Source: Fragilaria crotonensis (lineage: Eukaryota > Bacillariophyta > Fragilariophyceae > Fragilariales > Fragilariaceae). Taken from it: 64,000 nucleotides of DNA. Location of the stretch: the NCBI GenBank assembly GCA_022925895.1, contig JAKSYS010000060.1, positions 62,001 to 126,000 on the forward strand, read 5' to 3'. Of this stretch, positions 1-64,000 are shown piece by piece; the stretch's first letter is position 1, and each line of letters begins with the position of its first letter. Made by a program: the position numbers and the translations under genes. The notes under the pieces were generated by a model. The model ran no database searches and was not told where the DNA came from. It was given only the letters and a program-made list of their open reading frames with translations.

Positions 1-5
1 TCACT

Positions 6-3000
6 ATGGATTCTGACGACGAACCCGCCCTACTTGTTCACCGACTTGATGGCTCGGTGATGAAGTTCAAGGAGCACGAATCGGGACTATATGTGTACAA
101 CCCTAACGTTACTAACAACATTGTTACCGGTTATTCCATTTTATCCACAGTAGCAGAACAAAAGAAATTGTTCTCGCGCCGAGAAGTAAAGGCAGCGGAC
201 GCCGCCAGAGAACTATACCGTAAGATCGGACGACCGGACGAAACCGAGTTCGACTCGATTTTACGACGGAACCTTATTAGGAACTGTCCCGTCACGCCAA
301 ACGACGCGAAGCGCGCTTTAACCATCTACGGACCCGACGTTGCAGTGCTAAAAGGAAAAACCACGAGGAGTACAGCTGCTCCTCGCGTCCCAACTTTCGA
401 AGCCATACCGATCCCTCCCCCCGTTCTTGAGCATCATAGCCAGGTGACGCTGTGCATGGATTTTTTCTTTGTACAAGGGATACCATTCTACCACACCGTC
501 TCCCGTGGCATCGGTTTCAGAACAGTTCGGCAGGTCCCGGACCGCACCAAGGCCGTCATCCTCAAAGCCACGCGCAGGGTCATTAACCTGTACCAATCCC
601 GTGGTTTCAACGTGTGTGACATCCACGCAGATAACGAGTTTGCATGCATTCGTGAAAACGTACGCCCCGTGGAAATGAACATCGTGACAGCGGACAGTCA
701 CGTAGGCGAGATAGAGCGATCCGTACGCACGATCAAGGAACGACTTCGCACGTGCGTCCACGGACTACCGTTCGAGCGTCTCCCCAAATTGATGATACGA
801 CACATGGTCAACGAAGTGGTGCGCTGTTTAAACCAATTTCCTTGGAAGAACGGGATATCGGACGACATGAGCCCAGCTGCACTCGTCACGGGACATCCAC
901 AGCCCGATTTCAATCACATGCGACTCGAATTCGGCACCTACGTACAAGTGTTCGAAGACAACGACCCCACAAACACCACGCGCGCCCGATCCATGGGTGC
1001 AATTGCGCTCGGCCCAACCGGAAATGCACAAGGCGACTACAATTTCATGTCACTCTCTTCTGTCGCGCAAATCCCACGACACCAGTGGACAGCATTACCG
1101 ATGACCGACACCGCCATAGCCCGAGTCCACGCACTTGGCATTGAAGACAACCAACCGCTGATTCAGGAACGCGGACTGGTGGTTGAATGGCGTCCGGATC
1201 ACCCGATCGACGATTCGGAATATGACCGCGACTACGCTTTACCACGCAACGCCCCCGTCGACGGTTTTGTTCCCGCCGATTTTGACCCTATCGACGCGGA
1301 TGAGGCCGCCGATCTACTTGACGATGCCGCGGAACACGGCCTTTTCATTGAGCCTGCGGCCGACAGACTCGCCTTGGCTCAAGGAGCGCATGAGGACGCG
1401 AATCCACAACATCGACTCGATGACCCTTGGTTGTTTGAAAATGAAAATGCACCACCGGCCATCGTAGCAGAAAATGACGACGAGGAGAGCGAAGACTCTA
1501 CCGACGAAGAGTACGACGAAGCACACGAAGACGACGCGGAATACGAAGACGCCATAGGCAACGAAGAGAACGAAGACGCTACCGACGGCGAAGGAGCGCA
1601 CGACGAGGGAGCGCTCGACGAGGGAGCGTTCGACAACGACGAAGGAGCGTTCGACAACGACGAGGGAGCGCTCGACGAAGGAGCGTTCGACAACGACGCT
1701 GACAACGAAGCAAACGACGACGACGCGGTCGAAACGAACGATAACAATGACGAAGCCAATGACGAGAGCGACGCCACCAGGCCATACAACTTGCGACATC
1801 GAGGAGCACCGAAGGCCAGTTTCAACGAGGCGATGGACAACCCGCACGACGGAAAGTCATACTACCCGCCGCCCACGCAACTGACGCAACACGCAGCCAT
1901 CGTTGCCGCCATCCAGCGAGTATACGGTTTCGTGATGACGCAGATGACGGCGAGGGCTGGCATCAAAAAACACGGGAAAGCTGCCGAGGAAGCACTCATG
2001 CAGGAGTTCGCCCAGTTCGAGACTCTACACGTGTACGAGGCACTTAACTCGAGGTTCCTAACGGCAGAACAACGAAAGGGTGCACTCAGAGTCATCAACC
2101 TCATCAAAGAAAAACAAAACGGGACTCTCAGAGGGCGCACGGTAGCCGACGGAAGCGTGCAACGGTCCCTCTACGACAAGTCGGAGACGGCATCGCCAAC
2201 GGTGGCATCAGACGCGCTCCTCCTGTCCATCATCATCGATGCGTACGAAAAACGAGATGTAGCGACGGCGGACGTGGTCGGCGCGTACCTGAAAGCTTAT
2301 ATGGACGACTTCGTAATCATGAAGTTCACGGGCGAGTCGGTAGACATACTGTGCAAACTAAACCCGAGTCACACCGAGTTCGTGGTGCTCGAAAAGGGAA
2401 CCAAAGTATTGTATGTGCGGTTGATCAAGGCCATCTACGGATGTGTAAAGTCTGCGCTCCTGTGGTACAAGGTTTTCTACTCATCACTACAAGCAATGGG
2501 TTTTGTTTTGAACCCATACGACTCGTGCGTAGCGAATTGCATGATCAAAGGAAAGCAATGCACGGTCGCGTGGTACGTGGACGACGCCAAGATTTCACAT
2601 GAAGACCCCGAAGTCGTGACGATGATTATAAACAAGCTGGAAGAACAGTTCGGAAAGATGACGGTGACCCGGGGAAGAGAACACGTTTTCCTTGGTATGA
2701 ACATCAGGTACACCGACGAGGGTACCGCGGTAATCGGCATGAAGAGATACCTGCAGGAGGCGATCGACGAATGCGGACTAGATCTACGACGCGAGGCAAA
2801 TACACCAGCTAGAAGGACCCTATTCGAGGTGGATCCAACGTCATTACCTTTGGAAAAAGGAGCGGCTGAAACGTTCCATAGGATTGTGGCGAAACTGTTG
2901 TATGTGTCGATTCGCGCGCGCATGGACATACTGCCGGCCATCGGTTTCTTATGCACAAGGGTATCGCAAAGTACGGAACAGGACCAAAGTAAGCTACGAC

Positions 3001-3092
3001 GGGTACTGGAATACCTAAAGGGCACAATGGACCTTGAATACACGCTCGGGGCAGACAGCATGGCCAAGTTGAGAACATGGGTGGACGCGTCC
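6..3092 (+). pseudogene. Copia polyprotein, integrase to start of RNase H (interrupted)
   Basis: Encodes integrase and reverse transcriptase of a Copia element. The integrase catalytic triad is visible as D in CMDFFFVQG (about residue 152), D in DIHADNEF (about 209) and E in HVGEIERSVRTIKER (about 237). The reverse transcriptase has ADVVGAYLKA, the LIKAIYGC block and the catalytic YVDD in WYVDDAKIS (about 856). RNase H begins at TWVDAS, then the frame runs into transposon DNA and stops at 3128. Between integrase and RT (about residues 480-600) lies a long acidic tract of Asp, Glu, Asn and Ala with short tandem units. The frame is open to the left edge, so the true start may be upstream; the first in-window ATG is at 6. 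Confidence 0.9.
1585..1740 (+). repeat. Short tandem repeats coding an acidic linker in the Copia polyprotein
   Basis: Units built on GACGAGGGAGCG and TTCGACAACGACGAAGGAGCG repeat several times and encode DEGALDEGAFDNDEGAF-type peptide. They lie between the integrase and reverse transcriptase domains, where Copia polyproteins are variable. The repeats keep the reading frame, so length changes here would be tolerated. Confidence 0.8.
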
Positions 3093-3094
3093 AT

Positions 3095-3117
3095 CACAAG
3101 GTGGTATATGGTGACTT
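3095..3117 (+). repeat. Left terminal inverted repeat of the CACTA-like element
   Basis: Starts CACAAGGTGG, a perfect 10-base match to the inverted right end, then an imperfect match over the next 13 bases (GTGA and a final TT align). It is preceded by the AT duplication at 3093-3094. Confidence 0.85.
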
Positions 3118-3119
3118 TT

Positions 3120-3708
3120 AAAAAATAAAATGGATTCAATACATATGGTTAGTGGACGGGGATTAATGATTATAAAATATTTAGCACTAACATTTTAAAG
3201 TTATATTTCACAGTTTAGTATCATACTACACCTTTAAGCAAATACTCAACAAACATCAAAACAAAAAACAAAATAAAACAAGATTTGTCGATTGCAATTA
3301 CAATTTTCTTTGTGTTTTAAACTTTTAAATTGGTTTACATGGTTTTTTTTGGTTTTAAGCAACGTTATACAGTAAATTTGAATCACAATGTAAATTGAAT
3401 AAATCAATTTAAATGGGTATTTGTCACCATATTATAGTCATTTATAACAATAAAAAATAAATGCTATAACTTTATCTGATGAAATGAAATTCTTTAAATT
3501 GTGCAGAGTCGTTGTTAAACGTTGCTTACTAGCTTGAAATATTGATTGCTTGACAACAATATGTGTATAGTTTAAGTTTCTATGTTTAACAATGACGCTG
3601 CATGTCGACATCTCCACATTCAAAAGTGGAGTAATCACTCGTTGCGGTTTCGTTTCAGAATGTTATGGTGATGATCATAATAATTGTGCACCTCAATAAA
3701 TTGCGTTG
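3120..3708. other. AT-rich transposon subterminal region, no gene seen
   Basis: This stretch lies inside the left end of the DNA transposon. It is conspicuously AT-rich with many A/T runs. Short frames here show no domain. Subterminal regions of CACTA elements often carry transposase-binding repeats, but I see no clear repeated motif by eye. Confidence 0.6.
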
Positions 3709-5130
3709 TTATTCCAAATCCCAACATGCTTCCACTGGTTCTAATGCTTCTGCCTGCTCTCCATCGGAGGTGTCTCGACTTCCTTCACCATTTGTTCCTC
3801 TCCTTTTCAGTGCAATGCAGTGATTGAGCAGTTCACGCTCCATATCCATGGCTTGTTCACACGTGCGATCAGCCTTCACCAAGTGATAGAATTCGTTGTA
3901 CCTTGCCATTCCTTCGCGGCTCCATCCACCATACTTGCAGTGGCCTGTTTTTTGCGCAGTATACTTGCCTTTCTCCCTTTCCTCTTGGACTTTTCCCTGC
4001 TGCCGGCGCCGCTCCTTGGTTGTGGTTCTGCTGGTGGGGTCTCGTGCCGCAGTTGTTCCTCTCGCTGAAATGCCTTGAGCCACTTCTCAATATAGTTGTC
4101 GTAGAGAAGGAGAGCGAAAGCCTCGTCGCTGATGGTCACCAACTTGCCGTGTTTTGTGGCCGAGCTCGTCGCCTGCGACACCAATTGCTTACTCTTTGTA
4201 CACCCCAGTGCTTCAGGCCACAAACGCACTCAAGAAATGTTCCATAGAACCAGAGGAATGCTTTTTTCTCCCTTTCCGTACTTGCTCTCCTCATTTTTTG
4301 TAATTCATCAATTGAGAACACATCCATTCTATCTTCCTTGAATTGTTTTAGTTCTCTCATCATGATGTTCTTCCCCGCCTGCTCGCATGTGCTCCTCTTG
4401 CTGTTCAACGCATGGTTAAAAACACTTTCATATAACATCTGGAATTTCACACGATCTCGGTTTGCCACACACTCGTGGTCCATCACCTCCTTGAAAGCCT
4501 TACCAAACATGTGTTCATTGCTGATAAACTTGACGACTCGAAACATATGTTTTCTGACGTAAGTTGTGACCCTATCTGCAATGTTCTCCTGGTGTTTTTC
4601 CGACATGGACGATTCTTTTGCTGACATACCTCTTACTCGTATCAACCCTCCAAATTCTGCGCAGCTCCTGCTGACGATGTTCTTCCACGTTTTGCAGGAA
4701 CAACATAGTCGTCATCATCATCGTCATCATCGGACGAATGTAATTCCTCGGCACCCCGGCAGGGAAGCATTTTGTCCAACTCCCTATCCCACTCTCGTTC
4801 TTGGTCACTATTTTCTTCTCCGTCACTTGTGTTATATGTGTGGTCCGGGCTACTAGACCGTGCCGTAGCCTCCTCGTTGTCATGGTCCTCTTCTTCGATA
4901 TGTTCTCTTTGCCGCTTTCCTCCTTTTGACGATTCGGCAATTTCGTCTTCGCCACTGCCGCTGTCTTCATCCTCATATAAAGATTCGGAGTCTGATTTGT
5001 CAGATACAGTTCCGTTGTTCATGGCTTCAGTTACTCTGTTGTAGAAGTATACAATTGTGGGAACAAGTTTCATCGCTTGCGCACACAAGAAAAGTTTTGA
5101 GCGCGAAGCACTTTTGTTCACAACTCCCAT
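3709..5130 (-). pseudogene. Transposon accessory ORF of unknown function, frameshifted
   Basis: A gene-like minus-strand stretch begins MGVVNKSASRSKLF at 5130. It passes an acidic Ser/Asp/Glu region with an eight-Asp run, then a basic AKRGR stretch. It continues in a second frame near 4645 (EHMFGKAFKEVMDHE), a third near 4229 (LVTISDEAFALLLYDNYIEKW) and a fourth near 4000 (KYGGWSREGMARYNEFYHLV), ending at 3709. Coding character passes smoothly between frames, so these are probably indel frameshifts in one gene, although unrecognised small introns cannot be excluded. CACTA elements often carry a second, DNA-binding accessory protein, which would fit the charged composition. I do not recognise a domain. 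Confidence 0.55.
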
Positions 5131-5932
5131 TTAAATTTGAAGAGTTGGGCACACATGTTGTTTGTATGCTTGACACAGAGTCAATTTGAATGGGTGTGTC
5201 GACAGAAATTATTACTAAAGGCACTGTACAATTGTTTGTGGCAAGCTACCGTTGTAAATAAATATTGCTGTGTCGGGGATTGAAGGCTTACTAGTTATAT
5301 TCCTGCAATATATCATGATGTGTATACGTTTATATGGCAATATTTTGCCGCTAATCGTTTTTGTAACCGCCACGATTACTTCGTGGAATACTCCGATGTT
5401 TGCGTATCATGTACACTCACTCGGTACGATGAAGATGCGCATGTGCTTGGTATATATGATTTGTTACTAGTGCTGCGAGTTTTTTAGGTGCTGCGATGCG
5501 TCAGTTCTCAGTACTAAGGTAAATTACCGTTATCATCTTAAGTACTGGCTGGCTGGTGATGCATTCGACTTGGAATTTCTGTATGTGACAAGAATGTGTG
5601 CCTGAATACATAAGGATTTAGCACATCTATGGCTACGTTAGTTAGGGTCTTGTTGCCATGGCAAAATGAAGAAGATGAAAAAATAAATGACTAACACATG
5701 TTTATTTGTTTTTGTACTTAGACAGTTTTGAGGGGGGAAGGAAATTTTTGGCCTGAAGTCCCACATGGGCAACGCGTGCCTTGCACGTAGTATTGGTTAT
5801 ACTGGAATCGACGTGAAATGCACTATTTTGCACGAGTTGCTTTCACAACAATTTATGGACATCCACACTGCTGTTGCACTCTTTGTGCCCAGCACATACG
5901 TGAGGTATACCACATTCATGCTTGTTGTCGTC
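5131..5932. other. Transposon interior between accessory and dioxygenase-like genes, no gene seen
   Basis: About 800 bases between the divergently oriented accessory gene and the plus-strand HxD...H gene. No frame here has recognisable coding character. It probably holds the promoters of both genes. Confidence 0.5.
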
Positions 5933-6167
5933 TGAAGAGGGGGAACTGCTTGCTTTTCTGGCGTGTTGGAACTCTGGTACAATTGCCTTCTCCCCAGACA
6001 GGGATTTGCAAATCTGTCCTTTGTGACGACGTGCTGCCTTATCACTCAACGTGAAGAGGGGGAATTGCTTGTTTTTCTGGCGCGTGCGAACTCAGGATTG
6101 GTTGTTTCCCCCCAGACAGGGGTGAACAACTTGTCGTTAGTGATCGCGTTGCCGCCTTATCGTCGGT
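5933..6167 (+). repeat. Two-copy tandem repeat (about 119 bp) upstream of the dioxygenase-like gene
   Basis: Two imperfect copies begin TGAAGAGGGGGAA at 5933 and 6052. They share the blocks CTTGYTTTTCTGGCG, CCCCAGACAGGG and GCCTTATC in order. The second copy ends just before the ATG at 6174, so the duplication lies in the presumed promoter or 5' leader. Confidence 0.75.
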
Positions 6168-6173
6168 ATCATC

Positions 6174-8269
6174 ATGTTTGCAGATCCTTCACGAGATCGC
6201 GCCAGGATAGCTAGCGCGCGGCGTACGCTTCCGGCGCAGAGCTCTGTTTCAGCCATGGGACGCAATCCGCGTGCGGTTGGGGTTGGTGCTGCAGGCCATG
6301 ACATTGCTGGCAGTTCTCTGCCTTTAAATCGGACTGCTGAAGGATTCCTTCCGTCAAAGGAGCGTGTACTTTCACTGTTGATGCAGGTACTGTTTTTTGA
6401 TCAGGAGGATTATCGCGAGCGGGTTGCGACAGCCTTCAGAGATGCCGTGCTGAATCCTCCTCTTCCTCCAATTGGCGGCGTTGATGACGATATCTGCGGC
6501 ACTCCTGTCTCATTCTTTCGAGCGGCCTTGGATTCTGTGGGATATCGCATCTGCGACTTCTATCGCATCAATAAGCTATCAGATATGTTCCACGAGTCGC
6601 ATGTGAAGCATCTCCCTGGGGAATCTGTCTGTGAAGTGTTTTTCATGGATGTTGTGCTGAATCGTGCAATTGTTCCCACTACAAGCGAGATTAACAATGG
6701 CAATGATGTTCGGGTGATGAGATGCTTCAAACCGGATGATCTTGATGACTCTGTGGACTATCAGTTCCGTGCGTTGATAGCTTTCATCCCCAATGCTGGT
6801 GTCTTCTACTGCTCATGTGATCGACGACGTGCTGACGCAGGTGTTGAAAAGACGCTTGTTCCTCACGACATGAGTTGGCTTCGCCTACATCGCAGTGAAG
6901 TTTTGGACTCTCAACAACGTCGTGTTCCTATGTACACCATTGGTGATGGCGGTTATGTTAAGCGACTTCATTGTGGTGGCGGTTCTGATGGCCTTCCAGT
7001 TTCGGTGTGGCGCATGACGTACAATATTCTTTGCGACAAACGTGTGATCATTCGTGCCAATCAGTGCGCTGATCAAGACGGCCCCATGTTGCCCCCAGAT
7101 GTTATCTCAGGACAGAATTTCTCCTTGGCATGGCCACGGGAGGTATTGGCACTGGAATTCAACTCTATTCTTGCGGGATCTAAGTCTGCCCGACTCGGCG
7201 GTCGGCACTACGCTTCGGGTACACGTTACTTTGACCTTCCATCTTCATGCTTGGTGTTGGATCCCGTGGTTGATCCGATGGTAGACGTCGTGATTGATGA
7301 TGCACCGTGTGGGACCTCGGTGGATCGGCAAACTGTGGTGAGGGTGAGGCATACCCTCATGCTGAAAACAGATCCTGTGCCGATGGACGACTTGAAATTG
7401 AGAATAGCCCGCCGTGCGTCTTTGCTTTTGAAGATCACGCGGTGTAACACTGCATTCGCCGGGGCATGCGAACAACTAGTGGGGTCAGGAATACGGGGGG
7501 TGATGTTGGTAACATGTACGCCATTGGCATGCGTGTGGAGGGAGATGGGGCTACCATGATTCCTTACGCTGCAAACGAAAAGGTTGACGAACTTGTCCTG
7601 CGAGACATGGTTGCTGCTCTTTGTTGCCTTGGCCGTCTGTGTTACCCTGACTTGATGCACTTGATCAAGACTTTGGAAAGCGACTCTGGTGTTCCGATGA
7701 TGTCTCCTATGGACGGAAAGGATGGGGATTGGGTTGGGCGCACTATTGACATGAGTGTCAACCTCGGCAACTCTTCACACTTTGATGTCAATGATTGTTC
7801 GCAGGGCTTTGCTGTGTGGACGGAAGAGATGCCCGGCAAAGCCTCTAATTGGTACTTCATAATGCCAAATGTGTTTGGCACACGAGCAGATGGCAAACCT
7901 TTCTCTGGGTTGGCTGTGCGCCTCTATCACGGAGTTGCCATCAGCTGGGATGGGCGAGTGCTTCGGCACTGCACTTCGGTTTCCAAACCCGACGGCGAGG
8001 ACAACGCCGAAGTTTTTTCGGGTGGCGGTCGAAGGTTTGACAATCACCTTTACGGAACGTTCACGGCATGCAAAGAGAAGGTTGTTCGGGCGGGCAGGGT
8101 CAATGCATGTGCTGCCATCGTATCATCGTCCACGACGTGCAAGGATGATACGATTGGAGGAGTGACCACACCTTTTGATGATGAGCTCAATCTGGGGATG
8201 GAATTAGTAGGCGTTGGTGCACCTTTACAACAATGGAAGAAAAAGAAAAGGAGAAGAAAGGAGTACTAA
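6174..8269 (+). pseudogene. Transposon-borne protein with HxD...H signature, possible Fe(II)/2OG dioxygenase-like
   Basis: Two plus-strand frames form one gene of about 700 codons: frame one runs 6174-7559 and frame two takes over near 7495, at a run of six G. Bridging the G run joins IRG to GDVGNMYAIG naturally, so one base was probably gained or lost there. The C-terminal half contains SHFDVNDCSQGFAVW (an HxD pair at about 7778-7786), then NWYFIMPNVFG, then YHGVAISWDGRVLRHC with a second His about 60 residues on. This spacing resembles the metal-binding triad of double-stranded beta-helix dioxygenases. TET/JBP-type dioxygenases are known in some fungal transposons, so the association has precedent. 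The 2OG-binding Arg is not obvious, so the assignment is tentative. The start may be ATG 6174 or 6255. The tail is Lys/Arg rich. Confidence 0.5.
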
Positions 8270-8321
8270 AGTTTAGAATTTAGCTTGCCGTATGTAACCT
8301 ACCATTGTACTTGTTGAGTAT

Positions 8322-8466
8322 TCACTCGTCGTCGTCATCGTCGTTATCATCCTCGTGGTTCTCGTTGTCATCATCGTTATCATCCGAGTTGTTGTCATCG
8401 TCGTCATTGTCCTCATCATCATCATCGTCGTTGTCCTTGTCATCATTGTCATCCTCTTTGTCATTG

Positions 8467-8501
<35 letters not shown>

Positions 8502-8640
8502 ATCGTCATCGTCATCCTTGTCGTCATCGTCATCATTGTCATCCTCCTGCTCATCGTCTTCGTCATCATCCTGCTCGTCGTCCTCGTTGACTTCTTCGTT
8601 GTCTTCGTCATCCTCCTCCTCGTATTCAGACTCTAAGCTT
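8322..8640 (-). repeat. Trinucleotide-rich GAC/GAT/GAA low-complexity tract
   Basis: About 300 bases of nearly uninterrupted GTC/ATC/TTC triplets (plus strand) encode the poly-Asp/Glu tail of the transposase on the minus strand. The tract is an imperfect microsatellite and likely length-variable. Confidence 0.9.
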
Positions 8641-11600
8641 TCCTCCTCGTTATTCTTGCAACAGTACTGTACAAAATGATCCCATGCTGATGGCCATTCC
8701 TCTCTTCTTCGGAATAGGAACAAATACTTGTCTGAGTCTCTGTTCCCGAAGTCCGAATCCCAACTGTGGGAGCAAAGATGCTCCCAACCTCGATGAGGTA
8801 AATAGATACCAGCATATTGCCACGACCCTCTTCTGGTTCCCTATGAAGTGTGTACAGGCCGATCATATTATTCGAACAGCCGGATCTGCATCTTCTGCAT
8901 CGTAGGATTCCAAAACCGCATACATTCCAGGTTTGAGATTCTTTTGTAGTTTCGTGCGAATACGAGTATTATCTGGGAGATGACGAAGGTCCACAAAGGT
9001 GTGAATGAGTCCTGGCAAGGGAAATCAAGATTCCAATTGATCATTGCATGATCGCACCAACGTTTCCCATGATAGTTTGGATGGCCTCTGTACCGATCTC
9101 CTTCCTCAGAGATAAACTCCGTGAAGCATTGCACAGACTTTGCCAAACCCCTGGGGACATCTGGGCAACAATATTTCATAATAAATTTGGAGATACGAGA
9201 TGGAAGCCTGTTTTTAGGCGAATCATCTGTCGCGCGGGAGAGTTCCACGCAAACATGATGTCATCACCAGCTGAGGAGGGTTTCTGCGATAGAACAAACC
9301 GACGACCAGCAGCACCAGAGGAAGTTAAAGGGATTGGAGGCTTCTTGGCCTCAAACTCGTCCACATCATTATTGGCAACCAAGATTGCCAAATCCTCATG
9401 GTACCGGTGTGCTGCTTGTCTTGTAAAGGATGCAACACGCTTCTGAGTATTGCGAGATGTATTCTTTGCAAGTGGAATGTGTGCAGATTCTGCATATGAT
9501 GAGTTTACCACGTCGGGGACACCATGATCAAGTATATCCTCACTGATGTGAAGCGCAAGGTGCATCTTGATTGTATTGTTCCTCATTCCCGACATCCGTG
9601 GGCAAATATTGGCAACATTGCGGATTAGCCATCGAACACCAGTGGCCAACCTTATCACATGACTACGCCTTATTGTCGGTTGCTTCATCCATTGATGCCA
9701 TTGCAGCAGACAAGAAATGATGTGAATCCAATCTGCGGTGTGCTTGGGACACCCTAGTTTAGGCAGTGGGGGTGGTACATACTTCACTTCCTCCTGCTTC
9801 GCATCGTGCATCGCAGCATCATTCCCTGCTTCCACAGTTGCCGACGGCCGTTTCTGTTGTCCCTTTCTTTCTGCAGGCTTTCCGTTCTCGTTCTTCTTCC
9901 ATCCCTTTCCATTCGCAGCCTTGTTCTTTGACTCTTTAGGAGGGGGAAAGATTTGTCGGAAACTACTAGTGTGCAATGCGAAGAGTTTGACTAGGAGACA
10001 TCCTGGTATCTCATGACCCATCAGATTAGATCCCGTGGAAAACCCTTCGGAAAATTTGTACGTGGTAGGTCGCGGTCACTTTTCCGTACCATGGCACTTC
10101 CAATGTCTGCGCAAAGAGCGTCATAATGTTCAAGCGCAGCCGATTTCTTCCCTTTCTTTGCGCCAGCTTGGTGTGCAAAGGATTCAAGGCAGTACTTGAA
10201 CCACCCAAGTGTGATCAAGTGGAGGATTTCACCAGGACAAGCTCCAAAAATTCCTCTCGCGTTGTGCTGGCCAAACCGAACTTTGTTAAAGCCGTTAACG
10301 ACATAATTTTGTGATAGTGCGCGTAAGGATTCAACATCACCCTCTCTCACCAAACCTCCAACATGACTTGGCTTCCTGTGGCGGTACACAGATTTTGAGT
10401 AACCAGTCATCTCTGTGGGACATTCGCATGCACGGCATAGTTGTTTGATTTTTGCAAATCGTGCGGTGTAGTGCCCGCAAAGACGATCGTGACCCTCCGT
10501 GTCACCAATTATGAAAGGGACAAAGGGGTGAAATACGACGTCGTGGACAGTCTTCTTGTATTGAAGCTTCCACTTGAAGCCTTTGTCCTGCAAACTTAAA
10601 AAACCTGATGCCGAAAGAATAAATGCAATCTGCATGTGATACTCATTCAACATGTATGTAGGCCAGGTGACGCCTTTTTTAGGTTTTAGAACATTGCTCA
10701 CAGTCGCAACACCAGGAGGAAGGTCATTGGGTGCCTCATTGTAATCAACGTTGAGGTCAACCTTCTGAGCCTTACGTGAGGCACTCCCGTGATAGATGTA
10801 ACCCAAAATTCGCATTGCAATGGGTAAACGGCGAAACTCATGTTTCAATAACCCGTGAGAAATTGTGATTGGCTCCATCTGGAGTCTCCCGGAAGGTCAA
10901 TGTGCGTCTTGTCCATTGCAAGCACACAAGGAAGTATCATGTCAGACTGCGGATTCTTCACCAATTTCTTATAGGTTTCTCGATAACACCGACCACTGTT
11001 GATGTCACCAATTACTGATGTCCTCGCATCAGGCACAGCAAATGGATCCCCTGTTCATGAAACATAAAACACTCGTCCTTATTGAGGAACGGCATGACAG
11101 CAATGACGCAAACACTTGGCGTGCATCGAAATATACCATCGTAACAATACGCTTTGAATAGGGCAGATACAACTTCTTCTCCTTGGGAACCAAACCATGC
11201 ATGTTATAACGACTGAACAACATCTTTGTAACCGTCTCACGTGATGGCTGGCAACTGGTCTGAAATTGGTGGCCATTTTCATTTGCTTTCGCGGCCCAGT
11301 TCAGTATGTACTTAAACGCAGAAAGTGGCGCCTTCAAGTCTTTTAGGAGTTGAAGCAACTCAATATGAACCTTCTCTTCACAAGAGAATTTGGCCAGCGA
11401 GGATAATGGATTTGACTGAAGGCGGAGGAGTTCCTCGTACAATTCAAGGACTCCTTCGTCAGGGTCTGTCGTTCCGTTCTCAACCAAATCAGGTGGCGTC
11501 GTCAACGACTCTTCCTCACCAAAAGGATTGACGTCATCGTCGTCGTCCAATTCATGCTCATCGGGGTCATCGTCACCATCTAGTGCTTCAACAGAAGCAG

Positions 11601-11910
11601 CACGACCAGCATCCTGAACAGAACTGAATTCGAATGGTGCAGAAAATCGTTGACGACTGTGACCCTCCTGGTGTCCAGTACTTACTTGTCCTGTGAGGAT
11701 ATGTGAGGACAACGAAGCGTGGTTTTGCGCGGCCTTGGCAGCACTCCTGTTAATCAAAGTACCACCAATACCAGCAGACAGATCAATTGTGCTCTTCCGA
11801 GAAGCATAAATGCTGTTGCAAACAAGATTGTGATTCAAGTGTACCTGGATTCGCTTGAAGGGTTTGTGACATCCGTCACACAACGTAGTAGAGGATGTGC
11901 GTTTCGGCAT
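8322..11910 (-). pseudogene. CACTA/Plavaka-like transposase, broken by several frameshifts
   Basis: Begins at 11910 with a Cys/His cluster (CDGCHKPFKRIQVHLNH), a probable zinc finger. After an acidic linker the catalytic region follows: LAMDKTHIDLPG (first Asp), FIIGDTEGHDRLCGHY with CRACECP, GEILHLITLGWFKYCLE, MHLALHISEDILDHGVP and YAESAHIPLAKN (probable terminal acidic residue). A C-terminal block YRGHPNYHGKRWCDHAM precedes a long Asp/Glu tail ending at 8322. This order matches Tnp2/Plavaka transposases. Frame changes occur near 11080, 11040, 10880, 10050, within 8870-9250, and near 8700; the one at 10050 looks like a missing T in a T run. The copy cannot make a full transposase. Confidence 0.75.
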
Positions 11911-12398
11911 GTGAATCCTTGTAAAGAGAGAAGCAATGCACAGAATTGTCGAAGATTCAACAATGAACTCAAAAGATCACTGGACCTGTTGAACAACAGC
12001 CATTAAATGCCAGAAATACGGTAAAAGTTTTAGACAACGCCATTCACTGTGCCTCGGAAACCTAACTGGCGAGTATGCCTCAATATCAGTGAATTTAGAA
12101 AACACCAAGTCAAATTTTTGAAAAAATGGTTGCTGCAGTGAAAATCAATTCGCTATATCCATCACTTTGTTGATTCAATCAGAAATATATTTATAGTTTA
12201 TATTTTTTTGTTGATATCAAACCATATAGATTGATTATAATTCGAGAATTCACTGATAAAATTTGATAATAAAAATATTTAAGTATTATATCATTATAAC
12301 ATGTAGAAAAAACCAACTATATATAACTATTGACTATTTAAGTCTAAAAGTAACCACTTTAGTAAACATAAACCGTCATTAATGACTACATGTATATC
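11911..12398. other. AT-rich right subterminal region of the transposon, no gene seen
   Basis: It lies upstream of the transposase start (which reads leftward) and probably contains its promoter. It becomes strongly AT-rich from about 12110 to the right inverted repeat. No coding frame is supported. Confidence 0.6.
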
Positions 12399-12421
12399 AA
12401 CTCACAAAAACCCACCTTGTG
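12399..12421 (-). repeat. Right terminal inverted repeat of the CACTA-like element
   Basis: Ends CCACCTTGTG, the reverse complement of the left end. It is followed by AT at 12422-12423 and then the resumed Copia coding sequence. Confidence 0.85.
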
Positions 12422-13123
12422 ATGTCGTATGCGGTACACCCCGACATGAAAAGCCACACTGGCGGGAACATGTCCCTAGGGACCGGTGGTTTTATACCAA
12501 AATCAAGGAAGCAGAAACTAAACACCAAAAGCTCGACCGAAGCAGAACTCGTCGGAGCGAGCGATTACTTACCGAATACCATGTGGGCGAAGAATTTCTT
12601 GGAGGCACAAGGCTACGACATAGTGGAAAACTATTTGGAGCAAGATAACGAGAGCGCCATCAAGATGGAGAAAAACGGGCGATCCTCAGCTGGACCAAGA
12701 TCAAGACACATCGACATCCGATATTTTTGGATTAAGGATCGGACGGAGGCGAACGGCATCCGAATCCGACACTGCCCTACGCTACAGATGCTAGCGGATT
12801 TTTTTACCAAACCGCTACAAGGCGTCTTGTTTACCAAGTTCCGAGACGTTCTCCTAGGTTACGAACACATTGACTCTTTGACCCTGGACCCGGCGACGAC
12901 GCTCGAGGAGCGTGTTGGAAGTACAGTAAAGCGAGCTACCGGCCGCGGGACTGACGGGCCAAATCACGAAGAGATTACCGACGTACTAAAGGAAAGTACA
13001 GGAACGACGTGGGCGGACGTAGTAAGAAAAGGTGTGGACAAGGATAGAGAACGTATTCGTAGAGCGAATAAGAACGTTGTTTCGGGAGATCATTCTCTCG
13101 AAACAATTCCGTTAACGAAGTGA
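12422..13123 (+). pseudogene. Copia polyprotein C-terminal part (RNase H), detached
   Basis: Continues the Copia polyprotein after the insertion: SYAVHPDMKSHTGG, TKSSTEAELVGASD (RNase H Glu), EQDNESAIKMEKNG (RNase H Asp) and SRHIDIRYFWIKD, followed by the conserved TLQMLADFFTKPL. A charged C-terminal extension of about 90 residues precedes the stop. The frame joins the upstream part when one AT is counted, giving ASMSYAVH. In this copy it lacks its own promoter, so it should not yield functional protein. Confidence 0.9.
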
Positions 13124-14590
13124 AGTTTGATTGACTTTCCGCTTTATTAACAATAGTATCATTAGAATCCGACTAGCATCCACGTACCAGGTTTAAGCCT
13201 TCCGTACTGTCGGACCCTACGGTATTACAACAGTGTGAACAACGAGTCGACTATGAATCTGTGAAGCTGTGCATGGCGACTGTACCGGTACGCCAAGTAC
13301 GGAGCACAGTACCGTCTACTACCCATACATTATCCAGTATTAATAGCGGGACCCAGGACCCGCGACCCGCGGCGACTTATGCCAATGTTCAAGGTGCAAG
13401 GTGCAAGTTGAAACGCATCACCATTAAGGTTGATTTACTATTAAGCATGATGCGATGGACCTTTTTGTTGGATGCCTCGTAGATTATTCGATGCTACCAA
13501 CCTCATCACAATGGACAATCCTTAGGCCAGGAATTACTACAACAGTTGGACTTGGTAATCATGAACTAATTACCTTAGCAAATCATCTCGCCGCACGAGG
13601 CTTCCTAGGTCAGTCATCTCGGATCTCCAGTAGATGCAAATTACTCGCGGCGCAATAAAAGCGAAATTTTGGCTCCGCACCGCAACTGATAAAGCGCTGA
13701 CCACTTGTCCGACACGAGAGTAGTGTATATTTTAGATCAAAATGTAGACGCATCCAAAGGATGACATTCACATGTAGACAAATGTCGTCGATCGACAATA
13801 AATTCAATCCAAAATATACCCACCATGACGAGACTGCGATTCATTGACTAGAAGACATTGCAGCAAAGTCTTGCCTGCAAGAAAGGCGCATCGGAGGATT
13901 GCTCTTCAGGCTCTCAATAGTCGCTCGCAGCAACGGTTGCCTGCATATTGTTACTTGGGTACAACCACCTTGAGTACAAGTTGTCAATGTCACCCCTGTG
14001 GTTGTTATGTTTTAGTGAGATCATTCACTCTGCCGCTGGACGATCAATTACGTCAAGCCCCTCGACAACGTAAGCGTTGGTTACGGCTCGCGCGTCTTGC
14101 TACTTCCCATGCCTCATCGAGGGGAACGCGGCAACAACTGCTTTCTACGTATTTCCCGTATCAGGACGCCTCGACACAGCTCCCTCCTTTGACGGATCGT
14201 TCTCTCCTACCTCCGTCAGCACCTCTTTCTGTCCCACCAATCCTGGAACAACTGCCCCTTACAGCCTTTTTCAGATCTCGCTGTCCCTGATTCATCTCTG
14301 CTGCTGCAATGCATCTCTCATATGCTTCATTCATACAATCTACCTACCTGCACCACAGGTGCTTACGTTCGTGTATTCCCTGCTGCTGCATAGCACTCGC
14401 TATCGCTTATTTGTCCCGACCTGCCCCTAACCAATTCGCCCGCCCTTGAGGCCAGCAACATGAAACGAATCGACCTAGAAATAGATCGGTTATAAACATG
14501 TAATGAAGAGTTTAGTATATATTTTAGTGAGATCATCGATTGTGCAGACTCACAGTTCAGGAGACCTGTCCGAAATGGATAGGTTGTTAA
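13124..14590. other. Region after Copia polyprotein; probable 3' LTR and unique sequence, not resolved
   Basis: The 3' LTR of the Copia element should begin shortly after 13123, but without the 5' LTR its limits cannot be set; no convincing TG...CA pair was identified. Short frames around 13844-14430 show no domain. The motif TTTTAGTGAGATCAT occurs near 14005 and again near 14520, the only repeat noticed. Confidence 0.4.
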
Positions 14591-14716
14591 CTTGAAAATG
14601 AAAGAATGCCCCGGAGTGTATGAGGATCCCGATGTACCCTCTCTTCAGTCACGCAGAAGCCGTGCGATGCATTTTCCATTATGGTGCACGTAACAGTAAA
14701 ACAGGAAATAAAACAC

Positions 14717-14957
14717 ACCACACACCTCTCAGTCATCAGCATCAGTATGCACAATGCTGTAGGGCCATCTTGGTCACGGGCTGTCCTCGGCATGCGCATT
14801 ATCATCAAAGGATAAAGGATGTCAGCCACTCTACGTTCACACCACACATCTTTCAGTCATCAACATCAGGATACACAATGCTGTGGGGCCATCTTAGTCA
14901 CGGGCTGTCCTCGGCATGTGCGGGATCATCAAAGAATGTCAACCAATCTACGCCCGC
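14717..14957. repeat. Two-copy tandem repeat (124 bp) overlapping the 3' end of the membrane-protein gene
   Basis: Copies start ACCACACA at 14717 and 14841 and share AGTCATCARCATCAG, ACACAATGCTGTRGGGCCATCTT and GTCACGGGCTGTCCTCGGCATG. The right copy contains the stop and last codons of the minus-strand gene ending at 14898, so the left copy is a duplicated gene tail plus 3' flank. Confidence 0.85.
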
Positions 14958-16962
14958 AGTGGAACACTGTTCTGCCTCATCGCGCTCAATTTCGCTAGGA
15001 ATCCCGAGCCTCCTGCGTGCCACCCCCGAGCACGTCACGAAGGCGGGGCCGCTCATTTTTTCATCACACTGCAAACACTGGTTGAGCCACCCACTCTGGC
15101 CCGCATTCGCAACGTTGTTGTCTGCCATGAAACCGGTAAACAAAGTTTTCATGCACGTAAATATGCAATGTGCGGTTGTCGATTTCATATTGTCCGCCCA
15201 ACAAACAGAACAGTCTCGGCTAAAACGGATTTTCCCCTCCAAGCAATTGACCAGGTCATCGTAGGATCCAAGAACGGCTATGGGCCCACATTGTTTAGCC
15301 AACATCGCCACTGTCTTTCTTGTGGTGACATAAGTCTCAATATCTTGCAAATTGGAACAATATCCACAAGGGCCACAATGAGCAACAGTCATGTTCGCTT
15401 TTCGGGCATCGTCCGCCGATGAAAATGTTTGAAAGGGCACAGTGTCGTCCGTGGGGCTGAACGCGCAAACTGGATCAAGTATGAAGTATTGGGTCGTGTC
15501 GGGAGCATTCGCTGCAGTATCGTTTTCAGCTCTCGATCCAATCAATACGATGACAATAAAAAGATATACCAGGATGATAATGGCAAGAACCACCCTGAAT
15601 AGCCAAAAGTTGCACCTCTCCTGCCGCGAACGTTGCGTGATTCGGTAATCGCAGCATATCCGTTGGCATCGCCCCCTCAGGGGCGGCGTTGGTGTCGAAT
15701 CATCGTCGCCATTTTCGGCAACTGACGACAATTGAGAACAAACCGTTTCGCTTCAGAATGAATAGGATTACCCACAAATCCTCCGTACATTTCCTGAGAG
15801 GATGCTGGATTCTTCACGTGTATCTCGCTAGGTTGGACCCCAATGATCTGAGTCGCGATGGCCGCCAGGCACCAGCAAAAGGAACTCAAAATCATAATGT
15901 ACCCACCAGCTTCCAAACGACAGCTTCCGCTGCACGGGTCGCCGACGATCCTATTTTCCAGCTGTCCATTTGTGAGCGCCTGACAGGTGCAATACTTCGA
16001 TGATAGAACTACCAATGTCAGAAGGGTAAAAATCATACACAGCGTCATGCAAACGGCGATATATGTGCTCCCCTGCGGAGTAATGCGACGGTGCACAGGG
16101 TGAATGAAAAGCGCCCTGATAATCAAGATAAAAATGATGTATGTGAACAGCCAAAAAACGATCCAAAGGTTAAAGATGCTGCTGGTTGCAAGGCTGATAA
16201 TGAAGAGAGTGACGAAAATGATACCGATTCCCCAGGTCGCAACGTGGTATTGCATTGCTAAGGACATCGTTGTGAGTAATGCCAATCCGAGCATCATAGC
16301 TGACATACTCAAAGCTCTTGCCGCCACGAGTGCACCATCAAGATGATAACTGAAAAATAGTGCATCCCAAAGCTGACAACTACCGCCATGGTCTTCCAAC
16401 GTCCACAGGCCGTAGGCATCGCCAAGAAATCCAACCCGTGCACCAGAAAAGTATGCGCATGACCAGCTTCCAAACCCAGTGAAGAATGCGGCTGTCAACG
16501 TCAGGGCAAACGGAAATGTTTGGTAGGTCAATCCGTGTGGGCAGCAGGCCGCGCGAAGAGAAAGCCAGCTCTTGCTCATTCTTCTTGGTTGGTAGAAGAT
16601 TCGCGAGGTGCAAGCGACAGTAGAGAAGAAAAAGAGAATTTGGTGAGCCCTCTCCAATAATTCACCTCTTTCCCATTAGTGATACACACTCTGCGAAGCA
16701 AGCGAGCGAGGAAAACCTCTTACCGTGAATAATCCATGGGTTTCACGACGGACCCAGATGCGGCAAACGATTCTTGTGGTGGGGCATCACCCTTCTCGTC
16801 AATCTCGTCGTTGACCTCATCGACGGACATCCCCCCTGTTGCATCTGCTTCGACATCATCTTCCGTTAACGCTTGTGGGGGCACAACACTTTTCGCCTCC
16901 GCCACGTGATCCCCCTCGATGAATCCTTCAGCAACGTTGCTTCCGGCTTGATAGTCGCTCAT
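14898..16962 (-). CDS. Multi-pass membrane protein with Cys-rich C-terminal domain, three exons (unknown function)
   Basis: Exon model: 16962-16724, 16667-15772, 15721-14898, giving 653 codons with all phases agreeing. Intron 1 (56 nt) starts GTAAGAG; intron 2 (50 nt) starts GTAATCC and ends TCGTCAG. Intron 2 joins YGGFV to VAENGDDD in frame, which is strong support; the acceptor of intron 1 is less certain. The N-terminus (MSDYQAGSNVAEG) is acidic and soluble. Exon 2 holds about six hydrophobic membrane segments (for example IIFVTLFIISLATSSIF). Exon 3 has one more segment (VVLAIIILVYLFIVIVLIG), then a Cys-rich region (HCGPCGYCSNLQDIE, DCSVCW, CLQCDEKMSG) probably outside the cytosol. No enzymatic motif was seen. 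An upstream in-frame start at 17145 is possible but less likely. Confidence 0.75.
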
Positions 16963-17145
16963 GACATTTGGTTGTTTGTAGGGACCGTCAGTGCTGCGTT
17001 TTGTGAGTAGTACTCCAGTATGAGTGAAGTCGATTTTATGCACGATGTTTTTCAGTTTTAATGCGCGGAGAGTGGTGACAACGAGTACAATTGTATCATA
17101 CCTGGTACTTCGTCTTAGTACATCTCCTACTACTTCATACAGCAA

Positions 17146-19291
17146 ATACTGTTCTCATTCTGTTCGACATGACATGCAAACTGCAAACTTCTCGAACAAC
17201 AATTGGAAAGGCCGAGAAACGATCAATTCAGGATTCAAAACCGTCATTTACCGTACATTCCATCAGATTTTTTACAAATTGAATTCGTAGGTCGCTGATC
17301 CCCCTGATTCCACAAAACCAGCAACCATTTGTAGAAGAATTTCCATAGGGCACACAACATTCCACAAATCTGCCTGCTATTTCTGCATGACATATTGCCA
17401 CAATTAAGGTTGTGAGCTGTCACTCCTAGCTGGGCCAGTAACTATGTAGCATTTTCTTTTCTTTGAAATGGGTGCAGTTTGAAGCCGCCCGCTTGTGTCA
17501 AAGAGATAGTATTGCTGCTGATTACAACCTTCCCAGCAATTGGAGTCTTTCACCTGTCCATCACTTTTCTAATGCATGATGCTCATGCAGCCAGCCCCCC
17601 TATCTCACACCGAACTTGTTGCACCAGACCTTTTGGTAAACTCACCTCTACTCCCAGCAGGGAGGACAATCATTTTGTTGTGTTCAAATTGGTCAAAATT
17701 GTTGCATAAAATTCTTACATGCTGACGTATTTTTATTGCTTGTGTTGCTCTGCTGGTGCTGTTGAAGCAAAACCTCTTCTTCTTTGACAGAGGAATGGAC
17801 AAGCAATGTCTTCGATACTCCACAAGATTGAGTTTCCTTGTTGGTTTATGGTTCCGTTGTTTTGATTTCCCTTTTTTCAGGCTCGTAATCGTACGCAGCA
17901 CAGCCTACTAGAACAGTCATTCCTGGCTGAATGTGAACAAGAACGGAGTGTAGACATGGGACAAACTACTACTATGTGCTGAGTGTAGGTTAAAGAAGAA
18001 ATCAATCATGTTTCAATATCATTGACAGGCTCATTACTTCTTGCTTATTGTGCTCGCCAGCATACTTGTTAGACGTGCTGTTAAAATTGCACGTTGCATT
18101 TTCATCAAAAAGTAACATGAACTCTTGCATGGCGGGAGACCAAAGATCAAATGAAAGCTGTTCAAGTATGCCTCATTGTTGGCACAAGCAACAAATAAAA
18201 AGCACATGAGTGACAAATACTGCCAAAAGAGCAAGGACGTCGGTTTGGTATCTTTATGTTTGAGCTGCAGCTTGACTTTCCTTTTTTGGCACTCTGCTGA
18301 ATTAGATCTTACTGATTCATCTCCTGCTAACTTCCCAAAGCCAAGTTCTCCAGAAACAAAAGCTGAAAACAAGTTGGTACTGACCTTTGGTACAATCCCC
18401 GTGATTAGTCCAAGAAGATACTTACCAAATCTGCAAATGCCTTGTCCAGCCATCATGATGCATGGGATGACTTTTGCACCTTTGTCGATTATGCGTTTTC
18501 TTGTTATCATTGGCTGGTTTTTTTTCTCGTATTTTCTTTCCTATTGTGATGTGAAGTGCTGAGGAGGCATGTAATATCTCCAGAACTAGATAGCTAGCCA
18601 AGCAAGCTAACATCAAGATCTATAAATGGTGGTGTAACACAGAAGCATCAACAACTCTACTCACTGAGTGGTGGTGCACTCATTTGTTAAAGAAATACCA
18701 TTAGCTGACTTCGTTCATGTCAAAGGGACCAGGGGTTTGCATTGAAGTCGCTCCTCAACAGACATCTACTGGTGGTTTGAGAGACTGCCTTAGCAGGATC
18801 GTCCGACAGACGGACTGTAGGACACAGCACGAGCTATCGAAGATTCACACAATTTCAGAAGTGATGATGAACGATTCTACACAAAATAGCGAGGCCCGCT
18901 AGCGAGCCAAACTGTCATATCTACGTTGTTTGCAGTAGTGCAGTCGTGGATAATTGCTCCCCGTCGTCAAATCGATGCGTGTACAGCAGCTGTATGCATC
19001 AGATGTCATATAAATCAAAAAAGGATTCCAAACGAGGGCATCCGGCACTCTGCCGTAAGGACTACGAGTACTAAAGCACTTGAAGAGTACAAGTCTATGA
19101 TACATCCCAAACTACTTTAGCTACAATTACCGTAGTAGTGGTACATGTAGCGTGACAAAGCAAAAGTACCACTCGGAGACTCGGAGTATCATGTATGTTG
19201 GACGAAAAACAAACTTCCGATCGGTGTATGCATACACTGTTTTCTTCTTCAGCGTTGATCTAAAGAATCCAGCCACCCTGCAACCATTCCC
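17146..19291. other. 2.1 kb without a supportable gene
   Basis: Only short frames occur. The longest (minus strand, 18034-18510, 158 codons) has no recognisable domain and an atypical composition, so it is not called. No repeat or RNA gene was noticed. Confidence 0.5.
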
Positions 19292-20709
19292 ATGTCATTC
19301 CTTATTTCTCTGTTTGACGACAAGCTCGCTGATAATCGTGATCCCTGGATTAGTGGTGTGAAGATTCCAAGCTTCCAGGGAGCATTCGCAATCTTCGCTC
19401 CAGAGCCTGGACCATGGGTCCAACTGACTGCTGTAGGTGACGATGACAAAGTGCCCACGTTCGTGTCTCTTCAGAATTTGGTCTCACCGTTCCTGCTGGC
19501 GTAGCTCTTTGTTATGCAAATTTGTGTGCAATGTATCTTCGCAGCCATCATTTATCTTGTCATTATTCAAAATCGAGGAAAACGTTTCGCCTACGTTGTG
19601 GGATATGGGGTCGTCATCCCAGTCGCATGTTACTTCCCCTTTATGGTTTTGGAATATTTAGATCTCCAGAATCGTTGCGTGCGTCTATGCTTGGCGACGA
19701 CTCCAAACATTGTTGTCTTTCGGTGCATTGAGGCAATGCATGATACATCCCCGGCGGTCGTTGAGACTTCGTTGAGCCACTACGTGTCCTACTACACCAG
19801 TGTATTTGACTTTTTCTGGGATGAAAAGACAAAATCGCGTGAGAAGGTTTCTGCCAAGGAACTTGGCGACAAGGTCTATCGCATCGTCTGCCACTTTTTG
19901 GTGGTATCGTGCATGACGTCCTACCTGCTGCACTTTGATTTTAAGCCTTTCCCTTCTGACGTCAGGTTGACAAATTTCACTTGACTCTTGCACTCTTTGC
20001 TCCTGGCCAGTTACTGAACAATTACCTCTACATTCTACTGTTATACTCCACCCTTGCCTTATGCATGAATATGGCTGCGCTTGTGTTACATGCGCAAGGC
20101 TATCGAGCTGTCATCCCCTTTCACAATCCACTCTTCACGTCGAAATCGGCCTCAGAGTTTTGGGGAAAGAGGTGGAACGTTACGATCCATCACATCTTAA
20201 AGGTATGTGACTTTCTCATATGGAAGGAATGCATATCATGTCCTCAGCGTCAGGCGCAACCTCACTTTACTCCTTGTTTCGAAACTCCACGCTCGCAGCG
20301 AAGCGTATTTCTGCCGGTTCAAAAGATGGGCTACTCAACGACCGTGGCAATCCTTGCGGCCTTTGTGGTGTCAGGATTGATGCACGACTATGCTTGGGCA
20401 GTCCTCTTTGTGTCTACCTCGCATGACTATGATACAAAGGGAGCTTGCGTGGGTCGATGTTGGTATCCGCTCGTCGGAAAGCAGACTGTGTTCTTTCTCT
20501 GGTGTGGAGTTGTCATGCTTTTGGAGAAGTATGTGGGAAAGCTTCGTCCGGTGCAGTGGATTGTTCGCAACCTCCCGACAGTTGTTGTGTCGACGTTGGT
20601 GGTCCAGTCGGTACTTCCCTTTGCTCATTGGTTTTGTGGAGACTGGATTGTGGGACAGTACTTTCATGATTTCTCAGTGGGGCTCTTCAAAATTACCTAC
20701 ACAGTGTAG
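19292..20709 (+). CDS. MBOAT-family acyltransferase (wax synthase-like)
   Basis: Probable membrane-bound O-acyltransferase that esterifies an acyl-CoA to a lipid alcohol or diacylglycerol in the endoplasmic reticulum. Family marks are SASEFWGKRWNVTIHH and, near the C-terminus, FVVSGLMHDYAW with the His expected to be catalytic; about seven hydrophobic segments surround them. N-terminus MSFLISLFDDKLADNRDPW. Two introns are well supported: 19961-20010 (50 nt, phase 0, ends CCTGGCCAG) and 20203-20298 (96 nt, GTATGT...CTCGCAG, phase 0). An in-frame TAG at 19502-19504 interrupts the first part. It is removed if 19437-19544 is a 108-nt intron (phase 1), giving 388 codons; otherwise it is a nonsense mutation. 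The substrate cannot be predicted. Confidence 0.8.
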
Positions 20710-21440
20710 TTGTTCGAATGGTGCGATACGTTCACGCAAGTGACTCGCTGGCGCCACCAGATGTAATTGTGAGTTTGCATGTTGGTACGCGAGGAGTGAC
20801 CGTTGTTCAAGTGCTCAACATGACGAACTCTGACAATGATTGTATGCCTTGAAAAAATGCAATAGCGACATGTCAGATTTTGATTCTTGCCTCCACACTG
20901 GCTCAACTTTTTTCATCACACTTGCGCACACTTTAATCTGTGGCTCACTCCATGTCTAATGATGATTCTCATCAACTCCTAACATACCAGTAGTATCATA
21001 CGCTTGGCACTCTCCCACTTAGCTCAACATAGAGGTACCGAATTGAGACATTTAACACACTCTGATCTAGATAATGTCGAGTATTTCCGGGACGCCCAAG
21101 ATTAGGAAGCCCCAGTAGTTCCTGGTTCATCAGATCCTATACGTGTGATCGTTGCGATCTATCGACGATTTGTCGATACTCGTAGCTGTTTAGCAGTCCA
21201 ATAGGCGAATCGTACGTCTACCTCGAGTACGTCGAAAATAGTTCTACGGTAGTACTGCTACTTCTTAGACGGTACAGTCAAGACAGTCTGTTCTACGTCG
21301 GTATCAATCAGGACGTGGGCCGGGGCCACCAAACCTTGTTCCGCTTTTCGCCTACCAATCGAACTACTGTTTCTGCCGCGCCTCTCACAACTCGCCTCTC
21401 ATCAACCTCCCCAACAACCCTCTGGTCTCGATTGACAACA
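20710..21440. other. Intergenic region between the MBOAT gene and UTP6, no gene seen
   Basis: No coding frame is supported. From about 20980 onward GTAC and CTACG-type motifs recur. The 3' part must contain the UTP6 promoter. Confidence 0.5.
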
Positions 21441-21458
21441 AGCACCCACCACCCAGCA

Positions 21459-21464
21459 TATAAA
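21459..21464 (+). promoter_or_regulatory. TATA-box-like element upstream of UTP6
   Basis: TATAAA lies 34 bases before the ATG at 21498, within CAGCATATAAATCCC. The spacing to the ATG is very short, so if functional, transcription would start only a few bases before the coding region. Confidence 0.45.
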
Positions 21465-21497
21465 TCCCATCCCGTTTTATCTCCTTACTTTTTCACC

Positions 21498-23372
21498 ATG
21501 GCAGAACACGTACAAGCCGCCCTCGACGACATGGTCGCGCCGTTGCGTGATTGGTTGGATCGCGGCATCTTCTCGCAGACCGAGATTCAGGCAATTGTTG
21601 CCCGGCGGCGGGAATCAGAATATGCCTTGCGACGACGGGCAGCTCGCAAGGCGGACTTTTTGAGGTACATTGAATCGGAAATGGCACTCGAATCCTTGCG
21701 GCAATTGCGAACTAAGAAAGTGTCGAATCGACGGGATCGCAAGACGGATGAGACGGCTGCGAGGAAGAAGAATGGAGGACTGCCGATAGGTGATGTGCAC
21801 GTGGTTCAGCTCATTCATTTGCTCTTTATCCGAGCCTTGCGAAAATTTCGATCTGATGTGGCGTTGCATCTCCAACATGCTGCATTTGCTAGGGAATCCA
21901 AGTCCTACAACAAGTTGACGACCATTTATACCGAAGCCCTGCAAGTTCATCCTAGGAACGTGGGTTTGTGGATTGAAGCCGCCTCGCATGAGTTTTTTGG
22001 CCATCGCGAGGGAAACAAAATTCATGGCGGTGGGGCAATCCAAAGCGCTCGGGTCTTGATGCAGCGAGGTCTTCGAATCAATTCCAAATCTCAAGATTTG
22101 TGGATTCAGTACTTTTGTCTCGAACTGCATTATCTTCAGAAGCTGCGAGGACGACGCGAGATTTTGCAATTGACAAATAAAGATGAGGAAGAGGAAGATG
22201 CGCTCTACCGAGATGCTCCAATTGCAGTGGTTGTCTATAAAAATGCTATCAAGGCAATTCCTGACAGTGTGTCGTTTCGTATGAAGTTTCTCGATCAGTG
22301 TCAACTTTTTCCACAAACGGATGTGTTGGAACGCATCATTACCGAGTCGATGGAGACGGACTTTGCGAACAAACCAGAATCGTGGATTGCCCGGGCCGCA
22401 TATGTGGCTGGAAAGCAGGGTCAAGCGACTGAGCCAGTCTTGGGCTTTGCACGTGATGCTGATCATGACGATGATGAATCTGACGATGAACCTGTTAGCA
22501 AGAAATTACGAATCAACGATCCGTGCGATACGGTATTAACCATACTTGAGCAAGCACTTGATGCCATTCCGACAGCAGACATGTACCTTATGATGATTCA
22601 ATTTTGTCGTGAATACACGAATGAATCGAACGAAGCGGCAACGACGGCATTCGTCGAATCACTGTTTAATCGCGCCACTTCGGAGAAGAAGGTCATGACA
22701 TCGGAACTTGCACTGGAGCACTCGGATTACCTAGCAAGTCAAGGAAAGCTGGAGGCAGCGATTCAGAGTCTCAAAGACTTTTCGCATTCCCAAAATAGCA
22801 TTGACGTGACGCTCCAAGTGGCAATGCTGCTGCAAAGGAACGACGAAGTGGCGGAGGCAGTGGACGAGCTCGAAAGGTGTGTGGCACGAACACCTATACA
22901 CGAGCCGAAACGTATGACAGTGTTGTTGGAACTATTTGGCGCCATGCTCGAAAGCGGTACTGCTCGTGGTGAGCTTAAGGAGGTCTTTGAAACGATTCTC
23001 CTCTTGTCGCCAAACAACAATCCAACCTTTGAACCGTACTTTGGCATCGGGTCTGTCGCACACGCATGTTTGCGATTCTTGCAAGAATGCAAAAGCCAAA
23101 ATGTCGAGGCACGAGCGGTAGTTGATGCAGTAGTAGAACGTTCCACATATTCGGAATCAGCCGAAGGCAAGACTGAAATAGAGCTACAAGCCATGGCTTC
23201 CTTCTTCGATGAGGCTCTCGATGCGATGAAACCGAGTGCGAAAACAATGAAGCGTGAACAAAAGCTAGTTCTGCGAAGGCTGTATGACAAGGCGATACGC
23301 TTCTTTGAGCACTGTGCTCCGGAGATTGCCGACTCGTACCGCAGCAGAAAGGATGATTTCCAATACTCCTAA
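21498..23372 (+). CDS. UTP6: U3 small nucleolar RNA-associated protein 6 homologue
   Basis: Component of the small-subunit processome that processes pre-18S rRNA in the nucleolus. The 624-residue product is close to the family length (human about 600). The N-terminal UTP6 domain reads AEHVQAALDDMVAPLRDW and GIFSQTEIQAIVARRRESEYALRR in two adjoining parts. Half-a-TPR repeats follow (TIYTEALQVHPRNVGLWIEAA; MQRGLRINSKSQDLWIQYF). The frame extends upstream of ATG 21498 without an ATG, but conserved sequence begins at this Met, which sits in an ACCATGG context behind a TATA-like element. No intron is needed. A degraded partial copy lies 1.2 kb downstream. Confidence 0.93.
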   Translation: MAEHVQAALDDMVAPLRDWLDRGIFSQTEIQAIVARRRESEYALRRRAARKADFLRYIESEMALESLRQLRTKKVSNRRDRKTDETAARKKNGGLPIGDVHVVQLIHLLFIRALRKFRSDVALHLQHAAFARESKSYNKLTTIYTEALQVHPRNVGLWIEAASHEFFGHREGNKIHGGGAIQSARVLMQRGLRINSKSQDLWIQYFCLELHYLQKLRGRREILQLTNKDEEEEDALYRDAPIAVVVYKNAIKAIPDSVSFRMKFLDQCQLFPQTDVLERIITESMETDFANKPESWIARAAYVAGKQGQATEPVLGFARDADHDDDESDDEPVSKKLRINDPCDTVLTILEQALDAIPTADMYLMMIQFCREYTNESNEAATTAFVESLFNRATSEKKVMTSELALEHSDYLASQGKLEAAIQSLKDFSHSQNSIDVTLQVAMLLQRNDEVAEAVDELERCVARTPIHEPKRMTVLLELFGAMLESGTARGELKEVFETILLLSPNNNPTFEPYFGIGSVAHACLRFLQECKSQNVEARAVVDAVVERSTYSESAEGKTEIELQAMASFFDEALDAMKPSAKTMKREQKLVLRRLYDKAIRFFEHCAPEIADSYRSRKDDFQYS

Positions 23373-23668
23373 ATTGTTTGTCCAGAACGGAATGATGGTC
23401 ATACAGCCTCAAGAATCCAACTTTCACGCCCTTCCTGGAAGAATCTATTAGATTGTTTTCGCGAATTCCGATGGGTCGAATTCAAGAAATCTTACCTGAT
23501 GGCGGCTTCACTACTACACGGAAGACTTGCGTAACGTAGCCTCATACCAACCTATAATTTGGAAGCCATTATGTTGTTTAGCCATAAAGTGAGTGCGTCG
23601 TGTCCCAGCCCTTTACGAGATGTTTGTTTTCTGGCATTTCTGGCTTCTAGGAAAAGCGTCACAAAAAT

Positions 23669-24230
23669 ATGTATTCAGCCCGCGTCGCGATAGAGTATAC
23701 CCTTCAGGGCGACCGCCCCGCGGTAGTGGCCAATCCCAGAAGGACGAAGGACGCCAAGATCGCTGCCTACTTCGATTGCGGTGTCTCGGGTCCATCCCCG
23801 TCATGGTCGAACCGGTCCTTGGACCAGCGTTTTTCTGCGAGAGCTCCGTGATGGAGTCAAAATGACAGGATGTCGATACCCTAGCATCCCTCACATTCAG
23901 TCAATGTTGTATGCGATGGATAGAAAAGGGCTGCCGATCGTTGTGAATGGTGGTGCGATTTATGATTGTAAGAAACGGCATGATCACGCAGGTTTGGACT
24001 TTGAAGCATTTCGATGGAAGATCATTTGGAGATACGAAATAAAGATGAGTGAACTGATTTTGAAAGCAGGGTTTGGGACAGCTTCTGTTGTGCGACCCAC
24101 AACCCTGTTTCGGCACAATATCACGCGGTGTCTGAATAAGTACGGCAACGAATTGCTAGGTGATCCTTGGTACGGTGAACCTCTGATAGAGTATTTTGGA
24201 AGAATCCCGACCTTGGATGATGTGACATAA
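23669..24230 (+). pseudogene. Glycosyltransferase-like conserved protein, partial and frameshifted
   Basis: Two overlapping plus-strand frames make a fragment of a conserved algal/plant protein family resembling nucleotide-sugar-dependent transferases. Frame one has KIAAYFDCGVSGPSPSW; frame two continues WTSVFLRELRDGVKMTG, then HIQSMLYAMDRKGLPIVV, YEIKMSELILKAGFGTASV and GNELLGDPWYGEPLIEYFG before the stop at 24230. The frame change is near 23820. The N-terminal half of the expected protein is missing upstream, so I call it a relic, though an intron-containing gene starting nearer 23590 is possible. It lies between UTP6 and a UTP6 relic. Confidence 0.5.
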
Positions 24231-24579
24231 TTAAAATGTCATGGTGGTTGACACTTGGAACAGCTGATTTGATGAATTATACGCTCCAAGTCGAATGGAA
24301 TTAACCAGATTGGAATAAGACTTCGACTGAGCAACAGCTGGAGACTCTAGAGATTCTTTTGCCGTCCCGATTTGGGTGTGCATTAAATAGCTTTCTTTCA
24401 AGCGGCACAAGCAACTCGAACCCGATGATAATTAAGAAAGTCAAAGATTCATGACCATCGGGTAATCGCATCGTGGCGGCCCTCGCCCCGGGCAAGGAGG
24501 CGACAGGAGAACACGAAAGAAACATGAAGGCACAGAGGAGTGGAAGAACTAAATGCGCTCCAGGAGCACGAACAGTCGC

Positions 24580-25545
24580 AAGCAATCAGGCGAGGCCCAG
24601 GAGGTAGAAGAATGGAAGGGTCACGGATGGGGTGGTGCACTAATGTTAGTGCAGCTCGTTTATGTGCCCTTTATCCTGTGCTTGTGCTTATTTTCTGATC
24701 CGATGTGCCCATGCATCTGCAACACGCTGCCTATGCCAGGGAATCCAATTGAACGAGTTGAGGCCAATTTTGGCAGGAAACCCACAAGTCAATGTGGGTG
24801 TTGAATAAATTTTTCGTGAATAGATTGTGAGTCGAACGAAGCGGCAACGACGGCATTCGTCACAAACAGCATTGGACTTCGCCACTGCGGAAAAGAGTTG
24901 ATGGCCTCTGAACTTGCACTTGAGCGCTTGGATGACACGGCAAGTGAAGCAAAGCTGAAGGCAGCTATTCAGAGCCTTCCCATCGTTACACGGACGCGAA
25001 GCATCGTCAGGCGGAGGCAGTGGGCGAACTCAAAAGGTGCGAGGCGCTTGGGTGAATGACAATGCTCTTGGATCTTTTTTGTGCTACGCTGGTAGGTACT
25101 TGAAACGATTCCTTTCTTGTCGCAAAACAACAACCGAACTTCTGAACCACATTGCGCATCGGTTCCGTCGCACATGCTTGGATTCTTGGGCGAGGAGCGA
25201 GAGTTGGTTTGTGCATTGACAGAGCCGAAAGCAAGACCAAAGGTGAGCTGCAAGCCGCGTATTCCACCTTCGATCAGGGACTGAATCGATGCAACCGAGT
25301 GCCAAGAAACGGTGTGCATACGATGGACGCTGGTTCTTCGCTGGTTGCATGACAAAGAGACACATTTCTGTCAAGACTGTGCTGGTCGAGTCATTCGGGA
25401 GTAACACGATTGTTCCCACGAAGTGTGAACGACAAAAGCGGGCTCCTCTCAGGTCGAGTGACAAGGCGATACATTTCAAGACTGTGCTCCAGAGATCGCC
25501 GAATCGTACCGGATCAGAAATGCTGAATTCCGGGACACAGCTGAA
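24580..25545 (+). pseudogene. Degraded, internally deleted second copy of UTP6
   Basis: Base-level similarity to the UTP6 gene is visible in order. 24620-24790 resembles 21760-21915 (shared CAACAYGCTGC and GGGAATCCAA). Then about 700 bases of the gene are missing. 24838-25000 resembles 22620-22780 (shared GAACGAAGCGGCAACGACGG). 25090-25180 resembles 22990-23075, and 25440-25530 resembles 23280-23360 (shared ATGACAAGGCGATAC-like block and GCTCCRGAGATYGCCGA). Frameshifts and stops prevent any long frame. It is a tandem, same-strand relic of a UTP6 duplication. Confidence 0.85.
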
Positions 25546-26209
25546 CGATTGTCGATGGGCCCAACTTCCGCAACCATTTCTTATCATCGTCTTCCGCCGA
25601 TTTCGCCAGATTGTATGTCGTAGCATCTGCCCATCAACTAAGACAAATACCTGGTACCGGGAGCGCCCAACCTGGAAAACATTAAGACGGCGGCATGCGA
25701 CTACGAACGTCTTCACCCGCCGCCTCGACTTGTGGGTCCCCACGCGAAACGAAAAGAACCTCCCGTTCATGAAATTTGTACATGCGGACGTCGATGGGTT
25801 ATTATCGTCATGAAATCAATATCCCATTACTGCGCTTGTGTTTCGCTACGACGAAGCAATCCCACATGCTACTCCTTTCGTTACAAGATAAGAGCTCTTG
25901 ACGATATGTTTCTTCCTTGGGATGATGGAGAAGTCCATTCGTTTCAACTACGAAGTGCGCGGGTGAAAAAATATAGTGTTTTGTCTTCGATCTTGATAAA
26001 GTAGTTTGTTTTGGCTCATGCCAGAGCAAAAGCGGCCTTGACTAAATCGCATACTACTACGTATTGTCTTGTTCTTGTTCCTTGCGTTCGTCTTCATCTT
26101 CATTTCCTTCTTGCCCCACACAAAGATCTCACTATAAGGCCTTGCCTCCTAAGTTTTCCCTGGAGATCCCTCATTTAATCGAATCCACCTCTCACCATCA
26201 TCCTCATTA
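25546..26209. other. Intergenic region, no gene seen
   Basis: Between the UTP6 relic and the 3' end of the SR-protein gene. A frame through 25289-25813 is only a shadow over relic sequence. The part next to 26209 is probably the 3' UTR of the minus-strand gene. Confidence 0.5.
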
Positions 26210-27689
26210 TTAGGGGCGAGGGGCGTCATCATCATCGTCACGATTGCCCGATGGTCTTGAATCTCGATCCTTCCTTCCATGGTCGTCGCGTTCGCGTTGC
26301 TTATGCCTTTCGAACGAAGACGATCTGAAGTCGACCCAAATTCTGGTTAGCGAAACACGATGATTAGGCACTTCAAAAAGTCACAAGTACAAACGTACCT
26401 CTCAAACCCACTGCCACCGCCCCTACCACCACCACGATCTCCGCGATCCCCACTTCTGGACGGGGGAGCAGCACGATCGTCATCTGGGGCATCCGCACTC
26501 CTTCCTCGCATCTCACCCGGGGTCTTGCGTCGCTCCTGGGCAAAGACAACCTCAATTTCGTGTCCCTTGATAACGAATCGGTTCATTTCATGCTTGGCTT
26601 CACGAGCCATTTCTGGAGTGGCGTACTCAATAAACGCGAATCCCCGGGGCTGTTGCGAATGATAATCGCGGGGCACGTAGACATCGCGAATGACTCCAAT
26701 GCGACCAAAGGCATTCTGGAGATCGGCAGTGGTAATGTCGGGAGCAATGTTGCGAACCAGCAGAGAGACTCCCGGAGGACCTTCGGGTCCTCCACCACCA
26801 CGCCCTCCGCGACGGTCGCCACCTCCGCGTGGACCAGAGTCTAAATGTCCATTGTCCGGAGGGCCACTTCCGCTGCGGTGATAGGGAGGAGGGCCAGCCA
26901 AGTCTCTTCGATCTCCACCTCGCCGGCCGGGAAAATCTGGAAAAAATGAAAGGAGGGGCATGTGAGTTGCCTGAAGGCTTCAAGGTTCGGCTTTGCCTCC
27001 GCGTACAGTTTCATCAATCAAATGTTGCAAGGCACCAAAATGTAGGCAACAAACGTACCTGGCGGAGGGCCTCGATTGTATTCCCCTCTACCACCACCAT
27101 CATCTCGGTAATATGGTCCAGCATCGCGATAAGGAGGTAGTCGATCGTTATTGTAGTCTCGATAGGGATCGCGATGGTGATGATCACGCATATGATGATG
27201 ATCGCGATGATATCGTCCACCCTGTTCGATCGCGTCGAAACGTAATGGTCCGAGCGTAGAGATTGCGTAATGATAGTCAGGAAAAGTGGTGCATAATTGT
27301 ATAGACAAGTGTGGATCAGATTTATTTCGAGAAGAGGATAAAGATACACACATATAAAACTCATGGTAACTCACCCTGGGAGATCTGCTTCGGGATCGAC
27401 TCCAACTTCGGCTTGACCGACGCTGTCGTCTCCCACTGCCTCCACCTGGAGGAGGAGTGACCGATCTCGAACGGCCACCCCGACTTCTCCTTCCAGGATA
27501 TGGAGGCGATGGTGATGATCGTCGTCGATCACCTGAATGCAACGGCGATGGACTCCTTCGGTAACCTCCTCCTCCACCTCGGTCCGGGCCTCGGTTGGTT
27601 GGATGATACGGGCCGCCTCCTCGTCCTTGTGATGGCGCGTCATCGTTACCACGCGGGTCCGATTCCGACGGGGGAGCACCGCCAGTCAT
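26210..27689 (-). CDS. SR-family splicing factor, SCL/SRSF10-like, four exons
   Basis: Pre-mRNA splicing regulator, nuclear. Exons 27689-27375, 27221-27059, 26936-26399 and 26324-26210 sum to 377 codons with every phase matching. Donors are GTGAGT, GTACGT and GTACGT; acceptors end AACAG, TTCCAG and TTCAG. The last acceptor could be 18 nt earlier without changing frame. Exon 1 encodes an Arg/Ser/Gly/Pro-rich stretch (RSWSRSRSRSPR). Exon 2 is Tyr/Asp/Arg/His rich. Exon 3 holds one RRM with RNP2 LLVRNI and RNP1 RGFAFIEY, then EVVFAQERRKTPGEMR, which closely follows SCL30/SRSF10 proteins. The RS-type region before rather than after the RRM is like plant SCL proteins with an N-terminal extension. 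Exon 4 is charged. Confidence 0.9.
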
Positions 27690-29000
27690 GTTGTAGTTGT
27701 CTGGTACTAGCAAGCACAGTAATCGTACTGCAAACAATAAAGTGCTTTGGGTTGAGAGAGCGGGGAGATAACTTTTGGATTTGGTGCCCGCTGCTTGATG
27801 CCCGCTCACTTTTTAATGCAGCGTACTCCGAGTATATTAATCGCACACACATACATCTCGTACCAGTACCTCGTGCTTTTCATTACGGTTACCAGGTAGC
27901 ATGGTACAAGTATGAATACCTAGTACGTGCCTACATAGTACTAATTTACACGTACCACCGTAGGAACTTCGAGTATGGAGTATGACGGTACTGCACTGCT
28001 GTAACAGTCCATGGTACCTGGTACCGTGGCAGCCACCTTCCACTGTAAGTATGGGTACAAGTATGTTATTCTACTACTGTACGTAGTCGTACCTATTTTT
28101 TGCGCCGATTTCCGGGTTGAAGAGGTACTTGTACCGGTACTCGTACTATGATATGTTCTAATTCATGGTACTTGTATTAGTACCTGGTATCATGACTGCA
28201 GTATCGCGCGTATGCTCTCCACTCGCCACTCGGTCAACGTGCTCCAGAAATGCGAGTAAACGTCATCCAAATTCTCGAATTTTCAGCTGACAGCAGCGAA
28301 ATGCGAGATGCTTGAAAATGCGACTCTACCAGTACTAACAGTACTTGTATCAATGTGTACTCGTATGTATCTACATGCGCACAGATACCGCTTACCGCTT
28401 TTGCATGTACTACACGTACCGCCTTGCTGAACCTTTCACGTCAGTTCGTAGTTCGTAGTTCGTCGATGCACTCTTGCTGTAAACAGTATGATAGAACAAA
28501 AAAATGTGCCGATCGATGTTTCACTGAAATATGAGATGCCTGTATTCAGATCTCAGATTGCTTGCATCCTTGATGCAAAAAAATCCCCACACTATCATTT
28601 CTCAGATCCTCTATGGGAAGGAGAGGACGACCGGTGGATGTATCTCTGTAGCACCTCGGTAGACACCACAAACTCCGTCACCATCCGTTTCAGGTCCCAA
28701 ATCCTTCTTGAGAGGACGCACGAAAGGAGAAAGGACTATTTGAGGAACTGACGATTGCCTCATTGGCACTCTCGAAATGGACCCCTCGCTTTCTCAAATT
28801 CTTCGTTAAGACGACGTTCACAAGTCAAAGGAACTCCACGCGGAAGGCTATGATCATTCCTCGACTCTCCTTGTCTGCGGTTAAGAGTTCCTACTTCCAA
28901 TCTAAATAACGAAAGAGGACGGCGGGTGCCATTGAACACAATTCTAAATACAGCGCGCGACTGGCGATCGCGTTTTAACTACAATCTGATTTGCTTGGAT
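27690..29000. other. Intergenic region rich in GTAC motifs, no gene seen
   Basis: From about 27840 to 28460 GTAC and its extensions (GGTACC, AGTACT, CGTACC) occur every 15-30 bases, far above the one in 256 expected by chance. 28441-28465 repeats GTTCGTA three times. A short frame at 28488-28751 has no domain. The left part must contain the SR-gene promoter. Confidence 0.6.
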
Positions 29001-29107
29001 CGTCTCAAGTCAAGGGCCGTGCGCAATCTCTGCTCAAGCTTCGTCCGCCTGAATTCGCAGCTATTGCAGGTGTACTGGCAATGACCCAGACCTGGTTCGC
29101 GGAGTCT

Positions 29108-30319
29108 CTACAAGCTCCTTCCTCCTCCCCAGTAGAGGCAACTGTCGCACGTCTGTTGGCAATAATAGTCTGGATCACTGTCCCATCCACAGTAATAATC
29201 TTGAAAGGATGGCCTTGCGGCAAACCATGCGCAGGTTCTGAGCCTTCCGTTGATGTAGAAGGTAGCTGTCGGATCATCAACACATTCACTTCCGGTCGTA
29301 GGAGACGGGGTGGGAGCTCGGGTGGGAGCCCTGGTGGGAGCTCGAGCGCGGGTGGGAGCCCGAGTGGGAGCTCGAGTAGTTCCAGGGGTCACAGTGGGAG
29401 CCCGCGTAGGAGTTCGTAGGGTAGGCGCTGCTGTGGGACTACCACCGCAATATGCAGGCTTCGGGTTGGCCTTTGTCATTGCGCACACTTGGGACTGAAT
29501 CCAAGCGATCTGGCCACTAGTTCGGGAATAGACACCAGGTTTACCGGCAAGTGCGCATCCGTCACCCCAGGATACGACTCCGACTTGCGTGTGAACTCCG
29601 TTGACGATTCTAACAATTGGTCCGCCAGAGTCACCTTGGCACGAATCCTTACCGCCTTGGTCATAACCTGCACAAAGCATGCTGACCTCGTCAATGCCAC
29701 CACCGTACTGCTGGTTGCACTTGCTGTGAGTGACGTAGGGGACGTCGACTTCTTGAAGGAAGTCCGGATAGGTCTGGCCGCCATCTTCGAGATCCCCGAA
29801 GCCGATCACAGTGAGTACATCACCGGCTGTCGGAATCTGGGCGTTGGCATTAAGGGCGACTGGGGTGACTCCCGTCACAGGCGAATTGAGCCTCATGATC
29901 AAAAAGTCGTTCTTCTCTGTGCTAGAGTCGTAATTTGGGTGCTGGACACGCTGCACGATCGTGCGCGCTTGAGCTCCGTCGATGGCAAGGTCGTTCTGGT
30001 AGGCACTCACGATGACGCCAGTAGGGAGGTTGCTACCGTTGCAGTGGGCGGCGGACAGGATGATGTCGGAATGGATGAGACTAGCTCCACAACCCCGCTC
30101 CCACTGGACGAAGTAAGGGTATTCTCCCTTGGTAGCCTGGTTTCCGCCGACAATGCGATTGGTTTGGACCCTGCGAGAGTTGAGGTCATGTTCGTTTTCG
30201 GCACGAGCTTCCTCTTTGTTATGGAGGTCTTCGTTGCTGGCTCGAAGTGTTGCCGTGGCAGAAACAGATTGAACGAGTATGGCGACAATGGCCCAGTTGC
30301 TGAGGAGCAATGATTTCAT
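29108..30319 (-). CDS. Secreted trypsin-like serine protease with PT-rich linker and Cys-rich C-terminal domain
   Basis: S1A-family endopeptidase. From Met at 30319 a signal peptide (MKSLLLSNWAIVAILVQSVSA) and a propeptide lead to the activation site RIVGG (about residue 56). The triad is visible as His in LSAAHC, Asp in KNDFLIMRL and Ser in GDSGGP. Asp in GGKDSCQGDSGG is at the S1 specificity position, so cleavage after Lys/Arg is expected. After WIQSQVC comes a repeated PTRAPT linker of about 50 residues, then a Cys-rich domain (ECVDDPTATFYINGR...CDSC) resembling ShK-type modules common in diatom secreted proteins. The frame extends 19 codons further upstream, but the signal peptide begins at 30319. 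No intron is needed. It is related to the frameshifted protease at 41457-44153. Confidence 0.9.
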   Translation of the reverse strand: MKSLLLSNWAIVAILVQSVSATATLRASNEDLHNKEEARAENEHDLNSRRVQTNRIVGGNQATKGEYPYFVQWERGCGASLIHSDIILSAAHCNGSNLPTGVIVSAYQNDLAIDGAQARTIVQRVQHPNYDSSTEKNDFLIMRLNSPVTGVTPVALNANAQIPTAGDVLTVIGFGDLEDGGQTYPDFLQEVDVPYVTHSKCNQQYGGGIDEVSMLCAGYDQGGKDSCQGDSGGPIVRIVNGVHTQVGVVSWGDGCALAGKPGVYSRTSGQIAWIQSQVCAMTKANPKPAYCGGSPTAAPTLRTPTRAPTVTPGTTRAPTRAPTRARAPTRAPTRAPTPSPTTGSECVDDPTATFYINGRLRTCAWFAARPSFQDYYCGWDSDPDYYCQQTCDSCLYWGGGRSL

Positions 30320-32960
30320 GGTTAGGTGATTTGTTGTGAATACTTCGATTTTATGAGACTTATAACTAACTTTCAAGAATGACTACTGCTTTGATCGGCG
30401 CAGTCTAGCTACTCTAGAGAGTACAAGTACGACTTGAGACAACGATAATGAAGTTAATTTCGTAGCACGACTTCCGTCTTGACCCAGGGAATCCAGAATC
30501 CAGCGAAAGAAGGATGCGACATACATGGTGTCAGTATGTGTACCTGGAACAACGTAAACCCACATGTCGTTTTAATACGTCGTATGCAGATATGTCCCCT
30601 TTTTTTGAGAGGATAAAAATTCTAAATAAATCGGCTTCGTGAAACAAAAAAATGCGTTATCAGTTATCAGTTATCATCAGTTATCAGTTGTCACGTACAT
30701 GTATGTCATACAAGTACGATATTCATACAACTTACCGGCTGGAGTACTACATTACTTGAGTACTGGAATAGTATGATGGCGTATGAAAACAGTAATGAAG
30801 ACGACTACTACAGTATCTGCTATCTGACTAACTAAAGTATCAAACATCTACCGGTAGACTCCATTACGACTGTCAATTCCGATTAAACGTCATTCATGTG
30901 ACGTTTTCGTGACATCAAAGGAATCCTGAAAAAAACTCATCCGTTTTTGATTTCATCGTCCGGCAAATAATCTGGCACGCTCGGATGAGCCGCGCTGAAT
31001 TTTTAATTTGATTTGTACGGGAGCTCCGGTATAATCCTACACATGTACGTAGAAACACGAAGAAACGGAGGTCATGGTATGTCAGATACACTCGAACGCA
31101 TCAGGATGTACACAAAAATACCAATATTGTATTTGTGACAATGGACCCACAACTGTGGGTCCATATCTCTTGTAGTTGACCCTTTTTCTTACTTCCAGTC
31201 TGTGTCTTCTTTAAATGTACCAATTGTAGTAAGTCAGTTGTAATGACAATGGGAGTGAACCTGTTTTGATTGATTTTCAAAGCATTTTTTGATGGGTCTC
31301 ATTTGACAACAGCAACACCGGCGTACGAGCACTGGTATCGACGTACCGTAGAACCAGGTAGTAGCATTGTTTGTCGTACTGTAGTAGTTGCATTCGTATC
31401 GACGTACTGTAGTACCAGGTAGCATGATTTCATATCTACCGATAGTATAGTACCAGGTACCACATTAAAATGGCTTTGAACCAATCTCTTTCTCAAGGAA
31501 CTCTACACAAAAACAATCCATCTTCCATAATTTCACGCTGTGACCTATTATAAAGCTCTCCTTAGTTGACCAATAGAGATATGTTCTGCTGATAGAAAAG
31601 CATTTTAATTGCTCAATTCTCTGAAAAATGCATACTGTAGGTGAGACGTCAAAACATTGTTGCATGACCATTTTTCACATGTCGAGGATGCCCTCCCAAT
31701 TTCTACAAGCTTCAGTTCTGAATGTTTTCATACGGTTGAGAGAATTCCACTTGGCATTGGTTCTACACTGTGTGGTACAAACAGCTCGTACAAAACCCTG
31801 TACCAATACGAATTTTGATTGACAATTTACTCATCAAACTCTTGTGAAAAATATTAAGAATGGAATATAAAATATTATGTATATATGTATAGATATTTAT
31901 ACACAACTTTGAACCAGTAAATGAAAAAGGAAGACTTGCATATCATCGATAGGCAATTCGGATCTTGCTCCAGTACTTTGATCATACTACATTGCTGTTG
32001 CTGACAAGCAGATGAAGGATCAATGATACAAGAACTCTTCGTTGAACATTTATGTTTCTACGGAGATATAGTAATTTGAAACCCTTGTGAAACTATTGGT
32101 TCCAAGCCATTTTTATGTGGTACTCCAGTACTGGACTCGGAGTACACTGTACATGTCAACTGTGCTACTGGAGTACAGTCGATGACCCACTCCTGTAGAA
32201 ATTCGAGTATCAAAAGTTCGTAGTTTTGTCTTCATTGTTTTTGATGAATCGATTTGTGCCGCTGTTGGTAGGAGTAGCTAATCACGAGGTGGTTTTAAAT
32301 TAATTGTACAGGAGCACAAGTACTGAAATCGTTTGTGATATATATGTATACATAGATAGTATTGTAAACAATGCAAGTGTGCTTTCAAATTTCGATTGTG
32401 ACAGGGAGGGCCGGCGGCAGATTTGCGTTGAAAGAATATCTTCAGGAATAATTCTGAAATCTTTCCCTTCTGAAATGGCTTCCACGTGGAGCTAAATTTT
32501 CTACACCGGTTCTAAGTAGTGTGTCGTATGCCGACGTCATTTGAATGACATTTAATCGGATTTCCCTAATACCCGATCTACCGGAAGACCCTACCGTAGA
32601 CCAAGAAAAGAGTGAACTGCTGGGAAGGTCCGGCCACGCACCTCTGCTTGGTATTAATTGATTGTAGAAGCTACGAGAAGAGACGTCATTTTACCGGACC
32701 TCCCTGGAAAGTCTCTTCGCCATATAGACTACAAGTACCACTACAAGTCCATGCACCGAGCTTACAAGTATTCTGCGCAATGCTTGACCAATGATTTATC
32801 AGGGACTTGGAGGTTAGAGTGCATGCTCGGAAATGTAGTACAGTGCCAGAGTAGTATCCAGGTATATCATACTTTCGACATGCACCATGATTTATGCACA
32901 CCCCATCATGCAGCACCTATGGTATGGCTATACTCTAAGTGAGCCGTCGTCTCAAATTTC
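30320..32960. other. 2.6 kb intergenic region, no gene seen
   Basis: Contains clusters of GTAC-type motifs (30690-30860, 31318-31470, 32110-32200, 32720-32930) and a TTATCAGTTATCAG short repeat near 30658-30690. 31320-31450 repeats GTATCGACGTACYGTAG twice with ACCAGGTA after each. No supported coding frame. Confidence 0.55.
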
Positions 32961-35900
32961 TTAACTCTCCTGCATGGCCGAGTCTCGGAGCGCCCGCTTC
33001 TCCTCTAACCACGCCGTCATTCTCTGCTTTAATTCAACAGCCGGCTCCACCATATCCATCGTCAGATACTTTCGGTTGAACGGATCATGAGGGTCATTCA
33101 GCAGAATCTGTGCAATTGTCGAACGGTCCACATGATTGCCGCTCGTGGGCAGAAGCACAGGATCCTTCATGAATGTAAAGACCAAAGGGTCCAGGAATTC
33201 GTCAGGGGCATCGGCGAGCAGCGCATCGTCGACGGCGACAGTCTCGGCGGCTACCTCGACCAACTCTGGGAGAAGAGCGAAGACTTCCATTGATTCCGGG
33301 CTCAACAAGGCCAGCTTTCTGCAGGTTTTCACAGCTTTGGTCACGAGCTCAGAGTTGTAGTAACCGCTCTTGGCACACTCAACTTGGAATTCTGGCAAGT
33401 TGGAAAAAAGAGCGAAGATGGCACACAGGTCTCGGAGCATCTCCTTAGGACGGAAGTTGTACTCCTCTGGATTGTCGACCTGAGAAGTGTAGATTGAGTG
33501 AGATACAGGTGTAGCAACTGAACGATAAGTTTACCAGGCACATATGATGCACAACCAACGAGCTACTCAACCGACATACCTTGAGCTCAAGTCCCTTGGC
33601 CCCAACAAGTTTTGTAAGAACATGCAACAACATGTTCACCAAACGGGTGCACATTTCTTGAAGCATGAATAGATTACGAATATCAGCATCTGTGTTGAGG
33701 TAACCCAACATTTGTAGTGTCTTGTTGCACAAGGGTAGGGCCCTCTTTACTTCACCCTCGTTTTCCTCCAAACGGCTGCTGATTTGTTCGCGCTGTTCCT
33801 CTGTAAGACCCGCCCATTGCTGAGCGTCCGAAATTTGCAGTTGGGCTTGACGAATTTCCGGCAGCTTTTCCATCACACTGGCAATCAAACTGTTCGTTTC
33901 GTTCATGATGCCGTTCGCAAACTTGATGAAACTTTCCTTGTTGGCAGTGATGCATCGGAAGGCAGGACGGTGTTCCTTGCTTTCCCACAAATACTTCAAG
34001 AGCGATGCAATGTTGGCGCGATGCCCCATCTTTTCGTAGTATCCCGTGTGTTCCACTTCTCCATACAACAGCAACAAGGACGGTGCCAACGTTTCTTGTG
34101 CGTACGAGTCTGACAGGAGATACGTCGCTCCTCCCGCCTTAGGATCGGTCGCCACGCCGCTTGGGACTGACTTCCCGTGTCGCTTCTCGTCGCCCGGCAG
34201 GTAAACATCATGAAGGACATCGCCAAGTTTGGCGCGTAGATTGTAGTTGCGAACAAGGTTAGCGAATTCGGGTGACAAGAGCCGGACGACCATACGAAAG
34301 ATATTGCCGTATTCATGGCCAGCTAGAAGCTTCGGCTTGCCTACATGAGGATTGGCCAGGAAGTTTAGAATGTCACAAATATCATCGACAAAGTGTTCGG
34401 GCATAAGCCCCAGCGTCGACGAATCCAATCGCAACAAGAATTGGGCCATGAGGTTGCAGAATCGCAGCGTCGACGCTACATTTTCTTCTTCAAAGAGTGT
34501 CACTTCATTGGCCCGTTGCATGGACAATAGGTTGGCAAAGCTCGGATCCGTTTGTAGGTCCACGTTGCGCTGTTGCAAAGTCCAGGCATTGTGACTGATG
34601 TTGCGAAGCAAGCTGTGGTGAAAAGAAGACAACGGCACGAAGCCTAAATGCAGGGAGCGCGCAGCCAAGAAGAAACAAGTGGGGATGAAACTGTTTTTGG
34701 GTGCGTACGGACTTGATGGGACAGCATCATTTTCGCCAAGGCGCGACACTGCATCGTCGCCTGTGTTGCAAAAAACACCTCCATGATCCTTGGCGGAAGA
34801 CACGAAACCTGCATCAATCAGTGCCGACTTGGACTCGCTGGCGATGAAGGGTTCGCACAATTTCAACAGAACGGAGGATAAATTCATGAGAAGAGGCGTC
34901 TTGCTCACTTTGTTGGGATCAGGGCGCATAGCTGTCGCACCGACATTGACTAACAAGGCATCAGTAAACCATTGCATCACTTGCTGACGTGCGTCGGCGC
35001 CAGCAGTGACAAGGGCTCGGATTAAATTGTTGCAACTGACTTGGTAAGCTGTCAACTGTCGTCGTTGGACACTCAGTGCCTTTTCGACCGCATCCTTCGT
35101 TGCCATTACATTAGGAAAACCAGCAGTGACAGTCGGATGATCTCGCGGACATCCAAGGCGCAAGACAAGACCTAATATCGTGTCCTTTTCGAGTGCTGGT
35201 CCTGATCGCTTGAAATAGCCGTCACCACCCCGATTCATGGATTGCATTATCTGAAAGATTTGACGTTGTCGGAGCGTCGCATCAGCAGGGAGTGTTGGTG
35301 GGGGCGGTACGACGGTTTCCTTCGCTGAGGGACTATCAGCTGGCGGTAACAAGAAAGTGCTCATTTGTGTCATGACGGACGCTGCTTTCTTGTGACAGCA
35401 CATCGCTGTTAAGGCGGTAACCAATTGCAACCCACCACCACCATCGTCACCGCTATCGAGCACGGTATCCATCTTTCGGAGTGCTGTCGTGAAGTACTGC
35501 ACCACACCCGTAATTACATGCTCGAACACTGTCTTATCTTGAGTCACAAGTTCTTCACACAAACAGTAATAAAACGACGAAGTCGTTCCCGAGACGCCAT
35601 GTACGATACTTTGTCCCAAATCGGTGCTGCCCAAGCACCTGGCCAGTTCTGTCGTAGCGTCTTTGCCACCATCGAAGAGGTCGGGGACCATCAATGTCGA
35701 TGCAGCATAAGAAACCGTTTGAGTCATAATCTCCGCCAACAATTCCTCGAGTTCCCCAGGTACTTTGGCCTTGAGTTGTTTCATCAATTTCATTTCTTCG
35801 GCGGCCCGCCGGTGGCTGGCACCAAGGTATTGTATAATATTGGATTGTGTAGTGAGACGGGAGGCCAAAATTTCCGCAATTGTTTGGACGGTAATGTCCG

Positions 35901-36393
35901 TCGAGTTGATGTCCACCACGACGCAAGTGTGGTCGGCTACCGTAGTGGTAGGTGCCAAGACCACCTGCAAGACCTTGCGGACCAAAATTTCCTTCTTGCG
36001 CTGAATTTTGCGAGCGGGATCAAGAGGAGACATTGGTTTTTTAGGTTTCTTCGGTTGGGGTTGTTGATCTCCTGATTGGGAGGGTTGCTTCTTCTCAGAA
36101 GTTGTTGCGGTTGGCAATACCTTGGCAGCAGGTTTACGGTCGTCTTCAACGTCCATGGCTATTGGTGGGTCTGAATGTTCGGCAGGAGTGGAGGGGGTAT
36201 CGACTTGCATTGCACTCGGAGTATCAGGAGTTGCATTCGTTTGTCCCATGATTCTTGCCAAGCGACGAGCTCGGATTTCTTGTTCGGTCAATGCAGGCGA
36301 AGGTCCGTCGCCATTCGTGGTACTCTCTTCATTGCTATTCGTTCCTGTAGAGCGAAGGGCCCAACTGGCCAGGTCAGGGAGGAAGCCACTCAT
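32961..36393 (-). CDS. UFD2: U-box ubiquitin chain elongation factor E4 (UFD2/UBE4B type), two exons
   Basis: E4/E3 ubiquitin ligase that extends ubiquitin chains on substrates, typically with Cdc48/p97. Exon 1 is 36393-33580 and exon 2 33479-32961, joined by a 100-nt phase-0 intron (GTATGT...CTTCTCAG), giving 1110 residues, near the family length. The N-terminal region is Pro/Ala/Lys rich with low complexity. The UFD2 core follows and includes [17 protein letters not shown] and [19 protein letters not shown]. The C-terminal U-box reads [18 protein letters not shown] and then [21 protein letters not shown], where the invariant Pro and Asp of the E2-binding surface are present. Met at 36408 is an alternative start; MSGFLPDL at 36393 is preferred. 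Confidence 0.94.
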
Positions 36394-36408
36394 TCTGATA
36401 TTGTGCAA

Positions 36409-37074
36409 AGTCTACACAATGAGTATTGAATGAGAGATGTTTACACGTAGCGAAAGCCTTCAGCTCTCAGCTCTTAAGAATGCAGGACGCGACGACACGA
36501 CTGATCCTCGGCTTGGAAGGCCAACGAAGAATCCACAAGTCCCATTCCTCAGGTCTCAACTATATACCGGTATGCATGTACTGAACGAACCAGTCCACCA
36601 GTAATAGTGCCGGTACCCGGAGCAGTATGCTACTCCAGTACTCGGAGTACTATACTGTACCACCAGTGTTTGATATCTATGGTTGGTATCATACTATGTC
36701 TGATGGATACTTTCTGGATTCTGAAGAGAAATCGATGGGAGCGTTTTAGTACTCGTATCTGCTACTCCGAGTAGATGGTACAAGTATGTACTGTAGACTC
36801 TGTGAGTGTCATGTGAGATTTTGAGTAAATGCGTTTTACAACTTCTTATGATTTTAACGTCTAAAAACGTCAAGAGGATCCCGTTTGGCTCCAGTTTATC
36901 TCGGCACCTGTGCATATGAAACAGGAACATCGAACAACATCTCTGTAATCAATAACGTCAACAGCACACACACAGATCGATCCTTTCCACATCTGAGTTC
37001 ATTCATCATTCGTTCCTTTATCCAAGTGAAAGCAATCCACCGAGAATTCTTTCGAAGCAACGCTTAGAACTGAC
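36409..37074. other. Divergent promoter region between the E4 ligase and the TULIP-PqiA gene
   Basis: About 670 bases separating two genes transcribed away from each other. GTAC-type motifs are dense from 36560 to 36810 (for example TACTCCAGTACTCGGAGTAC). No coding frame is supported. Confidence 0.5.
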
Positions 37075-40000
37075 ATGATGAAGCCAGTATTGCTTTTGAG
37101 CCTCCTGGCTGCCGCTTTTCACGCAACATCAGGACAAGAACACCCGAGTTCTACCAGTCGCTATGATCCCCTCGTGAACTGGCTCTCAAACTTGTCCGTT
37201 GCTATCCCAGATCAGCATTTTAAGGAGTCAGTTTTCAGTCTCGCCATTCGAGACATGACATGTTCAAAGTTTGCTGTTGAAACCATCAATTCGACCTATA
37301 CACCGTCATCCAGTGTTGAATCGGAGAATCCCAGCCTGGACTTGGCAGTAGCAGGGATTTCTGCTACATGTCAAGGTACATACCACACGACAGGTCTCTC
37401 TGGACAAGTTTCAGCCACTGTAGCTTCGTCTTCTTCCGAAAATCCTCTGCAATTGAGTCTTGTGTTCCAATCCAATACAACAAGCTCCGGCGTTCGCATG
37501 GCCACCAGCGTCTCGACACAACTGTGCGAAACGAATCTAAACGTTGCAGAGCTTCATTTTACTGGATCGATATCCGCCAAATTGATCAATCTCTTTCGAA
37601 GTGAAATTCGGGGCTATGTGTCAAAGGCACTCTCGACGGAACTGTGTCCCGTGTTGGACGATACCATCGACACACAACTGACCAACGTATTGCAAACAGC
37701 TGATCGCTACATGATGGGATTGATTCCGAACGAAACGAAAACACCACTTCATCGTAAGAAAGCTTCACCTGCCTGGAACTGGAATCGTGATGCACCCTTG
37801 GTACCCGCGATGCTGCGACTGCTGAATCGTGCCATCCTTGAACCATTTCTAAACGAAGGCATTGTCTTGAAGATATTGGAAGCCGTCTTAGGGCATGACG
37901 TCGATGATAACTGTGGTTATTTCTTCCGGGGTTGGAATGGTCTACTGGAGGAATTGACGAAGGGTGCAATTGAGTTTCAAGTTCCCAACCTTGCCTGGCT
38001 TCGTAACATTTCCATTATCATTCCGAACTATGCCAGCATCTCGTTACTTCCTAAACATGTGCGCATTTCAGGAATCGACAAGCTCGATCAACTCCAATTT
38101 CTGTTCCCTATGAATAATACCAACTTGTTCGGGACAAAATTGGTAGTACCTTACGGCATGGATGTGTCGTTGGAAATGGATATTGCAGTGTCGGAAACAA
38201 CAGGGGGTACCTTTCAAGGCGATGACTTGCTGGAATCCTTTCAAGTGTCCATCAATACTTCGTCTTTGGACTTCAAGAGCTCCTTGTCACTGGATTTGAA
38301 TTCAACTCGCATGAGGACCACTACCATGAAGCATGTGCTCTCCGCTGTAACACGTGACACTCCAACCGACCTAGGGTGCTCCTTGTCTCCCATTGGAACC
38401 TTTGTAATTGATTCCCTTGTTGCCAACGTTGAAATTCAGTCGATTTCGTTTCTCCCCAAAAACGCAAATGCCAGTCTCGAACACGACATGGATACCATGA
38501 TCAATAACTTTCTTGCACTCTTCTTGACCGAGTATGATGACCTTGTCACGTTGGCCTTCGCGGGTCTGTTGAATGGCCCAGCCAAACACCTCGCGGAAAC
38601 GGCTTCGAACAGTTGGATGCAAAACCTGATTCAAGCGTTGCTGCCGAATGGTGCTGATTCTAGTTGCCGAGCGTCTGGGGTGGTCAATGCGACGGCACCT
38701 GATTTTTTCAACTTTTCGTCTCAAGCCACGTTTTTGAAACGTTTCAATGACTTTCTCAACGACAGTCGCGACCCAATGAATGAATACTTGGAATGTGTTA
38801 CCGACGTTGTAACGACCCACATTCAAAGTGCTTCACCAACCGTAGAATTCGGAGGCGCGACGCTGCAGCTTCAGAACCTGGCGATTGATAGTGTCGGCAG
38901 TATCGAAGGTATCGGTAAGGCGCAGTTTGCAAGTCCTGCGTCGTTCGCTCTGTGATGTTTGTCGTGTGACTAACTAACCCACACCCTTATCCCGCATAGA
39001 ATTGCTGTCTCCAGAAGCTGATGGATATCACTTGTCTAATAGTCTACAGTATGGTTTCTGCAGAGGCAACGAGACTGACAATCAAAATGTGACTTGTTCA
39101 GGACCTATATTGTCGGCCACCGCACTGATGTCCATACCTTCCATGAACGTGAACGGGGCAGCGAACTTTACTGCAGCCTTGGGGTCCATTCAGGAGTCAG
39201 TATCGGCACTCTTACTATACGACTTGAACCAGCTGAAGAACCTTTCCTTGTTAGAGCTTCTATCGTGCCAGAATTGTTTGGCTCAGCCAGCCCTCGAAGC
39301 AGTTCTGTACGCAGCTCCCCAAGTGATCGACCACATCTCTTTGGGGATCGAAGCAGAGATGAAAGGCTACACTGCCGAACCAATGTACTTCCGACTTGAT
39401 TCGGCGTCGTACGAAGCAGCGACCTCCGCAATAGAGTCAGCCATTTCATGGTTCCAGATGAGTGTTGTAGAGGTTATCAACCAAACAGTCTCACAACTTA
39501 TCAAGACTGCGCAGGCAAGTTGCCACGTGCTACATGATGATCATGAAAAGAAAGGCTTGACAGCAATCCTCTCTGTCATCGTCTTTTTGCTGCCATTGTA
39601 TATTCTCTCGCACATCGCCTACCTCGCGTTTTGCCAAGGAAGCGGTCCGGGTAGTACCGACGAAGACGAGCCTATTTTTGAATTGGAAGACAGGGTTAAT
39701 CGGAGTGAAGCAGGCGCCATCGATGTTCTCTTGGAGAAGAATGCCTCCCTCATGACAAATGATTTAGCTCCCAATGGTTTTCGGCATGTTTTCCCGGTAC
39801 TTCTCATAGCAACAATGGCGTTGCTGGCGGTCAGCAATCTCAGTGTTGGTGCAACTGTTGACTTATCGGTGACAGTCAATAACGTACCCAGTGTGATTCG
39901 TTTGCCATCTCTGTTTGCCTTCAGCCTAGGAAATACAATTCACGAGATGTACCAGGCTGGAATCTATGTACTTCTTTTCATTGTGGTTATCTTCAGTGGT

Positions 40001-41167
40001 GCCTGGCCATACTTGAAGTTGCTCATGATGCTTTGGGCCTGGGTCGCCCCTGAGTCTATGTTTAGTCTCAAGAAGCGTGGCAAACTTCTCTTCTCTCTGG
40101 ATGCACTCAGCAAGTTTTCGCTTGTGGACACATTTGTCTTGGTAATTATGATGGTTTCGTTCCGATTCCATCTCGCGTTTGGCAGCTATGCCGTCGTTGA
40201 TGTCTTCGTCAACCCACACTTCGGATTCTATGGATTTCTCATTGCCACGACAATCTCACTTCTCGCTGGACACGTCGAGCTACACTTTCATCGACGTTGT
40301 GCGAAACCAGAGACTATGTTCGCCGACAATACGCGCTCATCGCTCTTTTCGTACCACTACCCGTACGATGGGAGAAAGTACAATTTGTCGGGGTTGTTGA
40401 AGGCAGGTCTCGTTGTGTGTATGACTGCCACCTTCGCCCTCCTAACGATCGGCAGCCTAAGGAAGAGTTTCACTTTTGAGTTCGGAGGACTGGCTGGAAA
40501 ACTCCTCGGAGAAAACAGCACGAAATCATACTCGTTGATATCCATCGGGACTTCCATTTCAGGGAGTGTGGAAGACTCAGATGGTCCAGGGATTATGTTC
40601 CTCCAAGTGGTTTATTTTTTCTACGCTTGCATCATGCCGTGTGTATGCTTGCTAGCGTTGTCGATTCTAATGGTCGTCCCCATGGACTGTGCACAACAAG
40701 AACTCTGGTTGACGGTGGCAGAAGTGGGCAATGCTTGGTCTGCATTGGAGGTGTTCGTCATGTCTATCGTTGCTGCTGTGTTTGAGATATCGACATTCGC
40801 ATCATTCATCGTTGGTCATAAGTGTGACATTCTCAACCAGATATTACACGACCAATTCGATGACCAATTTGACGGGGACGATGTTTGTTATTCTCTGAAT
40901 GCCAGCGCCTCGTCAAATATGTGGCTTCTTGTGTTGGGAGTCGTTTTGAATTCCGCCCTCGTATCGACCCTGCTGAGGATGGCTCAAACTGTGGTGGAGG
41001 CACGTTCCCACTCGAGGGATGACGCGTCCTGCGTGTTGCACCTGATAGCGACGACTTCGTTGAGCAAATGGTTGCTTGAGCGCATTGCGGAAGACCCACT
41101 GACTGTTCCGTTGCTAAGCGACTCCCAAGAAGCTGTGCAGTCAGAACTCGACGACGGAGGGCTGTGA
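37075..41167 (+). CDS. Large membrane protein: secreted TULIP/BPI-like half fused to a tandem PqiA-like membrane half
   Basis: Exons 37075-38914 and 39000-41167 are joined by an 85-nt intron (GTAAGG...CCGCATAG, branch-like CTAACTAAC), giving 1335 residues in frame. A signal peptide (MMKPVLLLSLLAAAFHATSG) leads a roughly 750-residue luminal/extracellular region. Part of it, SEIRGYVSKALSTELCPVLDD, resembles the BPI/LBP-type TULIP lipid-binding fold. After a first membrane segment (LSVIVFLLPLYILSHIAYLAF, about residue 800) come two PqiA-like modules of several membrane helices. Module one has AWPYLKLLMMLWAW and LDALSKFSLVDTFVLVIMM; module two has VAEVGNAWSALEVFVMSIVAAV. Bacterial PqiA/LetA has the same two-module layout and helps move lipids with MCE proteins; its zinc-binding Cys pairs are not seen here. 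A role in lipid movement is inference. Confidence 0.75.
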
Positions 41168-41456
41168 ACTGTTCTAATGCAGCAGTATGAGTGTGATGTA
41201 TAAGCGACTCGCCCTCTTGGACGATTCGCTCACCTCATTTGCTTGCTGCAGTGAATCGACAACTCGGTGATGACGCCGCTAACTGTGCGGGCCTTCCCAA
41301 ACTGTGAGACTCCTGCAACGACGACTACGTTGCAAGTTGCACGTGCGTCCTCAGACGATTGACGCCTACTTAATAATTCCCGTGATTTAAGAAGCAGACG
41401 GAAGGATGTGGATTTCTTACGACGTATTTTTTAACGATTGTGTCATGTTATCTGTT
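41168..41456. other. Short convergent intergenic spacer
   Basis: About 290 bases between two genes ending toward each other; it presumably holds both 3' UTRs. No gene seen. Confidence 0.5.
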
Positions 41457-44153
41457 CTAATGTCCTTGAGTGGCAGGATAGAAGTAATCACAGGTGTTAC
41501 ATGTTTTCTTGCACGATGCCGCGACGTCAATGAACTTGCACAGATAGCCGAACAAAGGGTTCTCGCTGAGCCAAACACAATCTTTGCGACCAATGAGTTC
41601 ATCGATGAATAAGGTATCGTCGTTCGAATCTGCACATGCGTTGGAAGTCGGTGCGACACTGGAAGTCGTTGGAGTGGGAGTCGGCGCTGGAGCCGTGAGA
41701 GCTGGTTGTGGTGTAATCACGGACACTGGAGCATTGGATTCAGCGACTGGCTCACGAGTCAGGGGCGTTGGCTCCGCGACAGGCGCAGTGGAAGGCTTGA
41801 CTAAGGTCATTGATGGTGCATCAGAACCCACATCAACTGGCGGAGACGTCGCAGGAGCACCAGAATCCACCTGAACAGGTGAATCTGAGGAGTATTTCGG
41901 TTGTGTCACCGACACTGGAACTACTGGTGGCCACGTTAAGGGTGTCGGAGGCTCTACCGGTGGCACAACGGGCGCATCAGAACCGGCCACAAGAGCGGAG
42001 CAGTTACAGTTACAGTTACAGGAGCATCGGAACCCACATGAACAGGCGCATCTGTTGAGGTCGTTGGTTGATTGGTGGACGGTGCGGCGACTGGCTCCGA
42101 CGTTGAGGCTGTCGGAGGTTCGACCGGTGGCACAACGGGCGCATCAGAACCGGCCACAACAGGCGGAGCAGTTACAGTTACAGGAGCATCGGAACCCACA
42201 TGAACAGGCGCATCTGTTGAGCATGTCGGTTGTGTCACGGACACTGGAGCTACTGGTTCCCACGTTAAGGGTGTTGGAGGCTCCACCGGTGGCACAACGG
42301 GCGCATCAGAACCGGCCGCAACAGGCGGAGCAGTTACAGGAGCGTCGGAACCCACATGAACAGGCGCATCTGTTGAGCATGTCGGTTGTGTCACGGACAC
42401 TGGAGCTACTGGTTCCCACGTTAAGGGTGTTGGAGGCTCCACCGGTGGCACAACGGGCGCATCAGAACCGGCCACAACAGGCGGAGCAGTTACAGTTACA
42501 GGAGCATCGGAACCCACATGAACAGGCGCATCTGTTGAGCATGTTGGTTGTGTCACGGACACTGGTGCGACTGGTTCCCATGTTAAGGGTGTTGGAGGCT
42601 CCACCGGTGGCACAACGGGCGCATCAGAACCGGCCACGACAGGCGCAGTCGTTACAGGAGCATTGGAACCCACATGATCAGGCGTACCTGTTGAGGTCGT
42701 TGGTTGATTGGTGGACGGTGCAGCGACTGGGTCCGACGTTATGGATGTCGGAGGTTCTACCGGTGGCACAACGGGTGCATCAGAACCGACCACAACTGGC
42801 GAAGCAGTTACAGGAGCGTCAGAATCCACGTGAACAGGTGAAGCTGTGGAACATTTGGGTTTGACATCGGATACGGGAGCGATTGTTTGTCGTGGCAAGG
42901 GTGTAATTGGTTCTACCGGTGCATCAACGGGCACAGTGGATGGTGGCGTAGTAGTCAGGGAACCACCTCCACTACCAGCGGCGGGAACAGCAGAAGCAAC
43001 TTGACTTGCTTCATTACAAAAGTCTGGAGGGTTGCTGTTGTTATCGCATAGCTGCTGCTTGATCCAATCGATTATGGGAACAGCATCGGGAGGCGTGGAA
43101 ATTCGACTGTCGATAGGACTTGGAACGATGCCAGGTTGATCGTCGGCACAGTAGTCTGGAGGGTTGCTCGAAAGATCGCAAATTTGTTCTTTGATCCAGT
43201 CGATTTCACCGGAAACGCGGCTGTACACTCCGGGCGTGTCTGGCCTTGCGCATCCGTCGCCCCAACTCACGATGCCAACCAGAGTGAAGGTCTCCCCATC
43301 GGCGATGACAAGTGGCCCACCAGAATCACCTTGACAGCTGTCCTTGGCCCCTGCACCGACTCCAGCACACATCATGATGTCGCCATTGATGCGACCGGGA
43401 TAGTTGCTTTCACACGTTGCAGTTGGGATATAGCCGAGGTCAACCTCCTGCAAGATAAAGGACCCAGCGCCATCCTCTGACGTATCCCCGTACCCCACGA
43501 CCGTCAGTGTCTGTCCGTCTGTGGGAGACTCATTGCTCTCGTTGAGTACGGCTGGCTTTGTTGTCCACCCGGGCATGCAACTTCATGACGAGGTAGTCGT
43601 ACGCAAAGTCGGCTTCGGGGCGTGGGTCGTATAGTGGATGGGGTCTTCGTTCCGTGATTGTCCTCTCATAACCACGCCCTCCATCAATGCCGATACCAAG
43701 TTTACGAGACGACCCGACGTAGACGGTGTTCGAAACAATCACATCACTATGAGCTGCGGATACGATGATATCTGAGCAGGACGGAATATTCATCATTCGC
43801 AGCGAAGGTTGATAGGTTTGGGAAGGTTAGTATTGACGCGAAGGTTAGAGCAGACTCGTTTGAGTGAAACTCACCATCGTGGACCAGGGCTGCACCGCAT
43901 GCATCCCATTCAACAAAAAACGGATACTCTCCAATGCCGGCATCGTCTCCTCCAACAATGCGAGAATTTCCTGTAGCATTGTCATTGCCGTGTCCGCCTA
44001 GATTGAATGAAAGACATGTCAGTGCCAAGAAACAAATGGTTGAGCGCTTTGGTTTGCAAACTTATCAAGCGTCTCACCGTGATTGGTGCCACGAAGCCTA
44101 GATGCCCCCACAGATGTGATAAGGGCCCACCATGATGCATAGATAAACTTCAT
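41457..44153 (-). pseudogene. Trypsin-like serine protease with long repetitive linker, three exons, two frameshifts
   Basis: Exons 44153-44078, 43997-43875 and 43771-41457 use introns of 80 nt (GTGAGA...CAATCTAG) and 103 nt (GTGAGT...GCTCAG) with matching phases. A signal peptide starts MKFIYASWWALITSV; activation site RIVGGDD; His in VSAAHSD (the usual Cys after His is Ser); Asp in AYDYLVMKL; Ser in GDSGGP with KDSCQG before it. A Val/Pro/Thr-rich tandem-repeat linker and a Cys-rich ending (CVWLSENPLFGYLCKFIDV...CDYF) follow. One extra base near 43557-43562 (AAA run on the minus strand) and one missing base near 41992 break the frame; with both repaired it would be 837 residues. Conserved coding on both sides of each break means either recent loss or sequence error. 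The DIRS element starts about 200 bp upstream. Confidence 0.75.
41930..42860 (-). repeat. Tandem repeat, about six units of 156/162 bp, in the protease linker
   Basis: The landmark CATCTGTTGAG recurs at 42049, 42211, 42367 and 42529, spacings of 162, 156 and 162. A related unit starts near 42686 and diverged ones flank both sides. The 6-bp difference is one fewer TTACAG. Units encode 52 or 54 residues (GSDAPVVPPVEPPTPLTW, then STDAPVHVGSDAP) and are nearly identical at the centre, suggesting recent unequal exchange. Confidence 0.9.
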
Positions 44154-44351
44154 TTCCGATGTCGGGATTGCTTTCTTTCAGAAACCGAAATTGTTGTGCT
44201 CGTATCGATTTATGAACGAAAGGATGATATTCCCAGTTTGATGGACAGCGAATCGGCAGTCGGCCTTGGGATACTAGTCGTACATTTGATCAAGGATGTG
44301 GGACTCAAAAGGTCCGCGTCTTCTATCCTGGCTGGGACTCACCTCTCGTTA

Positions 44352-44544
44352 GCGGGATGCGGAACCTTTCCCGCCTCAGCGGCTGCTCCATCGTACGGTC
44401 TAGTGGTTGTACCGGTAGGGTGCTACCGTCGTCGTAGCTACTGTTTTGGTCGAGGATGGTGGTTATGGCAACTTACTAAGGGGCCTTTCCTTCCAATCCT
44501 CGACGAGCGGTAGCGCTGCTTTGCAGTGCCTACCGCATGATCGG
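44352..44544 (-). repeat. Split direct repeat A, outer copy
   Basis: Begins GCGGGATGCGGAACC on the plus strand and ends CGCATGATCGG. It matches 44863-45055 at a constant offset of 511 with no difference found by eye. It forms the left (3') terminus of the DIRS element. Confidence 0.95.
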
Positions 44545-44558
44545 AGTGGGCGGGTGGG

Positions 44559-44863
44559 TTTAAAACTAAGCGAGCTATCGATAGCTCCACCGCACTACTC
44601 GTGGCAACCTTGGACCAGGTTCCGCGAGTCTCGTGTGGCGTTCCTTGCTGCTGCGCCGACGTTCGACGCCGAGATTCAGCAACAATGAGAACGATGCTTG
44701 CTAGCTCCTGTTCAATTACCTAGTAGTATTCTGGGTACTCGGTCCCTCGTAGTACGTCCACTCTAGTATTGCATTCTAGTCACGAATGCGCCGAAGAATC
44801 CAACAACGTAGGATTCGTGACGTATGTGCTGCAGACCTTCCGTTTTTTCACTGCCGCTGACGG
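44559..44863 (-). repeat. Split direct repeat B, internal copy
   Basis: Begins TTTAAAACTAAGCGAGC and ends CGCTGACGG on the plus strand; matches 50565-50869 at a constant offset of 6006. It abuts the inner A copy directly at 44863, which recreates the junction of a circularised element. Confidence 0.95.
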
Positions 44864-45055
44864 CGGGATGCGGAACCTTTCCCGCCTCAGCGGCTGCTCC
44901 ATCGTACGGTCTAGTGGTTGTACCGGTAGGGTGCTACCGTCGTCGTAGCTACTGTTTTGGTCGAGGATGGTGGTTATGGCAACTTACTAAGGGGCCTTTC
45001 CTTCCAATCCTCGACGAGCGGTAGCGCTGCTTTGCAGTGCCTACCGCATGATCGG
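44863..45055 (-). repeat. Split direct repeat A, inner copy
   Basis: Same 193 bases as 44352-44544, lying 60 bp beyond the recombinase stop codon. Confidence 0.95.
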
Positions 45056-45115
45056 CCCAGGGGCCATAGGCAGAAAGGGTGGGAGCCAACGGCGGGTGGG
45101 AAAGAAGAAAGGCGG

Positions 45116-46309
45116 TCAACCGGGGGTGAGGCGGAAGGAGCCGCCCTGCAACATGGCGGCGGAAAGGCCGGTCATGACCGGTTGCGCCTGAACGTGGAGA
45201 TATCTGTACATTTCGTCGGAACGCCAGCGGCCAACCATGCGGATGCGGTCGCTGTCCACGCCGGCGCACAACAACGCCATCGCACCGCCGGCGCGAGTCG
45301 AACGCACCGAGACATCGGCAGGGGTGTAGGCGGGATCGGGATGCAGGTGGAGGACCGAACGAATACGTGAGGTGATGTCGGAGGGCGAAATGTACTGAAA
45401 GGAGGCCTGAGGGGAAGACTTGACCGCATTGAGTGGAGTGTCGGTGGTGGCGCCTTGCGCACGCAAGGCAAGGATGCGGGCTGCAAGGGCCGTTACGGGG
45501 CATAAAGATGGGTGCCCCGACCGCCCGTGACCGATGCGTTCATTTCGGACGCCGTTCTTCTGTTGCGTGAAGGTGAGAGTCGCGAACGTAGCGGCGCGCA
45601 GGTCAGCAGCCGGACATGCAAGGTGGTCAAGGGCTCGCGAGCCAATCCACAACTGGACGTCGCCCATACGGAAGAGATGGGTGCTCGAAGGCGGGCCTAA
45701 GTATTCGCCGGGACGTAAAAGAAAGTAGAAACCAACGATGAGGCAGTGGGCTGTCGCAAGGGCGATGGGGGTGGCTTCGCCTTGGGCCAATGCCCAGACG
45801 TGGGCTACCACTCCAAGCGGGAGAGGCTTTACACGCGATGGAGGAGCGTCGGCGCGTTGCCATGCTTGCAAGAGGGAGGTGAGCCGGAAGTCGACCGTAC
45901 CGTGAGCGGTTAGACGAGGGTCCGGGGCCCCCAGCCGGGCGTGCGCCTGGCCCACCGCTCGTAGGGCATCCTCCACCGTGCGAGCTCGGACGGGCCGACG
46001 TCCGGGCGCAATGGTTCCGGTGCGATAGCGGTGGGCGAAGAGTTGCAGAAGAGGGACGGAGTCTGCATTGGTAGTGCGGAGGGGATCGACGCCCAAGCTG
46101 GCACAGAAGGTCGACCAGAGCTGCCACGCGGTGGCAGCAGAGGCGTGTCGTTGACGAGAGACTCGAGTGGCACACGTTTGTTGGATAGCGCTCCAATCAA
46201 GGTAGCATTGGTGGCGGGTGCCAGGGTCAGCATCCGCCAAGAGGTCGTCTGTGGGTACAGTGTGTCGAATTGGGTGAGTAAAGCGGAATCGGACAGGTCC
46301 CAACGTCGG
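45116..46309 (-). CDS. DIRS tyrosine recombinase (no usable ATG)
   Basis: Integrates the element by tyrosine recombination. The N-terminal core-binding part includes ASAATAWQLWSTFCASLGVDP. The catalytic part has LLRPGEYLGPP (first Arg), RSTRAGGAMALLCAGVD (second Arg, with Arg where many families have His), VGRWRSD and the nucleophile region MYRYLHVQAQ. The frame opens after a TAG near 46310; the first Met is only about 215 codons in (FRMGDVQLW), beyond the N-terminal domain. Since the frame overlaps pol by 400 nt in a different phase, a -1 ribosomal frameshift between about 46309 and 46200, or non-ATG initiation, is needed for full-length product. Stop at 45116. Confidence 0.9.
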   Translation of the reverse strand, partial: PTLGPVRFRFTHPIRHTVPTDDLLADADPGTRHQCYLDWSAIQQTCATRVSRQRHASAATAWQLWSTFCASLGVDPLRTTNADSVPLLQLFAHRYRTGTIAPGRRPVRARTVEDALRAVGQAHARLGAPDPRLTAHGTVDFRLTSLLQAWQRADAPPSRVKPLPLGVVAHVWALAQGEATPIALATAHCLIVGFYFLLRPGEYLGPPSSTHLFRMGDVQLWIGSRALDHLACPAADLRAATFATLTFTQQKNGVRNERIGHGRSGHPSLCPVTALAARILALRAQGATTDTPLNAVKSSPQASFQYISPSDITSRIRSVLHLHPDPAYTPADVSVRSTRAGGAMALLCAGVDSDRIRMVGRWRSDEMYRYLHVQAQPVMTGLSAAMLQGGSFRLTPG

Positions 46310-48321
46310 CTAGCATCGTCTGCCATGGCGTTCACGGGACCCGGGATATAGTTGTGCCGCGCGACATAACGGTGTGCGCGCTGGTGCAGTGCATTGAAAC
46401 GGAGGAGGTGCGAACGTGCGGCGACAGAGGTGGCGGACCCTGTTGTGGACCAAGCAACTGCTGCGCGATTGTCACTTGCAATCCACATAGTGCGTTCCCG
46501 CACGTCCCGAGTCGCAGCGAGGATGTCTTTATGTGCAATGATAGCTGCGAGCTCCAGGTCTGAGATGGATATGGACCCCCGTGGTTGCTGGGCGGTAACC
46601 AAGGCATTGCCAATGTGTGGCGGAAAACGCTGTCGCCAAACAACAGGAGGCGCGGTGGGGTCAAGCATGTCAAACCAAACGCCGCCCATCCCTGCTTGAC
46701 AGGCATCGCATGCACCAACGTCTGAAGGCGAGGTCGGGACGAGTTCGTGAAGACGCGTGGGTCGGTCGTGCACCGAGGCCACGAGCGCGAGAAAATCGCG
46801 CGCCAGGTCATGGATGCGCTGGGTGATGCGTACTCGGTGTCGATCCGTGTGCGCGAGTGCTTCCTGAAGCACCGAAAACAGACCCCTGGTCCCGGGAAGC
46901 GCTGGGGACATGGACCGAAGCTCCCCCAAAACTTGGTGCCATTTGTGTACCGAGAGACGCTTGGCTGGTGGAAGTAGCCACGCGAGTACTTCCCGAATTC
47001 GTACCAACCTGTGTGCAGGGAGATGTAGGGTTAGGGCTGCGGAGTCGATATCCCACCCAAGGATGCGCTTGTAGGTGGCCCAGCACGCATCCCCCTTTAG
47101 CATCTTCTTGGTGGAAGCCGGTTCCTTGCGATAAACTGGATCCGCAGAGGTGAGAGGTCGCAGGACTTCGTCGATTGCTGACAAAGTGGCGCGCATCACC
47201 TTTTGTTGCTGTCGGTGCGTCTGCGCCATAAGAAGAAAATCGTCGACGTAAACGTCGACTTGTGCCACTGGTCGTCGCCCTCTGCCGCTGATTGTAGGCG
47301 GCATGGCGACCACGCTGCTGCTCTCCCGTGATATGCCGGCGTCGTCTGGAGGTGTAGCTGCGACTGCCTCCAGGCGGTGGGCCTCGTTGAGACGCGACTC
47401 GTTGCGCGTGGACAACATCACGTTGGCACGATCGCAAGCAGTTTCAGTGAGCACCGTGAAATACGGTGGCGATTCCACCCAGCCCATGGGCAGTGCAAGG
47501 GGAAACGCTATCAACGGTTTGCACCCTGGAGAAGTAGGTAGTATTACGCCTAATTTGGGAACATCCGCTATCTGAACCCATACTCGGTAAAAACCATCGG
47601 CCACATCTATCTTTGCCATGTAGACAGGGCCATACCTCGGATCCGCATGCACGAGTGTTGTAAGAACTCGTTGCAGTGCCTTGCCAAACTGCATGGCTTC
47701 GCGAGGTGCCCATTGAACCGTTTCGCTGTTTACACCTGAGAAAGTGTAGTCCACGATTAATCGTGGGCGTCGATCGCGTTGGGGGACGACACCCAAGGGC
47801 GAGACTCGCAAGCGCTGGAGGTCCGCCACTGCTTCGTACGGAAGAACCACCCAATAGCCTTGCTGACAAAACTCTAGCATTTCCTCAGCCACAAACTTGC
47901 GCTCGCTCTGCGATGATTTGTGAGGCCCTCGCTGTACAGCGGCGAGGCAACCCTTCCTGCTCCATGGTGCGGTTGACGTAGGTACACTCGCCCCGCGCCG
48001 CCCTAAGTGCTGCAACAGTCGTGCGGCCTTGTGTGGCAGCGCAACGACGTCGGCGGCGATGTTTGAACATCCCCGGACTTCCGTTATCGTTCGATGCCAC
48101 CCGTTTGTCCGAAGCCGCTCCGCATAGTGCTCCGCTAACTTACCGAGTGATTGCTCTGCCTCCGATGCTATTTCTGCAGCCTTCCGCTTGTTCGTCGTCC
48201 TTGTTTGTGTCCTCCGTGACGCTTCCTCCGCCGGCCGTGCTGCCCAGGGGGGGGCTTCGAGTAGCCAGGCTGCCTCGGGCTGTGTCTCGGCGACACGACC
48301 TGAGTCAACCTGGCCACCCCG
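45910..48321 (-). CDS. DIRS pol: reverse transcriptase and RNase H, in frame with gag
   Basis: The 804-codon frame is continuous with gag and separated only by the UGA at 48322-48324. The N-terminal 100 codons (QTRTTNKRKAAEIASEAEQ) contain no ATG. Reverse transcriptase marks are LIVDYTFSGVN, YMAKIDVADGFYRVWVQ, LPMGWVESPPYF and the catalytic VDVYVDDFLL. RNase H follows with GACDACQAGMGGVW (Asp), SISDLELAAIIAH (Glu) and WIASDNRAAVAW (Asp). The end overlaps the recombinase by 400 nt. The product copies element RNA to DNA in cytoplasmic particles or the nucleus. It is intact. Confidence 0.92.
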   Translation of the reverse strand, partial: RGGQVDSGRVAETQPEAAWLLEAPPWAARPAEEASRRTQTRTTNKRKAAEIASEAEQSLGKLAEHYAERLRTNGWHRTITEVRGCSNIAADVVALPHKAARLLQHLGRRGASVPTSTAPWSRKGCLAAVQRGPHKSSQSERKFVAEEMLEFCQQGYWVVLPYEAVADLQRLRVSPLGVVPQRDRRPRLIVDYTFSGVNSETVQWAPREAMQFGKALQRVLTTLVHADPRYGPVYMAKIDVADGFYRVWVQIADVPKLGVILPTSPGCKPLIAFPLALPMGWVESPPYFTVLTETACDRANVMLSTRNESRLNEAHRLEAVAATPPDDAGISRESSSVVAMPPTISGRGRRPVAQVDVYVDDFLLMAQTHRQQQKVMRATLSAIDEVLRPLTSADPVYRKEPASTKKMLKGDACWATYKRILGWDIDSAALTLHLPAHRLVRIREVLAWLLPPAKRLSVHKWHQVLGELRSMSPALPGTRGLFSVLQEALAHTDRHRVRITQRIHDLARDFLALVASVHDRPTRLHELVPTSPSDVGACDACQAGMGGVWFDMLDPTAPPVVWRQRFPPHIGNALVTAQQPRGSISISDLELAAIIAHKDILAATRDVRERTMWIASDNRAAVAWSTTGSATSVAARSHLLRFNALHQRAHRYVARHNYIPGPVNAMADDASRRWDLSDSALLTQFDTLYPQTTSWRMLTLAPATNATLIGALSNKRVPLESLVNDTPLLPPRGSSGRPSVPAWASIPSALPMQTPSLFCNSSPTAIAPEPLRPDVGPSELARWRMPYERWARRTPGWGPRTLV

Positions 48322-48327
48322 TCAAGC
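48316..48327 (-). promoter_or_regulatory. Candidate stop-codon readthrough site, UGA-CGG, between gag and pol
   Basis: On the minus strand the context is GCT TGA CGG GGT. UGA followed by CGG is one of the two classic leaky contexts described in plant RNA viruses, usually helped by a downstream RNA structure; the next bases are GC-rich. gag and pol are in the same phase (48322 and 45910 differ by 2412, 804 codons), which is the arrangement needed for readthrough. Confidence 0.65.
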
Positions 48328-50520
48328 GTGCGTCCCCGTGGCATTGGGCGCTGCGAGGTGTTCGCGCACGAAGGTGAGAAGCCGCGTACGTTCTCCCGGA
48401 GTGGCAAATGGTTGATGGGTGGCGCGCCGGCCGCAATTGGGGAAACAACCACCTTTTGTCCACCATGCCACACAAAACTCGTGTCCGGAATCATTGGTGG
48501 GAGGACGGTGCTCGCGAAGTATGGTGCGTGTCCCCCCAGCGCGTAAGGTGATGGCGGTAAAGTCGTTATCCGATATTGGGTTTGAGACGCGGGCCACGGC
48601 GGTGCGTGCGGTATCCCCGCTCAGAGACGACACACCGGTGCGATTGGATTGACCGCCGACCGTAGCGCCACTGGGCGAAGCACCGCTACCCATGCTGCTG
48701 GCCTGACCTGTCGTCATTGCAGCAGTTGGGCCTGACTGTGGAGCCGATTCCAGGTACTCGACTGGAAGATCCATCCAGTTTGTCGACTGGTGAAAGGTGC
48801 CTCGGCGCAACTCCTGTAGCATGGGGGCGAAGTTAGGGACTTCCACTCCGATCACGCTATCCACTACGTTTGTGGATATTTGTTGTAGGTACTCGTGCGC
48901 ATTAACCTGCACAGCGCGTACAATACGTGCGTGGTACGTGCGTGTTATGTTTTGGACTTGTGCCAATTCGCGATATCGGTCTGTGACGAATGGGGCGATG
49001 TTCTGCAGTCCGACGGCTGTGCTCCATAGTGCTTCCACGTATGGGTGTGTGGGCCCGACGCCTTGAAACAGGCACTGACACAAGACCGCATACCGGAAGA
49101 GTGTGACACATACCTCCGTGATGTCTTGGGGGAACTTGATCTTCTCACCTTCCCGTATCGTTCGGATGTCGGCGAGGCTTGCGTTCTGTTCTCCCTGGAC
49201 CAACTGGTTTGCCACAGCTGATGAATTAGTCACTTGGAGGTGATGAGCCTTACCGGCATACGCCACCAAAAAGGGCTGACAACCCGTGGAGAGGTCATCT
49301 GCACTGTGTCCAGGGAACTGGAATCCGACAATCATCTGCTTCAGGGCGGTCGTTACCACTGGCACATACAGCTCAGTTGACAACCCTCGCGCCATGCAGA
49401 CTTTTTGCATTTCTTGCGTGAGCAGTGTATGCTGCTCACTCTTGTGACAGTTTGAGAGACGTTGCCAGATGGGCGCAACGTCGTCGGGGCTGGCCACATT
49501 ACAGAAGCGAAGGAGGACCCGGTGCGTCTCCTTATAAGCGTCAACTATGGACTTCGTCTCTCGTGCTGGACGTCCTCGATCCTGCTGGTCGTCGCCACCC
49601 TCGCGCTGTTGTGTGAGGGCGCGCAACGCTCCGATCAACGTGGCCGTGGTTCCTGTGTTGCCCACACCTTCCGTCGCAGTCAGGGCCGGCAAGTCTGTTT
49701 GTACTTTCTGCGTGACGTACTGGTACACTTCCGGCGGCATGTGAAGTGGAACAAGTGGATGGTGCACACTCGGAAGTGCATTTTGTGCTCCTCCACCCCC
49801 CCGTGCTGTACACGCGGCTCGGAGCCACACTACGACGTCGTTGCAGCTCTCGATAGCGTCGTCCGCTCTTATGGCACCCACAATTTCTTGATAGGCTTGC
49901 TTTGCCGTGATCCTGCGACGATGTACAATCAAGGCAGCATATCGGCCCGGAAGCAACTGTGTGTTCCGGGGGCGAACTACTTCAGTTTCCGGGTCCAATT
50001 CAGTAAACGGTCCTAGTGGGGTTCGAGGATCCACCCAGGCCGGCAGCAAGGCTTCCATAGCGGCCACTGTGGGCACTCGAACTGGCGTATTTACCAGATG
50101 AAACATCGATGCCGGGGTTTCAACTGCCGGGTACTGATGGGGCAAGATGTCTCCCAACAGGCCCAATACCTTATCGTGGAAACCAGTTGGCTCATCGCCT
50201 GGCATGTCCATGAAGCGGAGTAGCCGATGCACAATGGATACCTCCGGAAGACCGTCTAGTCCGTTGATCATGCACAGGAATGCCATGGGCTGTCGGTCAC
50301 TCATGGCTACAGTCTGGTCGCGTAGCTGGATTGGTACGGGGATGACTCCTTCCCCTGCGAAACGATATCCCGCGAGGTATCCTGCGGTGCGATCCGGCGC
50401 CGGATTGTTCGCTGCGTCCGCGTACAGTTCGCGGTACGTGCGGGGCGCCTCCCGTATCGCTCCCGCGGGTGGAGGCGGTGCCGGCACCGCGACAGCTGCG
50501 GGTTGAATAGGATGGGCCAT
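48322..50520 (-). CDS. DIRS gag-like protein with CCCH-type zinc knuckle
   Basis: A 732-residue ORF starting at ATG 50520, 44 bases after the 5' repeat B. The N-terminus is Pro/Ala rich (MAHPIQPAAVAVPAPPPPAG). Near the C-terminus lies HEFCVAWWTKGGCFPNCGRRATH, whose spaced Cys, Cys, Cys and His fit the zinc finger found in other DIRS gag proteins. The rest is largely helical with no enzymatic motif. It should form the nucleoprotein particle. It ends in UGA directly before the same-phase pol frame. Confidence 0.85.
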   Translation of the reverse strand: MAHPIQPAAVAVPAPPPPAGAIREAPRTYRELYADAANNPAPDRTAGYLAGYRFAGEGVIPVPIQLRDQTVAMSDRQPMAFLCMINGLDGLPEVSIVHRLLRFMDMPGDEPTGFHDKVLGLLGDILPHQYPAVETPASMFHLVNTPVRVPTVAAMEALLPAWVDPRTPLGPFTELDPETEVVRPRNTQLLPGRYAALIVHRRRITAKQAYQEIVGAIRADDAIESCNDVVVWLRAACTARGGGGAQNALPSVHHPLVPLHMPPEVYQYVTQKVQTDLPALTATEGVGNTGTTATLIGALRALTQQREGGDDQQDRGRPARETKSIVDAYKETHRVLLRFCNVASPDDVAPIWQRLSNCHKSEQHTLLTQEMQKVCMARGLSTELYVPVVTTALKQMIVGFQFPGHSADDLSTGCQPFLVAYAGKAHHLQVTNSSAVANQLVQGEQNASLADIRTIREGEKIKFPQDITEVCVTLFRYAVLCQCLFQGVGPTHPYVEALWSTAVGLQNIAPFVTDRYRELAQVQNITRTYHARIVRAVQVNAHEYLQQISTNVVDSVIGVEVPNFAPMLQELRRGTFHQSTNWMDLPVEYLESAPQSGPTAAMTTGQASSMGSGASPSGATVGGQSNRTGVSSLSGDTARTAVARVSNPISDNDFTAITLRAGGTRTILREHRPPTNDSGHEFCVAWWTKGGCFPNCGRRATHQPFATPGERTRLLTFVREHLAAPNATGTHA

Positions 50521-50564
50521 TGCTTAATACTGGGAGTGTTAAGTGGAGTGCACGTCCTTAACCT

Positions 50565-50869
50565 TTTAAAACTAAGCGAGCTATCGATAGCTCCACCGCA
50601 CTACTCGTGGCAACCTTGGACCAGGTTCCGCGAGTCTCGTGTGGCGTTCCTTGCTGCTGCGCCGACGTTCGACGCCGAGATTCAGCAACAATGAGAACGA
50701 TGCTTGCTAGCTCCTGTTCAATTACCTAGTAGTATTCTGGGTACTCGGTCCCTCGTAGTACGTCCACTCTAGTATTGCATTCTAGTCACGAATGCGCCGA
50801 AGAATCCAACAACGTAGGATTCGTGACGTATGTGCTGCAGACCTTCCGTTTTTTCACTGCCGCTGACGG
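50565..50869 (-). repeat. Split direct repeat B, 5' terminal copy
   Basis: Same 305 bases as 44559-44863. It lies 44 bases upstream of the gag ATG and must carry the element's promoter and 5' leader. Confidence 0.95.
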
Positions 50870-53800
50870 TCGGAAAGCAGAGATGTACGTCTTGCCTCTT
50901 GCCACAGCCTACAAGGACAGTATGCATATGATACTTGTACCTGGTACAATACCAGGCACCATGACTGGAATGTCATATGTCATAAGTCATAAGTCATAAC
51001 GCTATGTAAGGGCACCCTAGGCAGTACGCATGATTCTCCCTTGTACTGGTATTGTGCCGGTCTCTATTATCTATGCATACCCACATAATGATACATACAA
51101 GGGGAAATAACAGTATCGCGTATTTTTCAGTCATTTTTCATAATAGTATTATGACCCCCTCTATCTACAACTCTACTCTTTACTATATCACAAATTTTTG
51201 TTTGACTCTATTACAATATCACACATACATTTGTGCCATTATTATTAAATCACGTTGTGAACATCATGTCAACAAAACAATAATCCGAACGAAGGCTATT
51301 GGGGAGTCGAGTGAACGTTACAGTAAAGACTGTACATACTAACACGCAACATTCGCCCCCCTTAAACCTAGCTGCGTCCTGCAAATCTTTCAATTCAGGA
51401 ACAAACCACCAGTGAGCCTTGTCACGAAAGTGAAAGTCCGATTCAAAGATTTGCACAATTGGTTAAACTGTTCTACAAGTCATGTCATGAACACCCATTG
51501 ACAAATTGACGTAGCAAAAACCATGCTGTCGTTGCTTCTGCTTTGGGGAAACCATCCTCAATAATGTTGTGGGAAACGGTGCAACAGCATGGGCTGTGCT
51601 GGATCGCGGGCTGCAATCACTGGCCTCATTGTTGACGCTGGGGGTACAAGCGCACTTGTATCCCACTGATCATGCACGTCGAAATAACGTGGATCGTGAG
51701 CTATTTGAATCAATGCATATAGCGTACTAGTAGTAGCTAGCTACTATCTACAGGCACCTTGTGCACTCCTCGGAACATTGTGCGCATTTGTTCCTGACAA
51801 CAATGCTTCAAGGAATTCATGCTAACAATACAATACCTGCTCCAAACTTTCCTAATCATGCATAGGCACCATCACTTTCTTAAAGGTTGTCTTGTCAAAA
51901 GTCATCATTAGTTCAACAGAAGGTAGTATCTCATCAATTTCAAGGATAGTTACTAAGGTTAAAGGAGCCTCTCATGTTTCTGATCAGAATGCGCAACCGT
52001 GAACATTGTGTCAAGATTTGCAAGGTGAAAAGACTGCATTCATGGAGTGAAGTAAAGATCTCCCCAAACTACCGGTAGTCATGACAATCTATAACATTAA
52101 CATAACAAACTGGGGAAGGACCCACAGGAAACCACAGGCCTTGAGCTCCAGCAAGTTCTGAGAATTTGAAGTAGCTTGTCACAAGCGCAAACTCCACCAC
52201 ACCAAATTGCAAGTGCAACCACCACCACTCCTGGCTGATGTATCATGACAGGCAGGTTGTGGCTGTTGCAGGTCGCTACTGGCTGGTGTCGGTTCGGCGG
52301 TTCCTTGTCACGAGCGCAAACTCCACCACCACACCAATTGCAAGTGCAACCACCACTCCTGGCTGATGTATGACAGGTAGTGGCTATAGCAGCATTGCAG
52401 CATTGCTACTGGCTGGTGTTGGTTCGGCGGTTCGTTAAAGATGATTGTCAGCTTGTCCTTGGCGACAACAGTGACACAATTACAACAGTGAACAACAACA
52501 ACACCGACGCGACAACAGTCAAGGAACAATGAGCAGCAGATACTATGAGCGGATCGATATTTTCAAACTAATATGTGGCAAGCGGGCCGGCATCAATTTT
52601 GGCAAACGTTCAAAGCAAGCAACACACATGTACATGCTGAGATTCAGTTTCGGATTCTGTTCCACCCCACTGAATTCAGTCTAAATACACTGAATTCAGT
52701 TTCCATTTCATAAATCCGATTTCTTTTGATCTCTTCATTTGCCTTGCTTATGCCTCAGTACACGTTTGAAGTCACATTCAAGTAGAATACAGGTTATCAA
52801 GATGCGCGTTTTTGGATCGGTAGTTGTTGAGATTTGAGATACGATCTTTTAAAGTTCCGCAAGTGAACGTGAATTTTCATCGTTAAAAAAAATATCATGC
52901 CGAAAAACAAACGGCTACACCATGGCGTCCGAGCGAAGATCTCGATCGTCAAGACGTTTCTCCACCCATGAGCGATGGATTGTCCGAAGTACCCAATGTA
53001 TCAATGATTGATGCATTGGGTGACCTTCATCTCATGAAGCACGATGAGAAAGGTGTCTGCAAATACGTGCAGGACTGTTTCACAACGCATCACAATGATT
53101 TTGATGACGGTCAAATCTACTCTTGCTGTGACCCAATTCTCAAGCTTCAACCAGGAAGGACCGCATGAATTCATGTCAAAAAGACCGTCACAAGACAATC
53201 TGGAAGGTGGGGATCATGTGGCTGTTGAGGCTGAAGAGCTTGAAAGCCGTAAAGTACTGCCTTTTCCAAAAACGAAATCTCAACATTTTGAGCACAACGT
53301 ATTGCTGCTGTTGACTACTATGAGACTGCTCCTGAAGCCTTACTGACCCCAAATGACAACATCACGAAGTGTCTTCAAATTCTTGGGGAAGCATACGCGT
53401 AGATGTGAGAAGAAAGTCAGGGTGAGCGAGGTGCAGCCCACTTTGGTAAGAACTGCGGGCTGAATGATCCGTGTCTGGTGCACTCTACCTTGCAAGACAT
53501 TGCTTTCTCACCAAATTTTGCAGACAACTAAACAAAAGCACTGCTGTAATTGTATTGCAGTTATAATTGAAATCTTTTGTATCATGCGAGGTGTTTCATT
53601 AATGTATTGGCACGCTTGTTGGTGATAACGGAAGGAGAGTTCCGAGGAGATTGTGTTGTGCAAGGACTTTCCTGACAACCATTCTGTTTCACTTCGATCC
53701 CCGTCGCCAAGTTGAAGACCTTTATAAGCTCAGAAACTCTTCAATCTCATCGGAAGATTTACATTGTGCAAAAGACTGGATGTTCATGTTGCTGCGTTAG

Positions 53801-54618
53801 GTTGTGATGGCGCTCGTGAACGTGAATGCAGGGCTTGTCGAGCATTTGTCTCAAGGCCTGGTGTCGCACTTAGACAATTTGAATTCAATTGCAAGCTTAA
53901 AGTATCAACAATCTGGAAATCAGTGTACATGAAAGCCAACACAGCAAGGTCAGCATGAGGTTTTGTTGGGGTAACGACACTAATTGTGGGGTGGAACGAC
54001 CCTCCCCATGCTGATACGTGGAGAGGACTCAACGTCGGATTTCATCTCCGATAGGCACGCACAACATCATTTGTCTACAAAAAAGATGCAAACCACTCCT
54101 GGAGTTGCACCATAGGTTGCTTTGTGTGCCCCATATGCATCGTATTCGCAATGCATCAGAAGTTAGAGGCTCGTGAGTGAGCAACGTAATTCAGTGAGAT
54201 TAAAATTTTCAATTTTTCTTCAACCTTTCAATTCCAATAACTTTTTTCCTGTTAGAGCCTTGACTTTTGTCCTTCTTTACAAAGTTGTAGTAGACGTAAT
54301 GATTGATTTAATTCTGCCTTTATGCGATCAGGAGAGCGGCAACAATTGAGATAGGGAAAGTAAACGAAGCACTGAATTCAGCGTTTAGGGTGAGATTTAA
54401 CCCGGTTTGAAAAAATTACATAGCCGATTTCCAGGATTCCTATTATGTCAAGATTACGAAATTAGAGTGTGTACGGAGTACGGACGGACGAGTCAAGACA
54501 AGCAAGTCTCGACTCTCGACGAACAAAAAAGTCAGAAGTATGTATGCATACAACGAGAAGCTCTCGATTCGTTGATCCGTCTTGCGCTACCATAGCATCT
54601 TTCGGAAGAGCACAACTC
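50870..54618. other. 3.7 kb without a supportable gene
   Basis: Apart from a tandem duplication at 52175-52433, only short frames occur. A pair near 52968-53346 (CKYVQDCFTTHH; EEGDHVAV-like acidic stretch) might be a decayed gene, but no family is recognised. A CTGAATTCAGT motif recurs at 52670-52700 and 54370. AT content is high at 51060-51330. Confidence 0.5.
52175..52433. repeat. Two-copy tandem repeat, 129/130 bp
   Basis: Copies begin CTTGTCACRAGCGCAAACTCC at 52175 and 52304 and end GGTTCGGCGGTTC. Internally they share AATTGCAAGTGCAACCACCA and CTGGCTGATGTAT, with small indels. No coding frame runs through it. Confidence 0.85.
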
Positions 54619-55260
54619 ATGGTTCTCTATCTCCTGTACATTAAGTCTGATCTCGAGGGAGTCAGGTACGTTTTCGTTGTAAGGAAGGTGGGCGTTAGTG
54701 TGTGTGTGTAGATTGGAGATGATAACTTCACAGAGATTTCTCATACTCAGCTGGTTCTGCACATCAGCTCGGTGTCGATTCGTCCCGATGCCAACATTTG
54801 CATCTCCGTCCGCAATCCCTTGTCTGATTATGAGGTTCGCGAGAAGGTAGCCTTCAACCTCCAAGAAACGGTAGAACAAGACGAAGGGTCCAGGGAACCA
54901 GATCATCATTTTGCGCTCTCATGGGAGGGCTCGAAGAAACGGTCGACGCTAATTGTGTTGGATGAAGCGGCGACAAAAACCGCGTTAAAGAAGAAGAAGT
55001 TTAAGGATCCTTTTTCTTATTTGTCCTACACATCGGACCACAACGGAGATTTCGCACCAGTCTTGGCCTTTGAATGTCGTGGACTGGAACCATATGCCTT
55101 TCACTGCTTAGGAGGTGATCAATTTTTCGTGGAGAGCGAAGGTGGAGTGAAATTTGAATCAGATGTGGACTTGAGTGATGGCGATTGGGCAGAGTACGAT
55201 GCAGAGAACGATGCTTCCGTATCGATCGATAAGTTCGAAACCAAGATTGAAGGTCTATGA
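54619..55260 (+). CDS. UPF0587 / CXXC zinc-binding protein (CZIB) family member lacking the CxxC motifs
   Basis: Small conserved eukaryotic protein of poorly known role. Exon 1 is 54619-54660 (MVLYLLYIKSDLEG), then a 51-nt intron (GTCAGG...TGTGTAG, phase 0), then exon 2 54712-55260; total 196 residues, near the family size. A canonical GTACGT donor five bases later gives the wrong phase. Family marks are the start (IKSDLEG, like LKANLEN in animals), VLAFECRGLEPYAF and DLSDGDWAEYDAENDASVSI. The two CxxC pairs that bind zinc in other members are absent: the regions read SVRNPLSDYEVREKV and TALKKKKFKDPFS. The gene ends 47 bp from the convergent helicase gene. Confidence 0.85.
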
Positions 55261-55307
55261 ACATAATTCTTCACCTAACCTGATGAAGACCATCTAATGC
55301 TCCTCAG

Positions 55308-57649
55308 TTAGTTACTGCCGCTACTCGGGGCTACTTCTTGAAGCCACTCCTCGCGAATCTGCGTTACGCCGCGAATGTATGTCTTCTTTGTTGTTAACAT
55401 TTCCGTGTAAACAACGCTCTTGGGTGCGGGATTCCGTCCAAACATAGTGGATGTTGGGTGAATGGCGACCATTCGACCACCAATCTTTGTCTTGTATCGT
55501 CCTCGTGATGATTGAATCGCACCGGAGTTACCACGACTGTTGTCTTTAACTTCTACCGTTGCCTGAACACGCAAGGCCACCTGGAGAAAAAGTCCAGCAC
55601 AGATTGCCCTGAAGAATTGTTCGCGCTCCGAGCCACAGGATTGGTTCACATCCATACCAAGTCCATTTCGATCTGTACTACGACCACATATGTCTTTCAA
55701 TTGAGATCGAACATCAAGAGCGCGAATCAGTGCCCGTCCACTTATAAAGTTACGAGTGCACCAATCACCATGTGAAAGCTTGCCTTCCTGCTTTTTGTTG
55801 TGCTTGGACGCAGGCACAGCCTCTTGTCGCCAGGCTTGAAACACATTCAGTAGCGTGGGAATGTCGCCTTCGTGACTTGCGAATCGTCGATGTGCGGCTG
55901 CCGCTTTGCCGCTGAAATCGCCTTGACGATAAAGATGTTTTCAGTACTCATCATGGCAACTGCGGTCAACATTTCGGAAGTGCAGCCGTGTTTTGCAGAC
56001 TGTAGTAGCAAGTGTCCGAAGGTCGGATCCAAGGGCAGCCTGGCAAGTTTCTTTCCATACTCGGTCAGATTCATATCCTTGTCGACAGCAGCGAGATTGA
56101 ACAGCAATTCGAATGCGGCAAGCAAACTTTCGAGTGCTGGAGGCGTCAAAAAGTCAAATGTTCTTGGATCGTGCACGCCCATACCCTTGAGCTGAAGGAC
56201 AACTTGCGCCAGGTTGACGCGCAGAATCTCGGGGGTAATATTGGCATCCAACGCATCGAATGCGTCTTCCGTGTAAAGGCGAAAGCAAAAACCTTCTGAT
56301 ACTCGACCCGCTCGACCGGTTCGCTGTGCCGCCTGCGCTTGACTAATGTCGCTCACCGTCAAAGTCTCCATGCCTGTGGTGCTGCTGAAATCCCGAAGCT
56401 TGTGCTTGCCACAGTCTACGACGTAGCGAATGCCATCCAGCGTAACAGAGGTTTCAGCAATATTGGTAGACAACACAATTTTCCGTCTGCATCCCTGAGG
56501 CTTGGGAGCAAACGCTAGCATTTGGGCTGCGGGTGGCATGGCAGCGTATAGGACACACACCAACACATCGTTCACCAGCGATGTCATGGAGTTCAAATTG
56601 GTTCCAATACCCCCGATCGATTGCACCAAGTCCTGGTTCAACTCCACACTATCCCTTTTCAGATGCTGCTTGAGCAAGGTCGCTAGGTCTTCGATTTCCT
56701 CTTGACCTGGAAGAAATACTAAAACATCCCCATCTTCCTCCTCCTCATGAATCTGCAGAACTGTTGAAAGCGCAGCATCCAAATAGTCGTCTTGGGCCTC
56801 CTTGGTGTACAAAATTTGAACTGGAAACTGACGTCCGGGAATCTGAATCTTGGTGGCCTTCGGAAAGAACGTTTGAAACGTTTCGACATCGAGAGTCGCC
56901 GACATGACCACGACACGAAGAGGAGGCAATCGCATTTGGTGAGCCCGCATTTTCATACGTCGCTTGATCAAATCATCTTTCGATTCCTCTCCCTGTTGTT
57001 GCCCATCGACAAGTCCATTCTTGCTCTGGGCTGCATTTCGTCTCGCGTCCATGGCTCGCTTGACCACTCCAAAAAGGACATCCGTTTGTAATGATCTTTC
57101 GTGAGCTTCATCTAAAAAGACAACACCATATTTGGACAAGAGAGGATCGCTGGTGGCCTCCCGTAATAACAATCCGTCCGTCAAGTACACAATTTTAGTC
57201 TCCGCACAGGTCAAGTCATCAAAGCGCACTCGATGTCCCACTACAGTTCCGGGATGACATCCAACTTCTTGTGCGACGCGTTTCGCTACCGTCATGGCTG
57301 CCACGCGACGGGGCTGTGTCACGGCGATGGTTGTACTAAATTGTTTTTCTCGGCTCAGGAATCCTGCTTCGTGTAAGAATGCTGGAATTTGGGTTGATTT
57401 TCCGGATCCAGTCTCCGCCACAACCAAGACGACTTCATGACTCCTGATGAGTTCGATAAGTTCGGATCTATATTGGTAGACGGGGAGCTTTTTGCGCAGT
57501 GGAGCCAGTTCTTTTTTGGAGGTCTGTGGATCCTTTTCTGCCCTTTCCTTTGATTTCTTGGCTTTCTTGTTGGACTTAGAATGCGTCGGGTGGGCGTCGT
57601 CGCGCTTGCGCTTTGTGCTTGCAAAGACTTTGTTTAGAACGCTCGACAT
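55308..57649 (-). CDS. DEAH-box RNA helicase (DHX/DHR2-like), single-base frameshift
   Basis: ATP-dependent RNA helicase for ribosome biogenesis or splicing. The N-terminus is basic (STKRKRDDAHPTHSKSNKK). Motifs in order: AETGSGKST (I), TQPRRVAAM (Ia), FLDEAHERS (II), VMSATLD (III), VLSTNIAETSVTL (V) and QRTGRAGR (VI). The helicase-associated region and C-terminal OB-fold (KIGGRMVAIHPTSTMFG, VVYTEMLTTKKTYIRGV) complete the family plan. The frame breaks after SENIF-equivalent STENIF near 55932; one extra T there restores AAAAHRRFASHEGDIP and gives 780 residues. A relic copy at 62800-63060 retains that base. Either a recent mutation or a sequence error. Short length and no N-terminal domain favour DHR2/DHX33-like over Prp22. 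Confidence 0.88.
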
Positions 57650-58108
57650 TTCAGATATCTCTGAAGAGCTTCCGTTGCCGTTTCAATCAATAGTGAAGGG
57701 TGTTGGTGGCAATTGGCAATTGGCAATCATCGGCGTTTGTTCATTTACGCATCATGTACTCTGTCGTACTTCACATATTCATACTTTTTGGTACGCGACG
57801 ATGCTGATGATTCATGATGCGTCACGAGGTGTGCACGGTGATGAGTGAAAATCACGTACTGTGGTACAAGTACAGGTACTATCTCTAGAATGAAGATAGC
57901 TAATCTTTTCTTTTCGGCGGAAATGGACCTGTGCGTGAAGGATGGCCAATTGGCAACCCAGTAGATCAGTGATCAGTTTCTACTGTACTCGGAGTACTTT
58001 ACTACCAATTGTAACGAGTTTCTACAGAAGCACTACTAGAAAACATGATGTGTCCAACGAAGAACTCAAAACGGAAAACATTCGCCGAACAATCAAAATC
58101 GAAGAAAA
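57650..58108. other. Divergent promoter region
   Basis: Separates the helicase and ankyrin-like genes, which are transcribed away from each other. GTAC motifs occur at 57850-58010 (GTGGTACAAGTACAGGTACT; GTACTCGGAGTAC). No gene seen. Confidence 0.45.
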
Positions 58109-59740
58109 ATGACGGTCGATCGAACCTCCATCTCGGGACGGACGTCGCCCCTGTTGTTTCACTACTTAAGCGACCATCACGCAAACTGGTATCTGATAAG
58201 GAACCGCTTGACAGACTTGCCGGAAGAAGCTGCGGCTCGGAATCGTTACGGTAGAACGGCATTATACAAAGCTCTGTATCGTCGAGGCGAAGACTATCCT
58301 TCTTCACTGCTGGTCGGCTTACTGTTGGATGCTTACCCTCCAGCTATGTGGGAGAACGATCCCGAGTATTGTCCGTTAAAGGTGGCTTGTTGGCGTCGAG
58401 CCTCGCTTCCGATTCAAGAACGCTTGCTCCGATCTCGTCCAAGTCGTCCTTATGACGTCGCTGCTCTCTACGCCTTGTTGAAATCGTACGAGAATCTCTT
58501 CGGCGATGATCTCTTGCCAACAATCATCTATGGTGGTCGCGAGGGAGCTGAGATTTGGATGAAATTCTACGTGTTACTGAAATACTGCACACACAACACT
58601 ATGGAGAACCATCAGAATTTGCATGCCGCTGCTGCGACACCGACCTGCCCCCTGGAACTGCTGGCACTTAGTTTTTCGTTTTTTCCAGAACAAATTCGTC
58701 AACGTGACCGCTGTGGCAAACTTCCCCTTCACTACTATGTCATGGGCAATGGTCAGAGCTTGTCAGAAACGGCAGAACAAGTTAGTGAACTAACTCCAGT
58801 GGATGAGATCGAAAAACTTAAACACTTGCTCGACTGGTACCCAGAGGCGGTCACCATCCGCGACAGCTATTCACTGCGACTGCCGCTGCACTCTGCAATT
58901 GTACATGGGCGTCCATGGAGCTGGATTCAACTGATCCTAGGAGTGTCAACTGACGCTCTCTCGCAGGTCGATGGTGTGACACATCTCTATCCCTTTCAAC
59001 TTGCTGCCAACACGGAGACCTGCTCCTTGACAACCATCTTTGAACTGGTCCGAGCAGCGCCCTACCTTGTGACATCTGACAATCCGACGACTATTTATCT
59101 CAACTCCTTTCAGGAAGACGCCGCTCTCGCATCAGGTGAACAACTTGAATTTGAGACAGTCGAGGGAATGATGGGCGTCGCAAGCAGGAGGGATGATCCA
59201 GACCTCTGGAGGGACGTCCAAACGTTACTCTCTTATCGGGTGCCCACTGACCCGTGGTACGTTGTGCATGCCGTAGCTTCGCTTCCTCACTGTCCCCTCG
59301 TTCTGCTGGAATTGGCCGTTTTGATGCAGCATCATGAGCTAGAAATTCGCAATGCCGACGGGAACCTGCCGCTCCACCTCGCCGTCGCTCAGTCAAGATT
59401 TGACACTGGTGAAGACGATGATGATGACAATTATGATAGCGACGACGAGTCAGTGCGAACAACCCAAATCCGAATTCTCTTGAAGCATTATCCAGTCGCC
59501 GCGTCTCTCACTGACTCACGAGGACGACTACCTCTTCACGTTGCTGTTTGTTCTGGGCAACCGTGGACATCATTAAAGGCATTGATACAGGCATATCCTT
59601 CTGCTGTGTCGGAACGAGACGAGAGAGGTTTGTACCCGTTTCAAGTAGCGGCTGTCGAGGATGTTGCTGGAATTACGGAAGTGTATGAGCTGCTTCTCAC
59701 TGCACCACATTTGCTCTGCTCTGATCTTGTTGAGGCTTGA
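58109..59740 (+). CDS. Ankyrin-repeat-like protein, 543 residues
   Basis: Probable protein-interaction scaffold of a type greatly expanded in diatoms. Repeats of ankyrin character are seen at RNRYGRTALYKALYRRG, RDRCGKLPLHYYVM, RDSYSLRLPLHSAIVHGRPW, RNADGNLPLHLAVAQ, TDSRGRLPLHVAVCSGQPW and RDERGLYPFQVAAVED. The recurring pattern is D-x-x-G-x-x-P-L-H followed by a helix, with hydrophobic LL...YP pieces between. A short acidic stretch (EDDDDDNYDSDDES) lies near residue 440. No signal peptide, membrane segment or enzymatic domain. Start at 58109 is the first ATG of the frame; no intron needed. Its partner is unknown. Confidence 0.85.
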   Translation: MTVDRTSISGRTSPLLFHYLSDHHANWYLIRNRLTDLPEEAAARNRYGRTALYKALYRRGEDYPSSLLVGLLLDAYPPAMWENDPEYCPLKVACWRRASLPIQERLLRSRPSRPYDVAALYALLKSYENLFGDDLLPTIIYGGREGAEIWMKFYVLLKYCTHNTMENHQNLHAAAATPTCPLELLALSFSFFPEQIRQRDRCGKLPLHYYVMGNGQSLSETAEQVSELTPVDEIEKLKHLLDWYPEAVTIRDSYSLRLPLHSAIVHGRPWSWIQLILGVSTDALSQVDGVTHLYPFQLAANTETCSLTTIFELVRAAPYLVTSDNPTTIYLNSFQEDAALASGEQLEFETVEGMMGVASRRDDPDLWRDVQTLLSYRVPTDPWYVVHAVASLPHCPLVLLELAVLMQHHELEIRNADGNLPLHLAVAQSRFDTGEDDDDDNYDSDDESVRTTQIRILLKHYPVAASLTDSRGRLPLHVAVCSGQPWTSLKALIQAYPSAVSERDERGLYPFQVAAVEDVAGITEVYELLLTAPHLLCSDLVEA

Positions 59741-60518
59741 ACACACGTAGGATTGAAGAAGATTGCACTACCCTTGCTGTTTCTGAGCCTTATACATCTG
59801 ATACCACAAGAAGGTGCAGGACAATGAAAATGTTTCAACCAAGAGCAAACGTTGCAAGCGAAGCTTGCACCTGATGGGCAATCAATTGAGATTTCGTATG
59901 GCCCCGAAACGTGTGTACGAGATGTGTGCACTCATGTTGAATCTCTGAGACGAGGTTGTCGTCTCTAGTGATATAGGCGTTCTGTCGTGGTTGCTGTATA
60001 GATCGGAACTTCAGAATGATGAAAATGGATTCAAACAACGTGTAGCTGTCCTAGACACTGTTGTCAAATCCGACTGTCAAAGTATCACCTCCCTGGCAAG
60101 TATGAAAGCTGGCGACATCATGACGGTTGTCGGTGGGTGAAATTGGAATGGGTGCATTATTGCTGTATGCGCGGAATTACATTGTCCAAGCCTGACACCG
60201 CTTCCAAGCGGGAGGCCATATCGTCGATTTCCCGCTCACCCCAACCTCTAACTGGCACCGCATGCCATACAGTGAGATCGTATGACGACATCATCGGTTG
60301 GAGTGATCGTATGACATCATTGGATGGAGTTAAACAATACTGTTGGATCATATTGACCGAGATACAAGAGGAATCATGAACATTAGACTATTGATACAAT
60401 CGTCTCTCTAGGTTTCACCATGGATCACTTTTGAAACAACATTTCTGTTTGACTTTGAAATGTCGACAACCGAAGACAAGAGTCTCGTCTAGACCGACTC
60501 ACTTTATTGTAAAATCCA
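59741..60518. other. Convergent intergenic region, no gene seen
   Basis: Between the ankyrin-like gene and the 3' end of the TPR gene. A short stretch at 60085-60140 reads MKAGDIMTVVGG, like the end of a PDZ domain, but the frame is closed on both sides. GGAGTGATCGTATGACATCAT-like words recur near 60275-60330. Confidence 0.45.
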
Positions 60519-62072
60519 TTATCGACACTCTATTCTTCTTTTCCCACGGGAAAGATGAATCCCACCATTCGCTCTCGACAAAGATGCAAATGACTTGCAA
60601 ACACTCTCCATCTGGTTCACTGAAACAGGCGACAAGTCCTTATGCAGCTCTCCCAGCTTTCGCTTCACATCTTCGTCGCTTTCACCATTTGCATATAACG
60701 CCGCTATGAAATCCGTCAAGTAGGCGACGTGCGTCGCATCATCGTCATGCATAGACTGAATTCTGACGGCCATTTGATGATTATAGATCGCGTCACCGAA
60801 GCGATTTGTTTCACGAAGCAAAATGTTGCCGATTTTGTTGAGAACTCGCGCTGTTTCCACAGCGTCAACACTCCTCCCTAGGAACTCCCTTGAAAAGTAT
60901 CCCAGTGCTTCCTCCCACTTGCCACTTCTTTCAACCAAAATACCCATGGCGTGAAGGGAATCAGCTTCTTCCGATGTCAATGGCTGCAGCTGTGATCTTA
61001 ATTCCAGAGCCCGATGATGGTGAGTGAGGGCATCCTCGTACTGCCCTTGGTGGGTGCACAGTTCTCCCATCTCATATAGGCTTCTTGCCAGGTCAAGTGA
61101 GCATGGCGATAGCGTTTCTTGAATCGAGATAGCCTGAAGAAGATAAGACCGACCTGCTTCGTGATTTCCTGACGACATGTGCAAACCAGCAATGTGATGA
61201 AAGGTACTGGCAATCTCGAGCGAGTACGGAGCTACTGAATCTTGGATCTCCAGAGCCTTGGCGAAGTATGACATTGCTTGGCTTTGGCCTCCATTCTCGA
61301 GTTCATGCACTCGTCCAAGTTCGACGTAGGCGTTGGAGATTTCCAATGAAGCAGGAGCCTTTTCGTCGTACAGGGCAACAGCAAGGCCCAGCTGTTCCTT
61401 CGCCGCATCAATATCCTCCGCTTCGCGAAGAGCTCGTCCAAGTAAGTAGTGAACGCTCGCAACATCCAGCGAAGCGGGTGCCAATTCAGACAAGATTGAT
61501 AGCGCGCGTTTGAAAGATACAACCGCCTCTCGCGCCTCGCCCATGCTTTGTCGTGCCTGTCCAATATGAATATGTTGTATAGCACTCATGAGGGACCTTG
61601 GATTCAAAGACTCGTGGAAAGCCAAGGCCTTCTTGAGATATTGCAGTGCTGGCTTATATTGACGTTCCGACACCAAGCTCATTCCCACAAATTCTTGACT
61701 TTCGGCTTCAAAGCAAGTTCCTGGTTGAACGCTTGAGCGGATTTGGAGAGCTCTCGAGTGGAACTTCAAGCCACTGTCAATACCAGCTTCTTGGCTCAAA
61801 ATCCCGATTGATGATAATATGACGGCAACTTCGGGTGAGTTAGGCAGCAGAGAATCGACGATGGCGAGCGATCGCTTCATTAGTGTCAGCGCTTGGACAT
61901 GATTCCCCATTGCCTGTTCTTCATGGCCTCGACGTGATAACTCGACGGCGACAGAGATGCAACCTTCTGCTGACCTCCCTTCAGAAGATGTCGAGCGTTT
62001 GAGGTGATCGGTTGACATCGCTTCGCCATTGCGATACTTTCTTCCATCTGTGGAATCGTTTACGGGCACCAT
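60519..62072 (-). CDS. Tetratricopeptide-repeat protein, kinesin-light-chain-like TPRs
   Basis: About 517 residues from Met at 62072 (MVPVNDSTDG, minus-strand context GCCATGG); the frame runs on upstream to 62213. At least nine TPRs of about 42 residues fill the protein: for example ALTLMKRSLAIVDSLLPNSPE, ALQYLKKALAFHESLNPRS, AVVSFKRALSILSELAPASL, AMSYFAKALEIQDSVAPYSL and ALTHHHRALELRSQLQPLTS. The repeat spacing and ALxxxxxALxI pattern resemble kinesin light chain and NB-ARC-type TPRs. No other domain or signal peptide. It is a scaffold of unknown partner. Confidence 0.85.
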   Translation of the reverse strand: MVPVNDSTDGRKYRNGEAMSTDHLKRSTSSEGRSAEGCISVAVELSRRGHEEQAMGNHVQALTLMKRSLAIVDSLLPNSPEVAVILSSIGILSQEAGIDSGLKFHSRALQIRSSVQPGTCFEAESQEFVGMSLVSERQYKPALQYLKKALAFHESLNPRSLMSAIQHIHIGQARQSMGEAREAVVSFKRALSILSELAPASLDVASVHYLLGRALREAEDIDAAKEQLGLAVALYDEKAPASLEISNAYVELGRVHELENGGQSQAMSYFAKALEIQDSVAPYSLEIASTFHHIAGLHMSSGNHEAGRSYLLQAISIQETLSPCSLDLARSLYEMGELCTHQGQYEDALTHHHRALELRSQLQPLTSEEADSLHAMGILVERSGKWEEALGYFSREFLGRSVDAVETARVLNKIGNILLRETNRFGDAIYNHQMAVRIQSMHDDDATHVAYLTDFIAALYANGESDEDVKRKLGELHKDLSPVSVNQMESVCKSFASLSRANGGIHLSRGKRRIECR

Positions 62073-62799
62073 GGCGGCTTCTCGGACGGAGTTCGCGAGG
62101 TCGATCGAAAAAGATGGAAGACTCCTACGACAAGCTACAGTAGATAGAACGACGATATTTGAATGAGAAATGTAAATTTTGTGTCCGGTTGAAGATTTAT
62201 CAATTTGCATCAATAATAGGGCAATACTTCAGACGAGTCTATAGGTTGGGAAAAACTACCTGGTGCGGTAAATGTCTGAGGATAGCGAAGGTAAATGACG
62301 GATTGACTCTACAGGATGAGATCTAAATGCCTCTTTCGCTGGTCCTTGAATGAACACAGATCTAAACGACCTCCAGAAGGTCAGGTGTCAGGGATTCACC
62401 AGACATTTGCACCCAAATCTAGAACCAGAGCGGGACTAGAATTTTCGTCTTACTAATGATTGCACTATTTCGCCATTGATATTTTTGTGTACAGGGTGAC
62501 GACTTATTCTAAAAATGACTCGACATTTCTGTCACGAACCCCAGTTCTCCTGTTCGAAGGTCGAACTACATATGGAGGAACACTACGTACTTTAAGTCTT
62601 TCAGCCCTCCCAAAATCGAACCTAGCGGTACTGCTTCTGGTGGAAGACATCTTTGTCACGGACGTATCTATCGGCTAATGATGGAGACGTAAGGGCCCAA
62701 TAGCATCGTTCACCTTGTCTGTGATGTTGATAGATACCAATAGCATTCTGGTTTCCAACGTCCTGGAAAGGTCCGGCCTTGCAGGCAGGCCTGAAACCT

Positions 62800-63060
62800 T
62801 CATAAGCATGGAAATATCTCCTTCATAATTTGGGAATCGTCGATGTGCGGCAGCCGCTTTGCCGCTGAAATTGCCTTGACTGTAAAAGATGTTTTCAGAA
62901 CTCATCATGGCAACAGCGGTCAACATTTCGGAAATACAGACGTGTTTTGCAGCTGTCGTAGCAAGTGTATCCTTCTCCCCTGCATCAATGGGATGAGTGC
63001 CAAGTCGAAGGCTCAAGAGCCCGGATTTGTACTCGACATTGATGTCCCTCGGTGTAATGT
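62800..63060 (-). pseudogene. Relic fragment of the DEAH helicase gene
   Basis: 62825-62975 is closely similar to 55870-56005 of the helicase gene (shared AATCGTCGATGTGCGGC, GCCGCTTTGCCGCTGAAAT and TCATCATGGCAAC). Its translation has ISEMLTAVAMMSSENIF then GKAAAAHRRF, and weaker similarity continues to about 63060. The surrounding frame (62675-63169) shows no other helicase motif. The relic keeps one T that the main gene lacks at its frameshift. Confidence 0.88.
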
Positions 63061-63169
63061 GCCCTACATGCTCCGTTGTGCGTCCTGAGATGCTAGGAGC
63101 CATCACAGAAATCAAGCGTTTTCCAGATGTATGAAAATATTCTAATTGTGGTAAAGATTTGTCAGACAA

Positions 63170-63916
63170 TGGACTGGATCGCTAGACGCAAGAAAGTTTG
63201 CAGAAGTTTGGTCGTCATGAAGACAGGTTAAGGTAGGACAATCATTTGTGAATAGAATCATCCAACTGTAACCCCACCTGGTTCATGCATTAGGCCTAGA
63301 TTTCCAACGGGTGCTACCGGTAGCACCAGCTTTCGTTGAGTTTCATAGCTGTGCTTTTTTTCGTCTCCCTCTTTGCAATGGACTACTCGAGTACAAGTAC
63401 TACTACGACTATGCGTATGTTCGTATTTGTAAATACTGGTATCGGGTTTGCTACCGGTACTGTACCGTTCTTGACGAATTGCGTTTCGGATCGTCCGTCG
63501 TATGTACCAGGACTGGAATCCGTTCGTACTACTCCCGTTCTATAGGGTGTGCTGCAATCCCCAGCCACCCATCAGTTTGAGTTTTAGGAAGTTTTGCCAG
63601 CACCCGGAGGTTTCTGTTTCTGACATCGCTGGATCATACTTGTACTGCGAGTATGACTTGCAACTTGCAACTTGCAACTTGCAACTGCTACAGGCCAACA
63701 CGCTTATTCCATAATCGTACGCAAACAAGTCGTAGAACTTATACTCGGACGATATAGAGAATAGAGACCCCTTCGAATCGACAGCAGTCAAACTAAATCA
63801 AGGAACACTGTACATGTAAATTGTCTCTGCTTTCTTTCTTTCCCCCCATCGCTCAACTCGCACACTCGACGCCTGTACCCATCACTTAAAGCCCAACACA
63901 CACAACATCAACAACC
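63170..63916. other. Intergenic region upstream of NSA2
   Basis: No gene seen. GTAC motifs are dense at 63310-63540. A short repeat CTTGCAACTTGCAACTTGCAA lies near 63658. The last 100 bases before the ATG are pyrimidine- and CA-rich. Confidence 0.5.
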
Positions 63917-64000
63917 ATGCCTCAACACGAACATATGGAACGCCACCGCAAGTTGCACGGCCGTCGTTTTGACGCCGAGGAGCGCGAACGCAAAAAGGAG
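63917..64000 (+). CDS. NSA2: NSA2, 60S ribosome biogenesis factor (first 28 codons)
   Basis: The frame begins [17 protein letters not shown] and continues [11 protein letters not shown] to the window edge. This closely matches the very conserved N-terminus of NSA2 (eukaryotic consensus MPQNEYIE.H.KR.G.R), a nucleolar protein of pre-60S particles related to ribosomal protein eS8. The ATG sits in ACCATGC after a CA-rich leader. The rest of the gene is outside the window. Confidence 0.9.

Follow-up and report, generated by a model that had tools for sequence, protein, structure and literature searches.

A two-exon gene of the diatom Fragilaria crotonensis joins a putative TULIP-like secreted half to a PqiA-like membrane half

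In the diatom Fragilaria crotonensis, a single gene appears to join a secreted half that begins with a BPI-like unit to a membrane half that contains two PqiA-like modules. The gene lies on the forward strand of a 64,000-nucleotide stretch of genomic DNA (hereafter the window) and encodes 1,335 residues once its two exons are spliced (Table 1). Fusions of this kind are already known, and the window gene is a real, little-studied member of the class. New are the diatom family to which it belongs, the repeats behind the BPI-like unit, the variable number of arrays, the loss of the zinc ribbons and the finding of no MCE domain in the genome. We propose that the protein is a fused lipid mover or presenter, a TULIP-like array on a PqiA/LetA-type base at the exoplasmic face of a membrane, and we give this reading a probability of about one half.

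Table 1. Features of the fusion gene, in window coordinates
Feature	Position	Strand	Basis
Whole gene	37075..41167	+	open frame after splicing, translation, end-to-end paralog C327
Exon 1: signal peptide and most of secreted half	37075..38914	+	ATG at 37075
Signal peptide, residues 1-20	37075..37134	+	read by eye
BPI-N-like unit T1, residues 21-310 (boundary approximate)	37135..38004	+	sub-threshold PF01273 match; profile A7 finds BPI/LBP in PDB
Cys151, first of BPI-type cysteine pair	37525..37527	+	aligned with LBP and BPI cysteines; invariant in 3/3 paralog T1 units
Cys191, second of BPI-type cysteine pair	37645..37647	+	aligned with LBP and BPI cysteines; kept in 3/3 T1 units
Repeat unit T2, about residues 324-462	38044..38460	+	hhalign T2 vs T3
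Repeat unit T3, about residues 587-716, spans intron	38833..39307	+	hhalign T2 vs T3
Intron, 85 nt	38915..38999	+	GTAAGG donor ... TGACTAACTAACCC ... CATAG acceptor; frame; unbroken C327 frame across site
Exon 2: end of secreted half, first membrane helix, two PqiA modules	39000..41167	+	stop ends at 41167
First membrane helix TM0, residues 802-820	39563..39619	+	hydropathy 2.32
PqiA-like module 1, about residues 869-1047	39764..40300	+	PF04403 at 39926-40255; hhalign 97.6%, E 2.9e-12
PqiA-like module 2, about residues 1076-1283	40385..41008	+	PF04403 at 40589-40819; hhalign 91.0%, E 1.1e-6

Excerpts of Wong and Levine 2017 (PMC5507252) describe CETP/BPI proteins of protists and amoebae that carry a PqiA domain at the C-terminus, suggest that the two parts act on the same lipid, and regard this domain as a plasma-membrane anchor. 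The window protein resembles these fusions in its order, with the BPI-like secreted part first and the PqiA part last, and in its estimated nine membrane helices (9-12 in the published class); its CETP/BPI part stays below threshold. The novelty implied by the initial annotation was overstated, since those excerpts already contain both the fusion and the idea of a shared ligand. The published account differs in being brief, with two sentences and a figure and no fusion example named in section 2.1, and to it the diatom gene family adds the T2/T3 repeats, a locus with a double array and evidence from gene structure. A literature search by titles and abstract openings, covering few subscription papers and preprints, found no other paper on a BPI/TULIP–PqiA fusion; it also found no paper on the structure of LetA, which enters here as the PDB match 9n8w.

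The initial annotation had suggested a one-protein lipid transfer device with TULIP in the role of the MCE partner, a reading that is partly supported. The proposed mechanism runs as follows. The signal peptide would bring the TULIP-like chain, one BPI-N-like unit followed by at least two mutually repeating stretches, to the exoplasmic membrane face, where an extra helix and two four-helix PqiA/LetA-type modules would hold it. The PqiA-like base would take lipid from the membrane or give lipid to it, and the fused TULIP array would hold or carry that lipid through the aqueous space, as LetB and PqiB are thought to do for LetA and PqiA. Lipid as the substrate, the direction of its movement, contact between the halves and the membrane concerned are all points that we infer. 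The arrangement is like LetAB and PqiABC in having a membrane base with lipid-binding modules, variable in number, on the exoplasmic side (three MCE domains in PqiB and seven in LetB, according to excerpts of PMC10897342 and PMC12436622). It differs from them in having TULIP-like units in place of MCE rings and one chain in place of separate subunits.

A lipid-transport role is proposed for PqiA/LetA with MCE partners in excerpts of PMC5561183, PMC10897342 and PMC12436622, and the MCE partners bind phospholipid (PMC5561183, excerpt). How PqiA/LetA hands lipid over to its partner seems open in the same excerpts, where base and tunnel are separate proteins. Fusion of base and array in one chain fixes their ratio and neighbourhood, so that contact and transfer become testable in one protein. 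If the proposal is true, one kind of base would serve two lipid-binding folds, MCE and TULIP, and diatoms would gain a candidate for lipid traffic in the extracellular space or the endomembranes.

PqiA-like sequence occurs at six loci of the genome searched (881 contigs, 62.1 Mb), five of them found with PF04403 (C571, which is the window locus, C327, C775, C383 and C32) and one by protein search (C187). A further candidate, C618, gave a weak match (E 0.013) and was dropped. The C327 protein has 1,517 residues and two placed introns (69 and 62 nt), and it aligns with the window protein almost from end to end (21% identity, E 9e-48), which shows the same predicted architecture in a distant paralog. 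The secreted halves of the two score 146 against each other, compared with a mean of 46 and a maximum of 89 in 200 shuffles, so their similarity exceeds chance. C327 also has a hydrophobic stretch (residues 411-429, hydropathy 1.68) inside its secreted half.

At C187 a full secreted array comes first, followed by a hydrophobic stretch, then by a second array that lacks T1, and last by the PqiA half; the frame shifts at three places, which may reflect assembly indels or decay. Secreted arrays thus occur at three of the six loci, and the 9.9 kb around each of C775, C383 and C32 returned secreted-array matches only at E 0.54 or worse. The translations of C775 and C383 are nearly identical, and the two may be alleles. 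It is possible, if on the doubtful side, that these genes represent a diatom family of lipid-transfer machines made of one chain each, with TULIP arrays that differ in length in place of the MCE tunnel on a LetA-like base, and C187 as the long-reach version.

The initial annotation had read two PqiA-like modules in the membrane half and named PF04403 for a profile check, and both hold: the region 39002-41164 scores 39.8 bits (E 5.5e-10; cut-off 23.8) in two stretches, and a six-frame genome search places one stretch in each module (Table 1). Profiles built from five paralogs match the C-terminal module of bacterial proteins (module 1: hhalign 97.6%, E 2.9e-12; module 2: hhalign 91.0%, E 1.1e-6; both E-values being single-pair values) as well as the N-terminal one (92.6% and 88.3%). 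The bacterial set comprises 22 two-module proteins of 34 loci (L108-L141), each with a frame of at least 380 residues and a match past residue 150; the other 12 were dropped. By these profile comparisons the membrane half is shown to be homologous to the PqiA domain family PF04403. Module 1 scores 86.3 against the bacterial C-terminal module and 52.1 against the N-terminal one; module 2 has no clear preference between the two bacterial modules (51.5 vs 47.2). We do not claim a swapped module order, because the module 2 scores are too close.

Module 1 is matched in all five paralogs together with its P-x-x-K and S-x-x-D motifs; in the window protein it carries WPYLK (949-953) and LDALSKFSLVD (980-990), and module 2 carries AWSALEVFV (1192-1200). 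In bacterial LetA/PqiA the corresponding P-x-x-K and W-S-x-x-D motifs belong to the second module; their counterparts in the diatom proteins lie in module 1, where the window protein has F instead of W. The module 2 region is present in five of five paralogs, weakly in C187, C775 and C32 (best 8.6, 10.4 and 5.4 bits). E. coli PqiA has five CxxC starts and LetA four, motifs that we take to be zinc ribbons, and the membrane halves of the window protein and C327 contain none. The model for the PqiA/LetA transporter subunit, TIGR00155, gave 12.5 bits against a cut-off of 260.35 (E 0.055). Because the CxxC motifs are absent and TIGR00155 is far off, we place the protein in PF04403 but do not file it as a PqiA/LetA orthologue. 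With E. coli LetA (YebS, PDB 9n8w/9n8x) and PqiA it shares two PqiA modules of four helices; unlike them it lacks CxxC, has an extra first helix and a fused secreted half, and comes with no MCE partner that we could find.

Eight segments of the membrane half reach a hydropathy of at least 1.6 (802-820, 880-898, 937-955, 983-1001, 1079-1097, 1155-1173, 1200-1218 and 1254-1272), and a ninth, placed at 1021-1039, reaches 1.51. Judged by hydropathy, the nine segments fit a 1+4+4 pattern, an extra helix followed by two four-helix modules with cytosolic termini, for which the topology of bacterial PqiA served as reference (PMC5561183, excerpt). With the N-terminus set outside, lysine and arginine make up 19 of 214 residues in the predicted cytosolic loops versus 7 of 149 in the exoplasmic loops of the membrane half. 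The charge pattern is uneven, with no K or R in loop 1174-1199, which is predicted to be cytosolic; three N-x-S/T sites in loops predicted to be cytosolic also speak against the topology. This hydropathy-based model supports a secreted half on the exoplasmic side, matching the periplasmic side of MCE proteins in bacteria.

Structure prediction gave models of low confidence. For the 721-residue exon 2 protein, AlphaFold2 run on the single sequence reached a mean pLDDT of 39.9, and a model of window 39764-41068 with 13 enterobacterial PqiA rows has a mean of 50.2; its better part is module 2, and the alignment behind it (A6) puts the first helix of module 2 wrongly. Foldseek on this second, low-confidence model returned 18 matches at E<=10 (best E 2.5), LetA 9n8w not among them. 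The membrane alignment A2 matched E. coli PqiA/LetA alone weakly in a two-profile comparison (6.7%). A PDB search with A2 returned unrelated chains only (best E 0.42) and was set aside.

How well the modules are kept bears on the main rival, in which the PqiA-like half is a mere anchor or sensor and the task of the secreted half is to capture lipids from bacteria or the environment, for scavenging or LPS-type recognition, without membrane transfer. The lost zinc ribbons and the poor preservation of module 2 in some paralogs speak for such a role, but module 1 retains its P-x-x-K and S-x-x-D motifs in five of five paralogs, the module 2 region persists in all five though weak-scoring in three, and TM0 anchors the chain already. 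The nearest solved proteins, BPI and LBP, bind LPS, and Wong and Levine call the PqiA domain a plasma-membrane anchor (both from excerpts of PMC5507252). We consider this rival unlikely, though not negligibly so.

For the secreted half, the initial annotation had proposed a TULIP/BPI-like region over residues 1-780 and a profile check against BPI/LBP/TULIP families. A BPI-N-like first unit stands, weakly. The exon 1 protein matches PF01273 (LBP_BPI_CETP) at residues 144-197 (E 4.5e-4, 20.4 bits), and residues 21-310 scanned alone give E 6.6e-5 and 23.1 bits; both scores fall below the curated cut-off of 28.8 bits, so the TULIP assignment is weak at this level. At E<=1, a six-frame search of the 62.1-Mb genome reported no PF01273 match besides the window gene (E 1.1e-3), and among the three paralog T1 units the window's alone matches. 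The C-terminal BPI domain, PF02886, is absent among the Pfam matches of the window protein and unmatched in the genome search, in which control genomes were equally silent.

Searches of the PDB nonetheless return the same small group. With phmmer at E<=1, the window secreted half found LBP, two BPI entries and the unrelated junctophilin-2; a profile of the window and C327 secreted halves found two BPI entries only (E 0.31). A profile of the three T1 units (A7), run against 177,635 PDB sequences at E<=10, found two BPI entries and LBP only (E 0.53-0.84) and widened the aligned region to BPI 73-185; the C187 T1 piece alone found no match at E<=10. The PDB E-values of the secreted half span 0.12-0.87 and are individually not significant, and it is the consistency of BPI/LBP among the matches, not any single E-value, that weakly supports a BPI likeness. 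Cys151 and Cys191 align with cysteines of LBP and BPI that presumably form the BPI disulfide, at spacings of 40, 40 and 39 in the three T1 units, and Cys63 and Cys99 are likewise invariant across them. The likeness to BPI (1ewf, 1bp1) and LBP (4m4d) thus consists of colinearity over BPI 73-185 and the shared cysteine pair, whereas the window protein scores below the Pfam cut-off, has no recognisable PF02886, is longer and is fused to a membrane half. Direct TULIP support extends over about the first 200 residues and not over all of 1-780; T1 is a putative TULIP unit.

Could the secreted half have some other secreted fold, the BPI match being a chance local similarity? The sub-threshold Pfam score, its span of only about 54 residues, the non-significant PDB E-values and the silence of the C187 piece would all allow this. 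Against it, two BPI entries and LBP were the only answers to A7 at E<=10 among the whole set of PDB sequences, the alignment widens to BPI 73-185 under A7, BPI/LBP have the cysteine pair at colinear positions, and a pairing of BPI with PqiA has published precedent. A non-TULIP fold is improbable in our judgement.

Behind T1, the units T2 and T3 are similar, with an hhalign score of 33.3 (probability 70%) that exceeds the best of 100 column shuffles (20.7), so the secreted part contains a repeat. The link of this array to BPI runs through T1 only, and we infer that the later units T2 and T3 are TULIP as well.

In favour of the lipid mover we count the PF04403 match above cut-off, the matches to 22 bacterial proteins, the 1+4+4 pattern and the K+R bias; BPI/LBP as the only or main PDB matches, the sole PF01273 match in the genome and the cysteine pair; and the C327 architecture, the lack of an MCE match, the proposed lipid-transport role of PqiA/LetA with MCE proteins and the published pairing. 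Against it we count the sub-threshold PF01273 score, the unmatched PF02886, the non-significant PDB E-values and the match of one in three T1 units to PF01273; the weak module 2 in several paralogs, the missing CxxC, the uneven charges and the C327 stretch 411-429; and the AlphaFold means of 39.9 and 50.2, with no LetA 9n8w from Foldseek.

A different possibility is that the membrane protein derives from PqiA but serves something other than lipid, such as ion or metabolite handling, with the secreted half as its regulator. Lipid transport by PqiA is itself termed putative in an excerpt of PMC10897342, and lipid is a putative substrate of the window protein; bacterial MCE partners, on the other side, bind phospholipid (PMC5561183, excerpt), and the BPI-like partner points the same way. 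We hold a non-lipid function to be quite improbable.

That both halves form one chain follows most directly from gene structure. The initial annotation described a clean 85-nt intron joining the halves, a single chain and a signal peptide, and each claim is borne out: the intron runs from GTAAGG to CATAG (38915-38999) with TGACTAACTAACCC as a branch-like stretch inside it, the frame stays open through all 1,335 residues, C327 has the same order of parts, and residues 1-20 read by eye as a signal peptide, which indicates entry into the secretory pathway. Other GT/AG pairs also leave the frame open, for example a 91-nt intron from 38909; the choice of 38915-38999 therefore rests on signal quality and on C327. 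The long frame of C327 is unbroken across the window intron site, and window exon 2 is unbroken across the site of the second C327 intron. Since intron positions differ, each gene's exon spans the other's intron site, and this reciprocal crossing is the best available evidence, from sequence comparison, that the halves form one chain. The window gene is confirmed on these sequence grounds as one two-exon gene encoding one chain, with its parts in the order described. Two adjacent genes wrongly joined, the first ending at the stop at 38955 and the second starting at the ATG at 39128, would be very improbable: both frames are open without splicing and the single-gene model is built from sequence, not transcripts, but the splice signals are good and accompanied by a branch-like stretch, the homologous region of C327 runs on uninterrupted at that point, and the second frame has no signal peptide, yet its first ~145 residues find their counterpart in the C327 secreted half.

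Searches for partners and relatives extended beyond the gene itself. The MCE domain PF02470 had no match in the genome at E<=0.01, in a search that matched 4 of 14 control genomes and could miss diverged or intron-split genes; this absence fits an MCE-free system. The SMP domain PF10296 matched neither the genome nor the controls and is hence uninformative. Viral contigs held no confirmed relative of the secreted half or of membrane alignment A2, and prokaryote genomes searched with A2 held none either. With E. coli PqiA/LetA as query, the best 80 of 197 confirmed loci all came, judging by their titles, from enterobacteria and near kin. The silicon transporter family, which we take to be typical of diatoms, gave 19 matches in the genome (best E 4e-193), in keeping with the stramenopile host that the initial annotation implied, and of the 14 control genomes one, a bacterium, matched below the cut-off.

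Cysteines 63 and 99 (window 37261-37263 and 37369-37371) are invariant in all three T1 units, the BPI-N-like units of the secreted arrays, in addition to the BPI-type pair. Their sequence conservation suggests a second disulfide in T1, one without a tie to BPI.

The paralog locus on contig C187 of the diatom assembly G000 (L142:2083-8461) carries a tandem pair of secreted arrays followed by a single PqiA half, with the BPI-like unit absent from the second array. Frame shifts occur at three sites, near L142 3140-3201, 3591-3694 and 5699-5789, and the locus may represent a single giant protein, a pair of genes or a copy in decay. Contigs C775 (L020:5591-6972) and C383 (L021:3780-5156) encode shorter PqiA-like genes that are almost identical to each other, possibly alleles in a heterozygous assembly; no secreted array was found in the 9.9 kb around each. 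Nor was one found near the PqiA-like gene on C32 (L023:4253-6280), whose protein has a long acidic stretch at its N-terminus.

Within the window, the fusion gene lies among the features tabulated below. Neither of the two G+C-rich frames had a Pfam match at E<=1e-4.

Features around the gene for the BPI-like/PqiA-like fusion (window coordinates)
Feature	Position	Strand	Remarks
Trypsin-family gene	29111-30382	-	Flanks the gene on one side
Ufd2-type ubiquitin elongating factor core	33448-36411	-	PF10408, E 1.2e-87; upstream neighbour
Trypsin-family gene	41957-43582	-	Flanks the gene on the other side; tail long, repetitive, Pro/Thr/Val-rich
Two long adjoining open frames, 803 and 733 residues	45913-50523	-	G+C-rich stretch, ~58%

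Elsewhere in the genome, a single 1,456-residue open frame on C97 (29749-33762; L144 and its neighbourhood) comprises three silicon-transporter units, and a 1,008-residue frame on C771 contains two.
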